This document shows positions 1 to 64,000 of a DNA stretch of 64,000 nucleotides, piece after piece. The first letter of the stretch is position 1. Every line of letters starts with the position of its first letter. The notes under the pieces are model-generated. The model was not told where the DNA came from. It made no database searches and saw nothing but the letters and a program-made list of their open reading frames with translations. The stretch lies in NCBI GenBank assembly GCA_026705345.1, contig JAPPAV010000056.1, positions 1-64,000 of the forward strand. The letters run 5' to 3'. A program made the position numbers and the translations under genes. The DNA comes from Gammaproteobacteria bacterium. GTDB lineage: Bacteria > Pseudomonadota > Gammaproteobacteria > Pseudomonadales > Azotimanducaceae.

Positions 1-1
1 C

Positions 2-1297
2 CACAACCACCCGGGCACGTTCACGACCTTCGTCGGGTTCGAATACAGCAGCAATCCCCCAATGCTGCACCGCAATGTGTTGTTCGCCGGCGACCCGGAG
101 CAGACCCGGCAGGCGCGACCCTTCTCCAAGTACGACAGCGAAAACCCCGAAGACCTGTGGGCCCACCTCGCCGAGTACGAAGCCCGCACCGGCAGCGGCG
201 TCATCTCCATCCCCCACAACAGCAACCTGAGCCGGGGCCGGATGTTCACCGACCGAACCCACGCCGGCGCGCCCGTTACCGCCGACTACGCCGCCCTGCG
301 CGCCGACCGGGAACCCGTGGTAGAGGTGACGCAGATCAAGGGCGACAGCGAAACCCATCCACTGGCGTCTCCCGGCGATCCGTTCGCGGATTTCGAGACC
401 TGGAAGGGCGCCAGTTTCGACAAGGACGACACCGCCGACGCCTGGGTCGCGCGTTCGTATGTCCGCCCGGCGCTTGCCCTGGGACTGAGTATCGAAGCCG
501 CCGTCGGCACCAACCCGTTCAAGTTCGGCCTGATCGGCAGCAGCGACTCGCACAACGGCCTCGCCACCGCCGACGACGACAACTTCTGGGGCAAAATGGC
601 CAGCAACGAACCGAACCCCTTCCGCGCCTCTACCCAATCGAACTACGCGGCTTCCGGCTATGCGGGCGTCTGGGCCGAAGCCAATACCCGCCAAGCCCTG
701 TTCGCGGCATTCAAGCGCCGCGAGGTCTACGCGACCACCGGTCCGCGCATCGTGCTGCGCGTCTTCGGCGGTTGGGACTACACCGAGGCGGACGCAGTCC
801 GACCCGACCTCGCCGCCGTCGGCTATCGCCGAGGCGTGCCCATGGGCGGTGACTTGACTCGTCCAGATAGCGGCGATGCGCCGCGTTTCCTGATCCGTGC
901 CGTCAAGGATCCGGACGGCGCCAACCTGGACCGCGTGCAGGTCGTCAAGGGCTGGCGGAACAGCGGCGGCGAGCTTCTCGAACGCGTCTACGACGTGGCC
1001 TGGTCCGGCAACAGGTCAATCGCCGACGGCGTACTCGAGGACGTCGAGTCGACGGTCGATCTCGCGACGGCGGAGTACCTAAACAGCGTTGGCGCCGCAG
1101 AGCTGGCCGTCACCTGGACCGACCCCGACTTCGATGCCGACGAGGCGGCGTTCTACTACGTCCGCGTCCTGGAAATTCCCACGCCCCGTTGGACGGCGTA
1201 CGACGCAGCGTTCTACCGGATTCCGGCATTGCCCGAGGGCGTGCCGGTGGTGACCCGGGAGCGGGCCTACTCCTCGCCGATCTGGTACACCCCGTAG
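2..1297 (+). CDS. DUF3604 family protein (5' end outside window)
   Basis: The reading frame is open from the left edge, so the N-terminus is missing; 431 residues are visible. The first in-frame residues (HNHPGTFTTFVGFEY, then LHRNVLF) and the later stretches SIPHNSN and GLIGSSDSHNGL match my recollection of the DUF3604 family, large proteins that are often secreted and resemble the PHP/metallophosphoesterase type. The His- and Asp-rich SSDSHN segment is the likely metal-binding part, but no reaction is firmly established for the family. The first ATG in the window, at 62, is internal and should not be taken as the start. The next gene follows within about 45 bp on the same strand. Confidence 0.8.
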   Translation, partial: HNHPGTFTTFVGFEYSSNPPMLHRNVLFAGDPEQTRQARPFSKYDSENPEDLWAHLAEYEARTGSGVISIPHNSNLSRGRMFTDRTHAGAPVTADYAALRADREPVVEVTQIKGDSETHPLASPGDPFADFETWKGASFDKDDTADAWVARSYVRPALALGLSIEAAVGTNPFKFGLIGSSDSHNGLATADDDNFWGKMASNEPNPFRASTQSNYAASGYAGVWAEANTRQALFAAFKRREVYATTGPRIVLRVFGGWDYTEADAVRPDLAAVGYRRGVPMGGDLTRPDSGDAPRFLIRAVKDPDGANLDRVQVVKGWRNSGGELLERVYDVAWSGNRSIADGVLEDVESTVDLATAEYLNSVGAAELAVTWTDPDFDADEAAFYYVRVLEIPTPRWTAYDAAFYRIPALPEGVPVVTRERAYSSPIWYTP

Positions 1298-1342
1298 GCA
1301 ACGCAAGCGCAGCAGTCTCATGACAAGTGTTGGTTGGGGCAG

Positions 1343-2068
1343 ATGTCCAACGGTCTGTGGACACCAATCGGCAGCGATAGTAACGTCTCCATTTCCTGTT
1401 CACGCTCCAGGACCGAAAAAACGAAGCGCTTCTTCTTCGTTTGTGGCGGAGTCGTCGCGATCACCATCCTCGTATGGGTGTGGCGTACGACGGGCAGCGA
1501 CGATATCGCGTCGGATCCGGCGACCCGCGTTCCAAGCCAAAATACGCCCCGGGTAGAGAGTCGGTCGGACAACGGCGCTCTGGCTGCGGCCGACGCGGAG
1601 CAAACGCAGGCGGCAAGACCTTGGCGAGTGGTCGATGAACGCGCGGTGGATTCGGCGCCGCCGTACAACGACAAATGGTCTGAAGCGGGGCGGGCGCTGG
1701 TCGACGTAACGTCGGCGGTTGCGACGGCTGCAACCTGGCGCGAGGGGGATCTCCTGGTCCTGGATTTGCCGCACATCGGGGCATCCGTCGAGGGGCGCAT
1801 CGACCGTATCACGGACGGTCCCGGGTATTCCCGGTCCGTACGGGGGCTGGCGGTCGACGCCGATGGGCGCGATCGGCGGTTCGTGCTGACGGTCGGGCCG
1901 ACACGCGTGTTTGCGTACATCGACACAGCCGATGGCCCGTACGAACTCCTCGGCAACACGCGTCTAGGCTGGCTGCTACCCACGTCGAGCATCCTGGCGG
2001 GATTCGACTTCAGCGAGCCAGACTACGTGCTCCCGCCAATAGGGACCGAAGACTACCGTGAGAGGTAG
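1343..2068 (+). CDS. membrane-anchored protein with protease-prodomain-like region
   Basis: A 241-residue protein with a single hydrophobic segment near residues 32-48 (FFFVCGGVVAITILVWVW), so probably an inner-membrane protein with a periplasmic C-terminus. I chose the ATG at 1343, preceded by a GGGG-containing stretch; a TTG at 1334 is also in frame. The C-terminal half (FVLTVGPTRVFAYID, then GPYELLGNTRLGWLLP) resembles, from memory, the prodomain that precedes the catalytic domain in some secreted metzincin proteases. It overlaps the start of the large protease gene downstream by 11 bp, which implies translational coupling. A role as a separate prodomain, chaperone or inhibitor is an inference. 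Confidence 0.6.
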   Translation: MSNGLWTPIGSDSNVSISCSRSRTEKTKRFFFVCGGVVAITILVWVWRTTGSDDIASDPATRVPSQNTPRVESRSDNGALAAADAEQTQAARPWRVVDERAVDSAPPYNDKWSEAGRALVDVTSAVATAATWREGDLLVLDLPHIGASVEGRIDRITDGPGYSRSVRGLAVDADGRDRRFVLTVGPTRVFAYIDTADGPYELLGNTRLGWLLPTSSILAGFDFSEPDYVLPPIGTEDYRER

Positions 2069-5000
2069 CTGCGCGGCATTTGGATTGGGACCCGCCATGG
2101 CGCTGGCGGCGGCGTTTTGGGCTTCAGTCGCGATGGCGGGCGACCGACGGGACATCGTGTTCGACTGCCCATGCAGCGCGGAGTGGGCTGCGGATGCCTC
2201 GGGCGACGGCGGGACATTGACCCTGAACGCCGGCATCCGCAGCTTCCGGGCAACCACGAGCGGCGAGGTTCTGCTGTCGCGCTCTTGGCGGGACGGCATC
2301 GGGAGTGCAGTTGCGGGACAGTTGGGAGAACGCGAATCGCTGAGAGGCCGCTGGTCGCTCGCATTCGGCGAACCGAAGTCCGATGCGGTAGTCGAAATAC
2401 ATCTGCTGGAGCAGACGGGACGGAATCCTGAAGGATCTGCTCAATGGCATCGCCACGAAGCGCTGGCGCTGTGGCCAATCCCCGCTGAGGACGAATCCGG
2501 GCCTCTCCGTTTCGTAGACGTTCTAACGGACGGTGACGGTGACGGCATCGGAGATGTGAATGAGCGACTGGCGGAAACAGCGGAAGACGACCGGGAATCG
2601 ACGCCGGGCGAGTCGATAGTCGACGTACTGGCGCTCTACACGAAGGAGTTCGCGGATGCAGAGGGCGGCTATCCCTACACGCGGGCCCTGCATGTTCTGA
2701 CAGTCTCGAGCGCGCAACTGGAGGACAGCGGCACCAACATTCGGCTGCGGATCGTCGGCATGAACGAAGTGGAGCTCGGCGAGAGCGGGTGGGCGGAGCA
2801 TGAGTCCCGACAGGAATTGATGGACAGTCACGGTGCCGACATGTCGGTGCAGTTCAGTCTGACGGGACCGTGCAGTGCTGGCGGCTGCGCGCAGATCGGG
2901 GCGTACAGAACCAGCCGTTGGTCCGACGCGCAGTCATGGGACGCGGGTGCCAGTGCGTGGGTCACGGTTCATGAAATGGGTCACGCGATGGGGTTGGCCC
3001 ACTCGGCCCGCCAAGCCGAGACCTACGGCGCCTGGAGATGGTCGCGCGGACACTACCTCACGCCAAGGGGCGAGTCGCCCCGGTGGGGAACCATCATGGC
3101 CTACGGCACAAGGGTATTCGGCGGTGTGTTTTCGGACCCGGACGCGGACTGCGGCGACGGACCGTGTGGCGTAGCTGCCGACCAACTGGACGGTGCAGAC
3201 GCGGTCGCGACGTTGGACGTGCTGCGGTTCCAGATCGCTGCAAACCGCCCGCCCGCAACGGATTCGGACGGCGACGGGATCGTGGACGCGGGCGATGCGG
3301 ATCCCGACGACCCCGGCGACTGGTTCGACGTGGACGGCGACGGGATCGCCGACAACGCAGATCCCGACGACGACAACGATGGCGTGCCCGATGGCGACGA
3401 TGCATTTCCGTTGGATCCGACCGAATGGGAAGACGCGGACGGCGACGGCGTCGGAGACAATGCGGACGAGGACGTTCGAGACCTGACCCCTTTCCGTGAT
3501 CCAGCTTTGCGTGCGGCGGTGGAGAACGCGCTGGACAAGGAACCGGGAGCGACGATCACGCCCGAAGACATGGGCCTATTGACGGAACTAGACGCCTATT
3601 CCCGCGGCATAGCGGACTTGACGGGTCTTGAACAGGCAGCCGCCCTCGCTCGGCTGCGACTACCTGGGAATCGGATTGGCGATCTCGCCCCTCTCTCGGG
3701 GCTGGACGGCCTTCGTCATCTAGATCTCCGGGGCAACCTGGTCAAGAGGCTGGATCCGCTGTCGGAACTCTCGGATCTGGAAAGGCTGGACCTCTCCGGC
3801 AATCCGGTTGCCGACGTTTCGGCGCTTGAGGGCATGGGTCAGCTGGTAGAGCTCCGACTCGACGATACGGCGGTGGCATACGCGGACGTGCGCGCGCTGC
3901 CCTATTTCGGTCGACTGCAGGATCTGGGCCTCGGCGGGCTGGGCATCGAGGACTTGTCGTCACTCTCGGCGATGACGCAGCTGCGACGGCTGTATCTGCA
4001 CGACAACGGCGTCGCCGACATCTCACCGTTGAGCGAACTCTCAGACCTGAGGACGCTGGATCTTTCGGGCAATGGCATTTCGGATATCTCGGCGCTCGCG
4101 GCGATGACGCGTTTGAGCAGACTGGACTTGGGCGACACCGGAGTGGTGGACATCGCGCCCTTGGCGGGCCTTGTCGAACTCGGCAACCTGAACCTTTCGG
4201 GCAACGACATCGAGGATGTTTCCGCGCTTTCGGCGATGACCCGATTGCGCAACCTGTATCTCGGCGACAACGCCGTGCACGACATTGCGGCGTTGGCAGA
4301 CCTTGTGAACGTCGGGACGCTGAATCTATCCGGCAATCGTATTTCGGACGTCTCTGCGCTCTCGGAGATGACGGAGCTGCGCTGGCTCGATGTGCGCGAC
4401 AACGCCGTGGACAATGTCGCGGCCCTGGCGGATCTGGCGGCCGTAGAGACGCTGAATCTCTCCGGCAATCGCATTTCGGACGTCTCTGCGCTAGCGGCGA
4501 TGACGAAATTGCGCTGGCTCGACGCGCGCGACAACGCCGTCGAGGACATCGCCGCATTGGCGGATCTGGTCGAGGTGGAAACCCTGAACCTTTCTGGCAA
4601 CGGCGTGGCCGACCTCTCGGCACTCTCGGCGATGACGAGGTTGCGGTGGCTCGATGTGCGCGACAACGCCGTCGAGGACATCGCCGCATTGGCGGATCTG
4701 AGGAGTTTGAAGATCCAGCTGTTGTCGGGCAACCGCATCAAGGACGTATCGCCGCTTGGCGGCTTGGCCGGCATCCGGAGTCTCTACCTGACGGGCAATG
4801 CGGTGTCCGACATCGGGCCGCTCGTCGACCGGTCTGTTTTCGCCGCTGGCGCGTTCGTCAACCTGGACGGCAATCCGCTGGACGAGGTTTCCGTCCACGA
4901 GCACATTCCAACGCTCAGGTCCTGGGGGATCCGCGTCAGGTTCGTCCGGCGCGGCAGCAGCGTCACCCCAACCTCGATAGTCGACCCGACTCTGAGATCC

Positions 5001-7052
5001 CTAATCGCCGAAACCCTCTCGTACGCTGACCTGCATGTGGACGACAAGGCGACCGGATGGCCGATCGACCAGCTCCGCGAGCTTCGCGCCCGTGGCGCGC
5101 GCATCACCGACCTCACCGGGCTGGAGGCGGCGGTGGGGCTAGAGCGGCTCTATGCGGCATCCAACCTGATTTCCGATCTGTCGCCGCTCGCGGGGCTTGC
5201 AGCACTGACGTCGCTCGACCTACGGCACAACCGCATCTCGGATCTCAGTCCGCTATTGGCCAACGGCGATCTCGCCGAGGGCGACTGGGTGGCTCTGGAC
5301 GGGAACCCATTGAGCGAAGAAGCCGTCAACACGCACATTCCGGCACTGCTGGAACGGGGCGTCGGCATCGACATCGGGACGGTTCAGCTCACTGTCTCCG
5401 CGGGTGGGGAGGCGCGGCGATTCCAGGTGTCGGGCTACTTCGAGGCTCTGCTCGGAGAAGGCGTTACGGTCTCGGCGACGTCGGAAGACGAGTCGCTGGT
5501 GACGGCGGAAGCGGTCGATGGCGACCTGGTCGTCACGGGCGGCAAGATAGGGACGGTGGGCGTCGCAGTGACCGCCCGTGATGCGGCGGGCGACACCGAA
5601 ACGCTGACGTTCCGGGTCACGATCCGCGGGCCTTGGGTCGTGCCACTGTTTCCGTCGGCCAACGATCCGTTGGGGCGCCAGGGATTCGTGCGAATCGCCA
5701 ATCGGAACCGGTATCCGGGCGAGGTGCGCGTCGTGCCCGTGGATGACACGGGAGCCCGCCCCCCGCCACTGACCCTTGCGATCGAAGGGGGAAGGGCTCT
5801 TCACTTCAACTCCGCGGACATCGAGAACGGCAACCCTGACAAGGGGTTGACCGGAAGCAGCGGCCGCGGCACGGGCGATTGGCGGCTGGAACTCGAGAGC
5901 TCGCACGACTTCGAGGTACTTTCCTATATCCGTACGGCCGACGGATTTCTGACGGCGATGCATGACATCGCCCCGGTGTCGGGCGACGTTCACCACGTGG
6001 CCACCTTCAATCCCGCGAGCAACCTCGATCAGGTGAGTTCGCTACGTGTTTTCAACTCAGGCGGTAGCGACGCGGCAGCGGCGATCACCGGAATCGACGA
6101 CCAGGGTGCGTCGTCCGGCCCGGTGCAGATCGAAGTTCCCGCCGGCGCGGCCGTGACGCTGACGGCGCAGAAACTCGAAAACGGCGCTGCCGGTTTGCAG
6201 GGGGCGCTCGGCGACGGACGCGGAAAGTGGCGGCTACAGGTCGAGTCTGATGCAGACCTCGGCGTCGTGAACCTGCTCGCGAGTCCGGGGGGCCATCTCA
6301 CAAATCTCTCAACCGGCCCCGTCCCGGTGCGTCACGACGGTGCGCATGTCGTCCCGCTGTTCCCGTCCGCAGCGGGCTTGTTGGGTCGCCAGGGGTTTGT
6401 ACGCGTCATCAATCGCACCAATGCGGAGGGCACCGTTCGCATTGAGCCGCAGGACGACGGGGGACGGCGTTACGAGACGCTGGAATTGTCCCTCGGACCG
6501 AACGGCGCGGCGCACTTCAACTCGGACGACCTGGAACTGGGTGCGGCGGAAAAGGGTCTTGTGGGGAGTACCGGAAGCGGGATTGGCGACTGGCGATTGG
6601 AACTGTCAAGCGATCTCGACATCGAGGTGCTGGCCTACGTCCGTGCACCGGGGGGATTCCTCACCGCCATTCACGACGTCGTGCCGTCTGCGGGAAGGCG
6701 GTACGACGTGCCGACGTTCAACCCGGCGCAAAACACCAACCAGAGGAGCAGGTTGCGCATTGTCAACGTGGCCTCTCGGCCCGCGCATGTGTCGATCGCA
6801 GGCATCGACGATGCGGGAGAGTCGTCCAGGGAAATCGTGCAGTTGTCGATCCCGGCAGGCATAGCGCGGACGCTTGCCGCGACGCAACTCGAAAGGGGCG
6901 ACTTCGGACTAAGGGGCGCGCTCGGTGACGGCAGAGGAAAGTGGCGGCTGGCGGTGGACAGCGAGCAGCCCATCGCAGTCATGAACCTGCTGGAGAGTCC
7001 TACCGGACACTTGACGAACCTGTCCACCCGGCCCGACGCGGGGACGGAATAG
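2058..7052 (+). CDS. secreted metzincin protease with TSP3-like and leucine-rich repeats
   Basis: A 1664-residue modular exoprotein starting at a GTG inside the preceding gene. A signal peptide ends near VAMAGD (about residue 28). The metalloprotease domain has the zinc motif HEMGHAMGLAH at residues 305-315 and a Met-turn candidate (GTIMAYG) near 345, as in reprolysin-like M12 enzymes. Residues about 402-475 are Asp-rich DxDGDG repeats of the thrombospondin type 3 kind (calcium binding). Residues about 480-965 and 970-1105 are leucine-rich repeats of internalin type with consensus LDLSGNxIxDISAL. Next comes an Ig/cadherin-like stretch (1110-1190). Two copies of a roughly 235-residue module follow, starting WVVPLFPS at 1193 and HVVPLFPS near 1430. 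No sorting signal is visible at the C-terminus. It may be secreted or surface-bound and act on host or matrix proteins; the substrate is unknown. Confidence 0.85.
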   Translation: MRGSCAAFGLGPAMALAAAFWASVAMAGDRRDIVFDCPCSAEWAADASGDGGTLTLNAGIRSFRATTSGEVLLSRSWRDGIGSAVAGQLGERESLRGRWSLAFGEPKSDAVVEIHLLEQTGRNPEGSAQWHRHEALALWPIPAEDESGPLRFVDVLTDGDGDGIGDVNERLAETAEDDRESTPGESIVDVLALYTKEFADAEGGYPYTRALHVLTVSSAQLEDSGTNIRLRIVGMNEVELGESGWAEHESRQELMDSHGADMSVQFSLTGPCSAGGCAQIGAYRTSRWSDAQSWDAGASAWVTVHEMGHAMGLAHSARQAETYGAWRWSRGHYLTPRGESPRWGTIMAYGTRVFGGVFSDPDADCGDGPCGVAADQLDGADAVATLDVLRFQIAANRPPATDSDGDGIVDAGDADPDDPGDWFDVDGDGIADNADPDDDNDGVPDGDDAFPLDPTEWEDADGDGVGDNADEDVRDLTPFRDPALRAAVENALDKEPGATITPEDMGLLTELDAYSRGIADLTGLEQAAALARLRLPGNRIGDLAPLSGLDGLRHLDLRGNLVKRLDPLSELSDLERLDLSGNPVADVSALEGMGQLVELRLDDTAVAYADVRALPYFGRLQDLGLGGLGIEDLSSLSAMTQLRRLYLHDNGVADISPLSELSDLRTLDLSGNGISDISALAAMTRLSRLDLGDTGVVDIAPLAGLVELGNLNLSGNDIEDVSALSAMTRLRNLYLGDNAVHDIAALADLVNVGTLNLSGNRISDVSALSEMTELRWLDVRDNAVDNVAALADLAAVETLNLSGNRISDVSALAAMTKLRWLDARDNAVEDIAALADLVEVETLNLSGNGVADLSALSAMTRLRWLDVRDNAVEDIAALADLRSLKIQLLSGNRIKDVSPLGGLAGIRSLYLTGNAVSDIGPLVDRSVFAAGAFVNLDGNPLDEVSVHEHIPTLRSWGIRVRFVRRGSSVTPTSIVDPTLRSLIAETLSYADLHVDDKATGWPIDQLRELRARGARITDLTGLEAAVGLERLYAASNLISDLSPLAGLAALTSLDLRHNRISDLSPLLANGDLAEGDWVALDGNPLSEEAVNTHIPALLERGVGIDIGTVQLTVSAGGEARRFQVSGYFEALLGEGVTVSATSEDESLVTAEAVDGDLVVTGGKIGTVGVAVTARDAAGDTETLTFRVTIRGPWVVPLFPSANDPLGRQGFVRIANRNRYPGEVRVVPVDDTGARPPPLTLAIEGGRALHFNSADIENGNPDKGLTGSSGRGTGDWRLELESSHDFEVLSYIRTADGFLTAMHDIAPVSGDVHHVATFNPASNLDQVSSLRVFNSGGSDAAAAITGIDDQGASSGPVQIEVPAGAAVTLTAQKLENGAAGLQGALGDGRGKWRLQVESDADLGVVNLLASPGGHLTNLSTGPVPVRHDGAHVVPLFPSAAGLLGRQGFVRVINRTNAEGTVRIEPQDDGGRRYETLELSLGPNGAAHFNSDDLELGAAEKGLVGSTGSGIGDWRLELSSDLDIEVLAYVRAPGGFLTAIHDVVPSAGRRYDVPTFNPAQNTNQRSRLRIVNVASRPAHVSIAGIDDAGESSREIVQLSIPAGIARTLAATQLERGDFGLRGALGDGRGKWRLAVDSEQPIAVMNLLESPTGHLTNLSTRPDAGTE
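4394..4700 (+). repeat. 132-bp tandem repeat inside the LRR region
   Basis: Two leucine-rich repeats (44 codons) form a DNA unit of 132 bp that recurs with high identity. The stretch ending at 4568 and the one ending at 4700 share about 40 identical bases (GACAACGCCGTCGAGGACAT and onward) exactly 132 bp apart, and a diverged third copy lies upstream. This points to recent expansion by unequal recombination. Confidence 0.75.
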
Positions 7053-7076
7053 TCCAGCTCATCGTCTCGTCGCATC

Positions 7077-7150
7077 GGGAGCCTGGCGGAGAGCCACTAC
7101 GCGAGGATTGCGCCGCACAGGTATGACGCCTGGTCGCCGCCGCGGCGGAC
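7077..7150 (+). pseudogene. relic of an enolase-superfamily (MR/MLE) gene
   Basis: In one frame this stretch reads GSLAESHYARIAPHRYDAW. It aligns with ASLAESHYAMIAPHMYVGP near residues 293-311 of the intact enolase-superfamily gene at 8902-10047. The DNA is roughly 85% identical over about 70 bp, with a one-base length difference at the end. No start, upstream part or downstream part remains, and the segment runs straight into a palindromic repeat. I read it as the remnant of a deleted second copy. Confidence 0.6.
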
Positions 7151-7179
7151 GCGACCGCGAAGCGGTCGCGTCCCCTACG
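7147..7179. repeat. palindromic element (GAA loop) ending at SDR stop codon
   Basis: Perfect 12-bp arms (GGACGCGACCGC and its complement) surround a GAA loop and are followed by CCTACG. The CTA, read on the minus strand, is the TAG stop codon of the SDR gene. With a strong stem directly after a stop codon, it could also act as a transcription terminator or an mRNA 3'-end stabiliser. Confidence 0.8.
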
Positions 7180-7951
7180 TCCAGAACCGCTCCGAGCGGA
7201 GCCAGGTCCTGATCGGGAACAGTTCGCCGGTCATCCCGTCGGACGCCGACGAGGCGAGGAACAGCGCGAGGTCCGCAACGTTCTCCGGACTGGGCGTAAG
7301 GTGCAGCCGCGGCACCGCGTTCCCCTCCTTGTCCACGGCGGGCGGGATGATTCCGAGACCCTTGAGTTCCTCGGTCGCGATCAGGCCTGGCAGGATGCAG
7401 TTGACGTTGATGTTGTGCCTCGCCCACTTCATGGCCAGGTTGTTGCTCAGGCTGATGACGCCGGCCTTGGCCGCCGAATAGTGGAGTTGGCCGGGGTTCC
7501 CCTTAGAACCGGCCGTAGACGAGATGTTGATGATCTTGCCTCCGCCCTGCTCGATCATCTGCCGACCGGCCGCCAAACACGGAATGAACATGCCGGTCAG
7601 ATTCTGTTCCACGACAATGCGCCATTCCTCGAGCGGGGTATCTTCCGGCTCGTGACCGCGCCCCCAACGGCCCGCGTTGTTGACCATGACGTCGAGGGAA
7701 CCAAAGGCGTCGACCGTCTCGGCGATCAACGCGTCCACCGAATCGGCATCGGTAATATCGACGGCGACGGCGATCGCACTTTGCCCTTTCTCCTTGACCC
7801 CGCTGGCAACCCGCTGAATGTTGTCGCGGTTTCGGCTCGCCACCACGACGTTTGCGCCCGCCGCCGCATACGCCTCGACCATCGGCCGCCCGAGCCCACC
7901 TGCGCCACCCGTCACGATGGCCGTCTTGCCATCAAGCCTGAAACTGCCCAT
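7175..7951 (-). CDS. SDR family oxidoreductase
   Basis: A 258-residue classical short-chain dehydrogenase/reductase, a cytosolic NAD(P)-dependent enzyme. Visible are the nucleotide-binding glycine motif TGGAGGLG (14-21), NNAG (91-94), and the catalytic Ser of INISS (about 144-145) with Tyr158 and Lys162 (YSAAK). The substrate cannot be read from the sequence; FabG-like ketoacyl reductases and many catabolic alcohol dehydrogenases look alike. The C-terminus is odd: after TGELFPI one expects a DGG tail, but the protein ends RTWLRSERFWT, and this part is encoded by hairpin DNA that joins the palindromic element supplying the stop codon. It sits divergently beside a PhyH-type dioxygenase gene. 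Confidence 0.9.
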   Translation of the reverse strand: MGSFRLDGKTAIVTGGAGGLGRPMVEAYAAAGANVVVASRNRDNIQRVASGVKEKGQSAIAVAVDITDADSVDALIAETVDAFGSLDVMVNNAGRWGRGHEPEDTPLEEWRIVVEQNLTGMFIPCLAAGRQMIEQGGGKIINISSTAGSKGNPGQLHYSAAKAGVISLSNNLAMKWARHNINVNCILPGLIATEELKGLGIIPPAVDKEGNAVPRLHLTPSPENVADLALFLASSASDGMTGELFPIRTWLRSERFWT

Positions 7952-8047
7952 GTCCGCTCATCCTCGTAGTCGTGCCAACCCAAGATTCTACTGTGTGGCG
8001 TGACCGCGACACGGTGTTATCGTTTCCGTTGGGAACCGGGAACGTCC

Positions 8048-8872
8048 ATGGCCGAAGCCGCGTTGACGCGCCACAACGAACTGACCGACGAGCAGGTCCA
8101 CTTCTACCGCCAACACGGCTACCTGCATCTGCCTGCCGTTTTCTCGTCGAACGAGATCGCCCGGATGGCGGACGAACTCGATTGGCAGATCGGCACCTGG
8201 GCCGCCAAGGGCCCTGGCTGGAGCGGACCCTGGCGCCGGGTCTACATGCCCGCCGAGGTCGAACGGCGTTCAAAGCTGATCGCCTTGCACGACCTGCACC
8301 GCTACTCGAAGGCTTGGTGCGATGCCGTCACCCATCCCCGGCTCACGGGCGCCATCGCCGATCTCATCGGTCCCAACGTCGAACTGCACCACACCACGCT
8401 GCACGCCAAGCCGCCGGAGACCGGCCACCCGTTTCCGATGCACCAGGACTGGGCCTTCTACCAGCACGCCGACGGCCGGTACGTCGACTGCCTCATCCAC
8501 TTGGACGACACGGACGATACGAACGGCTGCATTCGTTTCCTCGACGGGTCTCATCGGGCTGGAGCGCGGGAACACGTCACAAGGAACCCGGACGGATCGC
8601 CATGCACGCCTCACCTGCCGACCAGCGACTGGGACATCGAAGACACGGTGCCCGTGCCGGCGAAACGAGGCGACGTCGTGGCGTTCAGCATCCATATGAT
8701 CCATGGCTCGCGTATCAACCGAACCGACGCCGTCCGGCGCATTGTCCGCGTGGGCTACCGGGACCCGGAAAACGCCCAGACCGCCGGGCAGTCCCACGGC
8801 AGGCCAGGGCTCATCGTCTGGGGCCGCCGACCCCGGCCGGCCGGCCAGCCGATGCTGGGAACCAACGTCTAG
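8048..8872 (+). CDS. phytanoyl-CoA dioxygenase (PhyH) family protein
   Basis: A 274-residue Fe(II)/2-oxoglutarate-dependent oxygenase of the PhyH family, expected to hydroxylate a small organic acid or similar substrate in the cytosol. The iron triad is visible: HxD at 132-134 (MHQDW) and the distal His near 219 (MIHGSR), with an arginine-rich RRIVRVGY following for 2-oxoglutarate. I placed the start at the ATG at 8048 (MAEAALTRHN); a GTG at 8000 is in frame but would add a tail not typical of the family. It is followed after 29 bp by the enolase-superfamily gene and probably shares its transcript, suggesting one catabolic route. The substrate is unknown. Confidence 0.87.
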   Translation: MAEAALTRHNELTDEQVHFYRQHGYLHLPAVFSSNEIARMADELDWQIGTWAAKGPGWSGPWRRVYMPAEVERRSKLIALHDLHRYSKAWCDAVTHPRLTGAIADLIGPNVELHHTTLHAKPPETGHPFPMHQDWAFYQHADGRYVDCLIHLDDTDDTNGCIRFLDGSHRAGAREHVTRNPDGSPCTPHLPTSDWDIEDTVPVPAKRGDVVAFSIHMIHGSRINRTDAVRRIVRVGYRDPENAQTAGQSHGRPGLIVWGRRPRPAGQPMLGTNV

Positions 8873-8901
8873 ATTGATCGACCGAACCAGGGGAACACCC
8901 G

Positions 8902-10047
8902 ATGAAAGTAACCGGCGTCGAAACCATCCTGCTGAACAACAACCCGCCGTTCGTGGGCGGTAGGCAGTGGCTCTTCATAAAGCTCTACACCGACGAAGGC
9001 ATCGTCGGCCTCGGCGAACGTCCCACGGGGCACACGCCGGATCTCACGTCGCAGATCGCCCTCCTGCACGACCTTGTGGATCGTTTCGTCGTCGGCCACA
9101 GTCCATTCGAGATCGAGAACACCTGGCAGCGGGTCTACGCCTCCAACCACGACTACCGGCATCCCAGCCTGTACGGAACACCCGCGCTCTCCGCCATCGA
9201 GATGGCGCTCTGGGACATCGTCGGCAAGGTAGCGGGCCAGCCCATCTACAACCTCCTGGGCGGGCGCTGCCACGAGAAGCTGCGGGCCTACGCGTACATG
9301 CCAACCACCGGCGTCTGGGCGGATCCATCGAAGGCCGGCGCCATCGCCGAGCAGCTTGTCAAGGAGGGCAACACGGCCTGCAAGATCGATCCCTTCATGC
9401 CTTACTTCCCCCTACCCCGCGACTTCCCGCTGAAGACGATCAAACACGCCGCCAAGATCTTCGCGGCCATCCGCGACGCCGTCGGCGACGAACTGGAGAT
9501 CGGCATCGGCACCCACGGCCAGTTCAGCACTGCCGGCGCCATCCGCGTCGCGAAGGTTTTCGAGGAGTACCAGCCATACTGGTTCGAAGAGCCCGTGCCG
9601 CCCGAAAACGTCGAGGAGATGGCCCGGGTCGCGGCACATACCAGCATTCCCATTGCCACCGGCGAACGCCTGGTCACGAAGTACGAGTTCGCCAACCTCC
9701 TGGAGAAGCAGGCAGCGCAGATCATCCAACTCGACGTCGGCCAGTGCGGCGGCATCCTGGAGTCGAAGAAGATCGCGAGCCTGGCCGAGAGCCACTACGC
9801 GATGATCGCGCCGCACATGTACGTCGGCCCGATCGCCGCCGCGGCCGCCGTGCAGGTCGACACCTGCTCGCCCAATTTCCTGATACAGGAATACAACGGC
9901 GCGAGCCTGCACAACGAGATCTTCCAGGAACCCGTGAAGTTCGAGAACGGCTTCATCGAACCGCCGACCTCGCCGGGGCTCGGGCTCGAACTCAACGACG
10001 AGATCGTCGAGCGGCAACTCGTGGCACGGCGCGGGCCCGGTGCGTAG
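8902..10047 (+). CDS. mandelate racemase/muconate lactonizing enzyme family protein
   Basis: A 381-residue member of the enolase superfamily, whose members abstract a proton next to a carboxylate (sugar acid dehydratases, racemases, cycloisomerases). N-terminal capping domain to about 125, then the barrel. Metal-ligand candidates are Glu229/230 (WFEEPV) and Glu255 (ATGER). Asp278 (QLDVGQCGG) and His305 (APHMY) fit the His-Asp dyad of the mandelate racemase/galactonate dehydratase subgroups. Where the first metal-binding Asp is expected the sequence reads GIGTHG (201-206), so that ligand appears missing or replaced. It is downstream of the dioxygenase gene and probably acts on a sugar acid or related compound; this is an inference. 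Confidence 0.87.
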   Translation: MKVTGVETILLNNNPPFVGGRQWLFIKLYTDEGIVGLGERPTGHTPDLTSQIALLHDLVDRFVVGHSPFEIENTWQRVYASNHDYRHPSLYGTPALSAIEMALWDIVGKVAGQPIYNLLGGRCHEKLRAYAYMPTTGVWADPSKAGAIAEQLVKEGNTACKIDPFMPYFPLPRDFPLKTIKHAAKIFAAIRDAVGDELEIGIGTHGQFSTAGAIRVAKVFEEYQPYWFEEPVPPENVEEMARVAAHTSIPIATGERLVTKYEFANLLEKQAAQIIQLDVGQCGGILESKKIASLAESHYAMIAPHMYVGPIAAAAAVQVDTCSPNFLIQEYNGASLHNEIFQEPVKFENGFIEPPTSPGLGLELNDEIVERQLVARRGPGA

Positions 10048-10083
10048 GGCGACCCCGACGCCGCCGAATCGTCGATCGACAAT

Positions 10084-10488
10084 TCAGCCCAGCCGAATGG
10101 GAACCCACGCCAAACCGTCCACGGCTGCGAAGTGTTGATCCGATGAAACGAGGTCGGCACCGGATTCCATGGCATGCGCCGCAATCCAAATATCGTTGGT
10201 TGGGATGGGGTGCCCTTTCGCGCGCAAGGCTGCAGCGATCCGCGCATAACGGTCTGCCGTAGTCAGGGTCGTGGCAACGACGCCCACCCGGGAGTTGCCC
10301 AGAAAGAGGTCGAGTTCGCGGGCGTTGTCCTCGGGCCGCGAGCCGTAGCGGAAGCCGTAGAGCAACTCCCCCACGACAACGATGGGGACAAGGACATCAC
10401 GAGAGGACCGGATCAGTTCTGCGACATGTTGGTGCCCCCGCTTCCAGAGCGAATACGCACTCGAGTCCAACAGAATCTTCACTTCCAC
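10084..10488 (-). CDS. vapC: PIN-domain toxin, VapC type
   Basis: A 134-residue PIN-domain protein, the family of Mg2+-dependent ribonuclease toxins. The acidic residues are all in place: Asp8 (LLDSS), Glu41 (GELLYGF), Asp99 (TNDIWIAAHA) and Asp117 (SSDQHF). Its start overlaps the end of the small antitoxin gene by 10 bp, the usual order and coupling in vapBC operons. The RNA target is unknown. Confidence 0.9.
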   Translation of the reverse strand: MEVKILLDSSAYSLWKRGHQHVAELIRSSRDVLVPIVVVGELLYGFRYGSRPEDNARELDLFLGNSRVGVVATTLTTADRYARIAAALRAKGHPIPTNDIWIAAHAMESGADLVSSDQHFAAVDGLAWVPIRLG

Positions 10489-10736
10489 ATCGCCTCGTCA
10501 ATTCGCGAAAAGTCCTGAAGCGCCAGGTCGATCGCGTCGGCCTCTTCAACAGTCCAGGTTCCCATCAAGTGATCCAGCGAAGAACCGACCACATCCGCAT
10601 CCGGTTCGTCCAAGTTGGCACCCCGTCGTACCAAGCGCATGACGGCGCGGTTCAAGGAAATTCCCTCGCGACGAGCCAGGTTCCGGATGTAGTCCACCAG
10701 CTCGTCGTCGAAACCACGAATAGTCAGTTGGTTCAT
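10479..10736 (-). CDS. vapB: VapB/FitA-like ribbon-helix-helix antitoxin
   Basis: An 85-residue protein. The N-terminus (MNQLTIRGFDDELVDYIRN, then REGISLNRAVMRLVRRG) has the beta-strand/helix/helix pattern of a ribbon-helix-helix DNA-binding domain. The acidic C-terminus (about 45-85) would wrap and block the PIN toxin encoded directly downstream. It probably represses its own promoter together with the toxin; a matching inverted repeat lies upstream. Confidence 0.87.
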   Translation of the reverse strand: MNQLTIRGFDDELVDYIRNLARREGISLNRAVMRLVRRGANLDEPDADVVGSSLDHLMGTWTVEEADAIDLALQDFSRIDEAMWK

Positions 10737-10769
10737 TGTCTGATCTCAACTCACCAGATGAATCACTCT

Positions 10770-10802
10770 GACTCATAATAGTGAGTCGCTCAGTCAAGTC
10801 AA
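10770..10802 (-). promoter_or_regulatory. vapBC promoter with overlapping operator
   Basis: Read on the minus strand: TTGACT (10802-10797), a 16-bp spacer, then TATTAT (10780-10775), a good sigma70 match. An inverted repeat GACTCA-N6-TGAGTC (10770-10787) covers the -10 box, as expected for an autoregulated toxin-antitoxin operon. The -35 box overlaps the last codon of the neighbouring gene. Found by eye. Confidence 0.6.
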
Positions 10803-11479
10803 TGGGAGCGGCAGTCCGCAAGGTCATCATTCCCCATGCGACGTTGCGCCTCCTCGCGAACGCCACTTATCCCAAGCCCGGTCCTCTCGTAGCGCTGCAG
10901 CATCCGTTGCTTCTGGTCGCGAGGTTGATTGTCGAACACCGACCAGATCGCCGCTTCCTCCCCAGGAGGTATCGAAAAGCCAAGTTCTTGCGCATAGCGT
11001 CGCATGCGTTCTAGCGTGGCAAGCGCGTATTTCCAGTTCACGAGGGGCTTTAGCAAGAGTACCTGTCTGAGCTCCACGGACGTCCGAGCAAGTGGATGCA
11101 CGATCGACCCCCACCGGTTTCCCGGATGGTGTTCCGCGCCTATCGCGGACAACGCGATGTCGAAGCGGCCCAATCGGCATTCCAGCGACTCGGGACCGAC
11201 CTCGTGAACCAATTCGACCACACGCTCTCCGACCTCGAAAGCATCGGCAAACGGCGCTTCACGGGGACTGGTTCTGCCGCGCCGCATCAGGGACTCTAAG
11301 AGGATGTCGCGGTCCCTTTCCGTAGGGGCCCAGAGGTCGAGGTCCCGCGGCGGACGATCCGTCAACAAAGTCTTGAACGCCCCGCCCGCGAGAAAGAACC
11401 GCGCCCTGCAATCCGAGCCAACCACCGGTTCCATGAGGCGCCGCGCAAAGCCGACTATCTCGTCTTCCGCAAAGATCAC
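10799..11479 (-). CDS. nucleotidyltransferase-fold protein of unknown function
   Basis: A 226-residue protein. The stretch AGGAFKTLL (31-39) followed by RDLDLW (45-50) has the glycine turn and DxD pair of the nucleotidyltransferase superfamily (CCA-adding/MNT-like fold). The rest (HPLARTSVELRQ, LVNWKYALATLERMRRYA) resembles uncharacterised relatives. Substrate and partner are unknown. It lies directly upstream of the vapBC pair on the same strand with the vapBC promoter at its 3' end. It could belong to a defence or toxin-antitoxin island, but it also stands close to the radical-SAM operon. Confidence 0.6.
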   Translation of the reverse strand: MIFAEDEIVGFARRLMEPVVGSDCRARFFLAGGAFKTLLTDRPPRDLDLWAPTERDRDILLESLMRRGRTSPREAPFADAFEVGERVVELVHEVGPESLECRLGRFDIALSAIGAEHHPGNRWGSIVHPLARTSVELRQVLLLKPLVNWKYALATLERMRRYAQELGFSIPPGEEAAIWSVFDNQPRDQKQRMLQRYERTGLGISGVREEAQRRMGNDDLADCRSH

Positions 11480-11550
11480 ACGCCCTCAAACAGGGGTTCG
11501 TCTCGGCCCGACAAGGAGTCTAGTCAGCAGAAACAAGGAGCCACCATCCC

Positions 11551-13257
11551 TCATCGCGCGGTCGCCTTGAGAATCGAGGGGAGTGCCGGTAGGGATCGCA
11601 CTTCGTCGACTTCGAACGCCGCTCCGCGTAACAGGGCGGCGTATTCCGCCTCCGTTCTTTCGCTGCCCCCATTGGCCACGAGCAGGTGTAGGTCGCAAAG
11701 ACCGCCAATCCAGCTGTCCTCGGGCAGTACCATCTCCACCACGAACAGTCGACCGCCTTTGGGCAGTACTCGACGGGCTTGGCGCAGAATCCGAACCGCC
11801 GACACATCGTCCCAATCATGGATTACGCGCGCCAATAGCACCGCATCGCCCTCGACTTTCCAAGAATTGAACAAATCCGCACCTCGAAACACCAATCGTT
11901 CTTCTTGATCCCGGCTGTATGCCTGCTCGATGACTTCTGGAAGATCCAGAACCGTGACCCGAAGCTCCGGGTATTCGTCGACCAGTAACTCTGCCAGGGC
12001 CCCGAAACCACCCCCGGCGTCGATGATGTGCTCGTCGCCGCGCAATCCAAGCGCAGCGGGAACGGCAGCGTAGTCGTGCCGGGCATAGCTCGCCAACATC
12101 CGATGGTGGGGACCTACGCACGCTGGGTCAGTCGCGACGGCTCGAAAAATATCCGGTACCTCCCAGTCCTTCCCAGATTTCAACGCTCCGGGTAGTGTTT
12201 CCCAGATTCGGGAGAATCGCCTACCGTACTCGCGCGCCGCATCCGCGAGGGTCAGGTGATGCGCCTCCATCAGGTAGCCGCCACGGCGGCTGGTGCGCCA
12301 CACCCCGTCTTTTGCTTCGACCAGATGAAGCTCCGCGAGGGCTCGCATTAGCCGACGCGCGCGCGCCGTATCAATGTCACACCGACCCGCAACGCCTTCT
12401 GTGTCGACGGGAAGCGCTTCGAACACCCCCAATTCGACGGCTGCGCACACGGTCTGCGTTCGCCAAAAGCCGGTCAATTCGCTGGACAATGCCGCGAAGT
12501 CGCTCTTCAACGGAGGTCGCAACGTCACCAATGTGCCGCCCTCCTCGTCGATCACCTGCAGACCACCGTCGAGACATTCAACCCGAGCTTGCCCGTTGTA
12601 GAAGGGCTCCACTGCCGCGAATCGCCGTTTGTACAAAGGACGACCCGTTGTGTCGACGTGCATCCAACCACCCTCATCGCGCGCTCGCGCAAAGCGCTTG
12701 TGATACACATCGAGGTCAAGAAACCGGACCCCGTGAACTAGTGAACCTCGGGAATCGATGTGGGACGAACGACCGTCCCCGAACTGCACGACGGCCACAC
12801 CGTCCCGGAAGTCGCCCGCGTAACGCCACCGGGTATCGTAGGCATGATTGCCCTCGCGGGTGATGTGCGAGTAGCTCCCGTCACGCCCACGTACCGCGCA
12901 GAGACCCTCCTGAAAGTTACCGCACCAACCGAACCGTGCGGGAGCGAGGTCCCTGCCGTCGGATCGAATGTGGTGCCACCCCGACGATGACTGAACAGCC
13001 GCCAGACCATCGTAGAAGCCGAAGGCGCGAAAGAAACGACGGCGATAGCTGGCCGACCCGTCGGTGCGAATGTGCCACGCCTCATCGCCTCGACGAACCG
13101 GAGCAAGCCCGGGTTCGTGAAACTTCATTACCTCATCGAATCGTGCCGCATAGAGCGGCGAATCGTCCCGGAGGTGGTGAGTGCCCTCCGGCGCGACGCT
13201 GACGTCTTGCCACCTCACGACGTCGTCGCCGGACGGCGCATGTTGCAACCCAGACAT
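11551..13257 (-). CDS. WG-repeat protein fused to an O-methyltransferase
   Basis: A 568-residue fusion. Residues about 20-280 contain six or so WG-type beta repeats (GWHHIRSDG, SYSHITREG, GWMHVDTTG, each followed by a FxxxxxFxxGxAxV-like strand pair), thought to bind ligands or proteins. The second half is a small-molecule O-methyltransferase of the Methyltransf_2 type: an N-terminal winged-helix part (ELTGFWRTQTVCAAVELGVF) and the SAM site DAGGGFGALAELL near 412, then VLDLPEV and HDWDD. The ATG at 13257 (MSGLQHAPSG) lies 43 bp inside the upstream gene; longer in-frame extensions read poorly. It is the third gene of an operon with the glycosyltransferase/radical-SAM fusion, so it probably methylates the product of that pathway. 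Confidence 0.85.
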   Translation of the reverse strand: MSGLQHAPSGDDVVRWQDVSVAPEGTHHLRDDSPLYAARFDEVMKFHEPGLAPVRRGDEAWHIRTDGSASYRRRFFRAFGFYDGLAAVQSSSGWHHIRSDGRDLAPARFGWCGNFQEGLCAVRGRDGSYSHITREGNHAYDTRWRYAGDFRDGVAVVQFGDGRSSHIDSRGSLVHGVRFLDLDVYHKRFARARDEGGWMHVDTTGRPLYKRRFAAVEPFYNGQARVECLDGGLQVIDEEGGTLVTLRPPLKSDFAALSSELTGFWRTQTVCAAVELGVFEALPVDTEGVAGRCDIDTARARRLMRALAELHLVEAKDGVWRTSRRGGYLMEAHHLTLADAAREYGRRFSRIWETLPGALKSGKDWEVPDIFRAVATDPACVGPHHRMLASYARHDYAAVPAALGLRGDEHIIDAGGGFGALAELLVDEYPELRVTVLDLPEVIEQAYSRDQEERLVFRGADLFNSWKVEGDAVLLARVIHDWDDVSAVRILRQARRVLPKGGRLFVVEMVLPEDSWIGGLCDLHLLVANGGSERTEAEYAALLRGAAFEVDEVRSLPALPSILKATAR

Positions 13258-15563
13258 AGCGCCCGATTTCGGTAGCTGGCAATCAAGTTCCGATACGAAT
13301 CGCCATCCCAGATGTCCATGAGTCCCTGGTCGCGCAGATTTCCGAAATCGCCCAACGTGCGTCGCTGCGCGTCGGGCGCGCAACACGGGTCGAAACGTCC
13401 CTGCGCACTGACCCATGCTTCCTGACCCAGGAACGGACACGGTCCATTTGGAGCAATGTCCTCTTGGGCGGAGTCGTCCAGAAGGAAGATGTTCTCAAGC
13501 AGAATGTAATTGCCGTTGGGCAGCGGCCGTTCTGCGGCGGCTTCCCGCGCCGAAAGAACCGCAGAGTTCCAACGCCTTATCGCATCCGCATCCCGGCGCA
13601 TCGACTGACTCCGTATCTCGTCGAAATGAACCCACAGGTGGTGTCCTTTGACACGGTCGACCCCCAATCGCACGGCCAGTCTCACGATATCGGCCAGTTC
13701 CGGAATGTTCCCCTCCAAGAAGGTGAGCTGGAACGTAACACGGCACCGATTGCCGCCACTCGCCGCATGCGTGTCGCGAACTTCAATGAACGCGCGGGCG
13801 TTGTCGAGTGCCGTCTGCCAACTCGATCCGAACATGATCGCCTCTTGGGTCGACTTCGTGGCACCGTTCCAAGATATCTTCACATCGGATGTGACGGGGA
13901 CGATCCGCTCCGCCCATGCTCTCGCGCCCAATCTGGGGAACGTCCCGTTGGTGGTGAGGTTCAGCTTTACGCCGTAGTCCGAACAAAGGGCGAGAATCTC
14001 CTCGAAATGCTCGTATAACAGCGGCTCTCCCATCGTTGACGGGATGATCTCGCGTAGACCCCGGGGCGCAGCCTCCGCGACGACCTTTCGGATGAGTTCG
14101 ATTGGCATCAGGCGGCGCGGCTTGCCCTCCCGCCGACGGTTGGTCTGCAGTTGGCTATAGGGTGAGTGCTCCTCGCACATGACGCACCGCAGATTGCAGG
14201 TGTCGGGGTTGGTGTCGAAGGTGATTCGCCATGGTCCGGGCCGGGCTTCGATGCGCGTGTTGTCCCGGCGAGCAAGTGCATCCTCGTACAAACGTTCGAT
14301 GTCGCGAACATGGTCCTCAATGCATGGGACATCGCCGCTGTCGCTGAAGAGGTAGCCCCGTTCGCCAAGACGCCGAGCCAAGTCCGGGTCGCGCACAAGC
14401 CGCTGCATCTGACCCGCAAGCGCATCGGGCGATCGATGATCGAATAGCAGGCCGTTGACCTCGTGGCGGACGTACTCCGCCATTCCCCCAGCATTGCCGG
14501 CGATTACCGGTACCCTCGCCTGTTGCGCCTCGTGGATGACAAGGGGCGAATTCTCCACCCAAACCGATGGAACCACGATGGCGTCTACGCGGTTGAACAC
14601 TTCCGGAACAATCTCACTGTTCCGATATTCGGGCAGCCACTCGACGTGCCGCTTCCTGCCATCCGGCAAGCAGCGTGCCAACGTTCGGAGCGAGTCCGTG
14701 TCCTGGCCTCGGTGGCGTCCCCATATACGAAGCAACGCCTCGGGGGAGACATCGCCGAAGGCCCGAATCAGGTCGTGTATCCCTTTGGCCGGGATATGCG
14801 TCCCGATGTAGCCGAAGGTGAACGGCTCTCCGGCCACACGGATCCGACCCCCAAGCTTCGAACGATCGAATCCGTAGTCCATGTAGACGAGCTTTCGATT
14901 GGGCAGGCCGAACGCATCACGATAGCGGTCCCGCAGGTAGCGGGCTGGCGCCACAAACACGTCCACCAAGTCGGTCATCTCGCGGATGTGATGCATGCGA
15001 CGTCCCACCCAGTCGGTCCAGTAGCGCACATCCGCCTCGTGTTCATCGCCTCCGCCGCCGAAGTAACGTGCATAGCAGCGCTCCGCGCACTTGCGATCCT
15101 GTTGGCCGTCGCATGCCGCCCAAAGGTCGCTGGGGTCCTCGGGAAACATCTGCATGAACTGCCCACGCGGGCACATAACCCAATAGTCATGCAGGGTGTA
15201 GATGATTGGGACGGTTCGGGACGCTGCTTCGCGCAGTAGAGACGTGGACAGGTGGTTCAGGTGTCCAACGTGCACGATGTCCGGTCGAACGTGGTCTAGC
15301 ACCTCGGCGAATCGCTGGTCGATACCCGCGTGCCTGTAGCGGTCCCGGTTGCGCGGGTTGTTGACGATGTGGAGCGTGATGCGCCCGTCGTCCGAATCAG
15401 GTTCTACCCGAAGCCGGAAGTCCTCGGCGAAAGAGTCCTCTTCGCGCGTAAACACATGCACCTCGTGTCTCGCAGCCAAACCTTGGCAGAGGGTCTGCGT
15501 ATACACCTCAGACCCCGCGTTGTAGCGCATTGGATAGCCGTGAATGACCTGGAGTATTTTCAT
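13215..15563 (-). CDS. GT4 glycosyltransferase fused to a radical SAM/SPASM enzyme
   Basis: A 782-residue fusion of two enzymes usually encoded apart. Residues 1 to about 410 are a GT-B glycosyltransferase of family 4: GSEVYTQTL near the N-terminus, FGYIGTHIPAKGIHDL at the domain hinge, and the E-x7-E nucleotide-sugar motif in WVENSPLVIHEAQ. From about 440 on is a radical SAM domain with the cluster motif CNLRCVMC (Cys456, 460, 463), a GEP motif (STMGEPLL) and a C-terminal SPASM-like cysteine set (CPF, DPCCAPD, CLGCNM) for auxiliary iron-sulfur clusters. Such enzymes often modify peptides or sugars. It starts 4 bp before the end of the epimerase gene (ATGA overlap), so the two are translationally coupled. 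Confidence 0.88.
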   Translation of the reverse strand: MKILQVIHGYPMRYNAGSEVYTQTLCQGLAARHEVHVFTREEDSFAEDFRLRVEPDSDDGRITLHIVNNPRNRDRYRHAGIDQRFAEVLDHVRPDIVHVGHLNHLSTSLLREAASRTVPIIYTLHDYWVMCPRGQFMQMFPEDPSDLWAACDGQQDRKCAERCYARYFGGGGDEHEADVRYWTDWVGRRMHHIREMTDLVDVFVAPARYLRDRYRDAFGLPNRKLVYMDYGFDRSKLGGRIRVAGEPFTFGYIGTHIPAKGIHDLIRAFGDVSPEALLRIWGRHRGQDTDSLRTLARCLPDGRKRHVEWLPEYRNSEIVPEVFNRVDAIVVPSVWVENSPLVIHEAQQARVPVIAGNAGGMAEYVRHEVNGLLFDHRSPDALAGQMQRLVRDPDLARRLGERGYLFSDSGDVPCIEDHVRDIERLYEDALARRDNTRIEARPGPWRITFDTNPDTCNLRCVMCEEHSPYSQLQTNRRREGKPRRLMPIELIRKVVAEAAPRGLREIIPSTMGEPLLYEHFEEILALCSDYGVKLNLTTNGTFPRLGARAWAERIVPVTSDVKISWNGATKSTQEAIMFGSSWQTALDNARAFIEVRDTHAASGGNRCRVTFQLTFLEGNIPELADIVRLAVRLGVDRVKGHHLWVHFDEIRSQSMRRDADAIRRWNSAVLSAREAAAERPLPNGNYILLENIFLLDDSAQEDIAPNGPCPFLGQEAWVSAQGRFDPCCAPDAQRRTLGDFGNLRDQGLMDIWDGDSYRNLIASYRNRALCLGCNMRRPATTS

Positions 15564-16540
15564 AACGCGTGCCTCTTCATGCCCCCGTTCGCAAGTTCAA
15601 CCTGGAAGGCGCGCACCAGCTGCCGAATTCCTTCCCTTATTGGAATCCTTGACGACCAGCCGAGCAGCCGTTGTGCCCGAGCCGGATTGCCGTAGAACCG
15701 CGCAACGTCGAAGCGACGGGCCGGAGCCTCGATGATCGATGCGGCGTTCCCGGCGAACTCCCTCGCCAAAGCCGCGAGGTGCCCGAGATTGACCGGCTGG
15801 CCAGTCAGCAGATGGATCGGTGGAGGTACCCCATTCCTCGCCACGAGCCTGACAAGCGCCATGAGCCCCCTGGTCGTGTCCTCGACATGTGTGAAGTCGA
15901 AGATCTGGCCGGAGCCATCGACGCGCAGGGTGTCTCCAAGCACAGCCGCTCGGGCGAACGCTGGAACGACGCGGTCCGCGTGGTCGCGGGTACTCCCGTA
16001 GACATTCGAGAGTCTCACCACCGCTCCCCGCAGTCCCCGGGCACGGCCCGCTTCCATCAAGCGCTCGCACTGGACCTTGGAGCGCCCATACACGTTGACG
16101 GGCCGAAGGTGAGCATCCTCGCTAGCCGGCAACTCGTCCGGCTGACCATAGACCTCCCGACTGCTTGCGAATACAAGCCACGGCCGGTGTGACTGACGCT
16201 CCAATGCTTCGATGACATTGCGGAGTCCACCGACATTGACTCTCCAACATTCCTCCGGATCGCGCTCGCCCCACACGACACGGGAAACCGCCGCGAGGTG
16301 TATCACACCTTCGCAGCCCGCAACCGCCTGAACGACGCGCTCTGCGTCACAGACATCTCCTCTCTCGCCGCCCGCACCCCGCAGATCCAAGCCGACAACC
16401 GACGCACCACGAGTTTCGAGCGCTGCGCGCAGCGCGGTACCAACGAGGCCCTCGGAACCAGTAATCAGAATTCGTTGCGCGGAAGTGGAACTCGGAGGCA
16501 CGGACAGATTCGCCATGCCCTGCGTCGGCTTTGTGGCCAT
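15560..16540 (-). CDS. NAD-dependent epimerase/dehydratase (NDP-sugar)
   Basis: A 326-residue extended SDR. The Rossmann motif TGSEGLVG lies near residues 25-32, and SSREVYG with YGRSK gives the catalytic Ser and Tyr-x3-Lys. LSNVYGS and the C-terminal substrate part fit NDP-sugar epimerases/dehydratases. The ATG at 16540 (MATKPTQGM) follows an AAGAGGAAT ribosome-binding site; an upstream in-frame start at 16663 lacks one. It is the first gene of the operon that continues with the glycosyltransferase/radical-SAM fusion, so it probably prepares the nucleotide sugar used by that transferase. Confidence 0.9.
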   Translation of the reverse strand: MATKPTQGMANLSVPPSSTSAQRILITGSEGLVGTALRAALETRGASVVGLDLRGAGGERGDVCDAERVVQAVAGCEGVIHLAAVSRVVWGERDPEECWRVNVGGLRNVIEALERQSHRPWLVFASSREVYGQPDELPASEDAHLRPVNVYGRSKVQCERLMEAGRARGLRGAVVRLSNVYGSTRDHADRVVPAFARAAVLGDTLRVDGSGQIFDFTHVEDTTRGLMALVRLVARNGVPPPIHLLTGQPVNLGHLAALAREFAGNAASIIEAPARRFDVARFYGNPARAQRLLGWSSRIPIREGIRQLVRAFQVELANGGMKRHAL

Positions 16541-16724
16541 GCTGTATTCCTCTTGCCGTGTCGCCGCGGACCGTCGAACCCTCTGCAGAAGCAGAGGTCG
16601 CCTTGAGGAGGGCGTGCCGAAACTGCAAACGCGGTCATCGGCGACGCATCTGATGCTACCCATTGGGCACCGAGGGTCAACCGTTCAGGCACTGCGCGTG
16701 AGCGTTCTGAACGGATTCGCTGAT

Positions 16725-19700
16725 ATGATCCGACCGAGTCGGCTGTTCCCGGATGTCAACGTGCCCATATCCCTCTCGCGAGCGGCCTTGCTCGCGGTTG
16801 CAGTACTTGCGACCGCGCCGGCTGGTGCCGACACATCGCCGGTCATGGAAGCGCTCAAGACCGAGCTGGCCCGGTCCATGGAGATGCTCGGCGAACAACC
16901 GGTTCCGCCGTATTTCCTAAGCTACGAGGTCACCGAGCGGGAAACGGCCTCCGCGAACGCCGCGTTCGGAGCGCTCACCAGCAGCAGCCGTGGTCGGAGC
17001 CGGTACCTCGACATCGACCTTCGCGTCGGCAACTACGAACTCGACAACACGCGACCGATCCAGGGCGCACGCAACCGGCGAACGACGGTGCGCATCCCCC
17101 TCGACGACGATGTGGATGCGATCCGCAGTGTCATCTGGAACGCCACCGACGCGCGCTACAAGCGGGCGCTCGAGGAACTGACGAAGGTCGAGACCGATGT
17201 CCAGGTCAAGGTCGAGGCGGAGGATACGTCGGCCGACTTCTCGCAACAGGGACCGATCAGGGGAGCCGTAGGCACCGCGAGGCTTGATGCCAACTTGGCA
17301 GATTGGGAACGGCAGGCGAGGCTCTACTCGGCGCCGTTCGCCGGCCATGATCGAATCCTCACGGCCAGCGCCTCGATCTCCGGCACCGCCGAGACGCGCT
17401 GGTTCGTCAACAGCGAGGGGAGCGAAGTCGAAACCGCCGATGTCCACTACCGGGTCTTCGTCTCGGCACTAACCAAGGCCGACGACGGCATGACGCTGCC
17501 CCGCTACGAGTCCTTCTTCTCGTTCACCCCCGACGGTTTGCCCGCCGATCGCACGGTCTTGTCCACGGTCGAGAGGATGATCGCCGACCTCGCCGCGCTC
17601 CGCGATGCCCCGCTGGTCGACCCGTACACGGGTCCCGCAATACTGTCCGGACGAGCGAGCGGGGTCTTCTTTCACGAGATCCTAGGTCACCGGGTGGAAG
17701 GTCACCGGCAGAAGCGCGTGGACGATGGCCAGACCTTCAAGAAGAAGATCAACGAACGCATCCTGCCGCCTGGATTCAGCGTGACCTTTGATCCGAACCG
17801 TCGACGCCTCGCTGGTCTGGACCTGGTCGGCTCGTACGCCTACGACAACCAGGGAGTCCGCGGTCGGCCGGTTGTGGTCGTCGACGACGGGGTTCTCGTC
17901 GACTTCCTCATGTCCCGCACACCCATCGAGGGGTTCCCGGACTCCAACGGCCATGGGCGCAAGCAGTACGGCTTCAGCCCCGTGTCCCGCCAATCCAACC
18001 TGATCGTCGAGGTTCGCGACGCGGTGAGCCGAGAGGCGTTGAAGGAGCAACTGCTCACCATGATCCGCGACAGCGGCAGGCCGTTCGGTCTCTTCATCGA
18101 CGACATCCAGGGCGGAGTGACCACCACGGGTCGGTTCATGCCCAACGCGTTCAACGTCGAGCCCAACGTCGTCTACCGGATCTATCCCGACGGTCGCGAA
18201 GAGCTCGTTCGGGGCGTCGATCTGATCGGGACGCCGCTGACGACGTTGAGTCGCGTCATCGCGGCAGACGACCAAGTTGCAGTGTTCAACGGCTTCTGCG
18301 GTGCGGAGTCCGGCAGCGTACCCGTCTCCGCCGCGGCTCCCGGCATTCTCGTTTCGCAGATCGAGGTGCAGAAGAAGGGCAAGTCCCAGGAACGGCTTCC
18401 CATTCTTCCACGGCCGACGCAGGACGCGGTAGATCCCCAACAGGCACCCGTGGACGACCATGCCGCTGTTGCGAAGGGCGACGGCGTGCTGCTACGGGCG
18501 ATGCAGGACGAACTCGACCGATCCACTGAAAAACTCTCCATGGTAGACATGGAGACGCCCTACTTCCTCGCCTACCGGGTCGACGAAGTGGAAGGCTTCC
18601 GGGTTTCTGCTCGTTTCGGCGCGCTGGACCGGAGTTCGCCATCCAAGCGGCGGTCGTTGTCCGTGGAACTGCGCGTCGGCAGTCCCGAGTTCGACAACAC
18701 GAACTTCCTCGGCAGCTACGGCACGGGAGGGTCCGCGACACTGCCGCTCGACGACGACTACGACGCTCTGCGCCGTCGCATCTGGCTAGCGACCGACTCG
18801 GCCTACAAGCGCGCGCAGCGGAAGCTCGCCGGCAAGCGTGCGGCACTCCAGAACCGCACACGCGAAGCGATTCCCGACTTCACCGGCGCTCAGGCCGGGC
18901 AGACCATCGACACGTCCGGCTCGGTGAACTGGACGGTCGAAGAGGCCGAGTCGCTGGCGCGAACTCTGTCGGCCCTCTTCAGGCAGACCCCGGGAATCCA
19001 CGAGTCGCGCGTCTACACCGATGTGGACACCCGCCGTAGCTACTACGTGAACAACGAGGGCACCTCCTACGTGAAGGTCGAGCCGTGGGTGCAGGTGCGA
19101 GCCTGGGCCAGCACCCAAGCGGCGGACGGCACGATCCTCGAGGACTCCGAAGTGCTCTACGCCCGGTCGGACGCCTTGCCCGAAAGGGAGATCCTGGTCC
19201 ATCGAGTGCTGGCAATGGCCGAGGCGCTGAGCGCCCGGCGCGTAGCTGAGACCCTGGACCGCTACAGCGGCCCCGTCCTGTTCGAGGGGCAAGCCGCCGC
19301 AGGAGTCCTGGCCGGATACTTCGCACCCCGCCTCGTCGCCGTTCGAGTGCCGGTCGCCGACGGCTACCGCTACGAGCGATCCGCGGCAGCCGCTCGCAAT
19401 CCGTTCGCGGACAAGATCGGTGCCCGCGTCCTGCCGCGGTTCCTCGATGTTCGGGACGACCCCACCCTCGACCGGTACGGCCAGCATCGATTGCTCGGTG
19501 GCTACCGCGTGGACGACGAAGGGGTGCCCGCCGCTCCGACGAGCCTCGTCGAACGCGGACGGCTCAAGACACTACTCGCGACCCGAAATCCGGTGGAGAG
19601 TATCCGCTCCAGCACCGGCAACCGGCGTGGCATCGCCCCGGTGCCGACCAACCTGATCGTGTCTACCGACGAGGGTCTTGCCGAAGACGAACTGCTCACC

Positions 19701-20093
19701 GAGTTCGCGGCACTCATCCAAGAGCGGGGCAACGAATTCGGCATCGTGGTTAGCCGTCTGAGCGGGTCATCGGTGGTTCGGGCCGCGAAGGTCTACCCCG
19801 ACGGTCGCACCGTGCCGATCCGCAAGGCCGAGCTATCCAGCTTCTCGGTGTCCTCGTTCAAGGACATCGTCGCCGCTTCCGCGACTTCAACTGTACATAC
19901 CCAGCGCTATTCCACCCCGTGGGCTTCCATCCTCCGCCAGACCTCCGCCGTGTACGGTTCGCCTCGTCACGATACGATCGGGACCATCGTCGTGCCCGAT
20001 CTATTGTTCGAGGAAGTGACCCTGCGCAAGCCCTTGAGCAACTCGCCACGGCCACCCGTGCTCGCCCATCCGTTCTTCGAGAAGGGAGGCTGA
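16725..20093 (+). CDS. secreted tandem TldD/PmbA-like (U62) metallopeptidase homolog
   Basis: A protein of 1122 residues with a signal peptide (SRAALLAVAVLATAPAGA), so exported, unlike cytosolic TldD/TldE. It is built of two homologous halves: about 39-575 and about 587-1122. The openings match (MEALKTELARSMEML with LLRAMQDELDRSTEKL; LRVGNYELDNT with LRVGSPEFDNT). The first half keeps the TldD zinc motif HEILGH at 317-322 with Glu325. At the same place the second half reads LFEGQAAAGVLAGYF (about 850) and has no HExxxH. This mirrors the active-TldD/inactive-TldE pair, here joined in one chain. The start at 16725 is the ATG in front of the signal peptide; GTG codons at 16755 and 16761 are alternatives. 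The substrate is unknown. Confidence 0.85.
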   Translation: MIRPSRLFPDVNVPISLSRAALLAVAVLATAPAGADTSPVMEALKTELARSMEMLGEQPVPPYFLSYEVTERETASANAAFGALTSSSRGRSRYLDIDLRVGNYELDNTRPIQGARNRRTTVRIPLDDDVDAIRSVIWNATDARYKRALEELTKVETDVQVKVEAEDTSADFSQQGPIRGAVGTARLDANLADWERQARLYSAPFAGHDRILTASASISGTAETRWFVNSEGSEVETADVHYRVFVSALTKADDGMTLPRYESFFSFTPDGLPADRTVLSTVERMIADLAALRDAPLVDPYTGPAILSGRASGVFFHEILGHRVEGHRQKRVDDGQTFKKKINERILPPGFSVTFDPNRRRLAGLDLVGSYAYDNQGVRGRPVVVVDDGVLVDFLMSRTPIEGFPDSNGHGRKQYGFSPVSRQSNLIVEVRDAVSREALKEQLLTMIRDSGRPFGLFIDDIQGGVTTTGRFMPNAFNVEPNVVYRIYPDGREELVRGVDLIGTPLTTLSRVIAADDQVAVFNGFCGAESGSVPVSAAAPGILVSQIEVQKKGKSQERLPILPRPTQDAVDPQQAPVDDHAAVAKGDGVLLRAMQDELDRSTEKLSMVDMETPYFLAYRVDEVEGFRVSARFGALDRSSPSKRRSLSVELRVGSPEFDNTNFLGSYGTGGSATLPLDDDYDALRRRIWLATDSAYKRAQRKLAGKRAALQNRTREAIPDFTGAQAGQTIDTSGSVNWTVEEAESLARTLSALFRQTPGIHESRVYTDVDTRRSYYVNNEGTSYVKVEPWVQVRAWASTQAADGTILEDSEVLYARSDALPEREILVHRVLAMAEALSARRVAETLDRYSGPVLFEGQAAAGVLAGYFAPRLVAVRVPVADGYRYERSAAAARNPFADKIGARVLPRFLDVRDDPTLDRYGQHRLLGGYRVDDEGVPAAPTSLVERGRLKTLLATRNPVESIRSSTGNRRGIAPVPTNLIVSTDEGLAEDELLTEFAALIQERGNEFGIVVSRLSGSSVVRAAKVYPDGRTVPIRKAELSSFSVSSFKDIVAASATSTVHTQRYSTPWASILRQTSAVYGSPRHDTIGTIVVPDLLFEEVTLRKPLSNSPRPPVLAHPFFEKGG

Positions 20094-20117
20094 CAGCCGG
20101 CGCCGCCTCCCCGCCGG

Positions 20118-20171
20118 GAGAATTCGCACGGCGAATTCTCGGGCGGACCGCGAAGCGGTCGCGTCCCCTAC
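20118..20171. repeat. two hairpins between convergent genes; second supplies bamC stop
   Basis: The first hairpin has perfect 10-bp arms (GAGAATTCGC, loop ACG, complement). The second is GACCGC-GAA-GCGGTC followed by GCGTCCCCTACG, a shortened copy of the element at 7147. The CTA at 20168-20170 is the TAG stop of bamC on the minus strand. Lying between two converging genes, the pair probably ends transcription from both sides. Confidence 0.75.
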
Positions 20172-21277
20172 GCGGCGTACTCCCGCAACGTCAGCAACAC
20201 CCGCTCGGCCAGCTCCCGGGCGACGGGCTGGCCCGCAACGTCACGGACCTCGACAACCACGCCGTCGTCACGCTCGTGGAGGCGTAGGCTCACTACGGTT
20301 CCCCCGCCGTCCGCGCGAGAGAAGAGCCGCGCGAAGAACCCCGGCTTGGCCTCGGCGCGAAGCACGGCACGAAAGGTGGCGTTGTCGCGATCCGACTCGG
20401 TGACCTCCATCTCGGCGCGCTCCAGGGCTCCGTCCACGGTGGCCCATGCCCGATCAAAGCCGATGTGGAGCAAGAGCGTCGGGGCTCCGGTTTCGTCTTC
20501 CACGATGCGGGCCTTGCGCTCGGATGCGATCTCGCGACCGACCATGGAAACCGACGACGAAGCCACGCCTTGCGCCAGGTAGTCAGCCATCTTGGTGATC
20601 AGTTCGCCTTCCACCTCGGGGACCGCCGAGGTGTCGATGGCCCCGTCGTTGGCCGACCTTGTCCGGTAGTGGACGACATGGACCTCCGAGGAGCCGACAC
20701 GGATTCCGCGTTCAATGCGCACCTGCACCCGGTCAAGCCAAGATCCTTGTGCCGATTGTTCCTGTTGGGAGAGACCGGTCCCGACAGCCGCGCGCAGAAG
20801 GTCGCTGGCGCTCGGGTCGACGCTGAACCAAGCGGTCTCGAGAATGCCCGCCGGCGGATCTTCGCGGGCCACGCCCACGCCGCTGTCCTCCATAAGCTGC
20901 TTGACCAACGGCCAGACCTGCGCCGGTGCGTCGGCAAGCACGATCCAGGATTTCGTCCCGAGTTTCTGGATCTTGATCTCGTCCGTGCTTGCACCCGCCA
21001 GAAGCCGCGGACGCGGCACTTCGTCCACGTAGGTCTTCGCCGTGGGTTGCTCGAGGATTTCGGGAATCGGCCAGGTGTCGCCGACACTGGCTTCCATCCC
21101 CACGGGAACCTTGAGCGGTTCGCCGACCTTCGCCTCCACGTAGTCGTCCCGGGGATCGACGAAGAAACCGGCATCGTCCCGGAATATCCGGCAACCCGTG
21201 GATGCCAGCATCCCGCCAATGAGAACCGCCGCGCAGGCCGCACGCCATCCACGTCTTAGCACAACTTCTCTCCCCAT
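20168..21277 (-). CDS. bamC: outer membrane protein assembly lipoprotein BamC
   Basis: A 369-residue lipoprotein: signal peptide with lipobox ASTGC, lipid-modified Cys29, then the extended N-terminal segment (FFVDPRDDYVEAK) and two helix-grip domains (about 95-215 and 230-369, e.g. KSWIVLADAPAQVWPLVKQ). BamC is an accessory subunit of the BAM complex that inserts beta-barrel proteins into the outer membrane. It follows dapA on the same strand after 33 bp, the classical gammaproteobacterial order. Confidence 0.93.
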   Translation of the reverse strand: MGREVVLRRGWRAACAAVLIGGMLASTGCRIFRDDAGFFVDPRDDYVEAKVGEPLKVPVGMEASVGDTWPIPEILEQPTAKTYVDEVPRPRLLAGASTDEIKIQKLGTKSWIVLADAPAQVWPLVKQLMEDSGVGVAREDPPAGILETAWFSVDPSASDLLRAAVGTGLSQQEQSAQGSWLDRVQVRIERGIRVGSSEVHVVHYRTRSANDGAIDTSAVPEVEGELITKMADYLAQGVASSSVSMVGREIASERKARIVEDETGAPTLLLHIGFDRAWATVDGALERAEMEVTESDRDNATFRAVLRAEAKPGFFARLFSRADGGGTVVSLRLHERDDGVVVEVRDVAGQPVARELAERVLLTLREYAA

Positions 21278-21310
21278 CGGACGCCTCGCCTTTTCTGTCG
21301 ACGAGGTCGC

Positions 21311-22207
21311 TTAGAGCGCCGACCCCGTCAATTCCTCGAGTCGTTTCCGCACTTCGACCTGCGCCGGCGCCGTCAGTTCCACCAACGGGAGACGAATGCC
21401 GTCGTCGATCCGGCCCATCGCGCTAAGCGCCCACTTCGACGGTATGGGACTCGTTTCGACGAACAGGATCTCGTGGATGGGCTGCAGTTTGGCGTCAATC
21501 TCGGCGGCCTTGGCATCGTCGCCGGCGAGGAACGCCTCGCAGAACGCCGACATCATCGCCGGCAGCACGTTGGCGGTGACGGAAATCGCGCCCGCCGCGC
21601 CGTGGCCCACCATGGTCAGCGTCTGGGCGTCTTCGCCGGAAAGCAGGATGAAGTCGTCGGGCACGAGAGCCTTGATTTCCGCGACCCGGTCGGCGTCGCC
21701 ACAGGCTTCCTTGATGCCCACGATGCCGTCGACCTGGGCAAGCCGCGCCACGGTTTCCGCCTTCATGTCGCAAGCCGTGCGCGGCGGCACGTTGTAGAGC
21801 ACCATCGGCAGGTCGACTGCCTCCGCGATTGCGCAGTAGTGGCGATAGAGCCCTTCCTGGGTCGGCTTGTTGTAGTACGGGGTCACCGAGAGACAGTAGT
21901 CGGCCCCATCGCCTTTCGCCGACTCGGTAAGTTCGATGGCCTCCGCCGTGGCGTTGGCGCCCGCGCCCGCAACCACCGGCACACGGCCGTCGACGCGGCG
22001 GATCACGGCCTTGATGACCTGCTTGTGTTCCTCGTGGTCAAGCGTCGCGGACTCTCCGGTTGTCCCCACCGGCACGATGCCGTGGGTTCCGGACTCCAGG
22101 TGCCAGTCGACAAGGCCGTCGAGCGCCGCCCAGTCCACGGCGCCGCTGCTCTTCATCGGCGTCACCAGGGCGACCAGGCTGCCCTGCAGGCTCTTGTTGC
22201 CGGTCAT
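21311..22207 (-). CDS. dapA: 4-hydroxy-tetrahydrodipicolinate synthase
   Basis: A 298-residue class I aldolase that condenses pyruvate and aspartate semialdehyde, the first committed step to diaminopimelate and lysine. The pyruvate-binding loop GTTGES (Thr49-Thr50), Tyr138 (YNVPPRT) and Schiff-base Lys166 (GIKEACGD) are present, and the length is normal. It forms an operon with bamC. The ATG at 22207 is the natural start. Confidence 0.97.
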   Translation of the reverse strand: MTGNKSLQGSLVALVTPMKSSGAVDWAALDGLVDWHLESGTHGIVPVGTTGESATLDHEEHKQVIKAVIRRVDGRVPVVAGAGANATAEAIELTESAKGDGADYCLSVTPYYNKPTQEGLYRHYCAIAEAVDLPMVLYNVPPRTACDMKAETVARLAQVDGIVGIKEACGDADRVAEIKALVPDDFILLSGEDAQTLTMVGHGAAGAISVTANVLPAMMSAFCEAFLAGDDAKAAEIDAKLQPIHEILFVETSPIPSKWALSAMGRIDDGIRLPLVELTAPAQVEVRKRLEELTGSAL

Positions 22208-22304
22208 CGAGGCCTCGCGGGCAAGCAGAATTCAGGAAACGAATCGTACTGAACGGCGACGTCCCACCACAAGCAAAGTCGAGTGGAAACCGGCGTCGCC
22301 GAGC

Positions 22305-22529
22305 CTAACGCGGTTCCCACGACCCTCGCCTCGCCGCCCTCGTCGGATCGGCATCGTGTCGTGCCCGCCGAGCCTCGTGAACGGCGAACCGAGCCACGAC
22401 GACACCGACCAGGACGCCGAGTACGAGCCCGACCTCCCACATCTCGAAGACCGCGCCGGAGATGCCGACAACGATCAGGCCGGCGATAGCGCCAAAGCCG
22501 AGTGCGAGCCAGCGAGTCACGAATCCCAC
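22305..22529 (-). CDS. small two-helix membrane protein, unknown function
   Basis: A 74-residue protein starting at GTG 22529, with a clear AGGAG ribosome-binding site 8 nt upstream. It has two hydrophobic segments (WLALGFGAIAGLIVVGISG and a VGLVLGVLVGVVVARF segment) and a charged tail rich in Arg. No family recognised. It lies between dapA and the amidohydrolase gene, on the same strand as both. Confidence 0.6.
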   Translation of the reverse strand: MGFVTRWLALGFGAIAGLIVVGISGAVFEMWEVGLVLGVLVGVVVARFAVHEARRARHDADPTRAARRGSWEPR

Positions 22530-22621
22530 CGGCTTACTCCTCGCCACGTTACAACTCCACGCGCAAGACGGGGCGGCGGGACGACTGGGCGAACCGCCGT
22601 CCGTCCCATCGTCGGAATGAG

Positions 22622-24262
22622 CTACCCGGCGTGGCGCAGCACCTTGCCGGCACGCGCACCGGTGTGCTCGCCATCGACCAGCGTCACCTCGCCGTTGACC
22701 AGCGTCGTCTTGTAGCCCATCGACTTCTGGATATAGCGCGGCGCGCCTCCGGGGAAGTCGTGGACTAGCACGGGCTGGCGCTCGGCGACCTTCTCCGGGT
22801 CGAAGACGTTGATGTCCGCGCGCAGGCCCGGCTTGAGTGCGCCCCGGTCCTTGAGGCCGAGGACGCGTGCAGGACCCGAGGTCATGCGACGGATGCCCTC
22901 GCCCAGGTTGTAAATCCCGGCTTCGCGTATCCAGTAGGAGAGGATGAAGGTCGACCAGCCGGCATCCATGATCTGCGAGACATGCGCGCCCGCATCGCCC
23001 AGGCTCGGGAAGATGTGCTCGCTCTTGAAGAGGTCGCCCAACTCCTTGAGGCTCTGGTTGAACATCCGCAGGTTGAAGAGCGCCCGACCGTCGGTCTCGT
23101 CCGACAGGCGCAGGAAGGTCTCCACCCAGTGCTCGTTGTTGGCTTTGGCCACGGCCTCGAGGTTCTGATCCGGCGGGGTGGTGTAGTCCGGGGATTCGCC
23201 GTCGCCCAGGTAGAAGACGTTGGTCATCGGAAAGCGGCGCTTCATGGCGAGCCCTTCGTCGACGAGCCTTTCGCACGTCTCGGGATCGCGGATTGCGGCA
23301 AGGCGTTGCTCGAGATTCTGCTTGCGCAGCTTGTCCCAGGTCTCGCCCTGCACCGGCAGGTTGGACTGCAGGCCGAACATGAACCCGGAACCCCGAACCT
23401 GGGTGATGGCCGTCAGGTCGCCGTACTTCGACAGCTGCTCCAAGCCCGCCGCGCTCTTGGCGCCCATGCCTTCCTGGGGCCCGGTGCCGTAGCTGAACAG
23501 GATGCGGCCCTTGGTGGTCTCCGCCATGGCCCGCAAGACTTCGAAGTTGGCACCGACGGCCTGCATCAAGGCGTTGCGGGGTCCGATCGCCTTGGCGATC
23601 TCGACCAGTTCGCCCACCTCCGCGAACGTACCGGGAATCGATCGTCCGTCCGGCAGCTTGTGGGGCGGGTAGCGGTTGGTAGAGAACCCGACTGCTCCGC
23701 GATCGATGGAGTGCGCGACGACCTCCGCCATGCGCTTGCGCTCCTCGTCGGAAGCCTGTTCTTCCACGGCGCGTTCACCCATGACGTAGAAGCGCACCGC
23801 GCAGTGGCCGACCATGCCCGCGACGTTGATGGCGGGCTCGAGCCGCTCGATGGCATCGAGATAGCCGCCGTAGTCCTCCCAGTCCCACGGCAGCCCCGTG
23901 AGAATGGCGTTCTTGGGGATGTCCTCCACGGTCTCCATCATTCCCGCGAGAAGCTCGACATCGTCGGGTTTGCAGGGTGCGAAGGTGACGCCGCAGTTGC
24001 CGAGCAGCGCCGTGGTGACGCCGTGCCAGCTAACCGGGGTCAGCGACGGATCCCAGCCGATCTGGGCATCCAGGTGGGTGTGCAAATCCACGAAACCCGG
24101 GGTCACCGCAAGACCCTTGGCGTCGATCTCCTGCTTCCCCTTGCCGTCGACGTTGCCGACGGCGGTGATCACTCCGTCGTCGACCGCGAGGTCGCCGGAC
24201 ACCGGACCTGCGCCGGTTCCGTCGACGAGTTCGCCACCACGAATCACGATGTCATGTGCCAT
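22622..24262 (-). CDS. N-acyl-D-amino-acid deacylase-like amidohydrolase
   Basis: A 546-residue member of amidohydrolase family 3. The metal-binding HxH is at 61-63 (DLHTHLD) after the typical TPGFVD. GHCAVR, GALKPGLRADINVFDP and a closing DGEHTGARAGKVLR follow the family pattern. Such enzymes hydrolyse N-acyl-D-amino acids, or sometimes dihydropyrimidines or other cyclic amides, in the cytosol; the exact substrate cannot be told. The length is normal and there is no signal peptide. Confidence 0.88.
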   Translation of the reverse strand: MAHDIVIRGGELVDGTGAGPVSGDLAVDDGVITAVGNVDGKGKQEIDAKGLAVTPGFVDLHTHLDAQIGWDPSLTPVSWHGVTTALLGNCGVTFAPCKPDDVELLAGMMETVEDIPKNAILTGLPWDWEDYGGYLDAIERLEPAINVAGMVGHCAVRFYVMGERAVEEQASDEERKRMAEVVAHSIDRGAVGFSTNRYPPHKLPDGRSIPGTFAEVGELVEIAKAIGPRNALMQAVGANFEVLRAMAETTKGRILFSYGTGPQEGMGAKSAAGLEQLSKYGDLTAITQVRGSGFMFGLQSNLPVQGETWDKLRKQNLEQRLAAIRDPETCERLVDEGLAMKRRFPMTNVFYLGDGESPDYTTPPDQNLEAVAKANNEHWVETFLRLSDETDGRALFNLRMFNQSLKELGDLFKSEHIFPSLGDAGAHVSQIMDAGWSTFILSYWIREAGIYNLGEGIRRMTSGPARVLGLKDRGALKPGLRADINVFDPEKVAERQPVLVHDFPGGAPRYIQKSMGYKTTLVNGEVTLVDGEHTGARAGKVLRHAG

Positions 24263-24285
24263 TGGGTTTCTCCGGATGCCCCTCT

Positions 24286-24310
24286 AAAGCCGCCCCCTCG
24301 ACGGCTTTTT
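24286..24310 (+). terminator. hairpin with T-run (possible terminator)
   Basis: AAAGCCG, a 9-nt loop, CGGCTTT, with five T at the end of the right arm on the plus strand. No plus-strand gene ends just before it, and on the minus strand (the direction of the flanking genes) there is no T-run. The functional call is therefore weak. Confidence 0.3.
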
Positions 24311-24386
24311 CCAAGGACGTTCGACGCGTCCTTGACCCTCCCTTTTAGTCGATACGGAGGGCTTCAGTCAAATCGGGCTCCGAGGG

Positions 24387-25346
24387 TCAGGTTCCGGAGC
24401 GCGCTTGCCGCAGCAGCTCGTCCAACTCCGCGATGCGATGGAGCGCTTGCTCGCGTTCGCGCTTCGATGCCTCAAGCTCGCGGTCGGCTTCGGCAAGTCG
24501 GCGGTCGGCTTCGGCAAGTCGGCGGTCGGCTTCGGCAAGTCGGCGGTCGGATTGCGATAGCTTCCGCTCAGCGTCGTCGAGCATCCTGACCGTGTCCACG
24601 TGGTCGGGGATGACCATCGCATCGCGAGGATCCCGGCACCGCAACTCGCCGTCCAAAACGAGCAAGTCCAATTCCAAGACACGGCTCCTCAAACCACCCT
24701 CGGGCAGCTCTGCAATCTCACGGTAGCTCGCGCCGACCAACTCGAACCCGGCCAAGCGGGGATGCAGCGGATCGAACAGCCAGAACTCCGCAATACCCAA
24801 CGCCTCGTACAACGGCGGCTTGACGTGCACGTCCTTGCGCCAGGTGCTCCGGGAGACGACTTCGATGACGAGGTCCGGCACCTTGCCCTCTTTCCAGGTC
24901 TTGTAGGAATCCCTCGGCTCGTTCCCGACGCCCAGCACGACCATCAGATCGGGTGCCAGGGTGGCCTTCCGGTTGCCTTCCTCGAAGAGCAGCATCAGGT
25001 CGTGCGCAATCAAGTCGTCCTCCCGGTCGCGGAACACGGCGCGCAACGAGTTGAAGGTGTACGCCGACGTGTGCGCGTGCTTGGTGCTCTCGGGCACGTT
25101 GCTGTCCGGACCGGGATAGCCTTCGTCGTCATACTCGACCGGCGGCACCGGTCGGTAGAGCGCTTCGGCATGAATGACGGACAGCGGCAGTTCGGTCGCC
25201 GTTCGCAGGGGCTCGACCCCTGCCACGACGACCGTTTCGCCGGTTCTTGATCTCGGCTTCATCATCGGAAAGTACCACGATTCATCTCTCGGACGTGTCG
25301 AATGCCGAGATTCTCCATTGGGCGGCGTCGGGACCGTTACGGACAT
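24387..25346 (-). CDS. Uma2 family protein with C-terminal coiled coil
   Basis: A 319-residue protein. The middle (LAPDLMVVLG, PDLVIEVVSRST, VKPPLYEALGIAEFWLFDP) is the PD-(D/E)xK nuclease-like core of the Uma2 (DUF820) family, most abundant in cyanobacteria. From about residue 250 it changes into a coiled coil with ADRRLAE repeated three times. The start is uncertain: ATG at 25346 or the internal MMKPRS near 25262. No biological role is established; nuclease activity is inferred from the fold only. Confidence 0.78.
   Translation of the reverse strand: MSVTVPTPPNGESRHSTRPRDESWYFPMMKPRSRTGETVVVAGVEPLRTATELPLSVIHAEALYRPVPPVEYDDEGYPGPDSNVPESTKHAHTSAYTFNSLRAVFRDREDDLIAHDLMLLFEEGNRKATLAPDLMVVLGVGNEPRDSYKTWKEGKVPDLVIEVVSRSTWRKDVHVKPPLYEALGIAEFWLFDPLHPRLAGFELVGASYREIAELPEGGLRSRVLELDLLVLDGELRCRDPRDAMVIPDHVDTVRMLDDAERKLSQSDRRLAEADRRLAEADRRLAEADRELEASKREREQALHRIAELDELLRQARSGT
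24480..24551. repeat. 21-bp tandem repeat in coiled-coil region
   Basis: The unit GGCTTCGGCAAGTCGGCGGTC occurs three times in immediate succession, encoding the heptad ADRRLAE of the Uma2 protein on the minus strand. Units are virtually identical, so the coil length is likely to vary between strains. Confidence 0.85.
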
Positions 25347-25525
25347 TGGCCCGGTTCGTTGTGCGATTTACGCCATGCGTCGTCGCCCCACGCATCGTCG
25401 GCCTCGGGCACGTTGAACACGTTCGACGAGCTCGTTCTCTATGGTCTTTCTTGTGACCTTCATTCCTATGGCTAGCCGTATTCTGTTCACCATATTCCAC
25501 CTCGGATTCCTAGTTCCCCAACCCG

Positions 25526-25568
25526 TTGACGCCCCACTGTATTAGGTGTATTAATTCGACTAGTACAC
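25526..25568 (+). promoter_or_regulatory. promoter and GntR operator of the ABC operon
   Basis: TTGACG (25526-25531), 17-bp spacer, TATTAA (25549-25554): a near-consensus sigma70 promoter. An imperfect palindrome GTGTATTA-N7-TAGTACAC (25546-25568) covers the -10 box and likely transcription start. This resembles operators of YtrA-type GntR repressors, and the first gene of the operon, at 25592, encodes one. Repression by its own product, relieved by an unknown ligand, is the simplest reading. Confidence 0.65.
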
Positions 25569-25591
25569 TTGCGCTGGGCTGAACGCCACGG

Positions 25592-25984
25592 ATGTTCTCG
25601 CTCAACCCCTCGTCGGGCATACCGATCTACCGCCAGATCGTCCAGCAAGCCCGGTTTGCCATCGCCAGCGGGCGCGTCAAACCCGGTGACCGGTTGCCGT
25701 CGGTGCGCGCCATCGCGACGCAACTCGGCGTGAATCCGATGACCGTCTCGAAGGCCTATTCGACATTGCAGCAGGCGGGCGTCGTGGTGCGGCATCCCGG
25801 CATCGGCATGGTGGTTTCCGAGGCCGGCGCGGACCCGGCGAGCGCGATCGACGCGGACGCGCAAGCACTCGTGCAGGTCGCGAAGCAACTGGGCCTGTCA
25901 AGAAAGGAACTGGTCGAACGAATCAACAAGCAATGGGAGGAAGAATGGACCGACCAAACGATCCCCCTGCGCCGCTCGCGCTGA
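25592..25984 (+). CDS. YtrA-type GntR family transcriptional regulator
   Basis: A 130-residue regulator. Winged helix at about 10-72 (RLPSVRAIATQLGVNPMTVS), followed only by a short helical tail for dimerisation, the mark of the YtrA subfamily, which typically represses ABC transporter operons next to it. It is the first gene of a seven-gene operon and overlaps the ATPase gene by 40 bp. A palindrome over its promoter is the likely binding site. Confidence 0.92.
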   Translation: MFSLNPSSGIPIYRQIVQQARFAIASGRVKPGDRLPSVRAIATQLGVNPMTVSKAYSTLQQAGVVVRHPGIGMVVSEAGADPASAIDADAQALVQVAKQLGLSRKELVERINKQWEEEWTDQTIPLRRSR

Positions 25985-26802
25985 GTGGCGTCTCGGCGGG
26001 CTACGAACGGAACGACAAGGACCGCGTCCTCGACGCCGTCGACCTCGAACTGGCACCGGGAACCATCACGGGATTGCTGGGACGCAACGGCAGCGGCAAG
26101 ACGACCCTCATGCGGGTGGCGCTCGGATTGATGCGAGCAAGGACCGGCACCGCCCGACTGTTCGGCGAGAACTCGTGGGACTCCCCCGCCGAGGTACGGA
26201 AGCGTCTGGGCTACGTTGCCCAGCAGTTCGCGAGCTTCGGCTGGATGAAGGTGGACCCCTGCCTCGCCATGATCGGCAGTCATTACGACGACTGGGACCA
26301 CGGCCTTGTCGACGATCTCAAACGCGACTGGCAGTTGGAGAACCGCCGGATCGCCAAGCTGTCGCCCGGCGATCAGCAAAAGGTCGCGATCCTTCTCGCC
26401 GTCGGCCACAAGCCGGATCTGCTTCTGCTCGACGAACCGGCGGCCAGCCTCGACCCCGCCGCCCGGCGCGACTTCCTGAAGGCCATCGTCGAGCTGAACG
26501 CCGACCGTGGCCAAACCGTCCTGCTGTCGAGCCACATCACCAGCGACATCGAGCGCATCGCGTCGCATATCGCGATCCTGCACGGCGGCCGTATCGTCTG
26601 TCACGAGGCCTTGGACGAGATCAAGGACCGGGTGGGTCTCGTGACGCTGACGGAGCCGCCGTGGCCACCGGTCGAAAACGTCCTCGCCTCCCAGGGAAGT
26701 CGACACTGGATCTGGAACCCCGACGAGTGCGGATTGGCAACCAATGTACGGGTCGAGGAGGTCGTGCTCGAAGACCTGTTCGTGGGGATTACAGCTCGAT
26801 GA
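25945..26802 (+). CDS. ABC transporter ATP-binding protein (first)
   Basis: A 285-residue ATPase. Walker A GRNGSGKTT (about 44-52), Q-loop region AQQFASFGWMK, Walker B LLLLDEP, and H-loop SSHITSD. The signature motif is unusual: LSPGDQQK instead of LSGGQ. A C-terminal extension (HWIWNPDECG, NVRVEEVVLEDLF) recurs in the second ATPase of the operon. The ATG at 25945 follows a strong GGGAGGAAG site. The gene ends in an ATGA overlap with the next gene. It probably pairs with the membrane proteins that follow. Confidence 0.93.
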   Translation: MDRPNDPPAPLALSGVSAGYERNDKDRVLDAVDLELAPGTITGLLGRNGSGKTTLMRVALGLMRARTGTARLFGENSWDSPAEVRKRLGYVAQQFASFGWMKVDPCLAMIGSHYDDWDHGLVDDLKRDWQLENRRIAKLSPGDQQKVAILLAVGHKPDLLLLDEPAASLDPAARRDFLKAIVELNADRGQTVLLSSHITSDIERIASHIAILHGGRIVCHEALDEIKDRVGLVTLTEPPWPPVENVLASQGSRHWIWNPDECGLATNVRVEEVVLEDLFVGITAR

Positions 26803-28031
26803 GGTCCGCCGTTGTGCTGCGAGCCGTCCTTGGCCGGTGGTGGCAACTGGTGTGTTTTCTCCCGTTCGTCATCTACGTTGTCGTGCTCGGCGGGCCCGCT
26901 GTCGCCAACGGCATTGCGGTGTGGCTCATGGGCATTGCCGGATGGATTGCAGGGGTGTTCGCCAAGGACCTCGGCAACTGGCCGAATCGGCCCTTGGTTC
27001 CCGGCTACTCGAAGACCCTGTTCCAAATGGTGCTCGTCTGTCTCCTCCTCATTCCCCTCGCTTGCGGATCGCTGTGGACGGCGTTGGGCAACCCGCCGCC
27101 GCCATTCGGGCCCGGTTTGCTTTGGGGAACCATCATGACGCTCTGTGTCGTTCGCACCGCAGTCAGCCCAGCCGTGCTAGCCACGAACCTGGCGGGAATC
27201 ATCGGGCTCGGCTTCTACCTGATCTGGGCGGCGAAACAGGCGATGCACCCGGTGGTGTTCGAGTCGCTGACGGATTGGCGCCTGCAGTTTCCGGCGCTTG
27301 CACTCGCCGCGCTGGCCCTGTTCCACATCTGGCGGAGGCTGAACGCGCCATTGCGGGCGACGACCCGCAACTTCGAGGCCGAGGGGCGGGAACCGCTGTA
27401 CACCAAGCTATACGGACTGATTGCCGGACTGCGCGCCAGGGTCTGGCGAGAGGTCGTGGTGACCTTGCCCCTGGTCGCCCTCGCCCTGCTGCTCGTACTC
27501 CTCGTACGCACCGGCATCACGACGTATCACGTGTGGATCGTCTTTGTGCTCGCATGCCTCGTGTACTCACTCGCCCGGGTGGTGGTCCGTCTGGCCACCA
27601 TCCACGTCCCGCTTCGCTTGCTCTGGCTCTCCGGCGCGGCGGAGACCCGAAGAAGCCTAGGCCGCGAATGTGCTCTGGCGATCCTCATGCTCGGGTTTGG
27701 GTGGCTTCCCGCAGGGCTCGTCGGTGCCGCCATTCTTGCGCTCGGGATGCACCAAGCGGCCCAATTCGACGGCGTGCTCCTGGTCGCTTTCACGACACTG
27801 CTGATGATCGCGTTGTTCGTCGGAACCGGGAGGCGCATTCCGTCCACGAAGGGGTCGTTGCAGTTGCTGGCCGTGGGAGTCTTCTGCGGCGGTTTGACTA
27901 TCACGTTGATTCATGGCATCGAACTAGGTTGGGCGGATCGCTCGGCAATGGTTCTGGTTCTGGCAGGTCTCGCGGTCGCGACCTGGTGGGCCGTGGCCCG
28001 GGCACTGGCCCGGGCGGAGATCGTGCAATGA
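26799..28031 (+). CDS. ABC transporter-associated membrane protein 1
   Basis: A 410-residue protein with roughly 10-12 hydrophobic segments. It carries three motifs shared with the other membrane proteins of the operon: LVPGYSKTLF near 67, GNPPPPFGPGLL near 100, and LRLLWLSGAAETRRSLG near 270. It ends ARAEIVQ. I know no named family with these motifs; by position it is the permease partner of the first ATPase. Start and stop overlap its neighbours by 4 bp each. Confidence 0.85.
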   Translation: MRSAVVLRAVLGRWWQLVCFLPFVIYVVVLGGPAVANGIAVWLMGIAGWIAGVFAKDLGNWPNRPLVPGYSKTLFQMVLVCLLLIPLACGSLWTALGNPPPPFGPGLLWGTIMTLCVVRTAVSPAVLATNLAGIIGLGFYLIWAAKQAMHPVVFESLTDWRLQFPALALAALALFHIWRRLNAPLRATTRNFEAEGREPLYTKLYGLIAGLRARVWREVVVTLPLVALALLLVLLVRTGITTYHVWIVFVLACLVYSLARVVVRLATIHVPLRLLWLSGAAETRRSLGRECALAILMLGFGWLPAGLVGAAILALGMHQAAQFDGVLLVAFTTLLMIALFVGTGRRIPSTKGSLQLLAVGVFCGGLTITLIHGIELGWADRSAMVLVLAGLAVATWWAVARALARAEIVQ

Positions 28032-28906
28032 ACGACGTGCCCGAACAGGTATTGCCCATGGAGGCAGTCCCCTTGTCCATTGCAGGCCTTGGCGCGGGCT
28101 ATGGGCCCGACTCACCCGATGTGCTCCGGGACTTCAGCATCGAACTCCAACCGGGAACCATCACCGGATTGCTTGGCCGTAACGGCAGCGGCAAGACAAC
28201 AGTCATGGAAGTCGTCCTGGGACTGACGTTTGCCGGGCGCGAGGGCTCTGTAACGATGTTCGGCGAGGGCAGCCAGCCGCCCTACTGGCGCAGGGAGGTC
28301 AGCAACCGCGTCGGCTACGTTCCCCAGCGCTTCTCGGGCTTTGGCTGGCTGAAGGTGGACGCTTGCCTCGCTCTCGTCAGCGCCCACTACGACCATTGGG
28401 ACTACGACCTGGCAGACCGCCTTAGGCGGGAATGGCGGCTCCAAAACCGCCGCATCGGTGAACTCCCGCCCGGCGACCGGCAGAAGGTGGCCGTTCTGCT
28501 GGCCATCGGTCACCGACCCGATCTCCTGATGCTCGACGAACCCGTGTCGAGTCTCGACCCGAGCGCCCGACGCGATTTCCTTGCGGCGTTGGTGGAACTG
28601 AACGCCGACCAAGGCCAGACCGTGCTGCTCGCAAGCCACGTTACCAGCGACATCGAACGCCTCGCTACGCACATCGCGATCCTTCATCGGGGGCGGATCG
28701 CCTGCCATGCAGCGCTGGACGAGATCAGGGACCGCCTCGGCGTGGCAACGCTGGACACTCCCCCGCCCTTGCCGCCAGAAAAGACCTTCGCGTCACACGG
28801 CAACCGCTACTGGATTTGGGATCCCCACGACGGCTGTTTGCCGGCCAACGTTCGCATCGAAGGGACCTTGCTTGAAGATCTGTTCTTGGCGGTGACGTCC
28901 AAATGA
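28028..28906 (+). CDS. ABC transporter ATP-binding protein (second)
   Basis: A 292-residue ATPase closely related to the first ATPase of the operon. Walker A GRNGSGKTT, Walker B LLMLDEP, H-loop ASHVTSD; the signature is LPPGDRQK, again far from LSGGQ. The C-terminal block YWIWDPHDGC with NVRIEGTLLEDLF matches that of the first ATPase. The two may form a heterodimer or each serve its own permeases. Confidence 0.93.
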   Translation: MNDVPEQVLPMEAVPLSIAGLGAGYGPDSPDVLRDFSIELQPGTITGLLGRNGSGKTTVMEVVLGLTFAGREGSVTMFGEGSQPPYWRREVSNRVGYVPQRFSGFGWLKVDACLALVSAHYDHWDYDLADRLRREWRLQNRRIGELPPGDRQKVAVLLAIGHRPDLLMLDEPVSSLDPSARRDFLAALVELNADQGQTVLLASHVTSDIERLATHIAILHRGRIACHAALDEIRDRLGVATLDTPPPLPPEKTFASHGNRYWIWDPHDGCLPANVRIEGTLLEDLFLAVTSK

Positions 28907-30129
28907 CAGTCCTGTTGCAACTGCGAGCCTTCGATAGAGCCCTAGGGTGGCTTGCCATTCCTGTCGCGGGCATCTGGGCACTCCCGTGGCTGGCGGCGGA
29001 TACCGTTGCCGCCACGAACTACGCGCTGGCGGCCAGTGTCGCCTGGAGCGGCCTCGTCGCGGGATTCGCGGTACGCCGCATTCACGATTGGCACGGCGCG
29101 ATGCTCGCGCCGCGATTCCGGGGATCGTTGTTCGCCGCCGGCGCAATCCTGATCGGAACGGTCGGTGCGACCGGCCTCGCCTTGTGCGGGTTCGCCGGGA
29201 ACCACATGCCGCTGATCGGTCCGACACTGCTAATTGGCTGCGGAATCTTCTTCGGTCTCGTCGATAGACCGCAGTGGTCCGTGTACCTCGGTCCTTCGTT
29301 CGTCGACCGTTTGAGCCCTTGGGCGTTTGCCGCAGGGGGCGTCCTCGCATTGTTCCGACATCTGGACGGCACGTTCCCGCACGACTGGCCGCAAATCGTC
29401 GAAATCGGCTTCGCTGGAATGGTGCTCGTGTTGGTTCGGCGGGGTCTCAACAGTCCCCGGCAGCCAGCGAATATCCCCGAGGCCGCGTTCTTCAATCGAA
29501 CGCGGTATGGCGGTCGGTGGAACGAGGAAGTCTGGACCGAGGCACAGGCGAGCATCGTCGTCCTGGGGATCATCGTCGCGTTCTGGCTCGTCTTGCCGAC
29601 GGCTTGGCAATCGGCCCTCGCGGTGGGCCTGCTGGGCGGCCTTTGGGCGCTGTTCGCCGCCGCATCGCTTGCCGAAAGCCTTCGGTCGCTACCACTGCGG
29701 CTGAGGTGGAACTGGCTGCTCGCTGGCCCGCGCTCGCGAACGGACGCCGGGCGTCAAGTATCCGTCCGCATCGTCCTGCGCATCGCCACGTCGCTTCCGG
29801 TGGGTGCCGCCGGTGTTCTTCTGCATGCGTCTCAGGACTCCGTCCTGGGAGGCGAGGCGCTGTTGGATGAATTGCTGTTGCTCTATGTCGGACTGCTGGC
29901 GGCAGCATTTGCGGGTATGCGGTTCCAAAGCCTCGAACGGTCTGTGCGCCGGTACTCTGTGCCGTGGATCGCCTTGGGCGGCGTCTCGGGGGCGGGTCTG
30001 GCCGGATTTGCGCCGTTCTCACCCAATGCCCTCGGAATCGCCATTCTCGTCGTCACGCTACTGAGCCTCGCCGCCATGGCGGCGGTTCTCGGCGGTCGGG
30101 ACATGGGCCGGGTGGAGATCGTCGAATGA
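28903..30129 (+). CDS. ABC transporter-associated membrane protein 2
   Basis: A 408-residue polytopic membrane protein with about 10-12 hydrophobic segments. It is the most diverged of the four: LAPRFRGSLF in place of the VPGY motif, GNHMPLIGPTLL in place of GNxxPxxGPGLL, and LRLRWNWLLAGPRSRTDAG for the third motif. The C-terminus GRVEIVE matches the others. 4-bp overlaps on both sides. Confidence 0.83.
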   Translation: MTVLLQLRAFDRALGWLAIPVAGIWALPWLAADTVAATNYALAASVAWSGLVAGFAVRRIHDWHGAMLAPRFRGSLFAAGAILIGTVGATGLALCGFAGNHMPLIGPTLLIGCGIFFGLVDRPQWSVYLGPSFVDRLSPWAFAAGGVLALFRHLDGTFPHDWPQIVEIGFAGMVLVLVRRGLNSPRQPANIPEAAFFNRTRYGGRWNEEVWTEAQASIVVLGIIVAFWLVLPTAWQSALAVGLLGGLWALFAAASLAESLRSLPLRLRWNWLLAGPRSRTDAGRQVSVRIVLRIATSLPVGAAGVLLHASQDSVLGGEALLDELLLLYVGLLAAAFAGMRFQSLERSVRRYSVPWIALGGVSGAGLAGFAPFSPNALGIAILVVTLLSLAAMAAVLGGRDMGRVEIVE

Positions 30130-31433
30130 ACATCCCGATACGGCGTCGCTATCACATTCCGTGGATCAAGACGCTGCAAGCCTTCCAAGTCGAATTTTGG
30201 ACTCTAGGTTGGGTCTGCCTTTTCTGGCTGCCAGTGACGGACATGTGGACCTCGTTCGGAGACTTCGTGCCAAACTCGAACATCGCCTTGCTCTCGATGT
30301 TCGCGTTCGTCGCCGGGCTTGTAGGTAGCCGAGCGCTTCAGTTGCGGCAATGGCCGGTCACTGCCTTGTTACCGGGCTACGCAACGTCGTTGTATTGGGT
30401 CTGCATCTTCTTTCTCGTGGTAGCGGGATCGATCGGCGCTCTGCACTGTTGGCTGGTCGGCAATACCCGACCTGCGCTCGGTCCGGGCCTGCTCGTTGCC
30501 GCGATCATCCTCCACTGCGGAACATCCTTCGGCCGGCAGACCCTCGGCTACGTCGCTGCGGGGTGCTTCTGTTCGATTGTCGCGGCCGGGATCGTGGGCG
30601 ATGGCTTCCTCGCTGCGCTGTCGCTACTTTCCCTTCAGCTCTCCGCTACGCAGATCCAAGTCGTTTCTATCACACTCGCCGCCATCGCCCTCGTGCACTT
30701 CAAGGGGACGCTCAGCAAACCGGCCACACTCCGGGGAGCACCGCGCGATCTCGAGTACTCCGCGGACATGCGGTGGATGCCGGCGGTCTTTCATCGAGAC
30801 CGGCCCTTAGTCGGACCGTCGCTCTCCGATAACGCCTGGCAGGGTCGGCGGCTTGGCAAGGAAGCCATGTTGAGTGCTGTCGCGCTTGCGGTCTCGCTGG
30901 CGCTTTGGGTCGCTCTGCCCTCGCGGCTAGCGCCAGACGAGATGGTGGTTGTTCCCTGGTTGATTGCGATTGCCCTGCAGGCGCCCTTACGTCTGCGAAA
31001 TGTCCATCGCGAACTTTCATTGGCGTGGATCCACGGCACCGCGCCGTCACGAGCCAAGTTGGGCCATAGTTCCATCGTTCAAATCGCCGTTCTTGGAATA
31101 CCGTGGCTGGCGGTGGGATTGGCTGGTACGACGGTGCACTGGCAGCACGGCGCCGGAGAGGCTACGTTCTTCGAAGAACTGATGGTCGTCCAGACCGGCA
31201 CGCTTGGCGCGATTGCTTTGCAGTGTCGTACACGCCTGCTACCCGCAGCCTCGAACCTTCTATTCCTTTCGACCGCATGCGTCGCCATCGTTGTCTGCGC
31301 CCTGCTGAAACCAGCAACAGTCGAGTTCAGCTTCGTCGGGTTTGCCGCTTTGGCGATCGCGTTGGCGTGTGCGGTCGCGACGTTGTTGATCGTCGGCGGT
31401 CGCGGCCTTGCGCGGGCGGAGATCGTGCAATGA
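30126..31433 (+). CDS. ABC transporter-associated membrane protein 3
   Basis: A 435-residue polytopic membrane protein. It carries LLPGYATSLY near 80, GNTRPALGPGLL near 115, LSLAWIHGTAPSRAKLG near 295, ATFFEELMVVQT near 345 and the C-terminus ARAEIVQ. Compared with proteins 1 and 2 it has a longer middle loop (about 200-245). 4-bp overlaps with both neighbours. Confidence 0.83.
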   Translation: MNIPIRRRYHIPWIKTLQAFQVEFWTLGWVCLFWLPVTDMWTSFGDFVPNSNIALLSMFAFVAGLVGSRALQLRQWPVTALLPGYATSLYWVCIFFLVVAGSIGALHCWLVGNTRPALGPGLLVAAIILHCGTSFGRQTLGYVAAGCFCSIVAAGIVGDGFLAALSLLSLQLSATQIQVVSITLAAIALVHFKGTLSKPATLRGAPRDLEYSADMRWMPAVFHRDRPLVGPSLSDNAWQGRRLGKEAMLSAVALAVSLALWVALPSRLAPDEMVVVPWLIAIALQAPLRLRNVHRELSLAWIHGTAPSRAKLGHSSIVQIAVLGIPWLAVGLAGTTVHWQHGAGEATFFEELMVVQTGTLGAIALQCRTRLLPAASNLLFLSTACVAIVVCALLKPATVEFSFVGFAALAIALACAVATLLIVGGRGLARAEIVQ

Positions 31434-32665
31434 ACGGTGCGCTTGATCGGTGGTGTGCCGGAACGATGCGGGCTCTGGGGGCGCTGCGATCTCTCTGGAT
31501 CGACGTGTGGACGACGCTCGTTTTTGTGGTGGCTTGGCTGGTGGTGGATCTTGTGAACCCGGCGTTCGCCGCCAGCAACGCGATGATGCTCATGACCCTC
31601 ACATTGTTCGGATGGCTAGTCGGAAGCCGGGTTGGGGCATTGCGACTTTGGCCGGGGACGGTTCTCGTGCCCGGCTACACCCGATCATTGTTCGTGGTTT
31701 GCCTAGGCGCGACGTGCTTGGCCGTGGCATTGGCGGCACTGTGGTCATGGTCGCTCGGCAACAGCATCCCAGCGGTCGGACCCGGGCTCTTCCTCGGTGT
31801 TGCCGTCACGTGGGCCGCGATTCGCCTGCCGTTTCATGTCTATTGGCCCATTGCTCTTCCCTTGACCTTCGTATTGGCAACCGCTCTCGATCTGTCGCGT
31901 CCCTGGTTACAGCTACTGTCCCTGTTGGGCGTCGGTCTGATTGCTCCCGGGATTAAGCGCTCGCTCGACCTCCCCACAACCCGGAGCGGCCACCCGAAAC
32001 AACAGTTCGCGATGACCCTCACACTCGTGCGGGACCTCCAGACCGGCGTGGCGTTCATGGTGGGTACCCTTGCCGTCGTCGTACCCTTGTGGGTGATGTT
32101 CCCAAGCATGGGTGAGCGGCTGTTCGCGGGGCTTTGGTTCTGTTCACTCGGCGTCGCGATTCTCAGTTGGTGGATGGACGCGGCGCATGTACAACTGGCA
32201 CATGATTGGACCCTCGCGCTCGCGAAAGACCGGAGACACCTGGGCCGTCGAGCCGCCGCACGGGCAGTTTGGATTTCCGTTCCGTGGGTGGTTGTCGGCA
32301 CCGGTTGGTCCATCCTCCACGCATTCACGAAAGCTCCGAACGAGGCGACGTTCTTCGCCGATGTGCTGGCCGTGCAAACCGTGGCCATCCTGTGCATCGC
32401 GTTGCTTTTTCGCCTCTCCCGAGGCTGCCCTCCAGCCCTTCCCCACCGGTTGTTGGTCGGAATCCTGATGCTGGGGTCCGGTGCGGCCGCAACAACCGCC
32501 CTCACACACATCGACTACACCACGTGGGGTTACGGGGCTTTGCTCATCGCGTTAGCCGGGAGTGTGGTCGTGGCGGTACTCGCGGGCGGCCGCGCGATGG
32601 TCAATTCGGAAGTCCTCGCGGACGCTCCGGGTGCAGGAGGTCTAGGCGTCCAGGGGGCGAAGTAG
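31430..32665 (+). CDS. ABC transporter-associated membrane protein 4
   Basis: A 411-residue polytopic membrane protein and the last gene of the operon. Motifs: LVPGYTRSLF near 78, GNSIPAVGPGLF near 110, LAHDWTLALAKDRRHLG near 255, and ATFFADVLAVQT near 305, the last shared with protein 3. The C-terminal motif has decayed to VNSEVLA and is followed by a glycine-rich tail. Its end overlaps the convergent LLM gene by 24 bp. Confidence 0.83.
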   Translation: MNGALDRWCAGTMRALGALRSLWIDVWTTLVFVVAWLVVDLVNPAFAASNAMMLMTLTLFGWLVGSRVGALRLWPGTVLVPGYTRSLFVVCLGATCLAVALAALWSWSLGNSIPAVGPGLFLGVAVTWAAIRLPFHVYWPIALPLTFVLATALDLSRPWLQLLSLLGVGLIAPGIKRSLDLPTTRSGHPKQQFAMTLTLVRDLQTGVAFMVGTLAVVVPLWVMFPSMGERLFAGLWFCSLGVAILSWWMDAAHVQLAHDWTLALAKDRRHLGRRAAARAVWISVPWVVVGTGWSILHAFTKAPNEATFFADVLAVQTVAILCIALLFRLSRGCPPALPHRLLVGILMLGSGAAATTALTHIDYTTWGYGALLIALAGSVVVAVLAGGRAMVNSEVLADAPGAGGLGVQGAK

Positions 32666-33691
32666 GTCTATCGCACGTCCAAGCGTGTCCAACCGCGCTT
32701 GGACATCGCGCCCCGCCGGTGCCAGCCGCACTGTCGTCACACCCGCGTCCCGGTAGGCTCGCAGTCGGTCGCGAACCTCCGCTTCGCTGCCGATCAGGTT
32801 CGCCTGCAGAACCATCTCGGTGGGGATGACCGCTGCCGCCTGGTCGCGCCTGCCCGCCACCCAGAGCGCTTGGGATTCCCGGGCGACGGCGTCCCAGCCG
32901 CCGCGCTTGAAGGCGTCGTTGTAGAAGTTGGTGCGCGCCGACCCCATGGCGCCCAGGGTGAACGCGAGGCCCGCCTTCATGGGTTCGGCCAGCGCTTCGG
33001 CATCACCGAAGGCCACCGTGCCGCCCACCTGGATGTCGATATCGGCCAAGCTGCGACCCGCGGCTTGTGCACCGGCGCGAATCGGGTCGAGGTGGGCATC
33101 GGCGTGTTCCGGTGTGAACGAAGTGCCAAGCCAGCCGTCCGCGGCCTCGCCCGTGTAGCGAAGCGCGTTGGGACCGAGCGTCGCGAGATAGATCGGGATG
33201 CGGTCGTTGCCGGGTTGGGCGAGGCGCAGGGCCTTGCCTTCGCCGCCAGGCAGCGGCAGTTGGTGGTGGCGTCCCTGGTAGGCGATGCGTTCGCCCGCGA
33301 AGGCGAGCTTGACGATGTCGACGGTCTCGCGCATGCGGGTCAGCGGCGCCTTGAACGGTCTCCCCTGCAAGCCTTCCACGACCTGCGGGCCGCTGGCACC
33401 GAGGCCGAGAATGAACCGGTCACCCGAGATCGACGCCATGGTGAGCGCCGTCATCGCCGTCATGCTGGGCGTGCGGGCGCTGATCTGCATGATGCCGGTA
33501 CCCAGACGGATGCGTTCGGTACGGGCCGCGAGGTAGGCGAGCGGTGCGATGGCGTCCTGGCCCCACGCCTCGGCGGACCAGACGGTGTCGGCCCCGAGCC
33601 TTTCCGCCTCGACGACGAACTCGACGTTGTCCTGGAAATTGTCACGGCGACCACCCGAAGCGGCACCGCCGATGCCGATGCTTACCTTCAC
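32642..33691 (-). CDS. LLM class (luciferase-like) flavin oxidoreductase
   Basis: A 349-residue TIM-barrel flavoprotein of the luciferase-like monooxygenase family, using F420 or FMN. Visible are AERLGADTVWSAEAWGQDA, a TERIRLGTGI strand, FILGLGASGPQVVEG and IPIYLATLGPNALR, all standard family blocks. The substrate is unknown. It follows the nucleotidyltransferase-like pair on the same strand (its ATG overlaps the end of the preceding gene by 4 bp). Confidence 0.9.
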   Translation of the reverse strand: MKVSIGIGGAASGGRRDNFQDNVEFVVEAERLGADTVWSAEAWGQDAIAPLAYLAARTERIRLGTGIMQISARTPSMTAMTALTMASISGDRFILGLGASGPQVVEGLQGRPFKAPLTRMRETVDIVKLAFAGERIAYQGRHHQLPLPGGEGKALRLAQPGNDRIPIYLATLGPNALRYTGEAADGWLGTSFTPEHADAHLDPIRAGAQAAGRSLADIDIQVGGTVAFGDAEALAEPMKAGLAFTLGAMGSARTNFYNDAFKRGGWDAVARESQALWVAGRRDQAAAVIPTEMVLQANLIGSEAEVRDRLRAYRDAGVTTVRLAPAGRDVQARLDTLGRAIDLLRPLDA

Positions 33692-34236
33692 GATTGGTCT
33701 TCCTGGTCATCCTCGCGACGCCGCCTGATCTTAGCCCGACAACGCTGGTACCGGTCAGCAACCTCCCAGAATTCGATCCAGTGATCGAAGTATTGCCGGT
33801 CAATATCGGGATTCGCCGCGAGGATCGACAGAACATCGGCCTCGTCCTGTGCCCGGTTCGCGATCAGTTTGTGGATCAGCACGTCCTCCACGGCAAGGAC
33901 CTTTGCGGTGACGCCCGGAAACGTTCGGTCTTGGGCCCGGGCCAAGGCAACGTCCTGGTATTCCACTCCTGCGGCGATTACGTCGGCAGGGCCAAGGGTT
34001 GGGTGCTCGACGCGAAGCAACCAGCCTTCCGGCATCGCCCGCTTGATCCTCCAACCTTCGGCGACCAACGCGTCGGCGACTACCTCCATCTCCTTGGTCC
34101 CGAGCGACACGAGTACGTCGACATCCAAGGTCGTCCGTATATCCCTCCGGTAGAAGTTGGCAGCGTGGGCGCCGACAACCGCCCAGGGCACACCGCATCG
34201 GCAAAAAACGTCCGCCAAGGCAGCTATCGGGTGCAT
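33688..34236 (-). CDS. nucleotidyltransferase-like protein
   Basis: A 182-residue protein. VVGAHAANFY (21-30) and the DxD in RTTLDVDVLVS (Asp38, Asp40) fit the nucleotidyltransferase fold seen in AbiEii- and MNT-like proteins. EDVLIHKLIANRAQDEADV fits the second helix block of that group. It overlaps the upstream small gene by 13 bp, as toxin-antitoxin or paired-function genes do. Function unproven. Confidence 0.7.
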   Translation of the reverse strand: MHPIAALADVFCRCGVPWAVVGAHAANFYRRDIRTTLDVDVLVSLGTKEMEVVADALVAEGWRIKRAMPEGWLLRVEHPTLGPADVIAAGVEYQDVALARAQDRTFPGVTAKVLAVEDVLIHKLIANRAQDEADVLSILAANPDIDRQYFDHWIEFWEVADRYQRCRAKIRRRREDDQEDQS

Positions 34237-34502
34237 GCCTTGGCACGGGCGATCGGCCGCTTCGCCTTGGCTTCGAAGGTCGCGATCAGCGTCAGGTGGC
34301 CGTCGAGGTCGCCCTGCGAGTCGACATCGCTCGGTACGGCCAAACGCGCGATTCGGTTCATTTCCTCCACCACCTGGACACCCGTTCTCGGCGGCGGCGG
34401 CGACACGGGCGGGAGTTGGGCGCTCTGTCTCCCGAGCGTCTGGAAGTACCGGTGCTCCTCGGCCGTGGCTTTAGGCGTTCGGGGGCGTTCGGAATCTTGC
34501 AT
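34224..34502 (-). CDS. small hypothetical protein paired with nucleotidyltransferase-like gene
   Basis: 92 residues from the ATG at 34502 (MQDSERPRTP); an ATG at 34538 would add 12 residues but lies inside a repeat hairpin. The sequence has a proline-rich linker (LPPVSPPPPRTG) and then a helical end (VQVVEEMNRIARLA). No family recognised. Its 13-bp overlap with the nucleotidyltransferase-like gene suggests that the two act together, for example as antitoxin and toxin; this is an inference. Confidence 0.55.
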   Translation of the reverse strand: MQDSERPRTPKATAEEHRYFQTLGRQSAQLPPVSPPPPRTGVQVVEEMNRIARLAVPSDVDSQGDLDGHLTLIATFEAKAKRPIARAKACTR

Positions 34503-34533
34503 CGCTTCAACCTGTCGCCATCCCATGCATTCT

Positions 34534-34655
34534 TGCATGGAACAAGCGCCAAGAGGGAGCCTGCGACCGTGGCGCTTGTTTCATGCACAGGTCGGTGTGG
34601 CTGGGCCGGAGGCGGAGGCGGCGCGCAGCGAATGGCGAAGGCGCGTCCTTCGGAC
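34534..34655. repeat. long-hairpin repeat element, copy 1
   Basis: 18-bp arms (left begins TGCATGGAACAAGCGCCA; 17 of 18 pair) enclose an 18-nt loop. A flank containing GTGGCTGGGCCGGAGGCGG and AGCGAATGGCGAAG follows, then a further hairpin GGCGCGTCC-TTC-GGACGCGCC. The same element recurs in opposite orientation at 37498-37617, with 16 of 18 loop bases equal. No protein is encoded. Probably a non-autonomous mobile repeat. Confidence 0.75.
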
Positions 34656-34729
34656 GCGCCGGTCCGGCTATGGGGCGCTTGCATGGAACGAACACGCCGT
34701 CTGCTCTATGCCTAGCAGCCTGCCGGACT

Positions 34730-34812
34730 CTTCGGCGTTAGCCGAAGGGTCGGTTGGGTGCTAGGGCGGCTTGGGCTGGGGCAAAAGGCGCTGCCGTTAG
34801 GCAACGGCTTTT
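34730..34812. terminator. hairpins downstream of glk (possible terminator)
   Basis: CTTCGGC-GTTA-GCCGAAG (34730-34747) and GCCGTT-AGGC-AACGGC (34793-34808) lie just beyond the glk stop codon. T-runs flank the second stem on both strands, though on the glk strand a few bases separate stem and TTTT. The rest of 34656-34818 shows nothing coding. Confidence 0.4.
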
Positions 34813-34818
34813 GTGGCG

Positions 34819-35763
34819 CTAGTCTTGCCGGAGACGACCCTTCGCGATCAGGTGTGCTCCTTCGAGGCCAGCCAACGGGTCGGCGATCAGATAGATAGGC
34901 ACGTTCTCTAGGTAGTCGGCGGCCCACGCGGCGTCCTCGAAGCGCCGCCTGAACAGCGCCCCCCGAAGAAGCTCGGCGACTGCCACGGGAATCGACCCGC
35001 CCAGATAGACACCACCCAGCGACAAGGACGTCACCGCAAGGCCGCCCGCCGCCGTGGCGAGCACACCGGCCCAAGTCTCCACGGTGGTGTGGCAGACGGG
35101 GTCGGCCACGGCAAGTCCCCGACGCGTGATTTCCTCGCCGTCGAGCGACTCCCCCTTGGCACCCCATACGGCACAGACGGCTCGGTAGAGGGCTTCTACA
35201 CCGCGACCCGACAGGTAATGCTCCCACGCTAGCACACCGCCATGGTGGTCCACCTCCGACTCCGAGAAGCTGACCAGCTCCCGCTCGAAGGCCCCCACCG
35301 GAGCAATGCGGGCATGGCCTCCCTCGGAAGGCAGACACTTGCCGTCTGCCACGACCGCCATGCCGAGGCCGGTTCCGGCAGCGAGCACGCACTTCACGCC
35401 GTCGCCGGGCTCCCCGCTCAGCAACTCGAAGCGGTCGTCGCCTAGCCCGCTGACCGCGCTTCCCAACGCGACCATGTCGTTGACCAGGACGACCGCCGAC
35501 GCGCCCGTCGCCGCTTCGATGTCGGCCCGGGAGAAGTCGATGTCGACATTGGTGAGTTTCGCTTGGTCACCGAATACCGGACCTGCCACCGCGAGGCAGC
35601 AGGCGTCTATGCTGCCCGCAGGCAAATCGGCCAACGCGGCACAAAGCAGTTCCTCGCCGTTTGGGAACCCCTCGGCGTCGAGCTCGGCGACGCCAACACG
35701 TTCGCCGTTGGCGTAGCAACCGAATCGAGCGTTCGTGCCGCCGATGTCGCCGGCCAGGATCAC
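34819..35763 (-). CDS. glk: glucokinase
   Basis: A 314-residue protein of the bacterial glucokinase family, which phosphorylates glucose with ATP in the cytosol. The ATP-binding phosphate loop GDIGGTNARF (5-14), LVNDMVALG, AAGTGLGMA and the SEGGHARIAP glucose/zinc-region signature are present, and the length is usual. It ends 12 bp from the second dioxygenase gene on the same strand. Confidence 0.92.
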   Translation of the reverse strand: MILAGDIGGTNARFGCYANGERVGVAELDAEGFPNGEELLCAALADLPAGSIDACCLAVAGPVFGDQAKLTNVDIDFSRADIEAATGASAVVLVNDMVALGSAVSGLGDDRFELLSGEPGDGVKCVLAAGTGLGMAVVADGKCLPSEGGHARIAPVGAFERELVSFSESEVDHHGGVLAWEHYLSGRGVEALYRAVCAVWGAKGESLDGEEITRRGLAVADPVCHTTVETWAGVLATAAGGLAVTSLSLGGVYLGGSIPVAVAELLRGALFRRRFEDAAWAADYLENVPIYLIADPLAGLEGAHLIAKGRLRQD

Positions 35764-35775
35764 GATCCAACGACG

Positions 35776-36987
35776 CTAGTAGGCGCTTGCCGGTTGGTTG
35801 CTGTCCCGGGTCAGTTCCGTTAGCTCCCGATCCGTCGTGATGGCCGCCTGCCCACCGATCTTGTGCACCATGAGTTCCTGGAATTCCCGCCGTTCCTGCT
35901 CGTCGAGTTGATCGTGAGCGGGGCTGGCACGAAACGCCTTGTAGGCACCGCTGGTGTCGAAGAACGGCATCACGTAGCCCGGGATCATCGCCTGCAGGAT
36001 GGCCGCCCGGCGGACCTCGGTGCGGTTGACGCCGGCCCGGTGCCAAGTGCGCGAGTCGTAAAGGATGATGCTGCCGGGCGGCGCCTCGACGATGTCGGCG
36101 TCGGGACCGTTGTAGGGCAGGCCGTGGGTCTTGCGGTAGCCGCGCCGGGCGTAGGTGTTTCCGGTTCCCCAGTCCTCCGGCGGACCCGAGTTCAGGGCGT
36201 GCGAGCCCAGTTTGAAGGCGGTCGCGCCGCCTTCCTTGGTGAATTCGGACACGCACACGTTGCGCTGCACGCCGAGCACGATGTCGCCCGGCACCACGGG
36301 GATTCGACCGCCGCCATTGGCGCGGCCGCCAATACCCCAGAGGTAGGGGAAGTCCGAATGCCACCCCTGCACGTCCCGCGCGCCGTCGTCCCTGCCGAGG
36401 ATCGCGAAGCTCGGGGTGTGCCCTAGGCGGATGTTGTTCGTACCCATGTACTCCCGGAGCAGCCACAGCGAAACGGGTTCCACCGCCTGTCGGGCGAGCG
36501 CCGGTGTCTGGCTCAGCGGTTGCCGGCTGCGATCGAACTCGTGGTCCGCATAAGGACCCGTGCAGGAGACCCGGTGCAGTTCGTCGATGGTCTCCGGGGC
36601 AAGGATGCTGGTCAGGCAGACCCAGCCGTTGGCGCGGAACTCGCGCAGGGACTCGGACGGGAGTTTCTCCGGACCGTGACCCGGGGCGAAGGGCGCGCCC
36701 GCCTCCGATAGCGATCCGTCGGCACCCACGAGGCCGCCACCGAGACGAACCCGACATGCTCCATCGCCCTTCGGGTCCGCGTCGATCGTCAATCCCGTGA
36801 CCACGTGCCGGTAGCCGCCGGCGGTCGCATCCCAAACCGTTTTGTCGTCTGCATGGTCGAACACGGCCAGTTCACGACCGTCCTCGGTACCCAGGAACTC
36901 GCCGTTCGGCGCGCGGATCAGGAGGTGGTGATGCACCGGCGGATCGAACCGGGTGACGGTCTCCGCGAATCGCTCTTCGTGGGCCAT
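35776..36987 (-). CDS. phytanoyl-CoA dioxygenase family protein (second)
   Basis: 403 residues from ATG 36987 (MAHEERFAET). A longer frame upstream runs through repeat DNA and the opposite strand of the ion channel, and is not real. The N-terminal ~110 residues (HHHLLIRAPNGEFLG, VTGLTIDADP) form an extra domain before the PhyH fold. Iron ligands are His210 and Asp212 (GWHSDF) and distal His316 (TWHRAG), with Arg in TEVRRA for 2-oxoglutarate. Related in family but not closely to the dioxygenase at 8048. Substrate unknown. Confidence 0.87.
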   Translation of the reverse strand: MAHEERFAETVTRFDPPVHHHLLIRAPNGEFLGTEDGRELAVFDHADDKTVWDATAGGYRHVVTGLTIDADPKGDGACRVRLGGGLVGADGSLSEAGAPFAPGHGPEKLPSESLREFRANGWVCLTSILAPETIDELHRVSCTGPYADHEFDRSRQPLSQTPALARQAVEPVSLWLLREYMGTNNIRLGHTPSFAILGRDDGARDVQGWHSDFPYLWGIGGRANGGGRIPVVPGDIVLGVQRNVCVSEFTKEGGATAFKLGSHALNSGPPEDWGTGNTYARRGYRKTHGLPYNGPDADIVEAPPGSIILYDSRTWHRAGVNRTEVRRAAILQAMIPGYVMPFFDTSGAYKAFRASPAHDQLDEQERREFQELMVHKIGGQAAITTDRELTELTRDSNQPASAY

Positions 36988-37071
36988 GTCTTGCCGGGGT
37001 TGCGACGGAATGGCGATTGTAGCAGCGAGGCCGGAAGTGCCGATGTGCGATACTGGCCGCAGGGGGATCTC

Positions 37072-37488
37072 ATGATCGAAGTACTCGCCTACGGCATCGC
37101 AGCTGCCCTGACCGCGACCTGCGTGGTCGTCCACTACGCGGCCATGCGCCGGCTCTACCAATCGCCGCACCTCGACAAGCGACCCGTCGGCGTCTTGCTC
37201 TTCGTCGCGGCGATGCTCGTCGCCCACGTCGCCGAAATATGGATCTTCGGCATGGCCTACTACCTCTTGTCCGGGACCGTTTTCGGCGCCGTCTCCGACC
37301 CGTCGTTCTCTGGCTGCATCTACTTCTCCGCATCGGCCTACACGACGCTTGGTCTCGGTGACGAGTTCCCTTCGGGACCGCTGCGCGCGATCACGGGTAC
37401 CGAGGGTTTGGCCGGGCTCGTCCTCATCGCCTGGACGGCCTCCTTCACCTTCCTGCACATGCAGCGCGTCTGGGAGGAGCGACCGTAG
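37072..37488 (+). CDS. small potassium-channel-like membrane protein
   Basis: 138 residues starting at an ATG behind AGGGGG. Two hydrophobic helices (about 5-25 and 42-68), a pore-loop-like segment YFSASAYTTLGLGDEFP near 84-100, then a last helix (GLAGLVLIAWTASFTFLHM). The filter TLGLGD is a variant of the potassium-channel TVGYGD. It resembles the two-pore-domain/ion_trans_2 type without any cytosolic regulatory domain. Divergent from the dioxygenase gene with 84 bp between. Confidence 0.82.
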   Translation: MIEVLAYGIAAALTATCVVVHYAAMRRLYQSPHLDKRPVGVLLFVAAMLVAHVAEIWIFGMAYYLLSGTVFGAVSDPSFSGCIYFSASAYTTLGLGDEFPSGPLRAITGTEGLAGLVLIAWTASFTFLHMQRVWEERP

Positions 37489-37497
37489 CGCCCCAAA

Positions 37498-37617
37498 GCC
37501 TGTGCCGACGCTTCGCATTCGCTGTGCGCCGGCACCGCCTCCGGCCCAGCCACGCCGAGTAAGCCCATGGAACAAACGCCACGGTCGCAAGCTCCCTATT
37601 GGCGTTTGTTCCATGGG
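37498..37617. repeat. long-hairpin repeat element, copy 2 (inverted)
   Basis: Perfect 18-bp arms (CCCATGGAACAAACGCCA and complement) around an 18-nt loop, with the GGCACCGCCTCCGGCCCAGC flank on the left. It is the reverse complement of the element at 34534. Two copies in opposite orientation bracket glk, the dioxygenase and the channel gene. Confidence 0.75.
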
Positions 37618-37619
37618 AG

Positions 37620-37741
37620 GGGACGGGCTTGTCCCGTCCCGGCGCGCCCTGCGGGCGCGATCGAGAATGCTGCCGCATTCTCGTGTTCCCGGATCACCGC
37701 CGTGCGGATTCGGGCGGGCGACCACAAGGGTCGCCCCTACG
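37620..37741. repeat. cluster of four palindromes
   Basis: GGGACGGG-CTTGT-CCCGTCCC (37620-37640), CGCGCCC-TGC-GGGCGCG (37643-37659), CGAGAATGC-TGCC-GCATTCTCG (37662-37683), and GGGCGACC-ACAAG-GGTCGCCC followed by CTACG (37716-37741). The first and last are copies of the window-wide CTACG-linked palindrome. They sit directly upstream of the substrate-binding protein gene and no coding sequence is present. Confidence 0.8.
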
Positions 37742-37755
37742 GCCGGTTTATTCGT

Positions 37756-39327
37756 GTGTTTCAGTGGGTTGCGGATCTGTTCCATCCTATCCCCGTCATC
37801 TGGGTCGCGTTGCTCGCGGCCTCGGCCCATGCCGCGGAACTGCACATCGGCAACGGCGGCGAACCGCTCACCCTGGATCCGCACCGCTACAACCTGAATC
37901 TCGAGGAGAAGATCCTCGCGGACCTGTTCGAGGGACTGACGGCCCACGACGCCGACGGTCGCGTCGTACCGGGGGCGGCCAAGAGTTGGAACGTGTCCGA
38001 AGACGGCCTGACTTGGACTTTCCAACTACGCGAGAACGCGCGCTGGTCCGACGGCGTGTCCGTGACGGCGTCCGACTTCGTATTCTCCTTCCGCCGACTG
38101 CTCGACCCGGCCACCGCCGCGAGCCTTGCGTATTTTCTCTACGCCATCGACGGCGCGGCTTCGGTTAACGCGGGCGAGAAACCCCTCGAGGAACTCGCCG
38201 TGCGGGCACACGGTACGCACGTGCTCGAAATCCGGCTCCTCGAGCCGTTCCCGTTCTTTGCGGAACGGCTGATCTATCCCACCGGCTACCCGGTGCCGAA
38301 ACACGTGGTCGAGGAACTCGGCGACGATTGGGTCAAACCCGGCAACATGGTCACCAACGGCGCGTTCGTACTCTCCGAATGGCAGCCGCAAGGGTTCGTT
38401 CGTGCCGAGAAGAATCCGCATTTCCGCGATGCCGCGAACGTCCGGCTGGACGCGGTCACCTACTATCCCACCGCCGACCGCAACGCAGCCTACAACCGCT
38501 ATCGGAATGGCGAGCTGGATATCATCGGCGACTTCCCGCCGGGCGAGATCGGCTGGCTGAAACGGGAGATGGCAGACCACATCCACCTCTCGCCGCTGCT
38601 GTCGATCATGTACCTCGTGTTCAACGTCACCGAACCACCCTTCGACGACCCGCGCGTGCGCCGCGCGCTTGCCCTGGCGATCGACCGCGAGATCCTCACC
38701 GGCCGGGTACTCGAAAGCGGCGAGGTACCCAGCGCGTCGTTCGTGCCGCCCATGGTCGCGAACTACTCGAGCGCCGTCGCACCGCGAGGCGTGGACCAGG
38801 AAGCGGCCCGCCGACTGCTCGCCGAGGCCGGCTACGGCAACGACACGCCGCTCCGGGTGACCCTGCGCTACATCGCCGGCGCCGACAGCAAGAAGGTCCA
38901 GGTCGCCATCGCCGCGATGTGGAAGGCGATCGGCGTCGAAACCGCCCTGCACCATGCCGAGTTGAACGCCCACTTCGCGGAACTTCGCCAGGGGAATTTC
39001 GAAGTCGCCCAGGCCGGCTGGTTCGGCGAAAACAATCCGGAGCACTACCTGGAGCTCCTCATGTCCACGACCGGCGATGTGAACTACGGGCGCTTCGCCG
39101 ACGCCGAGGTCGACGCGCGGATGGCACAGGCAAAGCGAACCGCGGGACTTGGCCGGCGGCTTGCGCTGCTGCGCCAAGCGGAAGCGGCAGCGTTGGTCCT
39201 CGACCCGGTGGTCCCGCTCTACGCCGTCACGATCCGCAGCCTGGTGAGTCCCCGGGTCACCGGCTGGCGGACCAACGCCCGAAACGTCCACCCGGCGCGG
39301 TACCTCGACATTCGCGCCAACCAATAG
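37756..39327 (+). CDS. peptide/nickel-type ABC transporter substrate-binding protein
   Basis: A 523-residue SBP family 5 protein from a GTG at 37756 with a signal peptide (IPVIWVALLAASAHA). The mature part starts AELHIGNGGEPLTLDPHRYN, the standard opening of oligopeptide-binding proteins. AKSWNVSEDGLTWTFQLRENARWSDG and RRALALAIDRE are further family blocks. Upstream in-frame codons lie in repeat DNA, and no ribosome-binding site is obvious. It is followed by two permease genes, so it is the periplasmic receptor of an importer for oligopeptides or similar compounds. Confidence 0.92.
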   Translation: MFQWVADLFHPIPVIWVALLAASAHAAELHIGNGGEPLTLDPHRYNLNLEEKILADLFEGLTAHDADGRVVPGAAKSWNVSEDGLTWTFQLRENARWSDGVSVTASDFVFSFRRLLDPATAASLAYFLYAIDGAASVNAGEKPLEELAVRAHGTHVLEIRLLEPFPFFAERLIYPTGYPVPKHVVEELGDDWVKPGNMVTNGAFVLSEWQPQGFVRAEKNPHFRDAANVRLDAVTYYPTADRNAAYNRYRNGELDIIGDFPPGEIGWLKREMADHIHLSPLLSIMYLVFNVTEPPFDDPRVRRALALAIDREILTGRVLESGEVPSASFVPPMVANYSSAVAPRGVDQEAARRLLAEAGYGNDTPLRVTLRYIAGADSKKVQVAIAAMWKAIGVETALHHAELNAHFAELRQGNFEVAQAGWFGENNPEHYLELLMSTTGDVNYGRFADAEVDARMAQAKRTAGLGRRLALLRQAEAAALVLDPVVPLYAVTIRSLVSPRVTGWRTNARNVHPARYLDIRANQ

Positions 39328-39337
39328 GCATGAAACG

Positions 39338-40255
39338 ATGAGCCGGTATCTGCTGCGCCGGTTGGTCTTTGCGTTGGTGACCTTGGGGGCGGTGGTGACG
39401 GTGACGTTCTTTCTGGTACGCCTCGCGCCCGGCGGGCCGTTCGACGGCGAACGCCGGCTGCCGCCGGAAGTGGAAGCGAACCTGCGTGCCGCCTACGATC
39501 TCGATCAACCGTTGCTGGTTCAGTACGGCCGCTACGTGGCGAACCTCGCGAGCGGCGACCTCGGCCCGTCGTTCCGGCAGAAGGATTTCTCGGTCAACGA
39601 GTTGATCGGCATGGGGCTGCCGATCAGCGTCGGCGTCGGCCTCGCGGCGCTGTCGTTGGCGCTGGCATTGGGCGTCGCGGGTGGAACATTCGCCGCACTC
39701 AGCCAGGACGGGCCACGGGACCGCCTCCTTGTCCTAGGCGCCACGCTCGGCCTTGCGTTGCCGCCCATCGTCGTCGCACCGGTGCTGGTCCTCGTGTTCG
39801 CGGTGTCGCTCGGCTGGTTCCCGGCCGGCGGCTATGCCACGGCGAAACACTTCGTGCTGCCGGCGATCACCCTGGCGTTGCCCTACGCCGCCGCGTTCAT
39901 GCGGCTGACCCGGGGCAGCGTCGTGGAAGTGCTCAACCGCCCGCACGTCATGACGGCACGGGCCAAGGGCCTGGGTAGGTTCCGTCTCGTCAGCCGCCAT
40001 GTGCTGCCGAGCGCACTCCTGCCCGTGGTGTCGTTTCTGGGTCCCGCCGCCGCCGCCCTCCTCGCCGGATCCATGGTGGTCGAGGAAATCTTCTCGTTGC
40101 CGGGTCTCGGCCGCTATTTCGTGCAAGGCGCCCTGAATCGCGACTACACGCTGGTAACCGGGGCCGTCGTCGTCTACGCCGCGCTGGTCCTCGGCTTCAA
40201 TCTGCTGGTCGATCTCTGCTACGCGAGACTCGACCCGAGGATCCGCCATGCGTGA
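39338..40255 (+). CDS. ABC transporter permease, DppB/OppB type
   Basis: A 305-residue inner-membrane protein with about six helices. MSRYLLRRLVFALVTL and FFLVRLAPGGPFD are the typical start, and ARAKGLGRFRLVSRHVLPSA is the EAA loop contacting the ATPase. It overlaps the next permease gene by 8 bp. Confidence 0.95.
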   Translation: MSRYLLRRLVFALVTLGAVVTVTFFLVRLAPGGPFDGERRLPPEVEANLRAAYDLDQPLLVQYGRYVANLASGDLGPSFRQKDFSVNELIGMGLPISVGVGLAALSLALALGVAGGTFAALSQDGPRDRLLVLGATLGLALPPIVVAPVLVLVFAVSLGWFPAGGYATAKHFVLPAITLALPYAAAFMRLTRGSVVEVLNRPHVMTARAKGLGRFRLVSRHVLPSALLPVVSFLGPAAAALLAGSMVVEEIFSLPGLGRYFVQGALNRDYTLVTGAVVVYAALVLGFNLLVDLCYARLDPRIRHA

Positions 40256-41069
40256 GGCGTTGCTCGGCACGCCGCTGGCGCGCGTCTGCTGCGCCGTTCT
40301 CCTGCTGGTCGTGCTGGCGGCAATCGCGGGCCCGTGGCTGTCGCCCTGGGACTTCGACGCCGTCGACTGGGATGCCATCGATTCGGCCCCCAGCGCCGCC
40401 CATTGGCTCGGAACCGACGGCGTCGGACGCGACCTACTCGCACGCACCCTAACGGGTGCACGCCTGTCCATCGCCATCGCCCTCGCCGCGACCCTCGTCA
40501 GTTGCGTGATCGGGATTCCCTGGGGCGCGACCGCCGGCTATGTTGGCGGTATGGCCGACATGGCCATGATGCGCGTGGTCGACGGACTCTATGCGTTGCC
40601 GTTCATACTGCTGGTGATCCTGCTCGTGGTGCTGTTCGGGCGCAATGTCGTCCTGCTCTTCATCGCACTGGGCGCGGTGTCCTGGCTCGACCTCGCCCGG
40701 ATCGTTCGCGGCCAGACGCTCGCCGCCAAGAACGAGGCCTACGTGGAAGCCGCTCGCGCCATGGGCGTGGGCACACCCGGCATCCTCAAGCGCCACATCG
40801 TCCCCAACATCATCGGTCCGGCATTGGTCTACGCGACCCTGACCGTGCCCGGCGTGATCATCGCCGAGAGCTTCTTGAGCTTTCTCGGGCTCGGCGTGCA
40901 GGAACCGCAGACGAGTTGGGGCGTCCTGATCGCCGACGGTGCGCGGGAGATGCGCACCTCCCCTTGGCAACTGGCGGCGCCGGCGACGATGCTCGCCGTG
41001 ACGTTGTTCGCACTCAATGTGCTGGGGGACCGGTTGCGGGACGCCTTGGACCGGCGCCCGCGTTCGTAG
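40248..41069 (+). CDS. ABC transporter permease, DppC/OppC type
   Basis: A 273-residue inner-membrane protein. HWLGTDGVGRDLLART is the typical DppC block, and EAARAMGVGTPGILKRHIVP is the EAA loop. No ATPase gene follows; the next gene is on the other strand. The TAG stop codon at 41067 is the first part of a palindromic repeat (CGTAGGGG). Confidence 0.95.
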   Translation: MREALLGTPLARVCCAVLLLVVLAAIAGPWLSPWDFDAVDWDAIDSAPSAAHWLGTDGVGRDLLARTLTGARLSIAIALAATLVSCVIGIPWGATAGYVGGMADMAMMRVVDGLYALPFILLVILLVVLFGRNVVLLFIALGAVSWLDLARIVRGQTLAAKNEAYVEAARAMGVGTPGILKRHIVPNIIGPALVYATLTVPGVIIAESFLSFLGLGVQEPQTSWGVLIADGAREMRTSPWQLAAPATMLAVTLFALNVLGDRLRDALDRRPRS

Positions 41070-41125
41070 GGGCGGGGCTTGTCGCCCGCGCAGGTGGCTC
41101 GGGACGGGACAAGCCCGTCCCCTAC
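41065..41125. repeat. pair of facing palindromes at oppC-like stop codon
   Basis: CGTAGGGG opens a degenerate GGGCGGG-CTTGT-CGCCC copy, and GGGACGGG-ACAAG-CCCGTCCC followed by CTACG (41101-41125) faces it. The TAG at 41067-41069 is the permease stop codon. The outer CGTAGGGG and CCCCTACG are mutual complements, so the pair could fold as one long structure. Confidence 0.75.
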
Positions 41126-41173
41126 GACCCCGGACCGACGCTCATCGTCGACCGCCGTATGCGCAACCAGCAC

Positions 41174-41197
41174 GGGCCGCCACCAGGGCGACCCCTA
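41174..41197. repeat. degenerate palindrome at stop codon
   Basis: GGGCCGCC-ACCAG-GGCGACCC, one arm mismatch and a changed loop, followed by CTA. The CTA at 41195-41197 is the TAG stop of the minus-strand acyl-CoA-dehydrogenase-like gene. Confidence 0.55.
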
Positions 41198-42385
41198 AGA
41201 GACACGCGGGACCTCCGCCAACAGTGCCTTGCCGAACTCCGCGTACGCGGCGTCGGAGACCATCGCATGCTGCGCCGCGACGGCGAGATCCCGATAGACC
41301 CGCTGCAGCACGTCCGTTTCGCGGACTGCCGACGCCCCCGCCTGTCGAAAGGCGCGCCCGCCGATCACGAGGCTTTCCTCGACGGCGTTTGCGCAGATGG
41401 CCTTGAGCTTCGTCGCCGGACCACCGATGGGCTGCGCCTCATGCATGGCCTGCCCTAGCTCGGCGGCGCTGTCGCGGACCCCCGCGACGCATGTCCTCCA
41501 GCGTGCCTCCAGCATGCCGAGTTCAAGTTGGAACGACTCCTTGTGCGCGAGGGTCGCCGGATCCATCAACCGACGCTTCGACCCGGCCAAGTGAACGACT
41601 TCGTCAAGGGCACGTCGGGCACCGCCCAGGGATACGGCGGCATGTTCGATGGGCAGTCGCGGGCCCGGGTTGGCGTTGAAGAAACTGCCCCGTTTCCTCG
41701 GCGCCTGGATGGCGCGCCGCTGGGGGACGAACACGTCGGTCACCGAGTAGCTACTGCTTCCGGTGCCGCGAAGGCCCGCCACATGCCAGTCATCCAGAAC
41801 CTCGACCTCGGCAATGGGAACCGCCAGGGAAATCCCCTCGGCGGGTTGCCTGGCCTCGCCGTCCTCGGAGACGAGGCAGTTGGCCACGATCCAGCTCGCA
41901 TGGTGAATGCCGCTGCCAAAACCCCACTTGCCGGACACGCGGTAACCCCCCGCTACCGGTTCGGCCCGGCCGGACGGCTTCAGCGACCCGGCGGCGATGG
42001 GGAGTCGTTCCCCCGAAAAGACCTCAACGAGGCCCTCGTCGGGCAATCCGGCAGCCATCACGGCCGTCACCGTGGTACCGATCATCATCGTCCAGCAAGC
42101 CGACATATCCGCGCGGGCAAGCTCGACGAGCACGTCCACCTGGGTAACGAGGTCCGCGTCGTAGCCGCCAACCTCCGTCGGTGCCCAAAGGCCGAACAGA
42201 CCGGTCGCGTGCAAGGCGGTGAGCGCTTCGGTGCAAAGCGTCCGCTCAAGTTCGGACTCCGCGGCCGTGCGATCCAGAATCGGCGCGATGCGCGCGACTC
42301 TCGCCAGAATCTCGTCGGGTCTCGGGATCGGCGCGGGCACGCCAGCGGGAGCCGGTTCAGTACCCGGGCGGCGCTTGGAAGCCAC
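41195..42385 (-). CDS. acyl-CoA dehydrogenase family protein (monooxygenase-like)
   Basis: A 396-residue protein with the acyl-CoA dehydrogenase fold: helical N-terminus, beta middle (GYRVSGKWGFGSGIHHASW, GTGSSSYSVTDVFVP) and helical C-terminus. The pattern fits the flavin-dependent hydroxylase branch (HpaB/DszC-like) better than true acyl-CoA dehydrogenases. The reaction is uncertain. Its start overlaps the upstream amidase gene by 29 bp, so the two are co-expressed. Confidence 0.82.
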   Translation of the reverse strand: MASKRRPGTEPAPAGVPAPIPRPDEILARVARIAPILDRTAAESELERTLCTEALTALHATGLFGLWAPTEVGGYDADLVTQVDVLVELARADMSACWTMMIGTTVTAVMAAGLPDEGLVEVFSGERLPIAAGSLKPSGRAEPVAGGYRVSGKWGFGSGIHHASWIVANCLVSEDGEARQPAEGISLAVPIAEVEVLDDWHVAGLRGTGSSSYSVTDVFVPQRRAIQAPRKRGSFFNANPGPRLPIEHAAVSLGGARRALDEVVHLAGSKRRLMDPATLAHKESFQLELGMLEARWRTCVAGVRDSAAELGQAMHEAQPIGGPATKLKAICANAVEESLVIGGRAFRQAGASAVRETDVLQRVYRDLAVAAQHAMVSDAAYAEFGKALLAEVPRVS

Positions 42386-43799
42386 CGATTTCCCGGGCCA
42401 GCAGGCGGGTGAATTCGATGGTCACGCGGTCTTGATAGGCGGCCCCGACAGCCTGCAGACCGATGGGGAGACCCTCGCTGGACAAGCCGGCCGGAAACAC
42501 CGTGCTTGGAAGGAAGGGACCGGTGACGAGACCGGACCAGAACAACTGCTGGAAGTACGGCTGGGGCGCGCCGTTGACCGAGACCGTGCGGGTTTGCATT
42601 GGGGAATGGTCGTGGGGAAACGCGGTCGTCGCCATCTGCGGGCACACCAACACGTCCCAGTCCTCGAAGAACTCCCGCCACGCGTAGCGCAGGCGCTCGC
42701 GACGGCCGTTGGCACCCAGCCAGCCGGCGTGGCTCAACACCATGGCACGGGACATGATCGCCCGATCGGAACGATCCGCCGGGTTCGTCTCGGCCGCGTA
42801 GCGCTGGTTCTTCTCATAGGTCTCCGGTCCCACGCCGGCCGCCATCACCGAGTGCAGGAGTTCCAGGTAGGTCTCGTAGCCGCGACGGGCATCGGCGGCG
42901 GGCCGGGCGGCATCCGAAACCCGTGCCCCGAGCCTCGACAGCGCCTCCCCGATGGCGGCGGCACGATCCGCAATCTCGTGATCCACCGGGCTGTTCTCGT
43001 CGTCCGCCCAGATCGCGACTCGGTAGTCGGCCAAACGCGACCCGCTCGGTCGCGGCAGGTCAAGACGCCAACCGGGCGCATCCAGCCTTGCCGGACCGGC
43101 CACGACATCGAGGGACAGCGCCAAGTCCTCCGCCGAGCGCGCCATGGGTCCGCAGACCACGAGATCCGTGGCCGGACCCGGGGCCAGCATCGTCGAGTGA
43201 CCGGTCTGGGAGACGATGCCGAAGGTCGGCTTGTGTCCGTAGACACCGCAGAAGTGGGCCGGATTCCGGATCGACCCGCCGATGTCCGAACCCGCCTCCA
43301 ACGGGGTCAGACCGGCCGCCAACGCCGCCGAGGAACCGCCGGACGAGCCGCCCGGAATCCGCTCGAGATCCCAGGGATTGTTGGTCGTGCCGTAGACGTC
43401 GTTGTAGGTCTGGAAGTCGGCGCCGGCATAGGCCATGTTGGTCTTGCCAAGGAGGATGGCGCCCGCGGCCCTGTAGCGGGCCACGCAGTCCGAGTCCCAG
43501 TCAGGCGTGTTGTCCTTGAGTTCCGGGTAGCCAAAGGTCGTCGGCAGTCCCGCGAGGTGGTAACCCTCCTTGACCGTCATCGGCACGCCGTGGAGCGGCC
43601 CGGCGGGTTGTCGGGCCCGATCCGCTGCGCGGGCCGCTTCCCGGGCGCGGTCGAAGTCGCGCACCGCGACGGCGTTCACGTCGCCGTCGAGCCGTTCGAT
43701 GCGCTCGATGAAGTAGTCGGTCGCCTCCAGGGATCCAAGTTCGCGGCGGCGAATGCGTTCGGCGATGTCGGCGGCAGTGGAGAACGCGAGGCCGGTCAC
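42357..43799 (-). CDS. amidase (amidase signature family)
   Basis: A 480-residue Ser-Ser-Lys hydrolase cleaving amides to acid and ammonia. Catalytic Lys77 (TVKEGY), the signature GGSSGGSSAALAAG (about 150-163) with the cis-Ser, and nucleophile Ser176 (GSDIGGSIRNP) are all present. No signal peptide is seen. The substrate is not predictable. First gene of a two-gene unit with the acyl-CoA-dehydrogenase-like gene. Confidence 0.93.
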   Translation of the reverse strand: MTGLAFSTAADIAERIRRRELGSLEATDYFIERIERLDGDVNAVAVRDFDRAREAARAADRARQPAGPLHGVPMTVKEGYHLAGLPTTFGYPELKDNTPDWDSDCVARYRAAGAILLGKTNMAYAGADFQTYNDVYGTTNNPWDLERIPGGSSGGSSAALAAGLTPLEAGSDIGGSIRNPAHFCGVYGHKPTFGIVSQTGHSTMLAPGPATDLVVCGPMARSAEDLALSLDVVAGPARLDAPGWRLDLPRPSGSRLADYRVAIWADDENSPVDHEIADRAAAIGEALSRLGARVSDAARPAADARRGYETYLELLHSVMAAGVGPETYEKNQRYAAETNPADRSDRAIMSRAMVLSHAGWLGANGRRERLRYAWREFFEDWDVLVCPQMATTAFPHDHSPMQTRTVSVNGAPQPYFQQLFWSGLVTGPFLPSTVFPAGLSSEGLPIGLQAVGAAYQDRVTIEFTRLLAREIGGFQAPPGY

Positions 43800-43892
43800 G
43801 GCAATCGTCCTTCATGGCGAAGCGAACGCCCATGGTACCCCGCGTAGCCAAGCCGCAACGAACCCTACGAGCGCGCAAGGACACCGACGATT

Positions 43893-44016
43893 GGGACGGT
43901 CTTGTCCCGTTCCCGTGGCAGCGACGATGTCCGGCGCGGGCGGGGACAAGCCCCGCCCCTACGGGGTTTCCGCCGCGCGATGGGGCAGTCCGTAGGGGAC
44001 GGGCTTGTCCCGTCCC
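43893..44016. repeat. three palindromic elements in the amidase/sigma spacer
   Basis: A degenerate copy at 43893-43914, GGGCGGGG-ACAAG-CCCCGCCC plus CTACG at 43938-43963, and CGTAG followed by GGGACGGG-CTTGT-CCCGTCCC at 43991-44016. The whole 43800-44032 spacer holds no gene that I can support. The second and third copies face in opposite directions. Confidence 0.8.
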
Positions 44017-44032
44017 GGCACCTGCGGGCGCG

Positions 44033-45442
44033 TCAGCGTCCCGACGGAACGCCGCAAGCTTCGGCGGCCAGGTAGTCGTAGCTGTGCACGAAGGTCATGC
44101 CGTCGATCACGAGCCGGTCCGCCCGGGGCAGCAAGTCACCGCGCGGCGGCGAACCATCGTGCGGGATGCGACGATCGCCGTCGTAGCGGCGGAACAGGAT
44201 GGTTCGCCCGCCGCCGTCGACATACGCCACGATGACGACATCCAGCTCCGTGGCCTCCTTTTCCATCTCGACGACGCGGGTGCAGGTGATCGTCCGACCC
44301 CCGACCTGCACGGCGAATACGCCGTCCGCGAACACCACGGGACTGTCTGGCTGCCGTTTCAAACCCCCGTTCGGCTCTTGCATCAACCAGTCGCCGACCT
44401 CGACATGCCGTGGACATGCGCCCCAGTCCAACTCGAAGCCATCGTCCAGGAAGGTATCGAGCTTTCGCGTTCCGTCGCCCGCCAGCCGCTCAACCGCGAG
44501 CCACTCGACCTCCGTGTCGGTCAGGCGACCCCACACCTTGGTATGGCGGTCCGTCGGCGTCGGGATTAGCACGCCGTCCACCGCTTCGCGCGTTTCGTCC
44601 ACTTCGACTTCCACGCAACGGCGGTCGTGGAGCACAGCGGGTCGTACCGCCCTCATCGACGTGGTCTCCGTCAATCGCCAGGTCGACCCGCCCTGGATCG
44701 GCTGGTATTCGGCCCAGCGCACTTGATCGTGAAGTTCCGGGACCACGAACCACCAAGTGAGCTCGCGCAGGTCGATCGGCATCGCCTTCCTTGGCAGCCT
44801 ATCCACCACGATTACCGGCCGTGCCGCTGGGAACCGGGCGACTTCGGCTTGACTGTCCTCACTCATAGCACTTTTCCTCCTAGTGGGGGCAATACCCAAT
44901 TCAGCGCGAACCCAGTCGCGCCCATGCGACAGTCGTCTCTTGATGGTGCCCGGCGCGCAGCGATGCCGGGCGGCGATCTCGGCGATGCTGAACCCGTCCA
45001 GATAGAACGACTCGAGCGCCTGGCGTTCGCGCGCCGGGACCGCGTCGAAAGCCTCGACGACCTCCGCCGCCACCCGACGCCGTCGAGCATCCGTGGCACC
45101 GATGCGGTTGACCATGACTGCGAGCGACTCGTCGTCGACGGCAAGTTCCCGACGCGCGGAAGAGCGCAGGAAGTCGCTGCAGCGGTTGCGTGCCACCTGG
45201 TAGAGCCACCCCCGGACATTCCTCGGCGACTGGGACGCGAGTCCCCGCCAAGCCTGCACGAACGTCTCCTGCAGCAGATCCTCGACCGCGTCCACCCTGC
45301 CCGACGCGCCCAACCGACGGCCGATCAGGGCGGCCAGCGATCGCTCGTAACGCCGGACGAGGACGACGAAGGCTTGCTGCTCACCGCGGTTGATCCGCTC
45401 GGTCAGTTCATCGTCCGGGAGGTTGTCCATCATTTCGACCAT
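44033..45442 (-). CDS. ECF-type sigma factor with long C-terminal extension
   Basis: 469 residues. Region 2 is at about 10-95 (AFVVLVRRYERSLAALI, DLLQETFVQAWRGL, NVRGWLYQVARNRCSDFLR) and region 4 at about 120-180 (RERQALESFYLDGFSIAEIA, CAPGTIKRRLSHGRDW). After that come some 280 further residues with no sigma-factor features: a WWF-rich, beta-looking domain (RELTWWFVVPELHDQVRWAEY, TILFRRYDGDRR). ECF factors with C-terminal domains often use them for self-control; here that is an inference, and no anti-sigma gene is next to it. Divergent from the amine oxidase gene. Confidence 0.88.
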   Translation of the reverse strand: MVEMMDNLPDDELTERINRGEQQAFVVLVRRYERSLAALIGRRLGASGRVDAVEDLLQETFVQAWRGLASQSPRNVRGWLYQVARNRCSDFLRSSARRELAVDDESLAVMVNRIGATDARRRRVAAEVVEAFDAVPARERQALESFYLDGFSIAEIAARHRCAPGTIKRRLSHGRDWVRAELGIAPTRRKSAMSEDSQAEVARFPAARPVIVVDRLPRKAMPIDLRELTWWFVVPELHDQVRWAEYQPIQGGSTWRLTETTSMRAVRPAVLHDRRCVEVEVDETREAVDGVLIPTPTDRHTKVWGRLTDTEVEWLAVERLAGDGTRKLDTFLDDGFELDWGACPRHVEVGDWLMQEPNGGLKRQPDSPVVFADGVFAVQVGGRTITCTRVVEMEKEATELDVVIVAYVDGGGRTILFRRYDGDRRIPHDGSPPRGDLLPRADRLVIDGMTFVHSYDYLAAEACGVPSGR

Positions 45443-45549
45443 TGCAAGCTACAAGGCGCAGTCAAAGGCGAGAAGGTTCGCAACTGGTGGCGGCTGTCCG
45501 TCCACGCAGTGTAGGGTTCTCGCCAGCCGAATACGGACCCGTCGACACA

Positions 45550-47469
45550 ATGGCCGAGACAGACTCAAGCAACACCCCCGCGCACCCCCTCGACCCGCCC
45601 ACCGTCGAGGAGATCGAACGGGCCACCCATTTGATCAAGGACGAGATGGGCAAGGCTTGGACCGAACGGGCCGGTTTCTGCTCCGCGGCCCTCGTCGAAC
45701 CCGCCAAGGCTGAACTCAAGGCATTCACGCAGGGCGACCGGGTGACCCGCAAGCTACGTTTCCTCGGCTACGACTATCCCGTCGAACAGCCGGACGGTGG
45801 ATTCGACGCTCTAGTCGATCTCAATACCAACGACGTGTTGGTGTCCCGCATCACGAAGGGACAGGCACCGATCGGGTTTGCCGATGTGGTCAACGCCGTT
45901 CGCATCGCCAAGCAGGATCCCCACTGGCAGGCGGCCATGCGACGGCGCGGCATCGAGGACTTCGAGAACGTCCAGATCGATCCGTGGCCCGCCAGCGGGT
46001 ACCCGCATCCGAGCATCCCGGACGGCCACCGAGCCCACCGTTGCATCAGTTTCGTTCGAGAGGATCGTTCGGACAATGGCTACGCCCGACCCGTGCAGGG
46101 CCTGATCGCGCACGTGGATCTGACCGCGGGTCGAGTCGCTCACCTCGAAGACCACGGCGACATTCCGCTACCGCCCGAGTCCGGTCGATACGACGCGGCG
46201 AGCCAACAGAAGCTCCGCGACGCGCCGAAGCCCCTAACCATCACACAGCCCGAGGGTGTCGGATTCGAGGTCGACGGCAACGCCATCGCCTGGCAAAACT
46301 GGGAGTTCCGGGTGACCATGCACCCAACCAACGGGTTGGTTCTTCACCAGCTCGGCTACCGCGATGGCGACGGCGTGCGTCCGATACTCCACCGCGCGGC
46401 GTTGTCGGAGATGATCGTCCCCTACGGCGACACCGACCCGATGCATGTGTGGAAGCATGTGCTGGACGCCGGCGAAGCGAGCATCGGCAATTGTGCCAAC
46501 TCGCTCATGCTCGGCTGCGACTGCGTCGGAGAGATCCGCTACCTCGACCACCTGGCGGTGAAACCCGATGGCACGGCGCGACACGTTCGGAATGCCATCT
46601 GTCTCCACGAGGAAGACAACGGCATCCTCTGGAAGCACCACGACGGCCACTCCCAGACCACCGAAGTGAGACGCTCGCGCCGGCTGGTGGTGAGTTCCTT
46701 CCACACCGTCGGCAACTACGAGTACGGCTTCTACTGGTACCTCTATCTCGACGGCAGCATCGAAATGGAGATCAAGTTGACCGGTATCGTGGGCGTCTCG
46801 GCGGTGCTCGACGGGGAACAGCGGGACGAATTCGCACCCCTCGTGGCACCCAACCTCGCCTCGCCCGTCCATCAACACCTCTTCTGCTTCCGCCTGGACT
46901 TCGACCTGGACGGCCAATCCAACAGCGTCTACGAATTGAATACCCAAGCCGTGCCAACCGGACCCGACAATACCGACGGCACCGCGTTTCGAGTCCGTTC
47001 CGATCTCCTCGCCAGCGAGTCGGCGGCACGGCGGTGCGTCGACCCCGCACAATCGAGATCCTGGAAGGTAGTCAATCCGGTACGGCGGAACCGACTCGGC
47101 GGTCCGGTCGGCTATCGCCTACTGCCCGGCCCGACGCCGGCGTTGCAGGCCGACCCCGGATCGCGGGTCGCGGCTCGGGCGGGGTTCTCGCGCTACAACC
47201 TCTGGGTGACACCGTACGACGCCAGCCAGCTATGTGCTGCGGGCGACCACCCCAATCTGAACCCAGGCGGCGATGGCCTGCCCGCCTGGACCGCCGACGA
47301 CCGCAACGTCGAAAACACGGACATTGTGCTCTGGCATACCGTCGGTTCGACCCATCTGCCGAGGCCCGAGGACTGGCCCGTGATGCCAGTCGAGACCTGC
47401 GGCTTCATGCTCCAACCGGTCGGGTTCTTCGACCGCAACCCGGCATTGGATCTACCGCCGGCGCACTGA
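45550..47469 (+). CDS. primary-amine oxidase (copper/TPQ)
   Basis: A 639-residue copper amine oxidase converting primary amines to aldehydes with release of H2O2 and ammonia. The topaquinone precursor is Tyr390 in TVGNYEYG. Copper ligands are His441 and His443 (VHQHLF) and His602 (STHLP). The catalytic base is Asp324 (GCDCVG). The ATG at 45550 (MAETDSSNTP) is the start; the longer frame enters the sigma-factor promoter region. No signal peptide, so the enzyme is probably cytosolic. Confidence 0.95.
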   Translation: MAETDSSNTPAHPLDPPTVEEIERATHLIKDEMGKAWTERAGFCSAALVEPAKAELKAFTQGDRVTRKLRFLGYDYPVEQPDGGFDALVDLNTNDVLVSRITKGQAPIGFADVVNAVRIAKQDPHWQAAMRRRGIEDFENVQIDPWPASGYPHPSIPDGHRAHRCISFVREDRSDNGYARPVQGLIAHVDLTAGRVAHLEDHGDIPLPPESGRYDAASQQKLRDAPKPLTITQPEGVGFEVDGNAIAWQNWEFRVTMHPTNGLVLHQLGYRDGDGVRPILHRAALSEMIVPYGDTDPMHVWKHVLDAGEASIGNCANSLMLGCDCVGEIRYLDHLAVKPDGTARHVRNAICLHEEDNGILWKHHDGHSQTTEVRRSRRLVVSSFHTVGNYEYGFYWYLYLDGSIEMEIKLTGIVGVSAVLDGEQRDEFAPLVAPNLASPVHQHLFCFRLDFDLDGQSNSVYELNTQAVPTGPDNTDGTAFRVRSDLLASESAARRCVDPAQSRSWKVVNPVRRNRLGGPVGYRLLPGPTPALQADPGSRVAARAGFSRYNLWVTPYDASQLCAAGDHPNLNPGGDGLPAWTADDRNVENTDIVLWHTVGSTHLPRPEDWPVMPVETCGFMLQPVGFFDRNPALDLPPAH

Positions 47470-47512
47470 TCACTTGCCGGGGGCCTGCGCGGCCGAGGAG
47501 CCACGAAGCTAC

Positions 47513-47580
47513 GGGACGGGCTTGTCCCGTCCCGCCAGACCCCTCGGCAAAAACCCGGCGGGCGACGACAAGCGTCGCCC
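47513..47580. repeat. two palindromic elements downstream of the amine oxidase
   Basis: CTACGGGACGGG-CTTGT-CCCGTCCC (arms 47513-47533) and GGGCGACG-ACAAG-CGTCGCCC (47560-47580), both with perfect 8-bp arms. The right copy is followed by CAG rather than CTA. They lie between the amine oxidase and the SPOR-protein gene. Confidence 0.8.
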
Positions 47581-47654
47581 CAGCGGGTTGTTCCGTAGAA
47601 GACCGCTGATCGGGTATGATCGGGACACTTGGCAGACATGGATGTGATGCCGAT

Positions 47655-48209
47655 ATGCCTCCAGCGAAACGAAAACCACGGAGCAGGTCCAGCAGCCGCC
47701 GGTCGCGGCGAGACGGTGGTTTTTCCTTCAGTTCCTTCATAGGCGGCGTGGTGCTGGGCGGCGCGGTTGTGCTTGCCATCACCTACCAGTCCGGAACGGC
47801 GTCGACGAGCGGCACAACCCCCGATGCGACAACCGTGCCGGGACTCGTTGCGTCGGATTTCGATTGGGAGTTCATCGAGAGGCTACCCAACACCGAGGTC
47901 AAGACCGGCGTCGAGCCCGCCGATCAACCCCCTGTCGCCGACTCGGGACCCAAGGAATACGTCCTGCACGCCGCGCAGTTCCTTCGCGAGGAAGATGCCC
48001 AGGTAATGCAGGCGGAACTGATTCTGGACGGGCTGCCGGTCAGCCTCTCGACGAGTCCACGGGACTTGGGCGGGGCCTGGTTCCGGGTGCTGGTTGGACC
48101 CTACGCCTCGGAACCGGACGCGCAACAGGCGTTGGGTCAGCTTCGTGACCGTGACATCCCCGCGCAGATTCTCGCCCGTCCGCTGTCGGTGGCAGGACCC
48201 GCCACCTAG
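47655..48209 (+). CDS. SPOR-domain membrane protein (FtsN-like)
   Basis: A 184-residue single-pass protein: basic cytosolic head (PAKRKPRSRSSSRRSRR), one membrane helix (IGGVVLGGAVVLAITY, about 32-48), a linker, and a C-terminal SPOR domain (about 104-178: KEYVLHAAQFLREEDAQVM, WFRVLVGPY). SPOR domains bind denuded peptidoglycan at the division site. An ftsN-like gene near hslVU is usual in Gammaproteobacteria, here separated by the DUF481 gene. A role in cell division is likely, but it lacks recognisable FtsN essential motifs. Confidence 0.85.
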   Translation: MPPAKRKPRSRSSSRRSRRDGGFSFSSFIGGVVLGGAVVLAITYQSGTASTSGTTPDATTVPGLVASDFDWEFIERLPNTEVKTGVEPADQPPVADSGPKEYVLHAAQFLREEDAQVMQAELILDGLPVSLSTSPRDLGGAWFRVLVGPYASEPDAQQALGQLRDRDIPAQILARPLSVAGPAT

Positions 48210-48229
48210 CCGGGTCTCTCTACCAACAC

Positions 48230-48253
48230 GGGCGAGGACAAGCCTCGCCCCTA
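48230..48253. repeat. palindromic element supplying the DUF481 stop codon
   Basis: GGGCGAGG-ACAAG-CCTCGCCC with perfect arms, then CTA. The CTA at 48251-48253 is the TAG stop of the minus-strand DUF481 gene, and the palindrome lies between two convergent genes. Confidence 0.85.
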
Positions 48254-49246
48254 CAGCTTGACGCCCACCGCCAAGGCGTAGCTGGAATCCGTTTTCCGCC
48301 GCCCGGCCGACGGTGCGGTCTCGTGCTGTAGGTCCACGCGCAATGCGGCCAGCCAGCGGCTGTTCACATGGAACCGTATGCCGGTATCCGAGTCCCAGAC
48401 CGAGCTGGGCTCTTCGTCGAGAATGTGCAGCAACTGGTTGTTGTGGAACAACTCCAGGCGATCGGCGACGAGCCAACGGTTGAACTGCAGCCCCCACCGC
48501 ACCGCCGGGTTGTTGTCGGAGTCCTTCGACCCATCGCCACTTGCCAACGGGCGGAACCCGAATTCCTCGAATACCCGGCTGATGCCGGCGTCCGTGCGAA
48601 GTGCTCCGCGGTCCGACTCCCAGAAGGTGTGACCCACGCCGGCACCGGTAGTGGCCCGCTGGTCGATATCCTTGATCGGATTCTGGAAGTACTCGAAATT
48701 CGCGACGGCATACCATGCCTCGCCGTACTTCCAGCGCAGGTTGTAGTCCACATCGACCTGATCCTTGGTCGTGGTCGTTCCGACGTCCGAGCCCTGGACG
48801 GGCGCCTGTGCCCGCGCCTTGTGCACCGTCACGCCGAGCACGTTGTCGAAGCGCAGGCCGTGCCGCTTGACGCCAGCGACGAAGTTCAGATCAGCGGCGC
48901 GGGTATTGCCGGTCGCGACCGCCATACCGAAATCGGCCCGGGCTTCCCAACGACGATCAGCCGGATCCGTCGATGTCGCGCCAGTCGTGGTGTCGGAAGC
49001 GACCTCCTTTTTTGGTACCACCGGCTCCACCGCTTCCACGCGCTCCACCCGCCTCCGTGGCACGGTCACAATCCCGACCTCGGGAACGTCGATGGCCACA
49101 TGGTCCACCGGCGCATCGACGAGGTCGCCCGTCAAACGGTCGCCGTTCGTGAAGTGCACAATGTCGGCAACGGCGGGTGACGTCGACAGCAGGGCAACTA
49201 GAGCGATCCCCACCAGGGAACGCGCCGCCAAACGCCTCACTGGCAT
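48251..49246 (-). CDS. DUF481 outer-membrane beta-barrel protein
   Basis: A 331-residue protein from ATG 49246 (MPVRRLAARS) with a signal peptide (LVGIALVALLSTSPAVA). A small N-terminal part (DIVHFTNGDRLTGDLVD) is followed by alternating strands of the DUF481/YdiY barrel (WEARADFGMAVATGNTRAAD, LRWKYGEAWYAVANFEYF), ending at the aromatic-free VGVKL. Role unknown; the family is acid-induced in some enterobacteria. An upstream ATG at 49372 would bury the signal peptide and is rejected. Confidence 0.85.
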   Translation of the reverse strand: MPVRRLAARSLVGIALVALLSTSPAVADIVHFTNGDRLTGDLVDAPVDHVAIDVPEVGIVTVPRRRVERVEAVEPVVPKKEVASDTTTGATSTDPADRRWEARADFGMAVATGNTRAADLNFVAGVKRHGLRFDNVLGVTVHKARAQAPVQGSDVGTTTTKDQVDVDYNLRWKYGEAWYAVANFEYFQNPIKDIDQRATTGAGVGHTFWESDRGALRTDAGISRVFEEFGFRPLASGDGSKDSDNNPAVRWGLQFNRWLVADRLELFHNNQLLHILDEEPSSVWDSDTGIRFHVNSRWLAALRVDLQHETAPSAGRRKTDSSYALAVGVKL

Positions 49247-49372
49247 GGAGCCCAACCCCTGCCTCCACCGCCCTGCGAGCGGACGCCCTGCCCCGCCACC
49301 AGATGCCGTCTCTTCGGCGATGACTCCTCGGTGACGCACGGGGTTCGCGGGTATCCAGTCCATGGACTTCAC

Positions 49373-50166
49373 ATCTCTTCGTCTGTCCCACAGCGGACTT
49401 TAACGGGTGTCGCGATCAGCGTCATGTGCCAACCCCCAAAGGGGTACATCCAACGCTTTGCCGGCGGGACGACCCGGGTCGGGCGTTCGACGCGGACCTA
49501 GGCTTCCGACGGCACCCCCACCGTCGTCGCAGTCGCCGGCGGGCCTGCCGGGTTGAAAGGGGCGATGTTCCCCGTCGGACAGAACAGGTCGGACCCTGCG
49601 CTCCGAATACAGTTTCTCGATCCGGCCCCGCGTTTCCCACCGCCTGCCCACCGCCGCTGTATTCATCTGGGGGATCGCGCCCGTGCACAGCCCGCGGAAA
49701 ACGCTCCCTGCCAAGCCCAACGCCGAGTCGCTCGCCCCAGCCGCAAGCCCTCTCGGTTGGCCCGCTTTCGGTCAATGGCCCAGCGCCGGTGCCTTTGAAT
49801 GGGGCGAAGTTCCGTCGACGGCCTCGGCGAAGGTTCCCCGGTTTCGAAACGGGCGATGTTCCCATCCGTTACCGTAGCTACCGTCATGCCAACTATCGAC
49901 GCGCCTGCTGCACCCAGCAGTTTCGCAACAGGCAACGTGCCGACGAACATCGCCAACAAGCGCCCTATCGCCGGCCGGCCGTGTCGGCTGCGAGGCTGCC
50001 TTCGCATTCACTTTGCGCCGACCCTGTCGCCGACGCTTTCACGCCGATCTGTCCATGGCCAAGCGCAATTGCCGCGAGAGTCCTTTTCTGCGTGTTCCAA
50101 GGCAACGGTTGAATTTCGTCTAGGCACTCCCCACTATCCGGTTCCCGCTTAGGCAAACCAAACCCC
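49373..50166. other. about 790-bp region without a supported gene
   Basis: Frames here give Arg/Pro-rich, low-credibility translations on both strands. A motif GGGAACATCGCCC-(C/G)TTTC, read on the minus strand, occurs three times in variant form (near 49556-49575, 49790-49815 and 49845-49865). Near 49990-50030 there is a decayed match to the flank of the long-hairpin repeat (CTTCGCATTC...TGCGCCG). I read the region as decayed or repetitive intergenic DNA plus the promoter area for hslVU. Confidence 0.5.
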
Positions 50167-50700
50167 GTGGACCAGTTCAACGGAACGACCATCGTCTCCG
50201 TCCGCCGTGGCCCCGACGTCGTGCTCGGCGGCGACGGGCAGGTCTCGATGGGCAACACCATCGTCAAGAGCAACGCGGTCAAGGTCCGCCGGCTGCGGGA
50301 TCACCCCGTGCTGGCGGGTTTCGCGGGGGGGACGGCGGATGCCTTCACGCTCTTCGAACGATTCGAGGGGGCGCTCGACAAGTACCACGGCAACCTCACC
50401 CGCGCGGCCGTCGAACTCGCCAAGGACTGGCGCTCCGATCGAGTGCTTCGCCGCCTCGAGGCGCTGTTGGCGGTCGCCGGTCGCGACAACTCGCTCATCG
50501 TCACCGGCAACGGCGACGTCATCGAGCCCGAGGGCGGGCTGATTGCCATTGGTTCGGGCGGCCCGTTCGCGCAGGCCGCCGCCCGCGCAATGCTCAACGA
50601 GACTGAGCTGTCGGCAGCCGAGATCGTCGCCAAGAGTCTCGAGATCGCGGCGGAAATCTGCATCTACACCAACCGACACACGACCATCGAAACACTATGA
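50167..50700 (+). CDS. hslV: ATP-dependent protease subunit HslV
   Basis: 177 residues starting at GTG. The short propeptide MDQFNG would be removed so that Thr7 (TTIVSVRRG) becomes the N-terminal nucleophile of the proteasome-like peptidase; GGDGQVSMG and the [12 protein letters not shown] block are typical. It forms a dodecamer with HslU for degradation of misfolded or regulatory proteins. Four-base overlap (ATGA) with hslU. Confidence 0.97.
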
Positions 50701-52112
50701 CCCTGATGACCCCGCGCGAGATCGTGCACGAACTCGACAAGCACATCATCGGCCAGGACCAGGCCAAGCGCGCCGTCGCCATTGCACTTCGCAACCGCTG
50801 GCGACGAATGCAGCTCGACGCCGATCTCCGCGAGGAGGTGACGCCGAAGAACATCCTCATGATCGGCCCCACGGGCGTCGGCAAGACCGAAATCGCCCGG
50901 CGCCTTGCGAAGCTCGCAAACGCCCCGTTCATCAAGGTCGAGGCGACGAAGTTCACCGAGGTCGGCTATGTCGGTCGCGACGTCGAGTCCATCGTCCGCG
51001 ATCTCACGGATGTGTCGGTCAAGATGCTTCGCGAACAGGCCATGGACCGGGTGCAGCCCCGGGCCGAGGATGCGGCTGAGGATCGTATTCTCGACGCGCT
51101 GCTGCCCGAACCGCGGGGTGCTGCCGCGGGCAGTGCCGCAAAGGAACCGATGCGGGAAGTCCTCGACGGGTTGGCCCGGCAGGTTGAGGGGGCGACCGAC
51201 CCGCACACCGGTTCCGACGCCTCCCCGCCCCCCCGCGACAACTCCGCCACCCGGCAGATGTTCCGCCAGCGACTACGCAACGGCGAACTCGACGACAGGG
51301 AGGTCACCATCGAGATCGACAGCGCCGCCATCGGCGTGGAGATCATGGCACCACCCGGGATGGAGGAATTCACGGGGCACCTGCAGAGCATGTTCTCGAA
51401 CATGCAGCAGAAGAAACGGCAGATGCGGCTGAAGATCCGCGACGCCATGCGCCGCCTCTGCGAAGAAGAGGCGATGAAGCTCGTCAACGAGGACGAGTTG
51501 AAAACCCAGGCCATCGACGCGGTGGAGCAGACCGGCATCGTCTTCCTCGATGAACTCGACAAGGTCGCCAAGCGCAGCGAAGGCGTCGGCGCCGACGTCT
51601 CCCGGGAAGGCGTGCAGCGCGACCTGCTGCCGCTGATCGAAGGATCCACGATCAATACCAAGTACGGCATGGTGCGCACGGACCACATCCTGTTCATCGC
51701 CTCCGGGGCGTTCCACTTCGCCAAGCCGTCGGATCTGATTCCCGAGTTGCAGGGTCGCCTGCCCATCCGGGTGGAACTGGCGGCACTGACCGCGGAGGAC
51801 TTCCGCCGCATCCTGTCCGAGCCGGACGCCTCCCTCACCGAACAGTACAAGGCGCTGCTCGAAACGGAGGGCGTGACCATCGAGTTCGAGGACGAGGCAC
51901 TGGTCCGCATCGCCGAGATTGCCTGCGAGGTCAACGAGCACACCGAGAATATCGGTGCTCGCCGCCTGCATACGGTGATGGAGCGACTGCTCGACGAGGT
52001 CTCCTTCGAGGCCGGGGACGGCAAGGGCTCGACGGTGATCGACGCCGCCTACGTGGACGGCCACCTGGCCGACATCGCCCGGGACCAGGATCTCTCCCGC
52101 TACATCCTGTGA
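50697..52112 (+). CDS. hslU: HslU ATPase subunit of the HslUV protease
   Basis: A 471-residue AAA+ unfoldase. Walker [10 protein letters not shown] at about 57-65, GYVGRDVES pore motif, Walker B FLDELDK, sensor region GRLPIRVEL, and the conserved C-terminus LSRYIL that docks into HslV. The intermediate domain (about 115-245) carries an Ala/Pro-rich stretch. Its stop overlaps the DUF971 start by 4 bp. Confidence 0.98.
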
Positions 52113-52492
52113 ACCCCACCGGAATCACCTACCACAAAACCTCCAAGACCCTGGAGCTGACCTACGCGGGCCGGCAATCCGCGACGTTGCCCGCCGAGCT
52201 ATTGCGCGTCTACTCGCCATCGGCGGAGGTGCGCGGCCACAGCGACGCCGAACGGGTGCTCCAGACGGGCAAGAAACACGTCGGCATAGACCGCATCGAA
52301 GCCGTCGGCAACTACGCGATCCGCATCGTGTTCGACGACGGCCACGACACGGGGATCTATTCCTGGAGCTTCCTGCGCGACCTCGCCAACAACGAAGCGG
52401 ACTACTGGCAACGCTATCTCGCCGAACTCGAGGAGAAGAACGCGTCGAGACTGCCGACGATCCCGGTCGGTCAGTGGGCACCGCGCGTCTAA
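52109..52492 (+). CDS. DUF971 family protein
   Basis: A 127-residue protein from a GTG in the hslU stop. [36 protein letters not shown] and [21 protein letters not shown] identify DUF971, the domain also found at the N-terminus of gamma-butyrobetaine hydroxylase. Neighbourhood with hslVU is common in proteobacteria. A role in iron-sulfur or metal handling has been proposed for relatives; not shown here. Confidence 0.92.
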
Positions 52493-52581
52493 CGGGGCCC
52501 GCGCGGCCCCCGCCTCCCGCGGCGCCGGACTCCCCAGCGGAAGGTACACTAGCCAAACTCACCCAATCGGGAAGCCAGAAC

Positions 52582-52607
52582 GGGCGACCACAAGGGTCGC
52601 CCCTACG
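52582..52607. repeat. palindromic element upstream of ubiE
   Basis: GGGCGACC-ACAAG-GGTCGCCC followed by CTACG, ending 4 bp before the ubiE GTG. It leaves no room for a normal Shine-Dalgarno site, so ubiE translation start may be affected. Confidence 0.85.
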
Positions 52608-52611
52608 AGTC

Positions 52612-53346
52612 GTGGACAAGACGGTGGATTTCGGGGCCGAGCGGGTTACGCCGGCGGAGAAGGCGCGCCGCGTCGGCGGGGTTTTCGATGCCGTCGTGGA
52701 TCATTACGACGCCATGAACGACATCATGTCCCTCGGCACACACCGGCTGTTCAAGCGCGTGGCGGTCGAGATGGCACGTCTGCGCCCTGGACAGGTACTT
52801 CTCGATCTTGCCGGCGGCACCGGCGACATGACGGCCTTGACGGCCCCGCTCCTCGGCGACAGGGGTCGGGTCGTGCTCGCCGACACCAACGCTGCGATGC
52901 TCGCCAGGGGGCGCGACCGCCTTCTCGATGAGGGGGTCACGAACTTCGCAACGGTTCAAGCCCGGGCAGAGGCGCTGCCGTTCCCAGATGCCTGCTTCGA
53001 CGCCGTAACCGTTGCTTTCGGGGTCCGCAATTTCACCGACAAGGAGACGGGCTTGAGGGAAATGCACCGGGTTCTACGTACAGGCGGGTTGGCGGTCGTA
53101 CTGGAATTCTCCCGGGTTCAAAACCCGCTCCTCGCCAAGGCATACGACGCTTTTCGCGCCACCTGGCCGATCATCGGAACCGCGGTTGCCGGCACCGCCG
53201 CACCCTACCGCTACCTGGTCGAGTCCATAGACCGCCATCCCGACCAGGGCGCTTTTCGGTTGATGATGGCGGATGCGGGCTTCGGTGAGGTCGAAGTGCA
53301 GAATCTCGCGGCAGGCGCCGCAGCCATCCACCGGGGGGTCAAGTGA
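52612..53346 (+). CDS. ubiE: ubiquinone/menaquinone methyltransferase UbiE
   Basis: A 244-residue SAM-dependent C-methyltransferase of quinone biosynthesis. FDAVVDHYDAMNDIMSLGTH, SAM motif LDLAGGTGDM, FGVRNFTD and PYRYLVESI are diagnostic. I chose the GTG at 52612; in-frame codons further upstream lie in the palindromic repeat. First of the ubiE-ubiJ-ubiB unit, with 4-bp overlaps. Confidence 0.95.
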   Translation: MDKTVDFGAERVTPAEKARRVGGVFDAVVDHYDAMNDIMSLGTHRLFKRVAVEMARLRPGQVLLDLAGGTGDMTALTAPLLGDRGRVVLADTNAAMLARGRDRLLDEGVTNFATVQARAEALPFPDACFDAVTVAFGVRNFTDKETGLREMHRVLRTGGLAVVLEFSRVQNPLLAKAYDAFRATWPIIGTAVAGTAAPYRYLVESIDRHPDQGAFRLMMADAGFGEVEVQNLAAGAAAIHRGVK

Positions 53347-53798
53347 CCATGACGGGACTCCCGGACCCCAGCGCGGCACTCGCCGAACTCGCGCGGCTGG
53401 CGCTGTCGGCGGGAATCGCCGCCAACCCGGCGGCGCGGGCATGCAGCGGGCGACTGGCCGGCCGGTCACTCGCCATCGAGACGCTCGATGCGCGGTTCGT
53501 CATCCACTTCGAGCCCGGTGCGGTTCGCCTCGACACGGGCACCGACCCGGCCGATGCGACGTTGCGGGGATCGCCCGCCAGCCTGGCGGCGACCCTGGCG
53601 GGCAGGGAAGAGACGGCAGCAGTTCTCGGCGACACGGCACTCTTCGAGGACTTCCGCGACTCCTTCCGCCCTCGATTGGAGGTGCCGGGGAAGTTCGTGC
53701 TCGAAGACCTGGGCGACATCGTTCGGCTCGGCGTGAAGGCTGCCGAATCGACCCTGGAGGGCCTCGCGAACGCCGTGAGGAACCGGCGAGACCCATGA
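53343..53798 (+). CDS. ubiJ: UbiJ, SCP2-domain ubiquinone biosynthesis factor
   Basis: A 151-residue protein with an SCP2 lipid-binding domain at about 20-105 (ARFVIHFEPGAVRLDTG, ADATLRGSPASLAATLAG) and a C-terminal helix. In Gammaproteobacteria UbiJ binds ubiquinone precursors in the soluble Ubi complex. The position between ubiE and ubiB is decisive. Start GTG at 53343, or ATG at 53349. Confidence 0.9.
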   Translation: MTMTGLPDPSAALAELARLALSAGIAANPAARACSGRLAGRSLAIETLDARFVIHFEPGAVRLDTGTDPADATLRGSPASLAATLAGREETAAVLGDTALFEDFRDSFRPRLEVPGKFVLEDLGDIVRLGVKAAESTLEGLANAVRNRRDP

Positions 53799-55450
53799 CC
53801 CGGGCCGGTCGCGTCGGGAAGATCCTTGTGACGGTCGCGAGGCACCGGCTTGATCGCAATATCGATCGTTTCGCGAACCACCACTGGTGGTATCGGCTGT
53901 CACCGCTCCGGCTACTCCCCACGCCCGGGAAGCCGGACGCGGTTCGCCTCCGGGAAGCCATCGAGAAACTCGGTCCCGTCTTCATCAAGTTCGGACAGAT
54001 CCTGTCCACCCGCCGCGACCTGCTTCCACCGGACTACGCCGACGAGCTGGCGAAGCTCCAAGACCAGGTGCCACCGTTCCCGGGCGAAATCGCGGTTGGG
54101 CTCATCGAGGCGAGCCTTGGGGACTCGATCGCCACCCTGTTCGAGAGCTTCGACACCGAGCCGATCGCCTCCGCCTCGCTGGCACAGGTGCACGCCGCGA
54201 CCATGACCAACGGCGACGACGTGGCGGTCAAGGTCATCCGCCCGGACATCGAACGGGTCATCGAGAAGGACCTGGCGCTGATCCACACCATGGCGGGGCT
54301 CCTAGAGCGGATTTCCCGGGACGCGCGGCGCCTCAAGCTCAGGGCCGTGGTCGCGGACTACGAACGGACGATCTTCGACGAACTGGACCTGCTCAAGGAA
54401 GCCGCCAACACCGCCACGCTGCGGCGCAACTTCGCGGGCTCCGAGTTGCTCTACGCGCCCAAGGTCTATTGGGAGCGGTGCAGCGAGTCCGTTCTGGTCC
54501 TGGAACGCGTGCGGGCAGTTCCGATTTCGGACATCGACGCGTTGAAAGCCGCCGGAACGGATATGAAGAAACTGGCCGAGCGCGGGGCCGAGACGTTCTT
54601 CACTCAGTTGTTCAAGCACAATTTCTTCCACGCCGACATGCATCCCGGCAACATCTTCATCGACATCACGGATCCCGCAAACCCCAGCTACATCGCCATC
54701 GACTGCGCCATCATCGGAACCCTAAGCGAGGAGGACCAGAGCTACCTGGCGCGCAACGTGCTCGCCTTCCTGAACCGCGACTACGGACGCATCGCACGGC
54801 TGCATGTCGAGTCCGGGTGGATCCCGCCCGGAACCGACCCGCGCGAATTCGAGGATGTCATCCGGCAACTGCTGGAACCGATATTCCAACGCCCCTTGAA
54901 GGAGATCTCGTTCGGCCACTTCCTCATCGCGCTGTTCCAGACCGCGCGGCGGTTCAACATGGAAGTGCAACCCCAGCTTGTCCTCCTGCAGAAGACCCTG
55001 CTCAACATCGAAGGGCTGGGCCGCCAGCTCTATCCGGACCTCGATCTGTGGAACACGGCCAAGCCGTTCATGGAGTCCTGGATGCGAGAGCGCTACGGCC
55101 CCCTCGCCCTCCTTACCAACCTCATCGAACACGCGCCCACCCTCGCCGTGGAACTGCCCCGCCTTCTTCCCCAGATTCCCGACATCGTCGCCACGGCGAT
55201 GCACAAGCTCACCGACATGGACCGGCGCGCGAACACGCAGCGGGAGGCGATGGAGAGGCTCACCAGCGCCATCGACGGCCAGAACCGCCGGGGACGCTGG
55301 CGACGCGCCGCCGGCGGCGCGCTCGTCGCCCTGGGGCTCGTACTGCTCTGGCGCCCGCTGGTGGACGCCATCGCGGGCGCCGACTCGGTAACGGTCACCG
55401 CCGGGGTCGTGGCCGCCCTCGCGGGTTCCGTGCTGGTTCTGAGAGGCTAG
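53795..55450 (+). CDS. ubiB: UbiB, ABC1/ADCK-like ubiquinone biosynthesis kinase
   Basis: A 551-residue atypical kinase-like membrane protein. KxGQ-type motif FIKFGQILSTR (Lys65), ASASLAQVHAA loop, HNFFHADMHPGNIF and AIDCAIIG metal-binding segment; two hydrophobic helices at the C-terminus (about 505-548). It supports ubiquinone synthesis, probably by ATPase activity. Ends the ubi operon. Confidence 0.96.
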   Translation: MTRAGRVGKILVTVARHRLDRNIDRFANHHWWYRLSPLRLLPTPGKPDAVRLREAIEKLGPVFIKFGQILSTRRDLLPPDYADELAKLQDQVPPFPGEIAVGLIEASLGDSIATLFESFDTEPIASASLAQVHAATMTNGDDVAVKVIRPDIERVIEKDLALIHTMAGLLERISRDARRLKLRAVVADYERTIFDELDLLKEAANTATLRRNFAGSELLYAPKVYWERCSESVLVLERVRAVPISDIDALKAAGTDMKKLAERGAETFFTQLFKHNFFHADMHPGNIFIDITDPANPSYIAIDCAIIGTLSEEDQSYLARNVLAFLNRDYGRIARLHVESGWIPPGTDPREFEDVIRQLLEPIFQRPLKEISFGHFLIALFQTARRFNMEVQPQLVLLQKTLLNIEGLGRQLYPDLDLWNTAKPFMESWMRERYGPLALLTNLIEHAPTLAVELPRLLPQIPDIVATAMHKLTDMDRRANTQREAMERLTSAIDGQNRRGRWRRAAGGALVALGLVLLWRPLVDAIAGADSVTVTAGVVAALAGSVLVLRG

Positions 55451-55476
55451 GCACACAAGGAGCCGCGACTCGCCTT

Positions 55477-55541
55477 CGTAGGGGACGGGCTTGTCCCGTC
55501 CCGCAGACGACGAAACCGTAGGGAAAGGCTTGTCCCGTCCC
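55477..55541. repeat. two palindromic elements after ubiB
   Basis: CGTAG with GGGACGGG-CTTGT-CCCGTCCC (arms 55482-55502) and a second copy with a decayed left arm, CGTAGGGAAAGG-CTTGT-CCCGTCCC (55517-55541). Both have the same orientation, and the next hairpin GGCGCGCCCTACGGCGCGC follows. Confidence 0.8.
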
Positions 55542-55591
55542 GGCGCGCCCTACGGCGCGCGGTGGGCCCGAAGCCATCCCCGAACCGGCGC

Positions 55592-55615
55592 GGGACGCCA
55601 CAAGGGCGTCCCCTA
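55592..55615. repeat. palindromic element supplying the TPR-protein stop codon
   Basis: GGGACGCC-ACAAG-GGCGTCCC with perfect arms, then CTA. The CTA at 55613-55615 is the TAG stop of the 2145-residue TPR protein on the minus strand. Confidence 0.85.
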
Positions 55616-58600
55616 CTGGGCCGCTTCCTCGCGCCGGATTCGCTCGGCCAAGTCGCTCGCGTAGGCCGTATCGCCCGCTCGCTCGGCCATCGTATGCAAT
55701 CGGCGTAGCATGGCCAGTCCACGATCGATTCCGTGATCGTGGGCAAGTCTGAGCACCTCGCCGGTCTCTTCGGAATCTTCAAACATGCCCACGAGACTGA
55801 CTTTGTCCTGCCAGACCAGGCCGTCCTCCTTAAGGACGTCAGCCACTAGGTCGAATGGCAAGGGCCGGCCCGTCAGTTGAGCCAAGGAAGCAAGGCTCAT
55901 TACTCCGCGTGAGCTCAGTGGCACGCCGGAGGACTCAACACTGGCGATCGTACGGGTCATCAAGCCGACCGCGCGGTCTGCTTCGCCCATTTGCACGGCA
56001 CGCTTGCCGAGGGCGGCCAGCAACTCGAGAACGGACGCCTGATCGACCTGTCCATCCCCCAACCAACCAAACAGCGCTTGCTCAACGGCACCGGTCCACT
56101 GGGAAATCCGTGGCCATTGGGGCGCGCTTTCGGGAAACAGCCGCTCCTGGCTTGCCAGGATCGCATCGACGCCCCCCAGAACCACCACGTTGTAGCCATT
56201 TGTCCGGGTCAGTGGGTCGATCCCGTAAAGGGTCTTTAGATCGTACAGCGCGGTCGTTGTCGCGTAGTGCGGGTCCTCTGGAGCGGTATACGGTTCGGTT
56301 CGGCTGCAGGATCCCTCCAGTAGCGCACCAAGTATCTCCAGCGCGCGGCCCTGGTCGCCGGCTCTCGCATACACACGAGCGAGCTCGACCGCCTTGGCCG
56401 CTCCCACGCCTACCAGTTGACCCGGCATGTCCAAGATCCGAGGGTACCGGCGTTCTAGGTGCTCGAGCAGTTCTTGCGGCCCGTACACCCTATCCAGCAG
56501 GGCAAGCACGAGCACATCGAACAACGCGTCAGCGCCGGGGACATCATCGGCGCGCCGGGCCACGGTGAGAACATCCTCCACGAATCCGCGCGCCGGGGCT
56601 TCGGGCAGCCTGGCGGCCACTTCCCCGGCGAGTCCGAGCAGTCCGGCAATGTCCGATCCGTGCGAGGAACCACCGCTTGGAACATCCTCGGACTCGTATT
56701 CGTCTTGCCGGGTCATTCGCGCCGCCACAAGCCGGTACTGCTGCCCGGCCTTGTCCACCGCGCCCCCCGAGCCGAACACGCGGGCCGCCAACACCAACTG
56801 GAACAGCGACGGGTCAGCCATCGAGGACAGACGCTCTTCGAACGCTTCCCTCTCGCCCGGGAGGAAACCGCTCCTCTGTCTCTCGCGCAGCAGCATCCAC
56901 AACGTGAACTCGTGATCGTCCATCGCCTGCTCGCGAAGGCGGGATTCCAGTTCCTTACGACGCTGCCCGCCGACAGTCGCTTCGGCCAGATAGCCGTAGA
57001 GCCGATGGAATCCCTTTCGAATCTCGTCCGGCATCGCCCGAAGAAATCCCTCGAGCTCCTCCGCGCCGTAGGGCGACTCCGCCACGGCGTCGAACAGCGT
57101 GCGCGGCTCTATAGGTACTTCCGCCGTGGCGTTGCCCGGCAGGGGGGCGTTCAGCAGAAGGGATGCAGTGAGTTGAAGACTGTGGTTCCCCGGGGTCGTA
57201 TGACCGGACGATTTGAGCGGCACCAGGAGCTTGCGCCAGGCTTCCCGCAGCGCCCGCCGGCCTTGTTCGGGATCTCCAGCGCAGAGCGCGTCGGCAAGAC
57301 CTTGCGCCTCCCAGCGACGGCCGGTGCCGGACGCTGGAGCAGGCGACTTCTGATCGCCGAGATCAACCAATTGCCGAAGAACCCGGTCGAACGGCTCGAA
57401 TACGTTCGCCGTTCGCGCCGCGAACTCTGACCGATAGATCCCGGTGTCTCGAAAGTCCAGGCGACCGTCCGCTGCCACCGCTGCCGCCTCCTGGAACCGC
57501 TGCTGCGATCTCAGCAATTGAAAGTACGCCAAGCGCCAGTAGCCGCTATCAGGCGACGCCCGGTACGCGTCGGCAATCGCTTCCTCGGCGCGAGCCGTAT
57601 AGCCCAGAGCGAGCCAGGCTTCGATCGATCGGACCCGGTGGAGGTCGTTCTCGGGATCGAGCTGGCGCAGGTGTTCCAGCAACGGCGCCTGAAGCTCGGA
57701 GTCCGCCCGCGTGGGCTTGCCGATCCGTTTTTCCGGAAACTCCATTTCATAGGCGGCTGCGGCCAGTCTTGGATTCACCCGCCGACCCGCCGCGATCTCC
57801 TGCAACAGTTGAGATCTCGGGACGGCCAGCGCTATTCGGACCTCCCGAAAGGTATAGCCGGGATAGGGGTAATGGTGCTCCGGCAAGCCGTATCCCAACT
57901 CCTGCAGATGTTGGAACAACTCGAGCGGGCGGTTTTCGTATACCGCCTTCAACAACGGCTGTGCGCTAGGGAATTCGGGCCAGCGGGATTCGGCGAACCG
58001 GGCAATCCGGAACAGCACTCCCGAATTGCTCGGATGGGCATCCAGGGGTAGGAAGGCATGGACATCGTATCGAACGCCGTCGTCGTACGTATTGCGTAGG
58101 CCCGTTAGCCTTTCGATGGCCGTGTCCGCAACCTCGCTACGCTGCGCCTTGGTCAGTTCACCCCGGAGGAGCGCACGGAACGCGCCGGCGCTCCCGAGCC
58201 GTTCAGACCTCTCGCCCCGTAGCGAACGCTCCGCTTCGACCCGGAAATATCGGATCTTCTCGTCGGTGGTGCCCCGCCTCTCAAGGTAGCGCCAATGGCC
58301 GCGCTTGTCGTTGTTGCCGAACCCGTCGATTGGCTGGCCACCGGCATCCGGCTCAAGCAGCAGCGCAATGACCTCCTCCGGCGGGATCAGCGGTCGGCCC
58401 ACCGCCGCCTCAACCTGGAGGAACAAGCCCGCGTCCCGCAACAGAAACGTAGTCAAGGCGTCCGGATCCACCGCCAACTTCGACGACGCGATCCGTGCCA
58501 GGCGATTGACCCTGGCGGGTTCGAGAAGGAGCAACCCGTAGCCTAGTCCCTCGCGAAATCCTCCGTCTTGGATCCGCTCCCCCAACAGCCGTTCCACCTC

Positions 58601-61600
58601 GTCGGTGGCGCCGGCCAGCCGCGCCAGTTTCAATTGGGTTTCGAAGTCGTCTTGCTCGGGTGGACCGAGCAACGGCGCTAGGGTGGCAACGGGTTCTTCC
58701 GCGGCCATACCGTCGGGCAGCACTCGACCGGCGGCCCCGTAGGCTTGCCCAAGGTGATCGGCGAAGTTCTCGTCGTCGCCGAAGTGCACCAGCAGGCGTC
58801 CGTCCGCGTATTCCGCCAGATTCCCGTCCCCCAGGAAGAAACCGACGCGGCGGATCAGCCTGGCGGTGCGGTCGAGCCGCGCGTAGCCGGCCAGCGGAAG
58901 GAGCGCCTCGTCCGCGCGACCGAGCACATGGCTGAGCTCCGTCTCGAACAGCCCTCTCAGCTCCGCCGCCACGGCTTCGGACTCCCCGGCGTCCTCCGGC
59001 CAGCTCAACAGCAATCCCTGCTCCAGCGAGTCGAAGTGGTCGCGATACTCGCGCGATACCGGGGCGGTGCGCTTCGCCGTCGCCGCCGAGCGCGAGTTCG
59101 GATCCGCCGGAGGCAGTACCGACGGTTGGCGGGCGAGCAAGATGCGCATCGCCCGAAGGTAGCGCCGAAACGCCACATCGTCGCGACCGCTCGCCTCATG
59201 CAGAAACCCCGTCTTGTGGAGCAGTTCGAGGCTGTCGCGGTTGACATTCAGCGCGCGGTTGTAGAAGACCCGCGACTGCTCGCCATGTCCCATGGTTTCG
59301 AAGATCTCCGCCTTGGTCCGGTCAATGTCGATCATCCCCGTGATGTCGTCGATCATCTCGAAGGCCCGCTCCGCCCCGGCCACGTCCCCCTTGGCCAACA
59401 GCGCGGTGCCGACATCGATATACACATCCGGGGGCAAGTGCTGGCGCAGTCCCACTAGGCGGCGTCCATACTTCAGCTGCCGGTCGATGTCCCCGATGCC
59501 GGTGCTGAACCCACCGAAGCCGGTGTTCGGCGTGGCCAGGGTCACCAGCTCCCGAAGCACCGCCGTGCGACGAAGGCCCGCTTCGGGCAAGGAGTTCTCC
59601 AAGGCCACGAACGACGCCTCGGTGTCGGCCTTCTCACGGGCAATGTCGGCCAGCAGTTCGTACAGGTAGAACTTGCCGGCGCGACCGGCAATGCGCTCCA
59701 GGATCATGCGACGGGTCCACTCCAGCGTGTCCCGCACTTGTGGGTCCGGTTCCTGGGAGAAGGCCCTCGAGCCGAGGAGGTTGAGAATGCCGTCCACCGC
59801 CACCACGAAGTCGTTGTCACGGACGGCGTTCTCGGCGAAGAACTGCAGGGTCGCCAATGCCTCGCCCGGGCGCCCGTCGTCGGCCATCGCCTCGGCCAGG
59901 AGCAACAGGTTGTCGCTGTTCTCCGGCTGCTCCACCAACGCCCGCCGATACGCCTCCACGGCTTGATCCGCAAACCCCGCCATGGAGAAGACGCCGGCCT
60001 CGAACTCACCCGTGACCGCGCTTGTGTCGAACTGTCTCAGCTCGCCGATCCAGCGTTGGATTTCCTCGAAGCGCTCGTGGGAATTGGCCGCCAGGTCAAG
60101 AGTCAGCAGGTTGAGGATGATGCTCTTGATGTGATCGACCCGGTTGGCGGGATCGATCTCGTAGAGCCTGCGCAGGGCCTTGTCGTGCGCCGGATAGTCC
60201 TCGACGAGCAGTTGGACATGCGCCAGCAGTTGCTGGTGGCCGACCTCGTCCTCGCCCAGCGCTTGGGCGTATTCGTCGATGATCTCGGTGGCCGAGAGCT
60301 GGTCGCCGGCCTCGGCGTAGATCCGCACCAGAAGGTTCATGTGGTTGCGCCTTGCCGTGCCCGACATCAGCATCTCTTCCAGCTCCACCGCCAAGTCGCC
60401 CAAGGTGCCCAGTTCGGCCGCCAGGGGCAGCATTTGGCTCTCGGCAAGACTGCGCCGCGCCGGAGTCTCCATGCCCACCCAGATGTCGCGCCACGCCGTC
60501 AGCGCGTCGCGCCTGCGGTCCACCAGGGTATAGAGCCACGCCAGGCGCACTTGATCGTCGAATCCCAGTTCGCCGCGTGCGTCCCGTATGGCCTCGAATA
60601 CCCGTACCGCCTCCTCCGGTCGGCTCAAGCGCTCATACGCATCCGCCAGCTCGACGCGCTCCCGGGCATCCCGAGGCAAGAACGCTTCCAGCCGAACCAA
60701 GGCTTCCAGCGCTTTCGGATCCTCGCCCCGGTCCAACCACGTCTCGAACAGAAACAACAGCGCGCCCACGTCGGGCCCCTGGGCCTCGATGTAGCGCTCG
60801 ATCATCGCCACACCCTCGTCCACAAAGCCCATGGATCGCATCAGCCCCGCACCTTCGACCAGAACTCCCGCACGCTCTCCGTTGCGGGCCTCCAACGCGT
60901 TCCACACGGTCAACGCAGAATCGTCGTCCGCCAACTGGAGAAAGTGCGCCGCCAAGGCTTCATACCACCGCAGCTCGGCCGGCTCTGCAGCCATCAGCCG
61001 GCGATACTCCCGAACCATGGCATCGGTGTCGCCAGCGGCTTCGAACAGGGACACCAGCCGACGCCGCTCGTCGATGTCGGCGTCCGTCTCTTCCAGTTCC
61101 TCGTACAGCGCAATGGCGCGGTGGAACTCCTCGGTCTCGATCTGAGCTTCCACCCTGAGGCGCAGCAGGTCCGGGTCGTCGGATTCGCGCGCGGCCAGAT
61201 CCTCGACCAATTGGTCCGATTCACCCGCCGAACGGTACGACTCCGCCAACAGGCCGAGGGCGTATAGGCGATCGGTGCGCACCGGCGCGGACGCATAGCC
61301 CAGCCACGCCTGTTCCCGGGCCAGCTCGTGCGACTCGGCCTGAAGCGCCCACTCCGACAAGCGCACGTGCTGCGGGTACAGCTTGCCGGTCGCCGCCAGC
61401 GGCTGATACAGCCCAATGGCACGGTCCGGTCGGCCCATCAGCGCCAGGACCAAGGCGGCCTGGTTGCGGAAGAGGGGTTCGCGCTCTCGAGCCAGTTCCT
61501 CCAACGCCGCCGCGTTGCGCGAACTCATGTCCATCATCGCCAGGCGCACCCGGATCAGCCATTGCTCGTCGCCCGGGCCAGTGGCCTCGGCGGCGCGTTG

Positions 61601-62050
61601 ATACCAGTCCCGGGCCTTCTCCTCGCCGCCCGCGTCCAGGAGACGCGCCTTCATCAACAAGGCGCCGGCCGTCGACGTACTCTCAAGCGCCTCGTTGACC
61701 GAAACCACCGCGGCTTCGGCCGCGCCGTCGCGCCACATGAAGTGCGCAATCGCCAGGTGGCAGGCCGCCCGGACTTCGGGGCTCAGCCCCGTGCGGCGCG
61801 AATAGGCGCGCAAGCGGTTGACAGTGCGGTCGATGCCGGCGCCGCCGACCACTGCCTCGCGGTAGACCGCAGCGACCTTGTCCACGTCGTAGCGCGCCGT
61901 CGTCTCCAGGGAAGCGATAAGCTCGGCCAAGGCCGTGGCCCCGGTGGCCGGCAATGGCGACACGAAGAGCACGGCCAACGACAACGTCAGCGCGAATCCA
62001 TGGGGGTAGGCAACCCCAGCGCTTGCCGAGGGCATCCGGCGCCTTCTCAC
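55613..62050 (-). CDS. giant TPR-repeat protein, exported
   Basis: A 2145-residue protein with an N-terminal signal peptide (GFALTLSLAVLFVSPLPATG), so periplasmic or surface-located. From residue 40 to at least 900 it consists of tetratricopeptide-like helix pairs (AYERLSRPEEAVRVFEAIRD, AYRRALVEQPENSDNLLLLA). The second half is also helical, with less regular repeats, and contains FLPLDAHPSNSGVLFRIARF and PEHHYPYPGY, which I cannot assign. No membrane segment is seen after the signal peptide. It lies 89 bp downstream of the TonB-dependent receptor gene, on the same strand, and probably serves the same uptake or secretion process. Confidence 0.85.
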   Translation of the reverse strand: MRRRRMPSASAGVAYPHGFALTLSLAVLFVSPLPATGATALAELIASLETTARYDVDKVAAVYREAVVGGAGIDRTVNRLRAYSRRTGLSPEVRAACHLAIAHFMWRDGAAEAAVVSVNEALESTSTAGALLMKARLLDAGGEEKARDWYQRAAEATGPGDEQWLIRVRLAMMDMSSRNAAALEELAREREPLFRNQAALVLALMGRPDRAIGLYQPLAATGKLYPQHVRLSEWALQAESHELAREQAWLGYASAPVRTDRLYALGLLAESYRSAGESDQLVEDLAARESDDPDLLRLRVEAQIETEEFHRAIALYEELEETDADIDERRRLVSLFEAAGDTDAMVREYRRLMAAEPAELRWYEALAAHFLQLADDDSALTVWNALEARNGERAGVLVEGAGLMRSMGFVDEGVAMIERYIEAQGPDVGALLFLFETWLDRGEDPKALEALVRLEAFLPRDARERVELADAYERLSRPEEAVRVFEAIRDARGELGFDDQVRLAWLYTLVDRRRDALTAWRDIWVGMETPARRSLAESQMLPLAAELGTLGDLAVELEEMLMSGTARRNHMNLLVRIYAEAGDQLSATEIIDEYAQALGEDEVGHQQLLAHVQLLVEDYPAHDKALRRLYEIDPANRVDHIKSIILNLLTLDLAANSHERFEEIQRWIGELRQFDTSAVTGEFEAGVFSMAGFADQAVEAYRRALVEQPENSDNLLLLAEAMADDGRPGEALATLQFFAENAVRDNDFVVAVDGILNLLGSRAFSQEPDPQVRDTLEWTRRMILERIAGRAGKFYLYELLADIAREKADTEASFVALENSLPEAGLRRTAVLRELVTLATPNTGFGGFSTGIGDIDRQLKYGRRLVGLRQHLPPDVYIDVGTALLAKGDVAGAERAFEMIDDITGMIDIDRTKAEIFETMGHGEQSRVFYNRALNVNRDSLELLHKTGFLHEASGRDDVAFRRYLRAMRILLARQPSVLPPADPNSRSAATAKRTAPVSREYRDHFDSLEQGLLLSWPEDAGESEAVAAELRGLFETELSHVLGRADEALLPLAGYARLDRTARLIRRVGFFLGDGNLAEYADGRLLVHFGDDENFADHLGQAYGAAGRVLPDGMAAEEPVATLAPLLGPPEQDDFETQLKLARLAGATDEVERLLGERIQDGGFREGLGYGLLLLEPARVNRLARIASSKLAVDPDALTTFLLRDAGLFLQVEAAVGRPLIPPEEVIALLLEPDAGGQPIDGFGNNDKRGHWRYLERRGTTDEKIRYFRVEAERSLRGERSERLGSAGAFRALLRGELTKAQRSEVADTAIERLTGLRNTYDDGVRYDVHAFLPLDAHPSNSGVLFRIARFAESRWPEFPSAQPLLKAVYENRPLELFQHLQELGYGLPEHHYPYPGYTFREVRIALAVPRSQLLQEIAAGRRVNPRLAAAAYEMEFPEKRIGKPTRADSELQAPLLEHLRQLDPENDLHRVRSIEAWLALGYTARAEEAIADAYRASPDSGYWRLAYFQLLRSQQRFQEAAAVAADGRLDFRDTGIYRSEFAARTANVFEPFDRVLRQLVDLGDQKSPAPASGTGRRWEAQGLADALCAGDPEQGRRALREAWRKLLVPLKSSGHTTPGNHSLQLTASLLLNAPLPGNATAEVPIEPRTLFDAVAESPYGAEELEGFLRAMPDEIRKGFHRLYGYLAEATVGGQRRKELESRLREQAMDDHEFTLWMLLRERQRSGFLPGEREAFEERLSSMADPSLFQLVLAARVFGSGGAVDKAGQQYRLVAARMTRQDEYESEDVPSGGSSHGSDIAGLLGLAGEVAARLPEAPARGFVEDVLTVARRADDVPGADALFDVLVLALLDRVYGPQELLEHLERRYPRILDMPGQLVGVGAAKAVELARVYARAGDQGRALEILGALLEGSCSRTEPYTAPEDPHYATTTALYDLKTLYGIDPLTRTNGYNVVVLGGVDAILASQERLFPESAPQWPRISQWTGAVEQALFGWLGDGQVDQASVLELLAALGKRAVQMGEADRAVGLMTRTIASVESSGVPLSSRGVMSLASLAQLTGRPLPFDLVADVLKEDGLVWQDKVSLVGMFEDSEETGEVLRLAHDHGIDRGLAMLRRLHTMAERAGDTAYASDLAERIRREEAAQ

Positions 62051-62138
62051 AAGGCCGAGGGTTCGTCAAACGAAAAAGGGCGTGGGGCGCGCGCGCTGCT
62101 GCCGGCGACGCCCCACGCCAGGGGACCCATGAAGGCGG

Positions 62139-64000
62139 CTAGTCCTGCATCGCCCAGGTCAGCTCCAGATAAAGAACCCGGCCGCGGGCGTCCCAGCGCG
62201 TCGGGTCGTAGCCGAGGATTCCGTCGAACGCCCACGGACTCGGCGACTCCCGCTTGAACAGGTTGCGTCCGCCGACACGGAGGCGAAGCCCGTTGTCGAA
62301 CCCGTAGCTAGCGGAACCATCCACGGTCGTCATCGAAGTGGCGTCAAACGCGGGAAGCCGCTGCCCCGATCTCTCGCACTGCCCCTCTGACCCGTTGCAA
62401 ACCCCCGGTCTATCGTTCGTGTAGTCGGGCGTGTAGTAGACAAAGAGGTCGGCGGCGAGGCGCTGCCACTGCCAGGTCAACTGACCGGTCAGCCGATACC
62501 GGTCACTACCGTTTTGCGTGCCCAACCGGCTTATCGGCTCGGCACCTTCGACCACCTCGACGTATTCGTCGAGAAACCTCGAATAGGTCAGGCGGGGCGT
62601 GAACCGGCCGAAGTCCGTGTCCAAGGAGTACTGAACGGACGTCTCGACGTATTCGCTGACCTTCGCCGCCAGGTTGACCAGCCCGCGGGTGGCACTGATG
62701 GGATATCCGTTCTCGTCACGCTGGACGACTTTCGGATTCGCCAGAACCAATTCCGGGTGGCTGCCGATAAAGGAGAAAGCGTAGGCGATCTTGTCCGTGA
62801 AGTCGGTCTGCGACCAATCCACCGTCCAGCGCAGACCGGGGATCCACTCGGGACGCCAGTCGATGCCCAGGGAGTACTTGTCCGCAAATTCGGACCTGAT
62901 GTCCGGATCGTACGGCGCGTCAAAAAGCGTCAGCGAGACGAATACGAAAGCATTGTCTCCTCTGTCTGGATGGAGATAGTCATTGAGCCCAATGAAAAAG
63001 TCGCGCATTCTGATGTCTTCGACATCGAATTGCTGCCACAACAACGGCGGATGAAACGCCTCCGTCCACGCCGCCCGGATCGCCAGCGAGTCGAGGGGCT
63101 TGTATAGAAGGCCAATCCGCGGCGTGATGTCCTCTTTGTCGACGTCGAGGATGTTGACTGTGCCTTCCAAGGTGTCGTACTCCGATCCCCAAGCGTCCAC
63201 CCATCCCACGCCCGGCTGCCATGCCTGATATGCGTTCGGTTCGAATCCGCCTCTTGTGCGTTCTAGCCCGCCCTGCGGCCCGGTGAAGGTATGCGTGTCG
63301 CGCCGGGCCTGCAGGCTCACGTACAACTCTCGAACACCCCATCGGGCGTTCTTCTCGCCGAACAGCGGAAAGCCCAGTTCCATGAACTCCGCCCGAAGCC
63401 CGGCTTCAGGTTCCGGTACCCTGTAGGTCGACGTCCAGTAGTCGATTCTGTCTCGACCTCGGTCGGCAAACCAAGCCCAGTCGCGCCGAATCGTCCTTGT
63501 GCGGTCCTCGACACCCACGACATAGTTGATGGGTCCGCCCCAGATCTCCAGCAAACTGCCGCGCAGCACCAACTCCATCGTGGTGGTTATGGTGCGGCCT
63601 GCGGTGTCATAGATGGGCACAAGGAACGACGAGAAGTCCGCGGGTTGGGCCGAGCCGTCGCCGAACGGATTGAATGCGACATCGGGATCGGGACTCGACA
63701 GGATCCGATAGAACTCCTCCGCGGTGGGTTCATCCTGGGTTCGGTGGTACCGGGCGCGCCACGTAGTCGACTCCTGCTCGGATTCGGAGCGCGTCATGCT
63801 GATGTCCAACTCGTGGCTAGGGCCGAACCGCCAGACGGCACCGAGGTTGACCGTCTGCATGGTATGAACCGATTCGTTGGTGGCGGACGGAAACTGGCCC
63901 GTTTCCACTTCTCGAAACGGCGCATAGGTCACCGCCAAGTCGTATCCGAACGGGTTGTGGGCATTGTCGGCCCCAATGATGTATCTGTCCGCAAGGGTCC
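62139..64000 (-). CDS. TonB-dependent receptor, C-terminal part
   Basis: The gene enters from the right edge, and 619 residues are visible. The frame stays open to the edge (NAHNPFGYDLAVTYAPF); the in-frame TTG at 63938 is not the start. The visible part is a 22-strand-type outer-membrane barrel: HELDISMTRSESEQE, ITPRIGLLYKPLDSLAIRAA, EFADKYSLGIDWRPEWIPG, VDGSASYGFDNGLRLRVGGRNLF. The plug domain and TonB box are outside. The ligand is unknown. The C-terminus LELTWAMQD lacks the usual final Phe. The TPR protein follows in the same direction. Confidence 0.9.
   Translation of the reverse strand, partial: TLADRYIIGADNAHNPFGYDLAVTYAPFREVETGQFPSATNESVHTMQTVNLGAVWRFGPSHELDISMTRSESEQESTTWRARYHRTQDEPTAEEFYRILSSPDPDVAFNPFGDGSAQPADFSSFLVPIYDTAGRTITTTMELVLRGSLLEIWGGPINYVVGVEDRTRTIRRDWAWFADRGRDRIDYWTSTYRVPEPEAGLRAEFMELGFPLFGEKNARWGVRELYVSLQARRDTHTFTGPQGGLERTRGGFEPNAYQAWQPGVGWVDAWGSEYDTLEGTVNILDVDKEDITPRIGLLYKPLDSLAIRAAWTEAFHPPLLWQQFDVEDIRMRDFFIGLNDYLHPDRGDNAFVFVSLTLFDAPYDPDIRSEFADKYSLGIDWRPEWIPGLRWTVDWSQTDFTDKIAYAFSFIGSHPELVLANPKVVQRDENGYPISATRGLVNLAAKVSEYVETSVQYSLDTDFGRFTPRLTYSRFLDEYVEVVEGAEPISRLGTQNGSDRYRLTGQLTWQWQRLAADLFVYYTPDYTNDRPGVCNGSEGQCERSGQRLPAFDATSMTTVDGSASYGFDNGLRLRVGGRNLFKRESPSPWAFDGILGYDPTRWDARGRVLYLELTWAMQD

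What the first reader, a model, noticed from the sequence alone, without database searches (positions are those of the whole stretch)
25592..32665. Seven-gene operon: YtrA-type regulator, two ABC ATPases and four paralogous membrane proteins
All seven genes overlap or abut (ATGA overlaps at 26799, 28028, 28903, 30126 and 31430). The four membrane proteins are clearly related: LVPGYSKTLF / LAPRFRGSLF / LLPGYATSLY / LVPGYTRSLF, then GNPPPPFGPGLL / GNHMPLIGPTLL / GNTRPALGPGLL / GNSIPAVGPGLF, and a shared (R/N)xEIV(Q/E)-like tail. YtrA-type regulators usually sit with transporters answering to cell-wall-active compounds, but a set of four permease paralogs with two ATPases is not an arrangement that I can name. 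A possible function is export of, or resistance to, an antimicrobial lipid or peptide.
Basis: partly seen in the sequence, partly recalled or inferred. Interest (0 to 1): 0.78.

Follow-up and report, generated by a model that had tools for sequence, protein, structure and literature searches.

The report
Four alternative pump bodies, shared motors
An uncultured bacterium carries one operon in which a single switch gene and two ATPase motors are joined to four related but very different membrane pump bodies, and related species hold cut-down remains of the same set, which suggests a changeable defence kit against peptide antibiotics.

Summary
Seven same-strand genes (R-A1-M1-A2-M2-M3-M4, 25592-32665) overlap. 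R is a small YtrA-type GntR protein. A1 and A2 are 60% identical, complete ABC ATPases. M1-M4 are homologous membrane proteins that no Pfam or NCBIfam model covers. M4 is predicted to have 12 helices; its best structural matches are the one-chain permease Rv1217c and, for the C-terminal half, CcmB. So each M is probably a whole permease. An operator-like inverted repeat, unique in the genome, covers the likely -10 box. Sister R-A-M loci in the genus sit beside class IIb-type bacteriocin peptides (6 of 7 peptide hits in 16 genomes) and/or a C39-type exporter; the window operon has neither. The array is older than the species: three congeners keep deletion scars of it at the same site, gene ends carry 43-nt repeats, and one deletion junction lies in or just past such a repeat. 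M4 is far more divergent between congeners than R, A1 and flanks. Best reading: a YtrA-repressed orphan immunity/resistance ABC system in which shared ATPases serve four alternative permeases. Substrate and function are untested. The layout resembles pmtRABCD plus two permeases. New variant of a known kind.

The parts
25526..25554 (+). likely sigma-70-type promoter: TTGACG, 17 bp, TATTAA
   Evidence: Read by eye. TTGACG-17-TATTAA is unchanged in 5 of 7 loci listed (window, L058, L059, L061, L062); L072 has TATTGA at the same spacing; L060 has 18 bp. The mechanical scan found no promoter here; it demands a T at the end of the second hexamer.
25546..25568 (.). operator-like inverted repeat GTGTATTA-N7-TAGTACAC over the -10 box, presumed YtrA-type binding site
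   Evidence: Only match to TGTATTAN{2,9}TANTACA in the whole own genome. 3 matches at up to 3 mismatches in the window against 0.01 expected, two of them this site on both strands. A similar strict pattern stands upstream of 12 of 27 R genes examined.
25592..25984 (+). R: YtrA-type GntR regulator, 130 aa
   Evidence: Pfam GntR E 4e-19; PmtR model E 1.2e-15 and Rv1152 model E 1.2e-18, both below cut-off; small size.
25933..26802 (+). A1: ABC ATPase, 289 aa (start may be 25945)
   Evidence: ABC_tran E 4e-23; Walker A, LSPGD signature, DE Walker B and H-loop present by reading; best NCBIfam model PmtA, below cut-off.
26799..28031 (+). M1: membrane protein, 410 aa, permease
   Evidence: Homologous to M2-M4; no Pfam/NCBIfam family over cut-off; groups with the G138 permease (100/100).
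28028..28906 (+). A2: ABC ATPase, 292 aa, second copy
   Evidence: 60% identical to A1; catalytic motifs present by reading; branches outside A1 plus G006 plus G138.
28903..30129 (+). M2: membrane protein, 408 aa, permease
   Evidence: longest branch of the four (2.14).
30126..31433 (+). M3: membrane protein, 435 aa, permease
31430..32665 (+). M4: membrane protein, 411 aa, permease
27991..28033 (+). seam repeat 1: end of M1 / start of A2
   Evidence: 43-nt direct repeat family D3, 72% to the reference copy.
30089..30131 (+). seam repeat 2: end of M2 / start of M3
   Evidence: reference copy.
31393..31435 (+). seam repeat 3: end of M3 / start of M4
   Evidence: 79% to the reference copy; the G435 deletion junction passes from seam-1 to M4 sequence in or just past this stretch.

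Best explanation
A stand-alone, self-repressed ABC export system that protects the cell from peptide bacteriocins (orphan immunity or resistance). R sits on an operator over its own -10 box and blocks the operon until the peptide, or the membrane stress it causes, releases it. Each M is a complete 12-helix permease. A pair of ATPases (A1, A2 or both) docks on its two cytoplasmic loops (the W..xLVPGY..SLF loop between helices 2 and 3 and the W..G.A.SR..LGR loop between helices 8 and 9) and drives removal of a hydrophobic peptide from the membrane. The operon therefore makes four alternative pumps on shared motors, probably with different specificities. The four permeases descend from old duplications and have been pruned or swapped, partly through repeats at gene ends. 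Shown: gene content, homology, operator-like repeat, scars, uneven divergence, predicted fold. Inferred: docking, substrate, induction, function.
Confidence: 0.47

Rival explanations
1. Pmt-like exporter of the cell's own amphipathic peptides or of another own product: the operon secretes rather than protects, and the extra permeases widen the range of products.
For: Same leading order R-A-M-A-M as pmtRABCD and overlapping genes with a dedicated YtrA-type repressor; PmtR has pmt as its only target (PMC5080381), as the unique operator-like site here suggests. Among NCBIfam models PmtA is the best for A1, and PmtR is third for R.
Against: No candidate peptide found nearby. In most sister loci a separate C39-type exporter is present for export. 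The permeases show no match to ABC-2 Pfam models.
Confidence: 0.2
2. Signalling or envelope-stress module of the YtrBCDEF/ClnRAB kind: the transporter senses a cell-envelope-active compound or remodels the envelope and confers no resistance itself.
For: ClnRAB: induced by LL-37, acts on global expression, no resistance (PMC6117091). YtrBCDEF overexpression thickens peptidoglycan (PMC7828314).
Against: A single operator-like site in the genome argues against a wide regulon. Four diversified permeases are hard to explain by one sensing task. Bacteriocin context of sister loci.
Confidence: 0.16
3. The four M proteins are subunits of one large complex with both ATPases, not four alternative permeases.
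For: The genes after A1 are joined by ATGA overlaps, and two ATPases could make an asymmetric motor.
Against: Relatives keep an intact R-A-M with a single full M, of M1 type (G138) or M4 type (G006, G060). M4 has two halves of six helices, like the one-chain permease Rv1217c.
Confidence: 0.08
4. A drifting tandem array: duplicated permeases under weak constraint that are being lost, with little present function beyond R-A1-M4 or R-A1-M1.
For: Deletion scars in G060, G433, G435 and relics in OX638346 and G062; the full set is intact in 1 of 12 genomes of the family that have any such permease. M2 departs from two nearly invariant sites (Y83, L271 of M4).
Against: All seven window genes are open and keep most of the nearly invariant residues; the permease lineages predate the species (monophyly AU p 6e-7), a long time to stay open by chance.
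Confidence: 0.09

Closest known systems
Staphylococcus pmtRABCD (phenol-soluble modulin exporter, PMC5080381)
   Same: YtrA-type repressor first, then ATPase, membrane protein, ATPase, membrane protein, overlapping genes, one promoter suggested, dedicated repressor.
   Different: Two more membrane genes here. A1 and R score far below the PmtA and PmtR cut-offs. M proteins show no match to ABC-2 Pfam models. No modulin-like peptide known here.
Clostridioides clnRAB (PMC6117091)
   Same: YtrA-subfamily regulator, ATPase, permease: the R-A-M unit of most relatives here.
   Different: One permease; induced by LL-37 without giving resistance.
Bacillus ytrGABCDEF (PMC7828314)
   Same: YtrA regulator, two ATPases, more than one membrane protein.
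   Different: Two transmembrane proteins plus a solute-binding protein; YtrA has a second target operon.
Mycobacterial efflux pump Rv1217c-Rv1218c (PDB 8k1m-8k1p)
   Same: Best structural match of M4 over most of its length, and best bacterial solved relative of A1.
   Different: Sequence identity 12-14% in the aligned part; a longer permease (509-530 residues in the entries).
Mr10EFGH enterocin immunity ABC transporter (PMC10598978)
   Same: Bacteriocin immunity by an ABC transporter in which one component follows the bacteriocin and the others follow the species; orphan copies exist.
   Different: Enterococcal, other components; no array of paralogous permeases in the abstract and section 7, the parts that I read.
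Vibrio cholerae T6SS orphan immunity arrays (PMC5361080)
   Same: Arrays of diversified immunity genes shaped by recombination.
   Different: Immunity to T6SS effectors, not a transporter (abstract and outline read only).

Membership tests
YtrA subfamily of GntR regulators | N-terminal GntR helix-turn-helix and very small size with one further helical region | tested here: met
   130 aa, GntR E 4.1e-19 at residues 13-75; its solved relatives include GntR proteins of 113-134 aa; definition from PMC5080381.
YtrA subfamily of GntR regulators | autoregulation of an ABC transporter operon | tested here: inconclusive
   Operator-like repeat over the -10 box, unique in the genome; binding not tested.
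pmtRABCD | order R-A-M-A-M with two ATPases and two membrane proteins | tested here: not met
   First five genes fit; two further M genes.
pmtRABCD | NCBIfam equivalog cut-offs PmtA 350, PmtR 200 bits | tested here: not met
   145.9 (A1), 110.7 (A2) and 57.6 (R) bits.
pmtRABCD | exports amphipathic peptides that also release the repressor | not testable with these tools
   Needs bench work.
YtrBCDEF | two ATPases, two transmembrane proteins, one solute-binding protein | tested here: not met
   Four membrane proteins of one family; none of them matches a solute-binding family in Pfam.
ABC transporter with one-chain 12-helix permease (Rv1217c-Rv1218c type) | permease of 12 helices in one chain | tested here: met
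   12 membrane-length helices in the M4 model; hydropathy of the alignment gives a similar number for M1-M4. Prediction only.
ABC transporter with one-chain 12-helix permease (Rv1217c-Rv1218c type) | same fold as Rv1217c | tested here: inconclusive
ABC transporter with one-chain 12-helix permease (Rv1217c-Rv1218c type) | two ATPase chains on one permease | not testable with these tools
   Inferred from the fold and from R-A-M loci with one A and one M.
Bacteriocin immunity ABC transporter | linked to a bacteriocin structural gene | tested here: not met
   None in the window by pattern scan and no TIGR03949 hit on contig C88. Met by 6 of 8 sister type-2 loci of the genus.
Bacteriocin immunity ABC transporter | confers resistance to the peptide | not testable with these tools
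   Needs bench work.

The most novel reading that the evidence does not exclude
A permease cassette array: one regulator and a shared ATPase pair are fixed at a chromosomal site, while whole 12-helix permease genes, bounded by 43-nt seam repeats that carry the stop/start overlap, are lost and exchanged between related bacteria, so that each lineage carries its own set of pump bodies against the peptide bacteriocins of its neighbours. It would be a transporter version of an orphan immunity array.
Probability: 0.35. Interest if true: 0.78.

Novelty: new variant of a known kind. Interest (0 to 1): 0.57.

Why it matters
If true, the specificity of an ABC resistance system would be stored as a set of interchangeable permeases on common motors, and could be read from the array. 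It would also give a function to a permease family that Pfam and NCBIfam do not cover, tie it to class IIb-type bacteriocin loci in uncultured Gammaproteobacteria, and offer a natural series (one or four permeases with closely related ATPases) for testing how an ABC motor recognises different permeases.

Tried and rejected
Standard YtrBCDEF or pmtABCD: rejected as membership, see tests. Species-specific tandem expansion: rejected, monophyly of M1-M4 of G000 has AU p 6e-7. A1/A2 duplication after the split from G006 and G138: disfavoured, AU p 0.028 for the one grouping tested, which was named after the tree had been seen; A2 is a long branch. Internal duplication of the two halves of M by profile comparison: not seen (hhalign probability 0.8%); the fold suggests it but sequence does not show it. 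Known family of M: none over cut-off in Pfam or NCBIfam; no convincing relative in solved structures by sequence (best E 0.049, potassium-channel segments, taken as chance). Permeases of the Pirellulaceae, Victivallales and Planctomycetaceae records (L067-L069) as relatives: not shown (hhalign probability 1.5%), although their R and A are related. Anti-phage defence: PADLOC hits are to ATPases of several unrelated systems, taken as generic. First operator pattern had a wrong spacing (6 instead of 7) and found nothing; corrected. Promoter and terminator scans were no better than shuffles. Other multi-permease arrays: none in 206 family genomes beyond the own one; G060 and G435 have two matches each, a remnant plus M4 and two pieces of one gene. 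None in the 368 other genomes drawn from the class, some of them drawn before. Those calls scored at most 8 and 4 candidates a genome. Foldseek proper against PDB never ran; the aligner's look at Foldseek's own ranking did. PmtCD was not among the 50 rows shown there; no conclusion drawn.

Counting notes: one search covered 150 of the family with M3 alone and found 5; with the profile covered 206. Trees: one search used 20 A rows and 18 M rows; one search dropped two long A rows. The structure alignment (A3) held 10 rows: it left out the frameshifted G435 gene and the type-2 permeases; the genus g8 permeases were found later. The 14 rows of the conservation count include the G435 pieces. Fisher tests used counts rebuilt from rounded percentages.
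Full report
WHAT IS THERE. The seven genes exist as described: R 25592-25984, A1 25933-26802, M1 26799-28031, A2 28028-28906, M2 28903-30129, M3 30126-31433, M4 31430-32665. All junctions after A1 are ATGA overlaps. M1-M4 are homologous (blastp E 7e-4 to 1.7e-25; z 7.3-16 against shuffles, reversed controls at most 2.1). A1 and A2 are 60% identical and by reading both keep Walker A, a LSPGD/LPPGD signature, the catalytic DE and the H-loop, so both look active. The upstream gene (24387-25346) and the downstream gene (32642-33691) lie on the other strand, so R to M4 is likely one unit.

CONTROL REGION. TTGACG-17-TATTAA (25526-25554) precedes R, and the inverted repeat GTGTATTA-N7-TAGTACAC (25546-25568) covers the -10 element. 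It is the only match to TGTATTAN{2,9}TANTACA in the 5.07-Mb genome. The promoter is unchanged in 5 of 7 loci compared, and a strict form of the repeat stands before 12 of 27 R genes examined; several others have variants by eye. The simplest reading is a dedicated autorepressor; that is inference.

RELATIVES. A profile of M finds members in 12 of 206 genomes of the family and, beyond the own genome, in none of 368 others drawn from the class. The own genome has four, all here. The genome-contig scan with the ATPase kept the best 80 of 236 confirmed loci; those at 60% identity or more are window-type (L058-L066, and the fragment L072). Contig lengths and positions identify G433 with COS4_bin_45, G435 with RHO3_bin_63, G060 with RHO1_bin_53, G138 with SB0670_bin_10, G006 with RHO1_bin_43, G145 with COS4_bin_44, G434 with COS1_bin_18. 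The titles say Gammaproteobacteria; that such bins come from marine sponges is my recollection, not from a call. One relative is in a Candidatus Binatia record (ATPase 65% identical, order M-R-A).

SISTER LOCI AND FUNCTION. Eight type-2 loci (ATPase E below 1e-110 to the one at G000:C106, itself included) exist in the 16 genomes of the genus. TIGR03949 (class IIb bacteriocin, lactobin A/cerein 7B) gives 7 hits in those genomes, 5 over the cut-off. Six of the 7, and all 5 over the cut-off, lie within 0.6 kb of a type-2 R or A gene and are divergent from it; the seventh (G145:C25, 19.1 bits, inside a 289-aa frame) does not. Fourteen control genomes gave none. Downstream of R-A, six of the eight loci (L044, L046, L052, L053, L054, L055) show an ORF with the same LPVVR.xEASEC.LAC stretch near its start, by reading; Pfam and NCBIfam confirmed C39 peptidase and ABC domains, and HlyD next to it, in L054 only. 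L045 and L050 have the peptide and no such ORF in the stretch read. So each of the eight has a peptide hit, a C39-type exporter, or both. Type-2 permeases are homologous to M1-M4 by profile (seven type-2 rows; probability 97.9%, E 5.5e-13, 348 columns); by single-sequence tblastn only L044 gave a weak hit (E 5e-4). L052 showed no open permease frame in the stretch read. With a separate exporter present, the natural role of R-A-M there is immunity. The window operon lacks both partners as far as searched, so it would be an orphan.

HISTORY OF THE ARRAY. At the same chromosomal site G060 keeps R and A1 (91% DNA identity), then pieces of A2, M2, M2/M3 and M3, in that order, and an open M4. G433 keeps R, A1 and the first 56 residues of M1 joined in frame to A2 residue 77, up to the contig end (coverage 5.8 in the record title, so an assembly error is possible). 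G435 keeps R, A1, the last part of M1 and the first codons of A2 joined to an M4-like gene that is now in two frames. G138 has R-A-M1 only. OX638346 has R, 77 residues of A and the end of M4. The ancestor of these congeners therefore had A1, M1, A2, M2, M3 and M4. Trees agree: M4 with G006, G060 and G435 (99/99), M1 with G138 (100/100), A2 outside A1 plus G006 plus G138 (without two long rows). A single clade of the four window M genes is rejected (AU p 6e-7), and A2 with only the genus A1 rows is disfavoured (p 0.028). Retained open units have one A and one full M, which says that one of each can be enough.

SEAMS AND EXCHANGE. The ends of M1, M2 and M3 with the next start codons form a 43-nt direct repeat (27991, 30089, 31393; 72 and 79% to the reference copy). 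The G435 junction passes from M1-end/A2-start sequence into M4 in or just past this stretch. The scars of G060 and G433 are not at seams. Divergence is uneven: between G000 and G060, four-fold sites differ by 18% in R, 22% in A1, 30% in the upstream amidohydrolase and 37% in the downstream gene, 32% in the M3 remnant, but by 63% in M4 (Fisher A1 against M4 2.6e-11); in G138 R differs by 17% and A by 53% (5.8e-7), with DNA identity dropping from 84-94% in R to 72-86% past the R/A boundary. In single-permease loci A and M keep step (19% and 22% in G000b-G111b; 34% and 38% in G145-G434). Exchange of genes, or sorting of old paralogues, explains this better than protein rate alone, since silent sites are affected too.

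VERDICT. Real, ordered, and not an arrangement that I found in print (searches; mostly listings; the library lacks most subscription journals). It works most likely like a bacteriocin-immunity ABC exporter with four alternative permeases. That is a new variant of a known kind.

PAPERS. PMC5080381, PMC6117091 and PMC7828314: passages found by term. PMC10598978: abstract, outline and section 7. PMC5361080: abstract, start of the introduction, outline. All others: search listings only.

Noticed in passing
L054:7872-8054 and L055:8170-8400 (G138 and G111); G000:C106:44626, G000:C73:18451: Double-glycine-leader peptides of the class IIb bacteriocin family in uncultured Gammaproteobacteria, divergent from an R-A-M unit and often with C39-type ABC and HlyD-type genes: candidate bacteriocin loci.
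   Followed up: partly
L054:4596-5141: A DUF2857 protein (E 3e-32) between the permease and the HlyD gene of a bacteriocin-type locus; similar ORFs in L052, L053, L055, L056 by reading. No obvious role there.
   Followed up: no
L066 (COS4_bin_45, 8271-base contig): A second window-type ATPase followed by a permease in more than one frame; probably the G433:C528 match that one search lists with one stop inside: another decaying unit.
   Followed up: no
L063:6388-8843: A Candidatus Binatia record carries the same family in the order M-R-A; a possible transfer between phyla.
   Followed up: partly
window:24387-25346: Upstream gene on the other strand ends in a run of RRLAEAD-type repeats (coiled-coil-like tail).
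   Followed up: no
L057:1276-2142 (G366): Long run of a repeated IIY tripeptide in an open frame beside a distant R-A-M locus, probably a simple DNA repeat.
   Followed up: no
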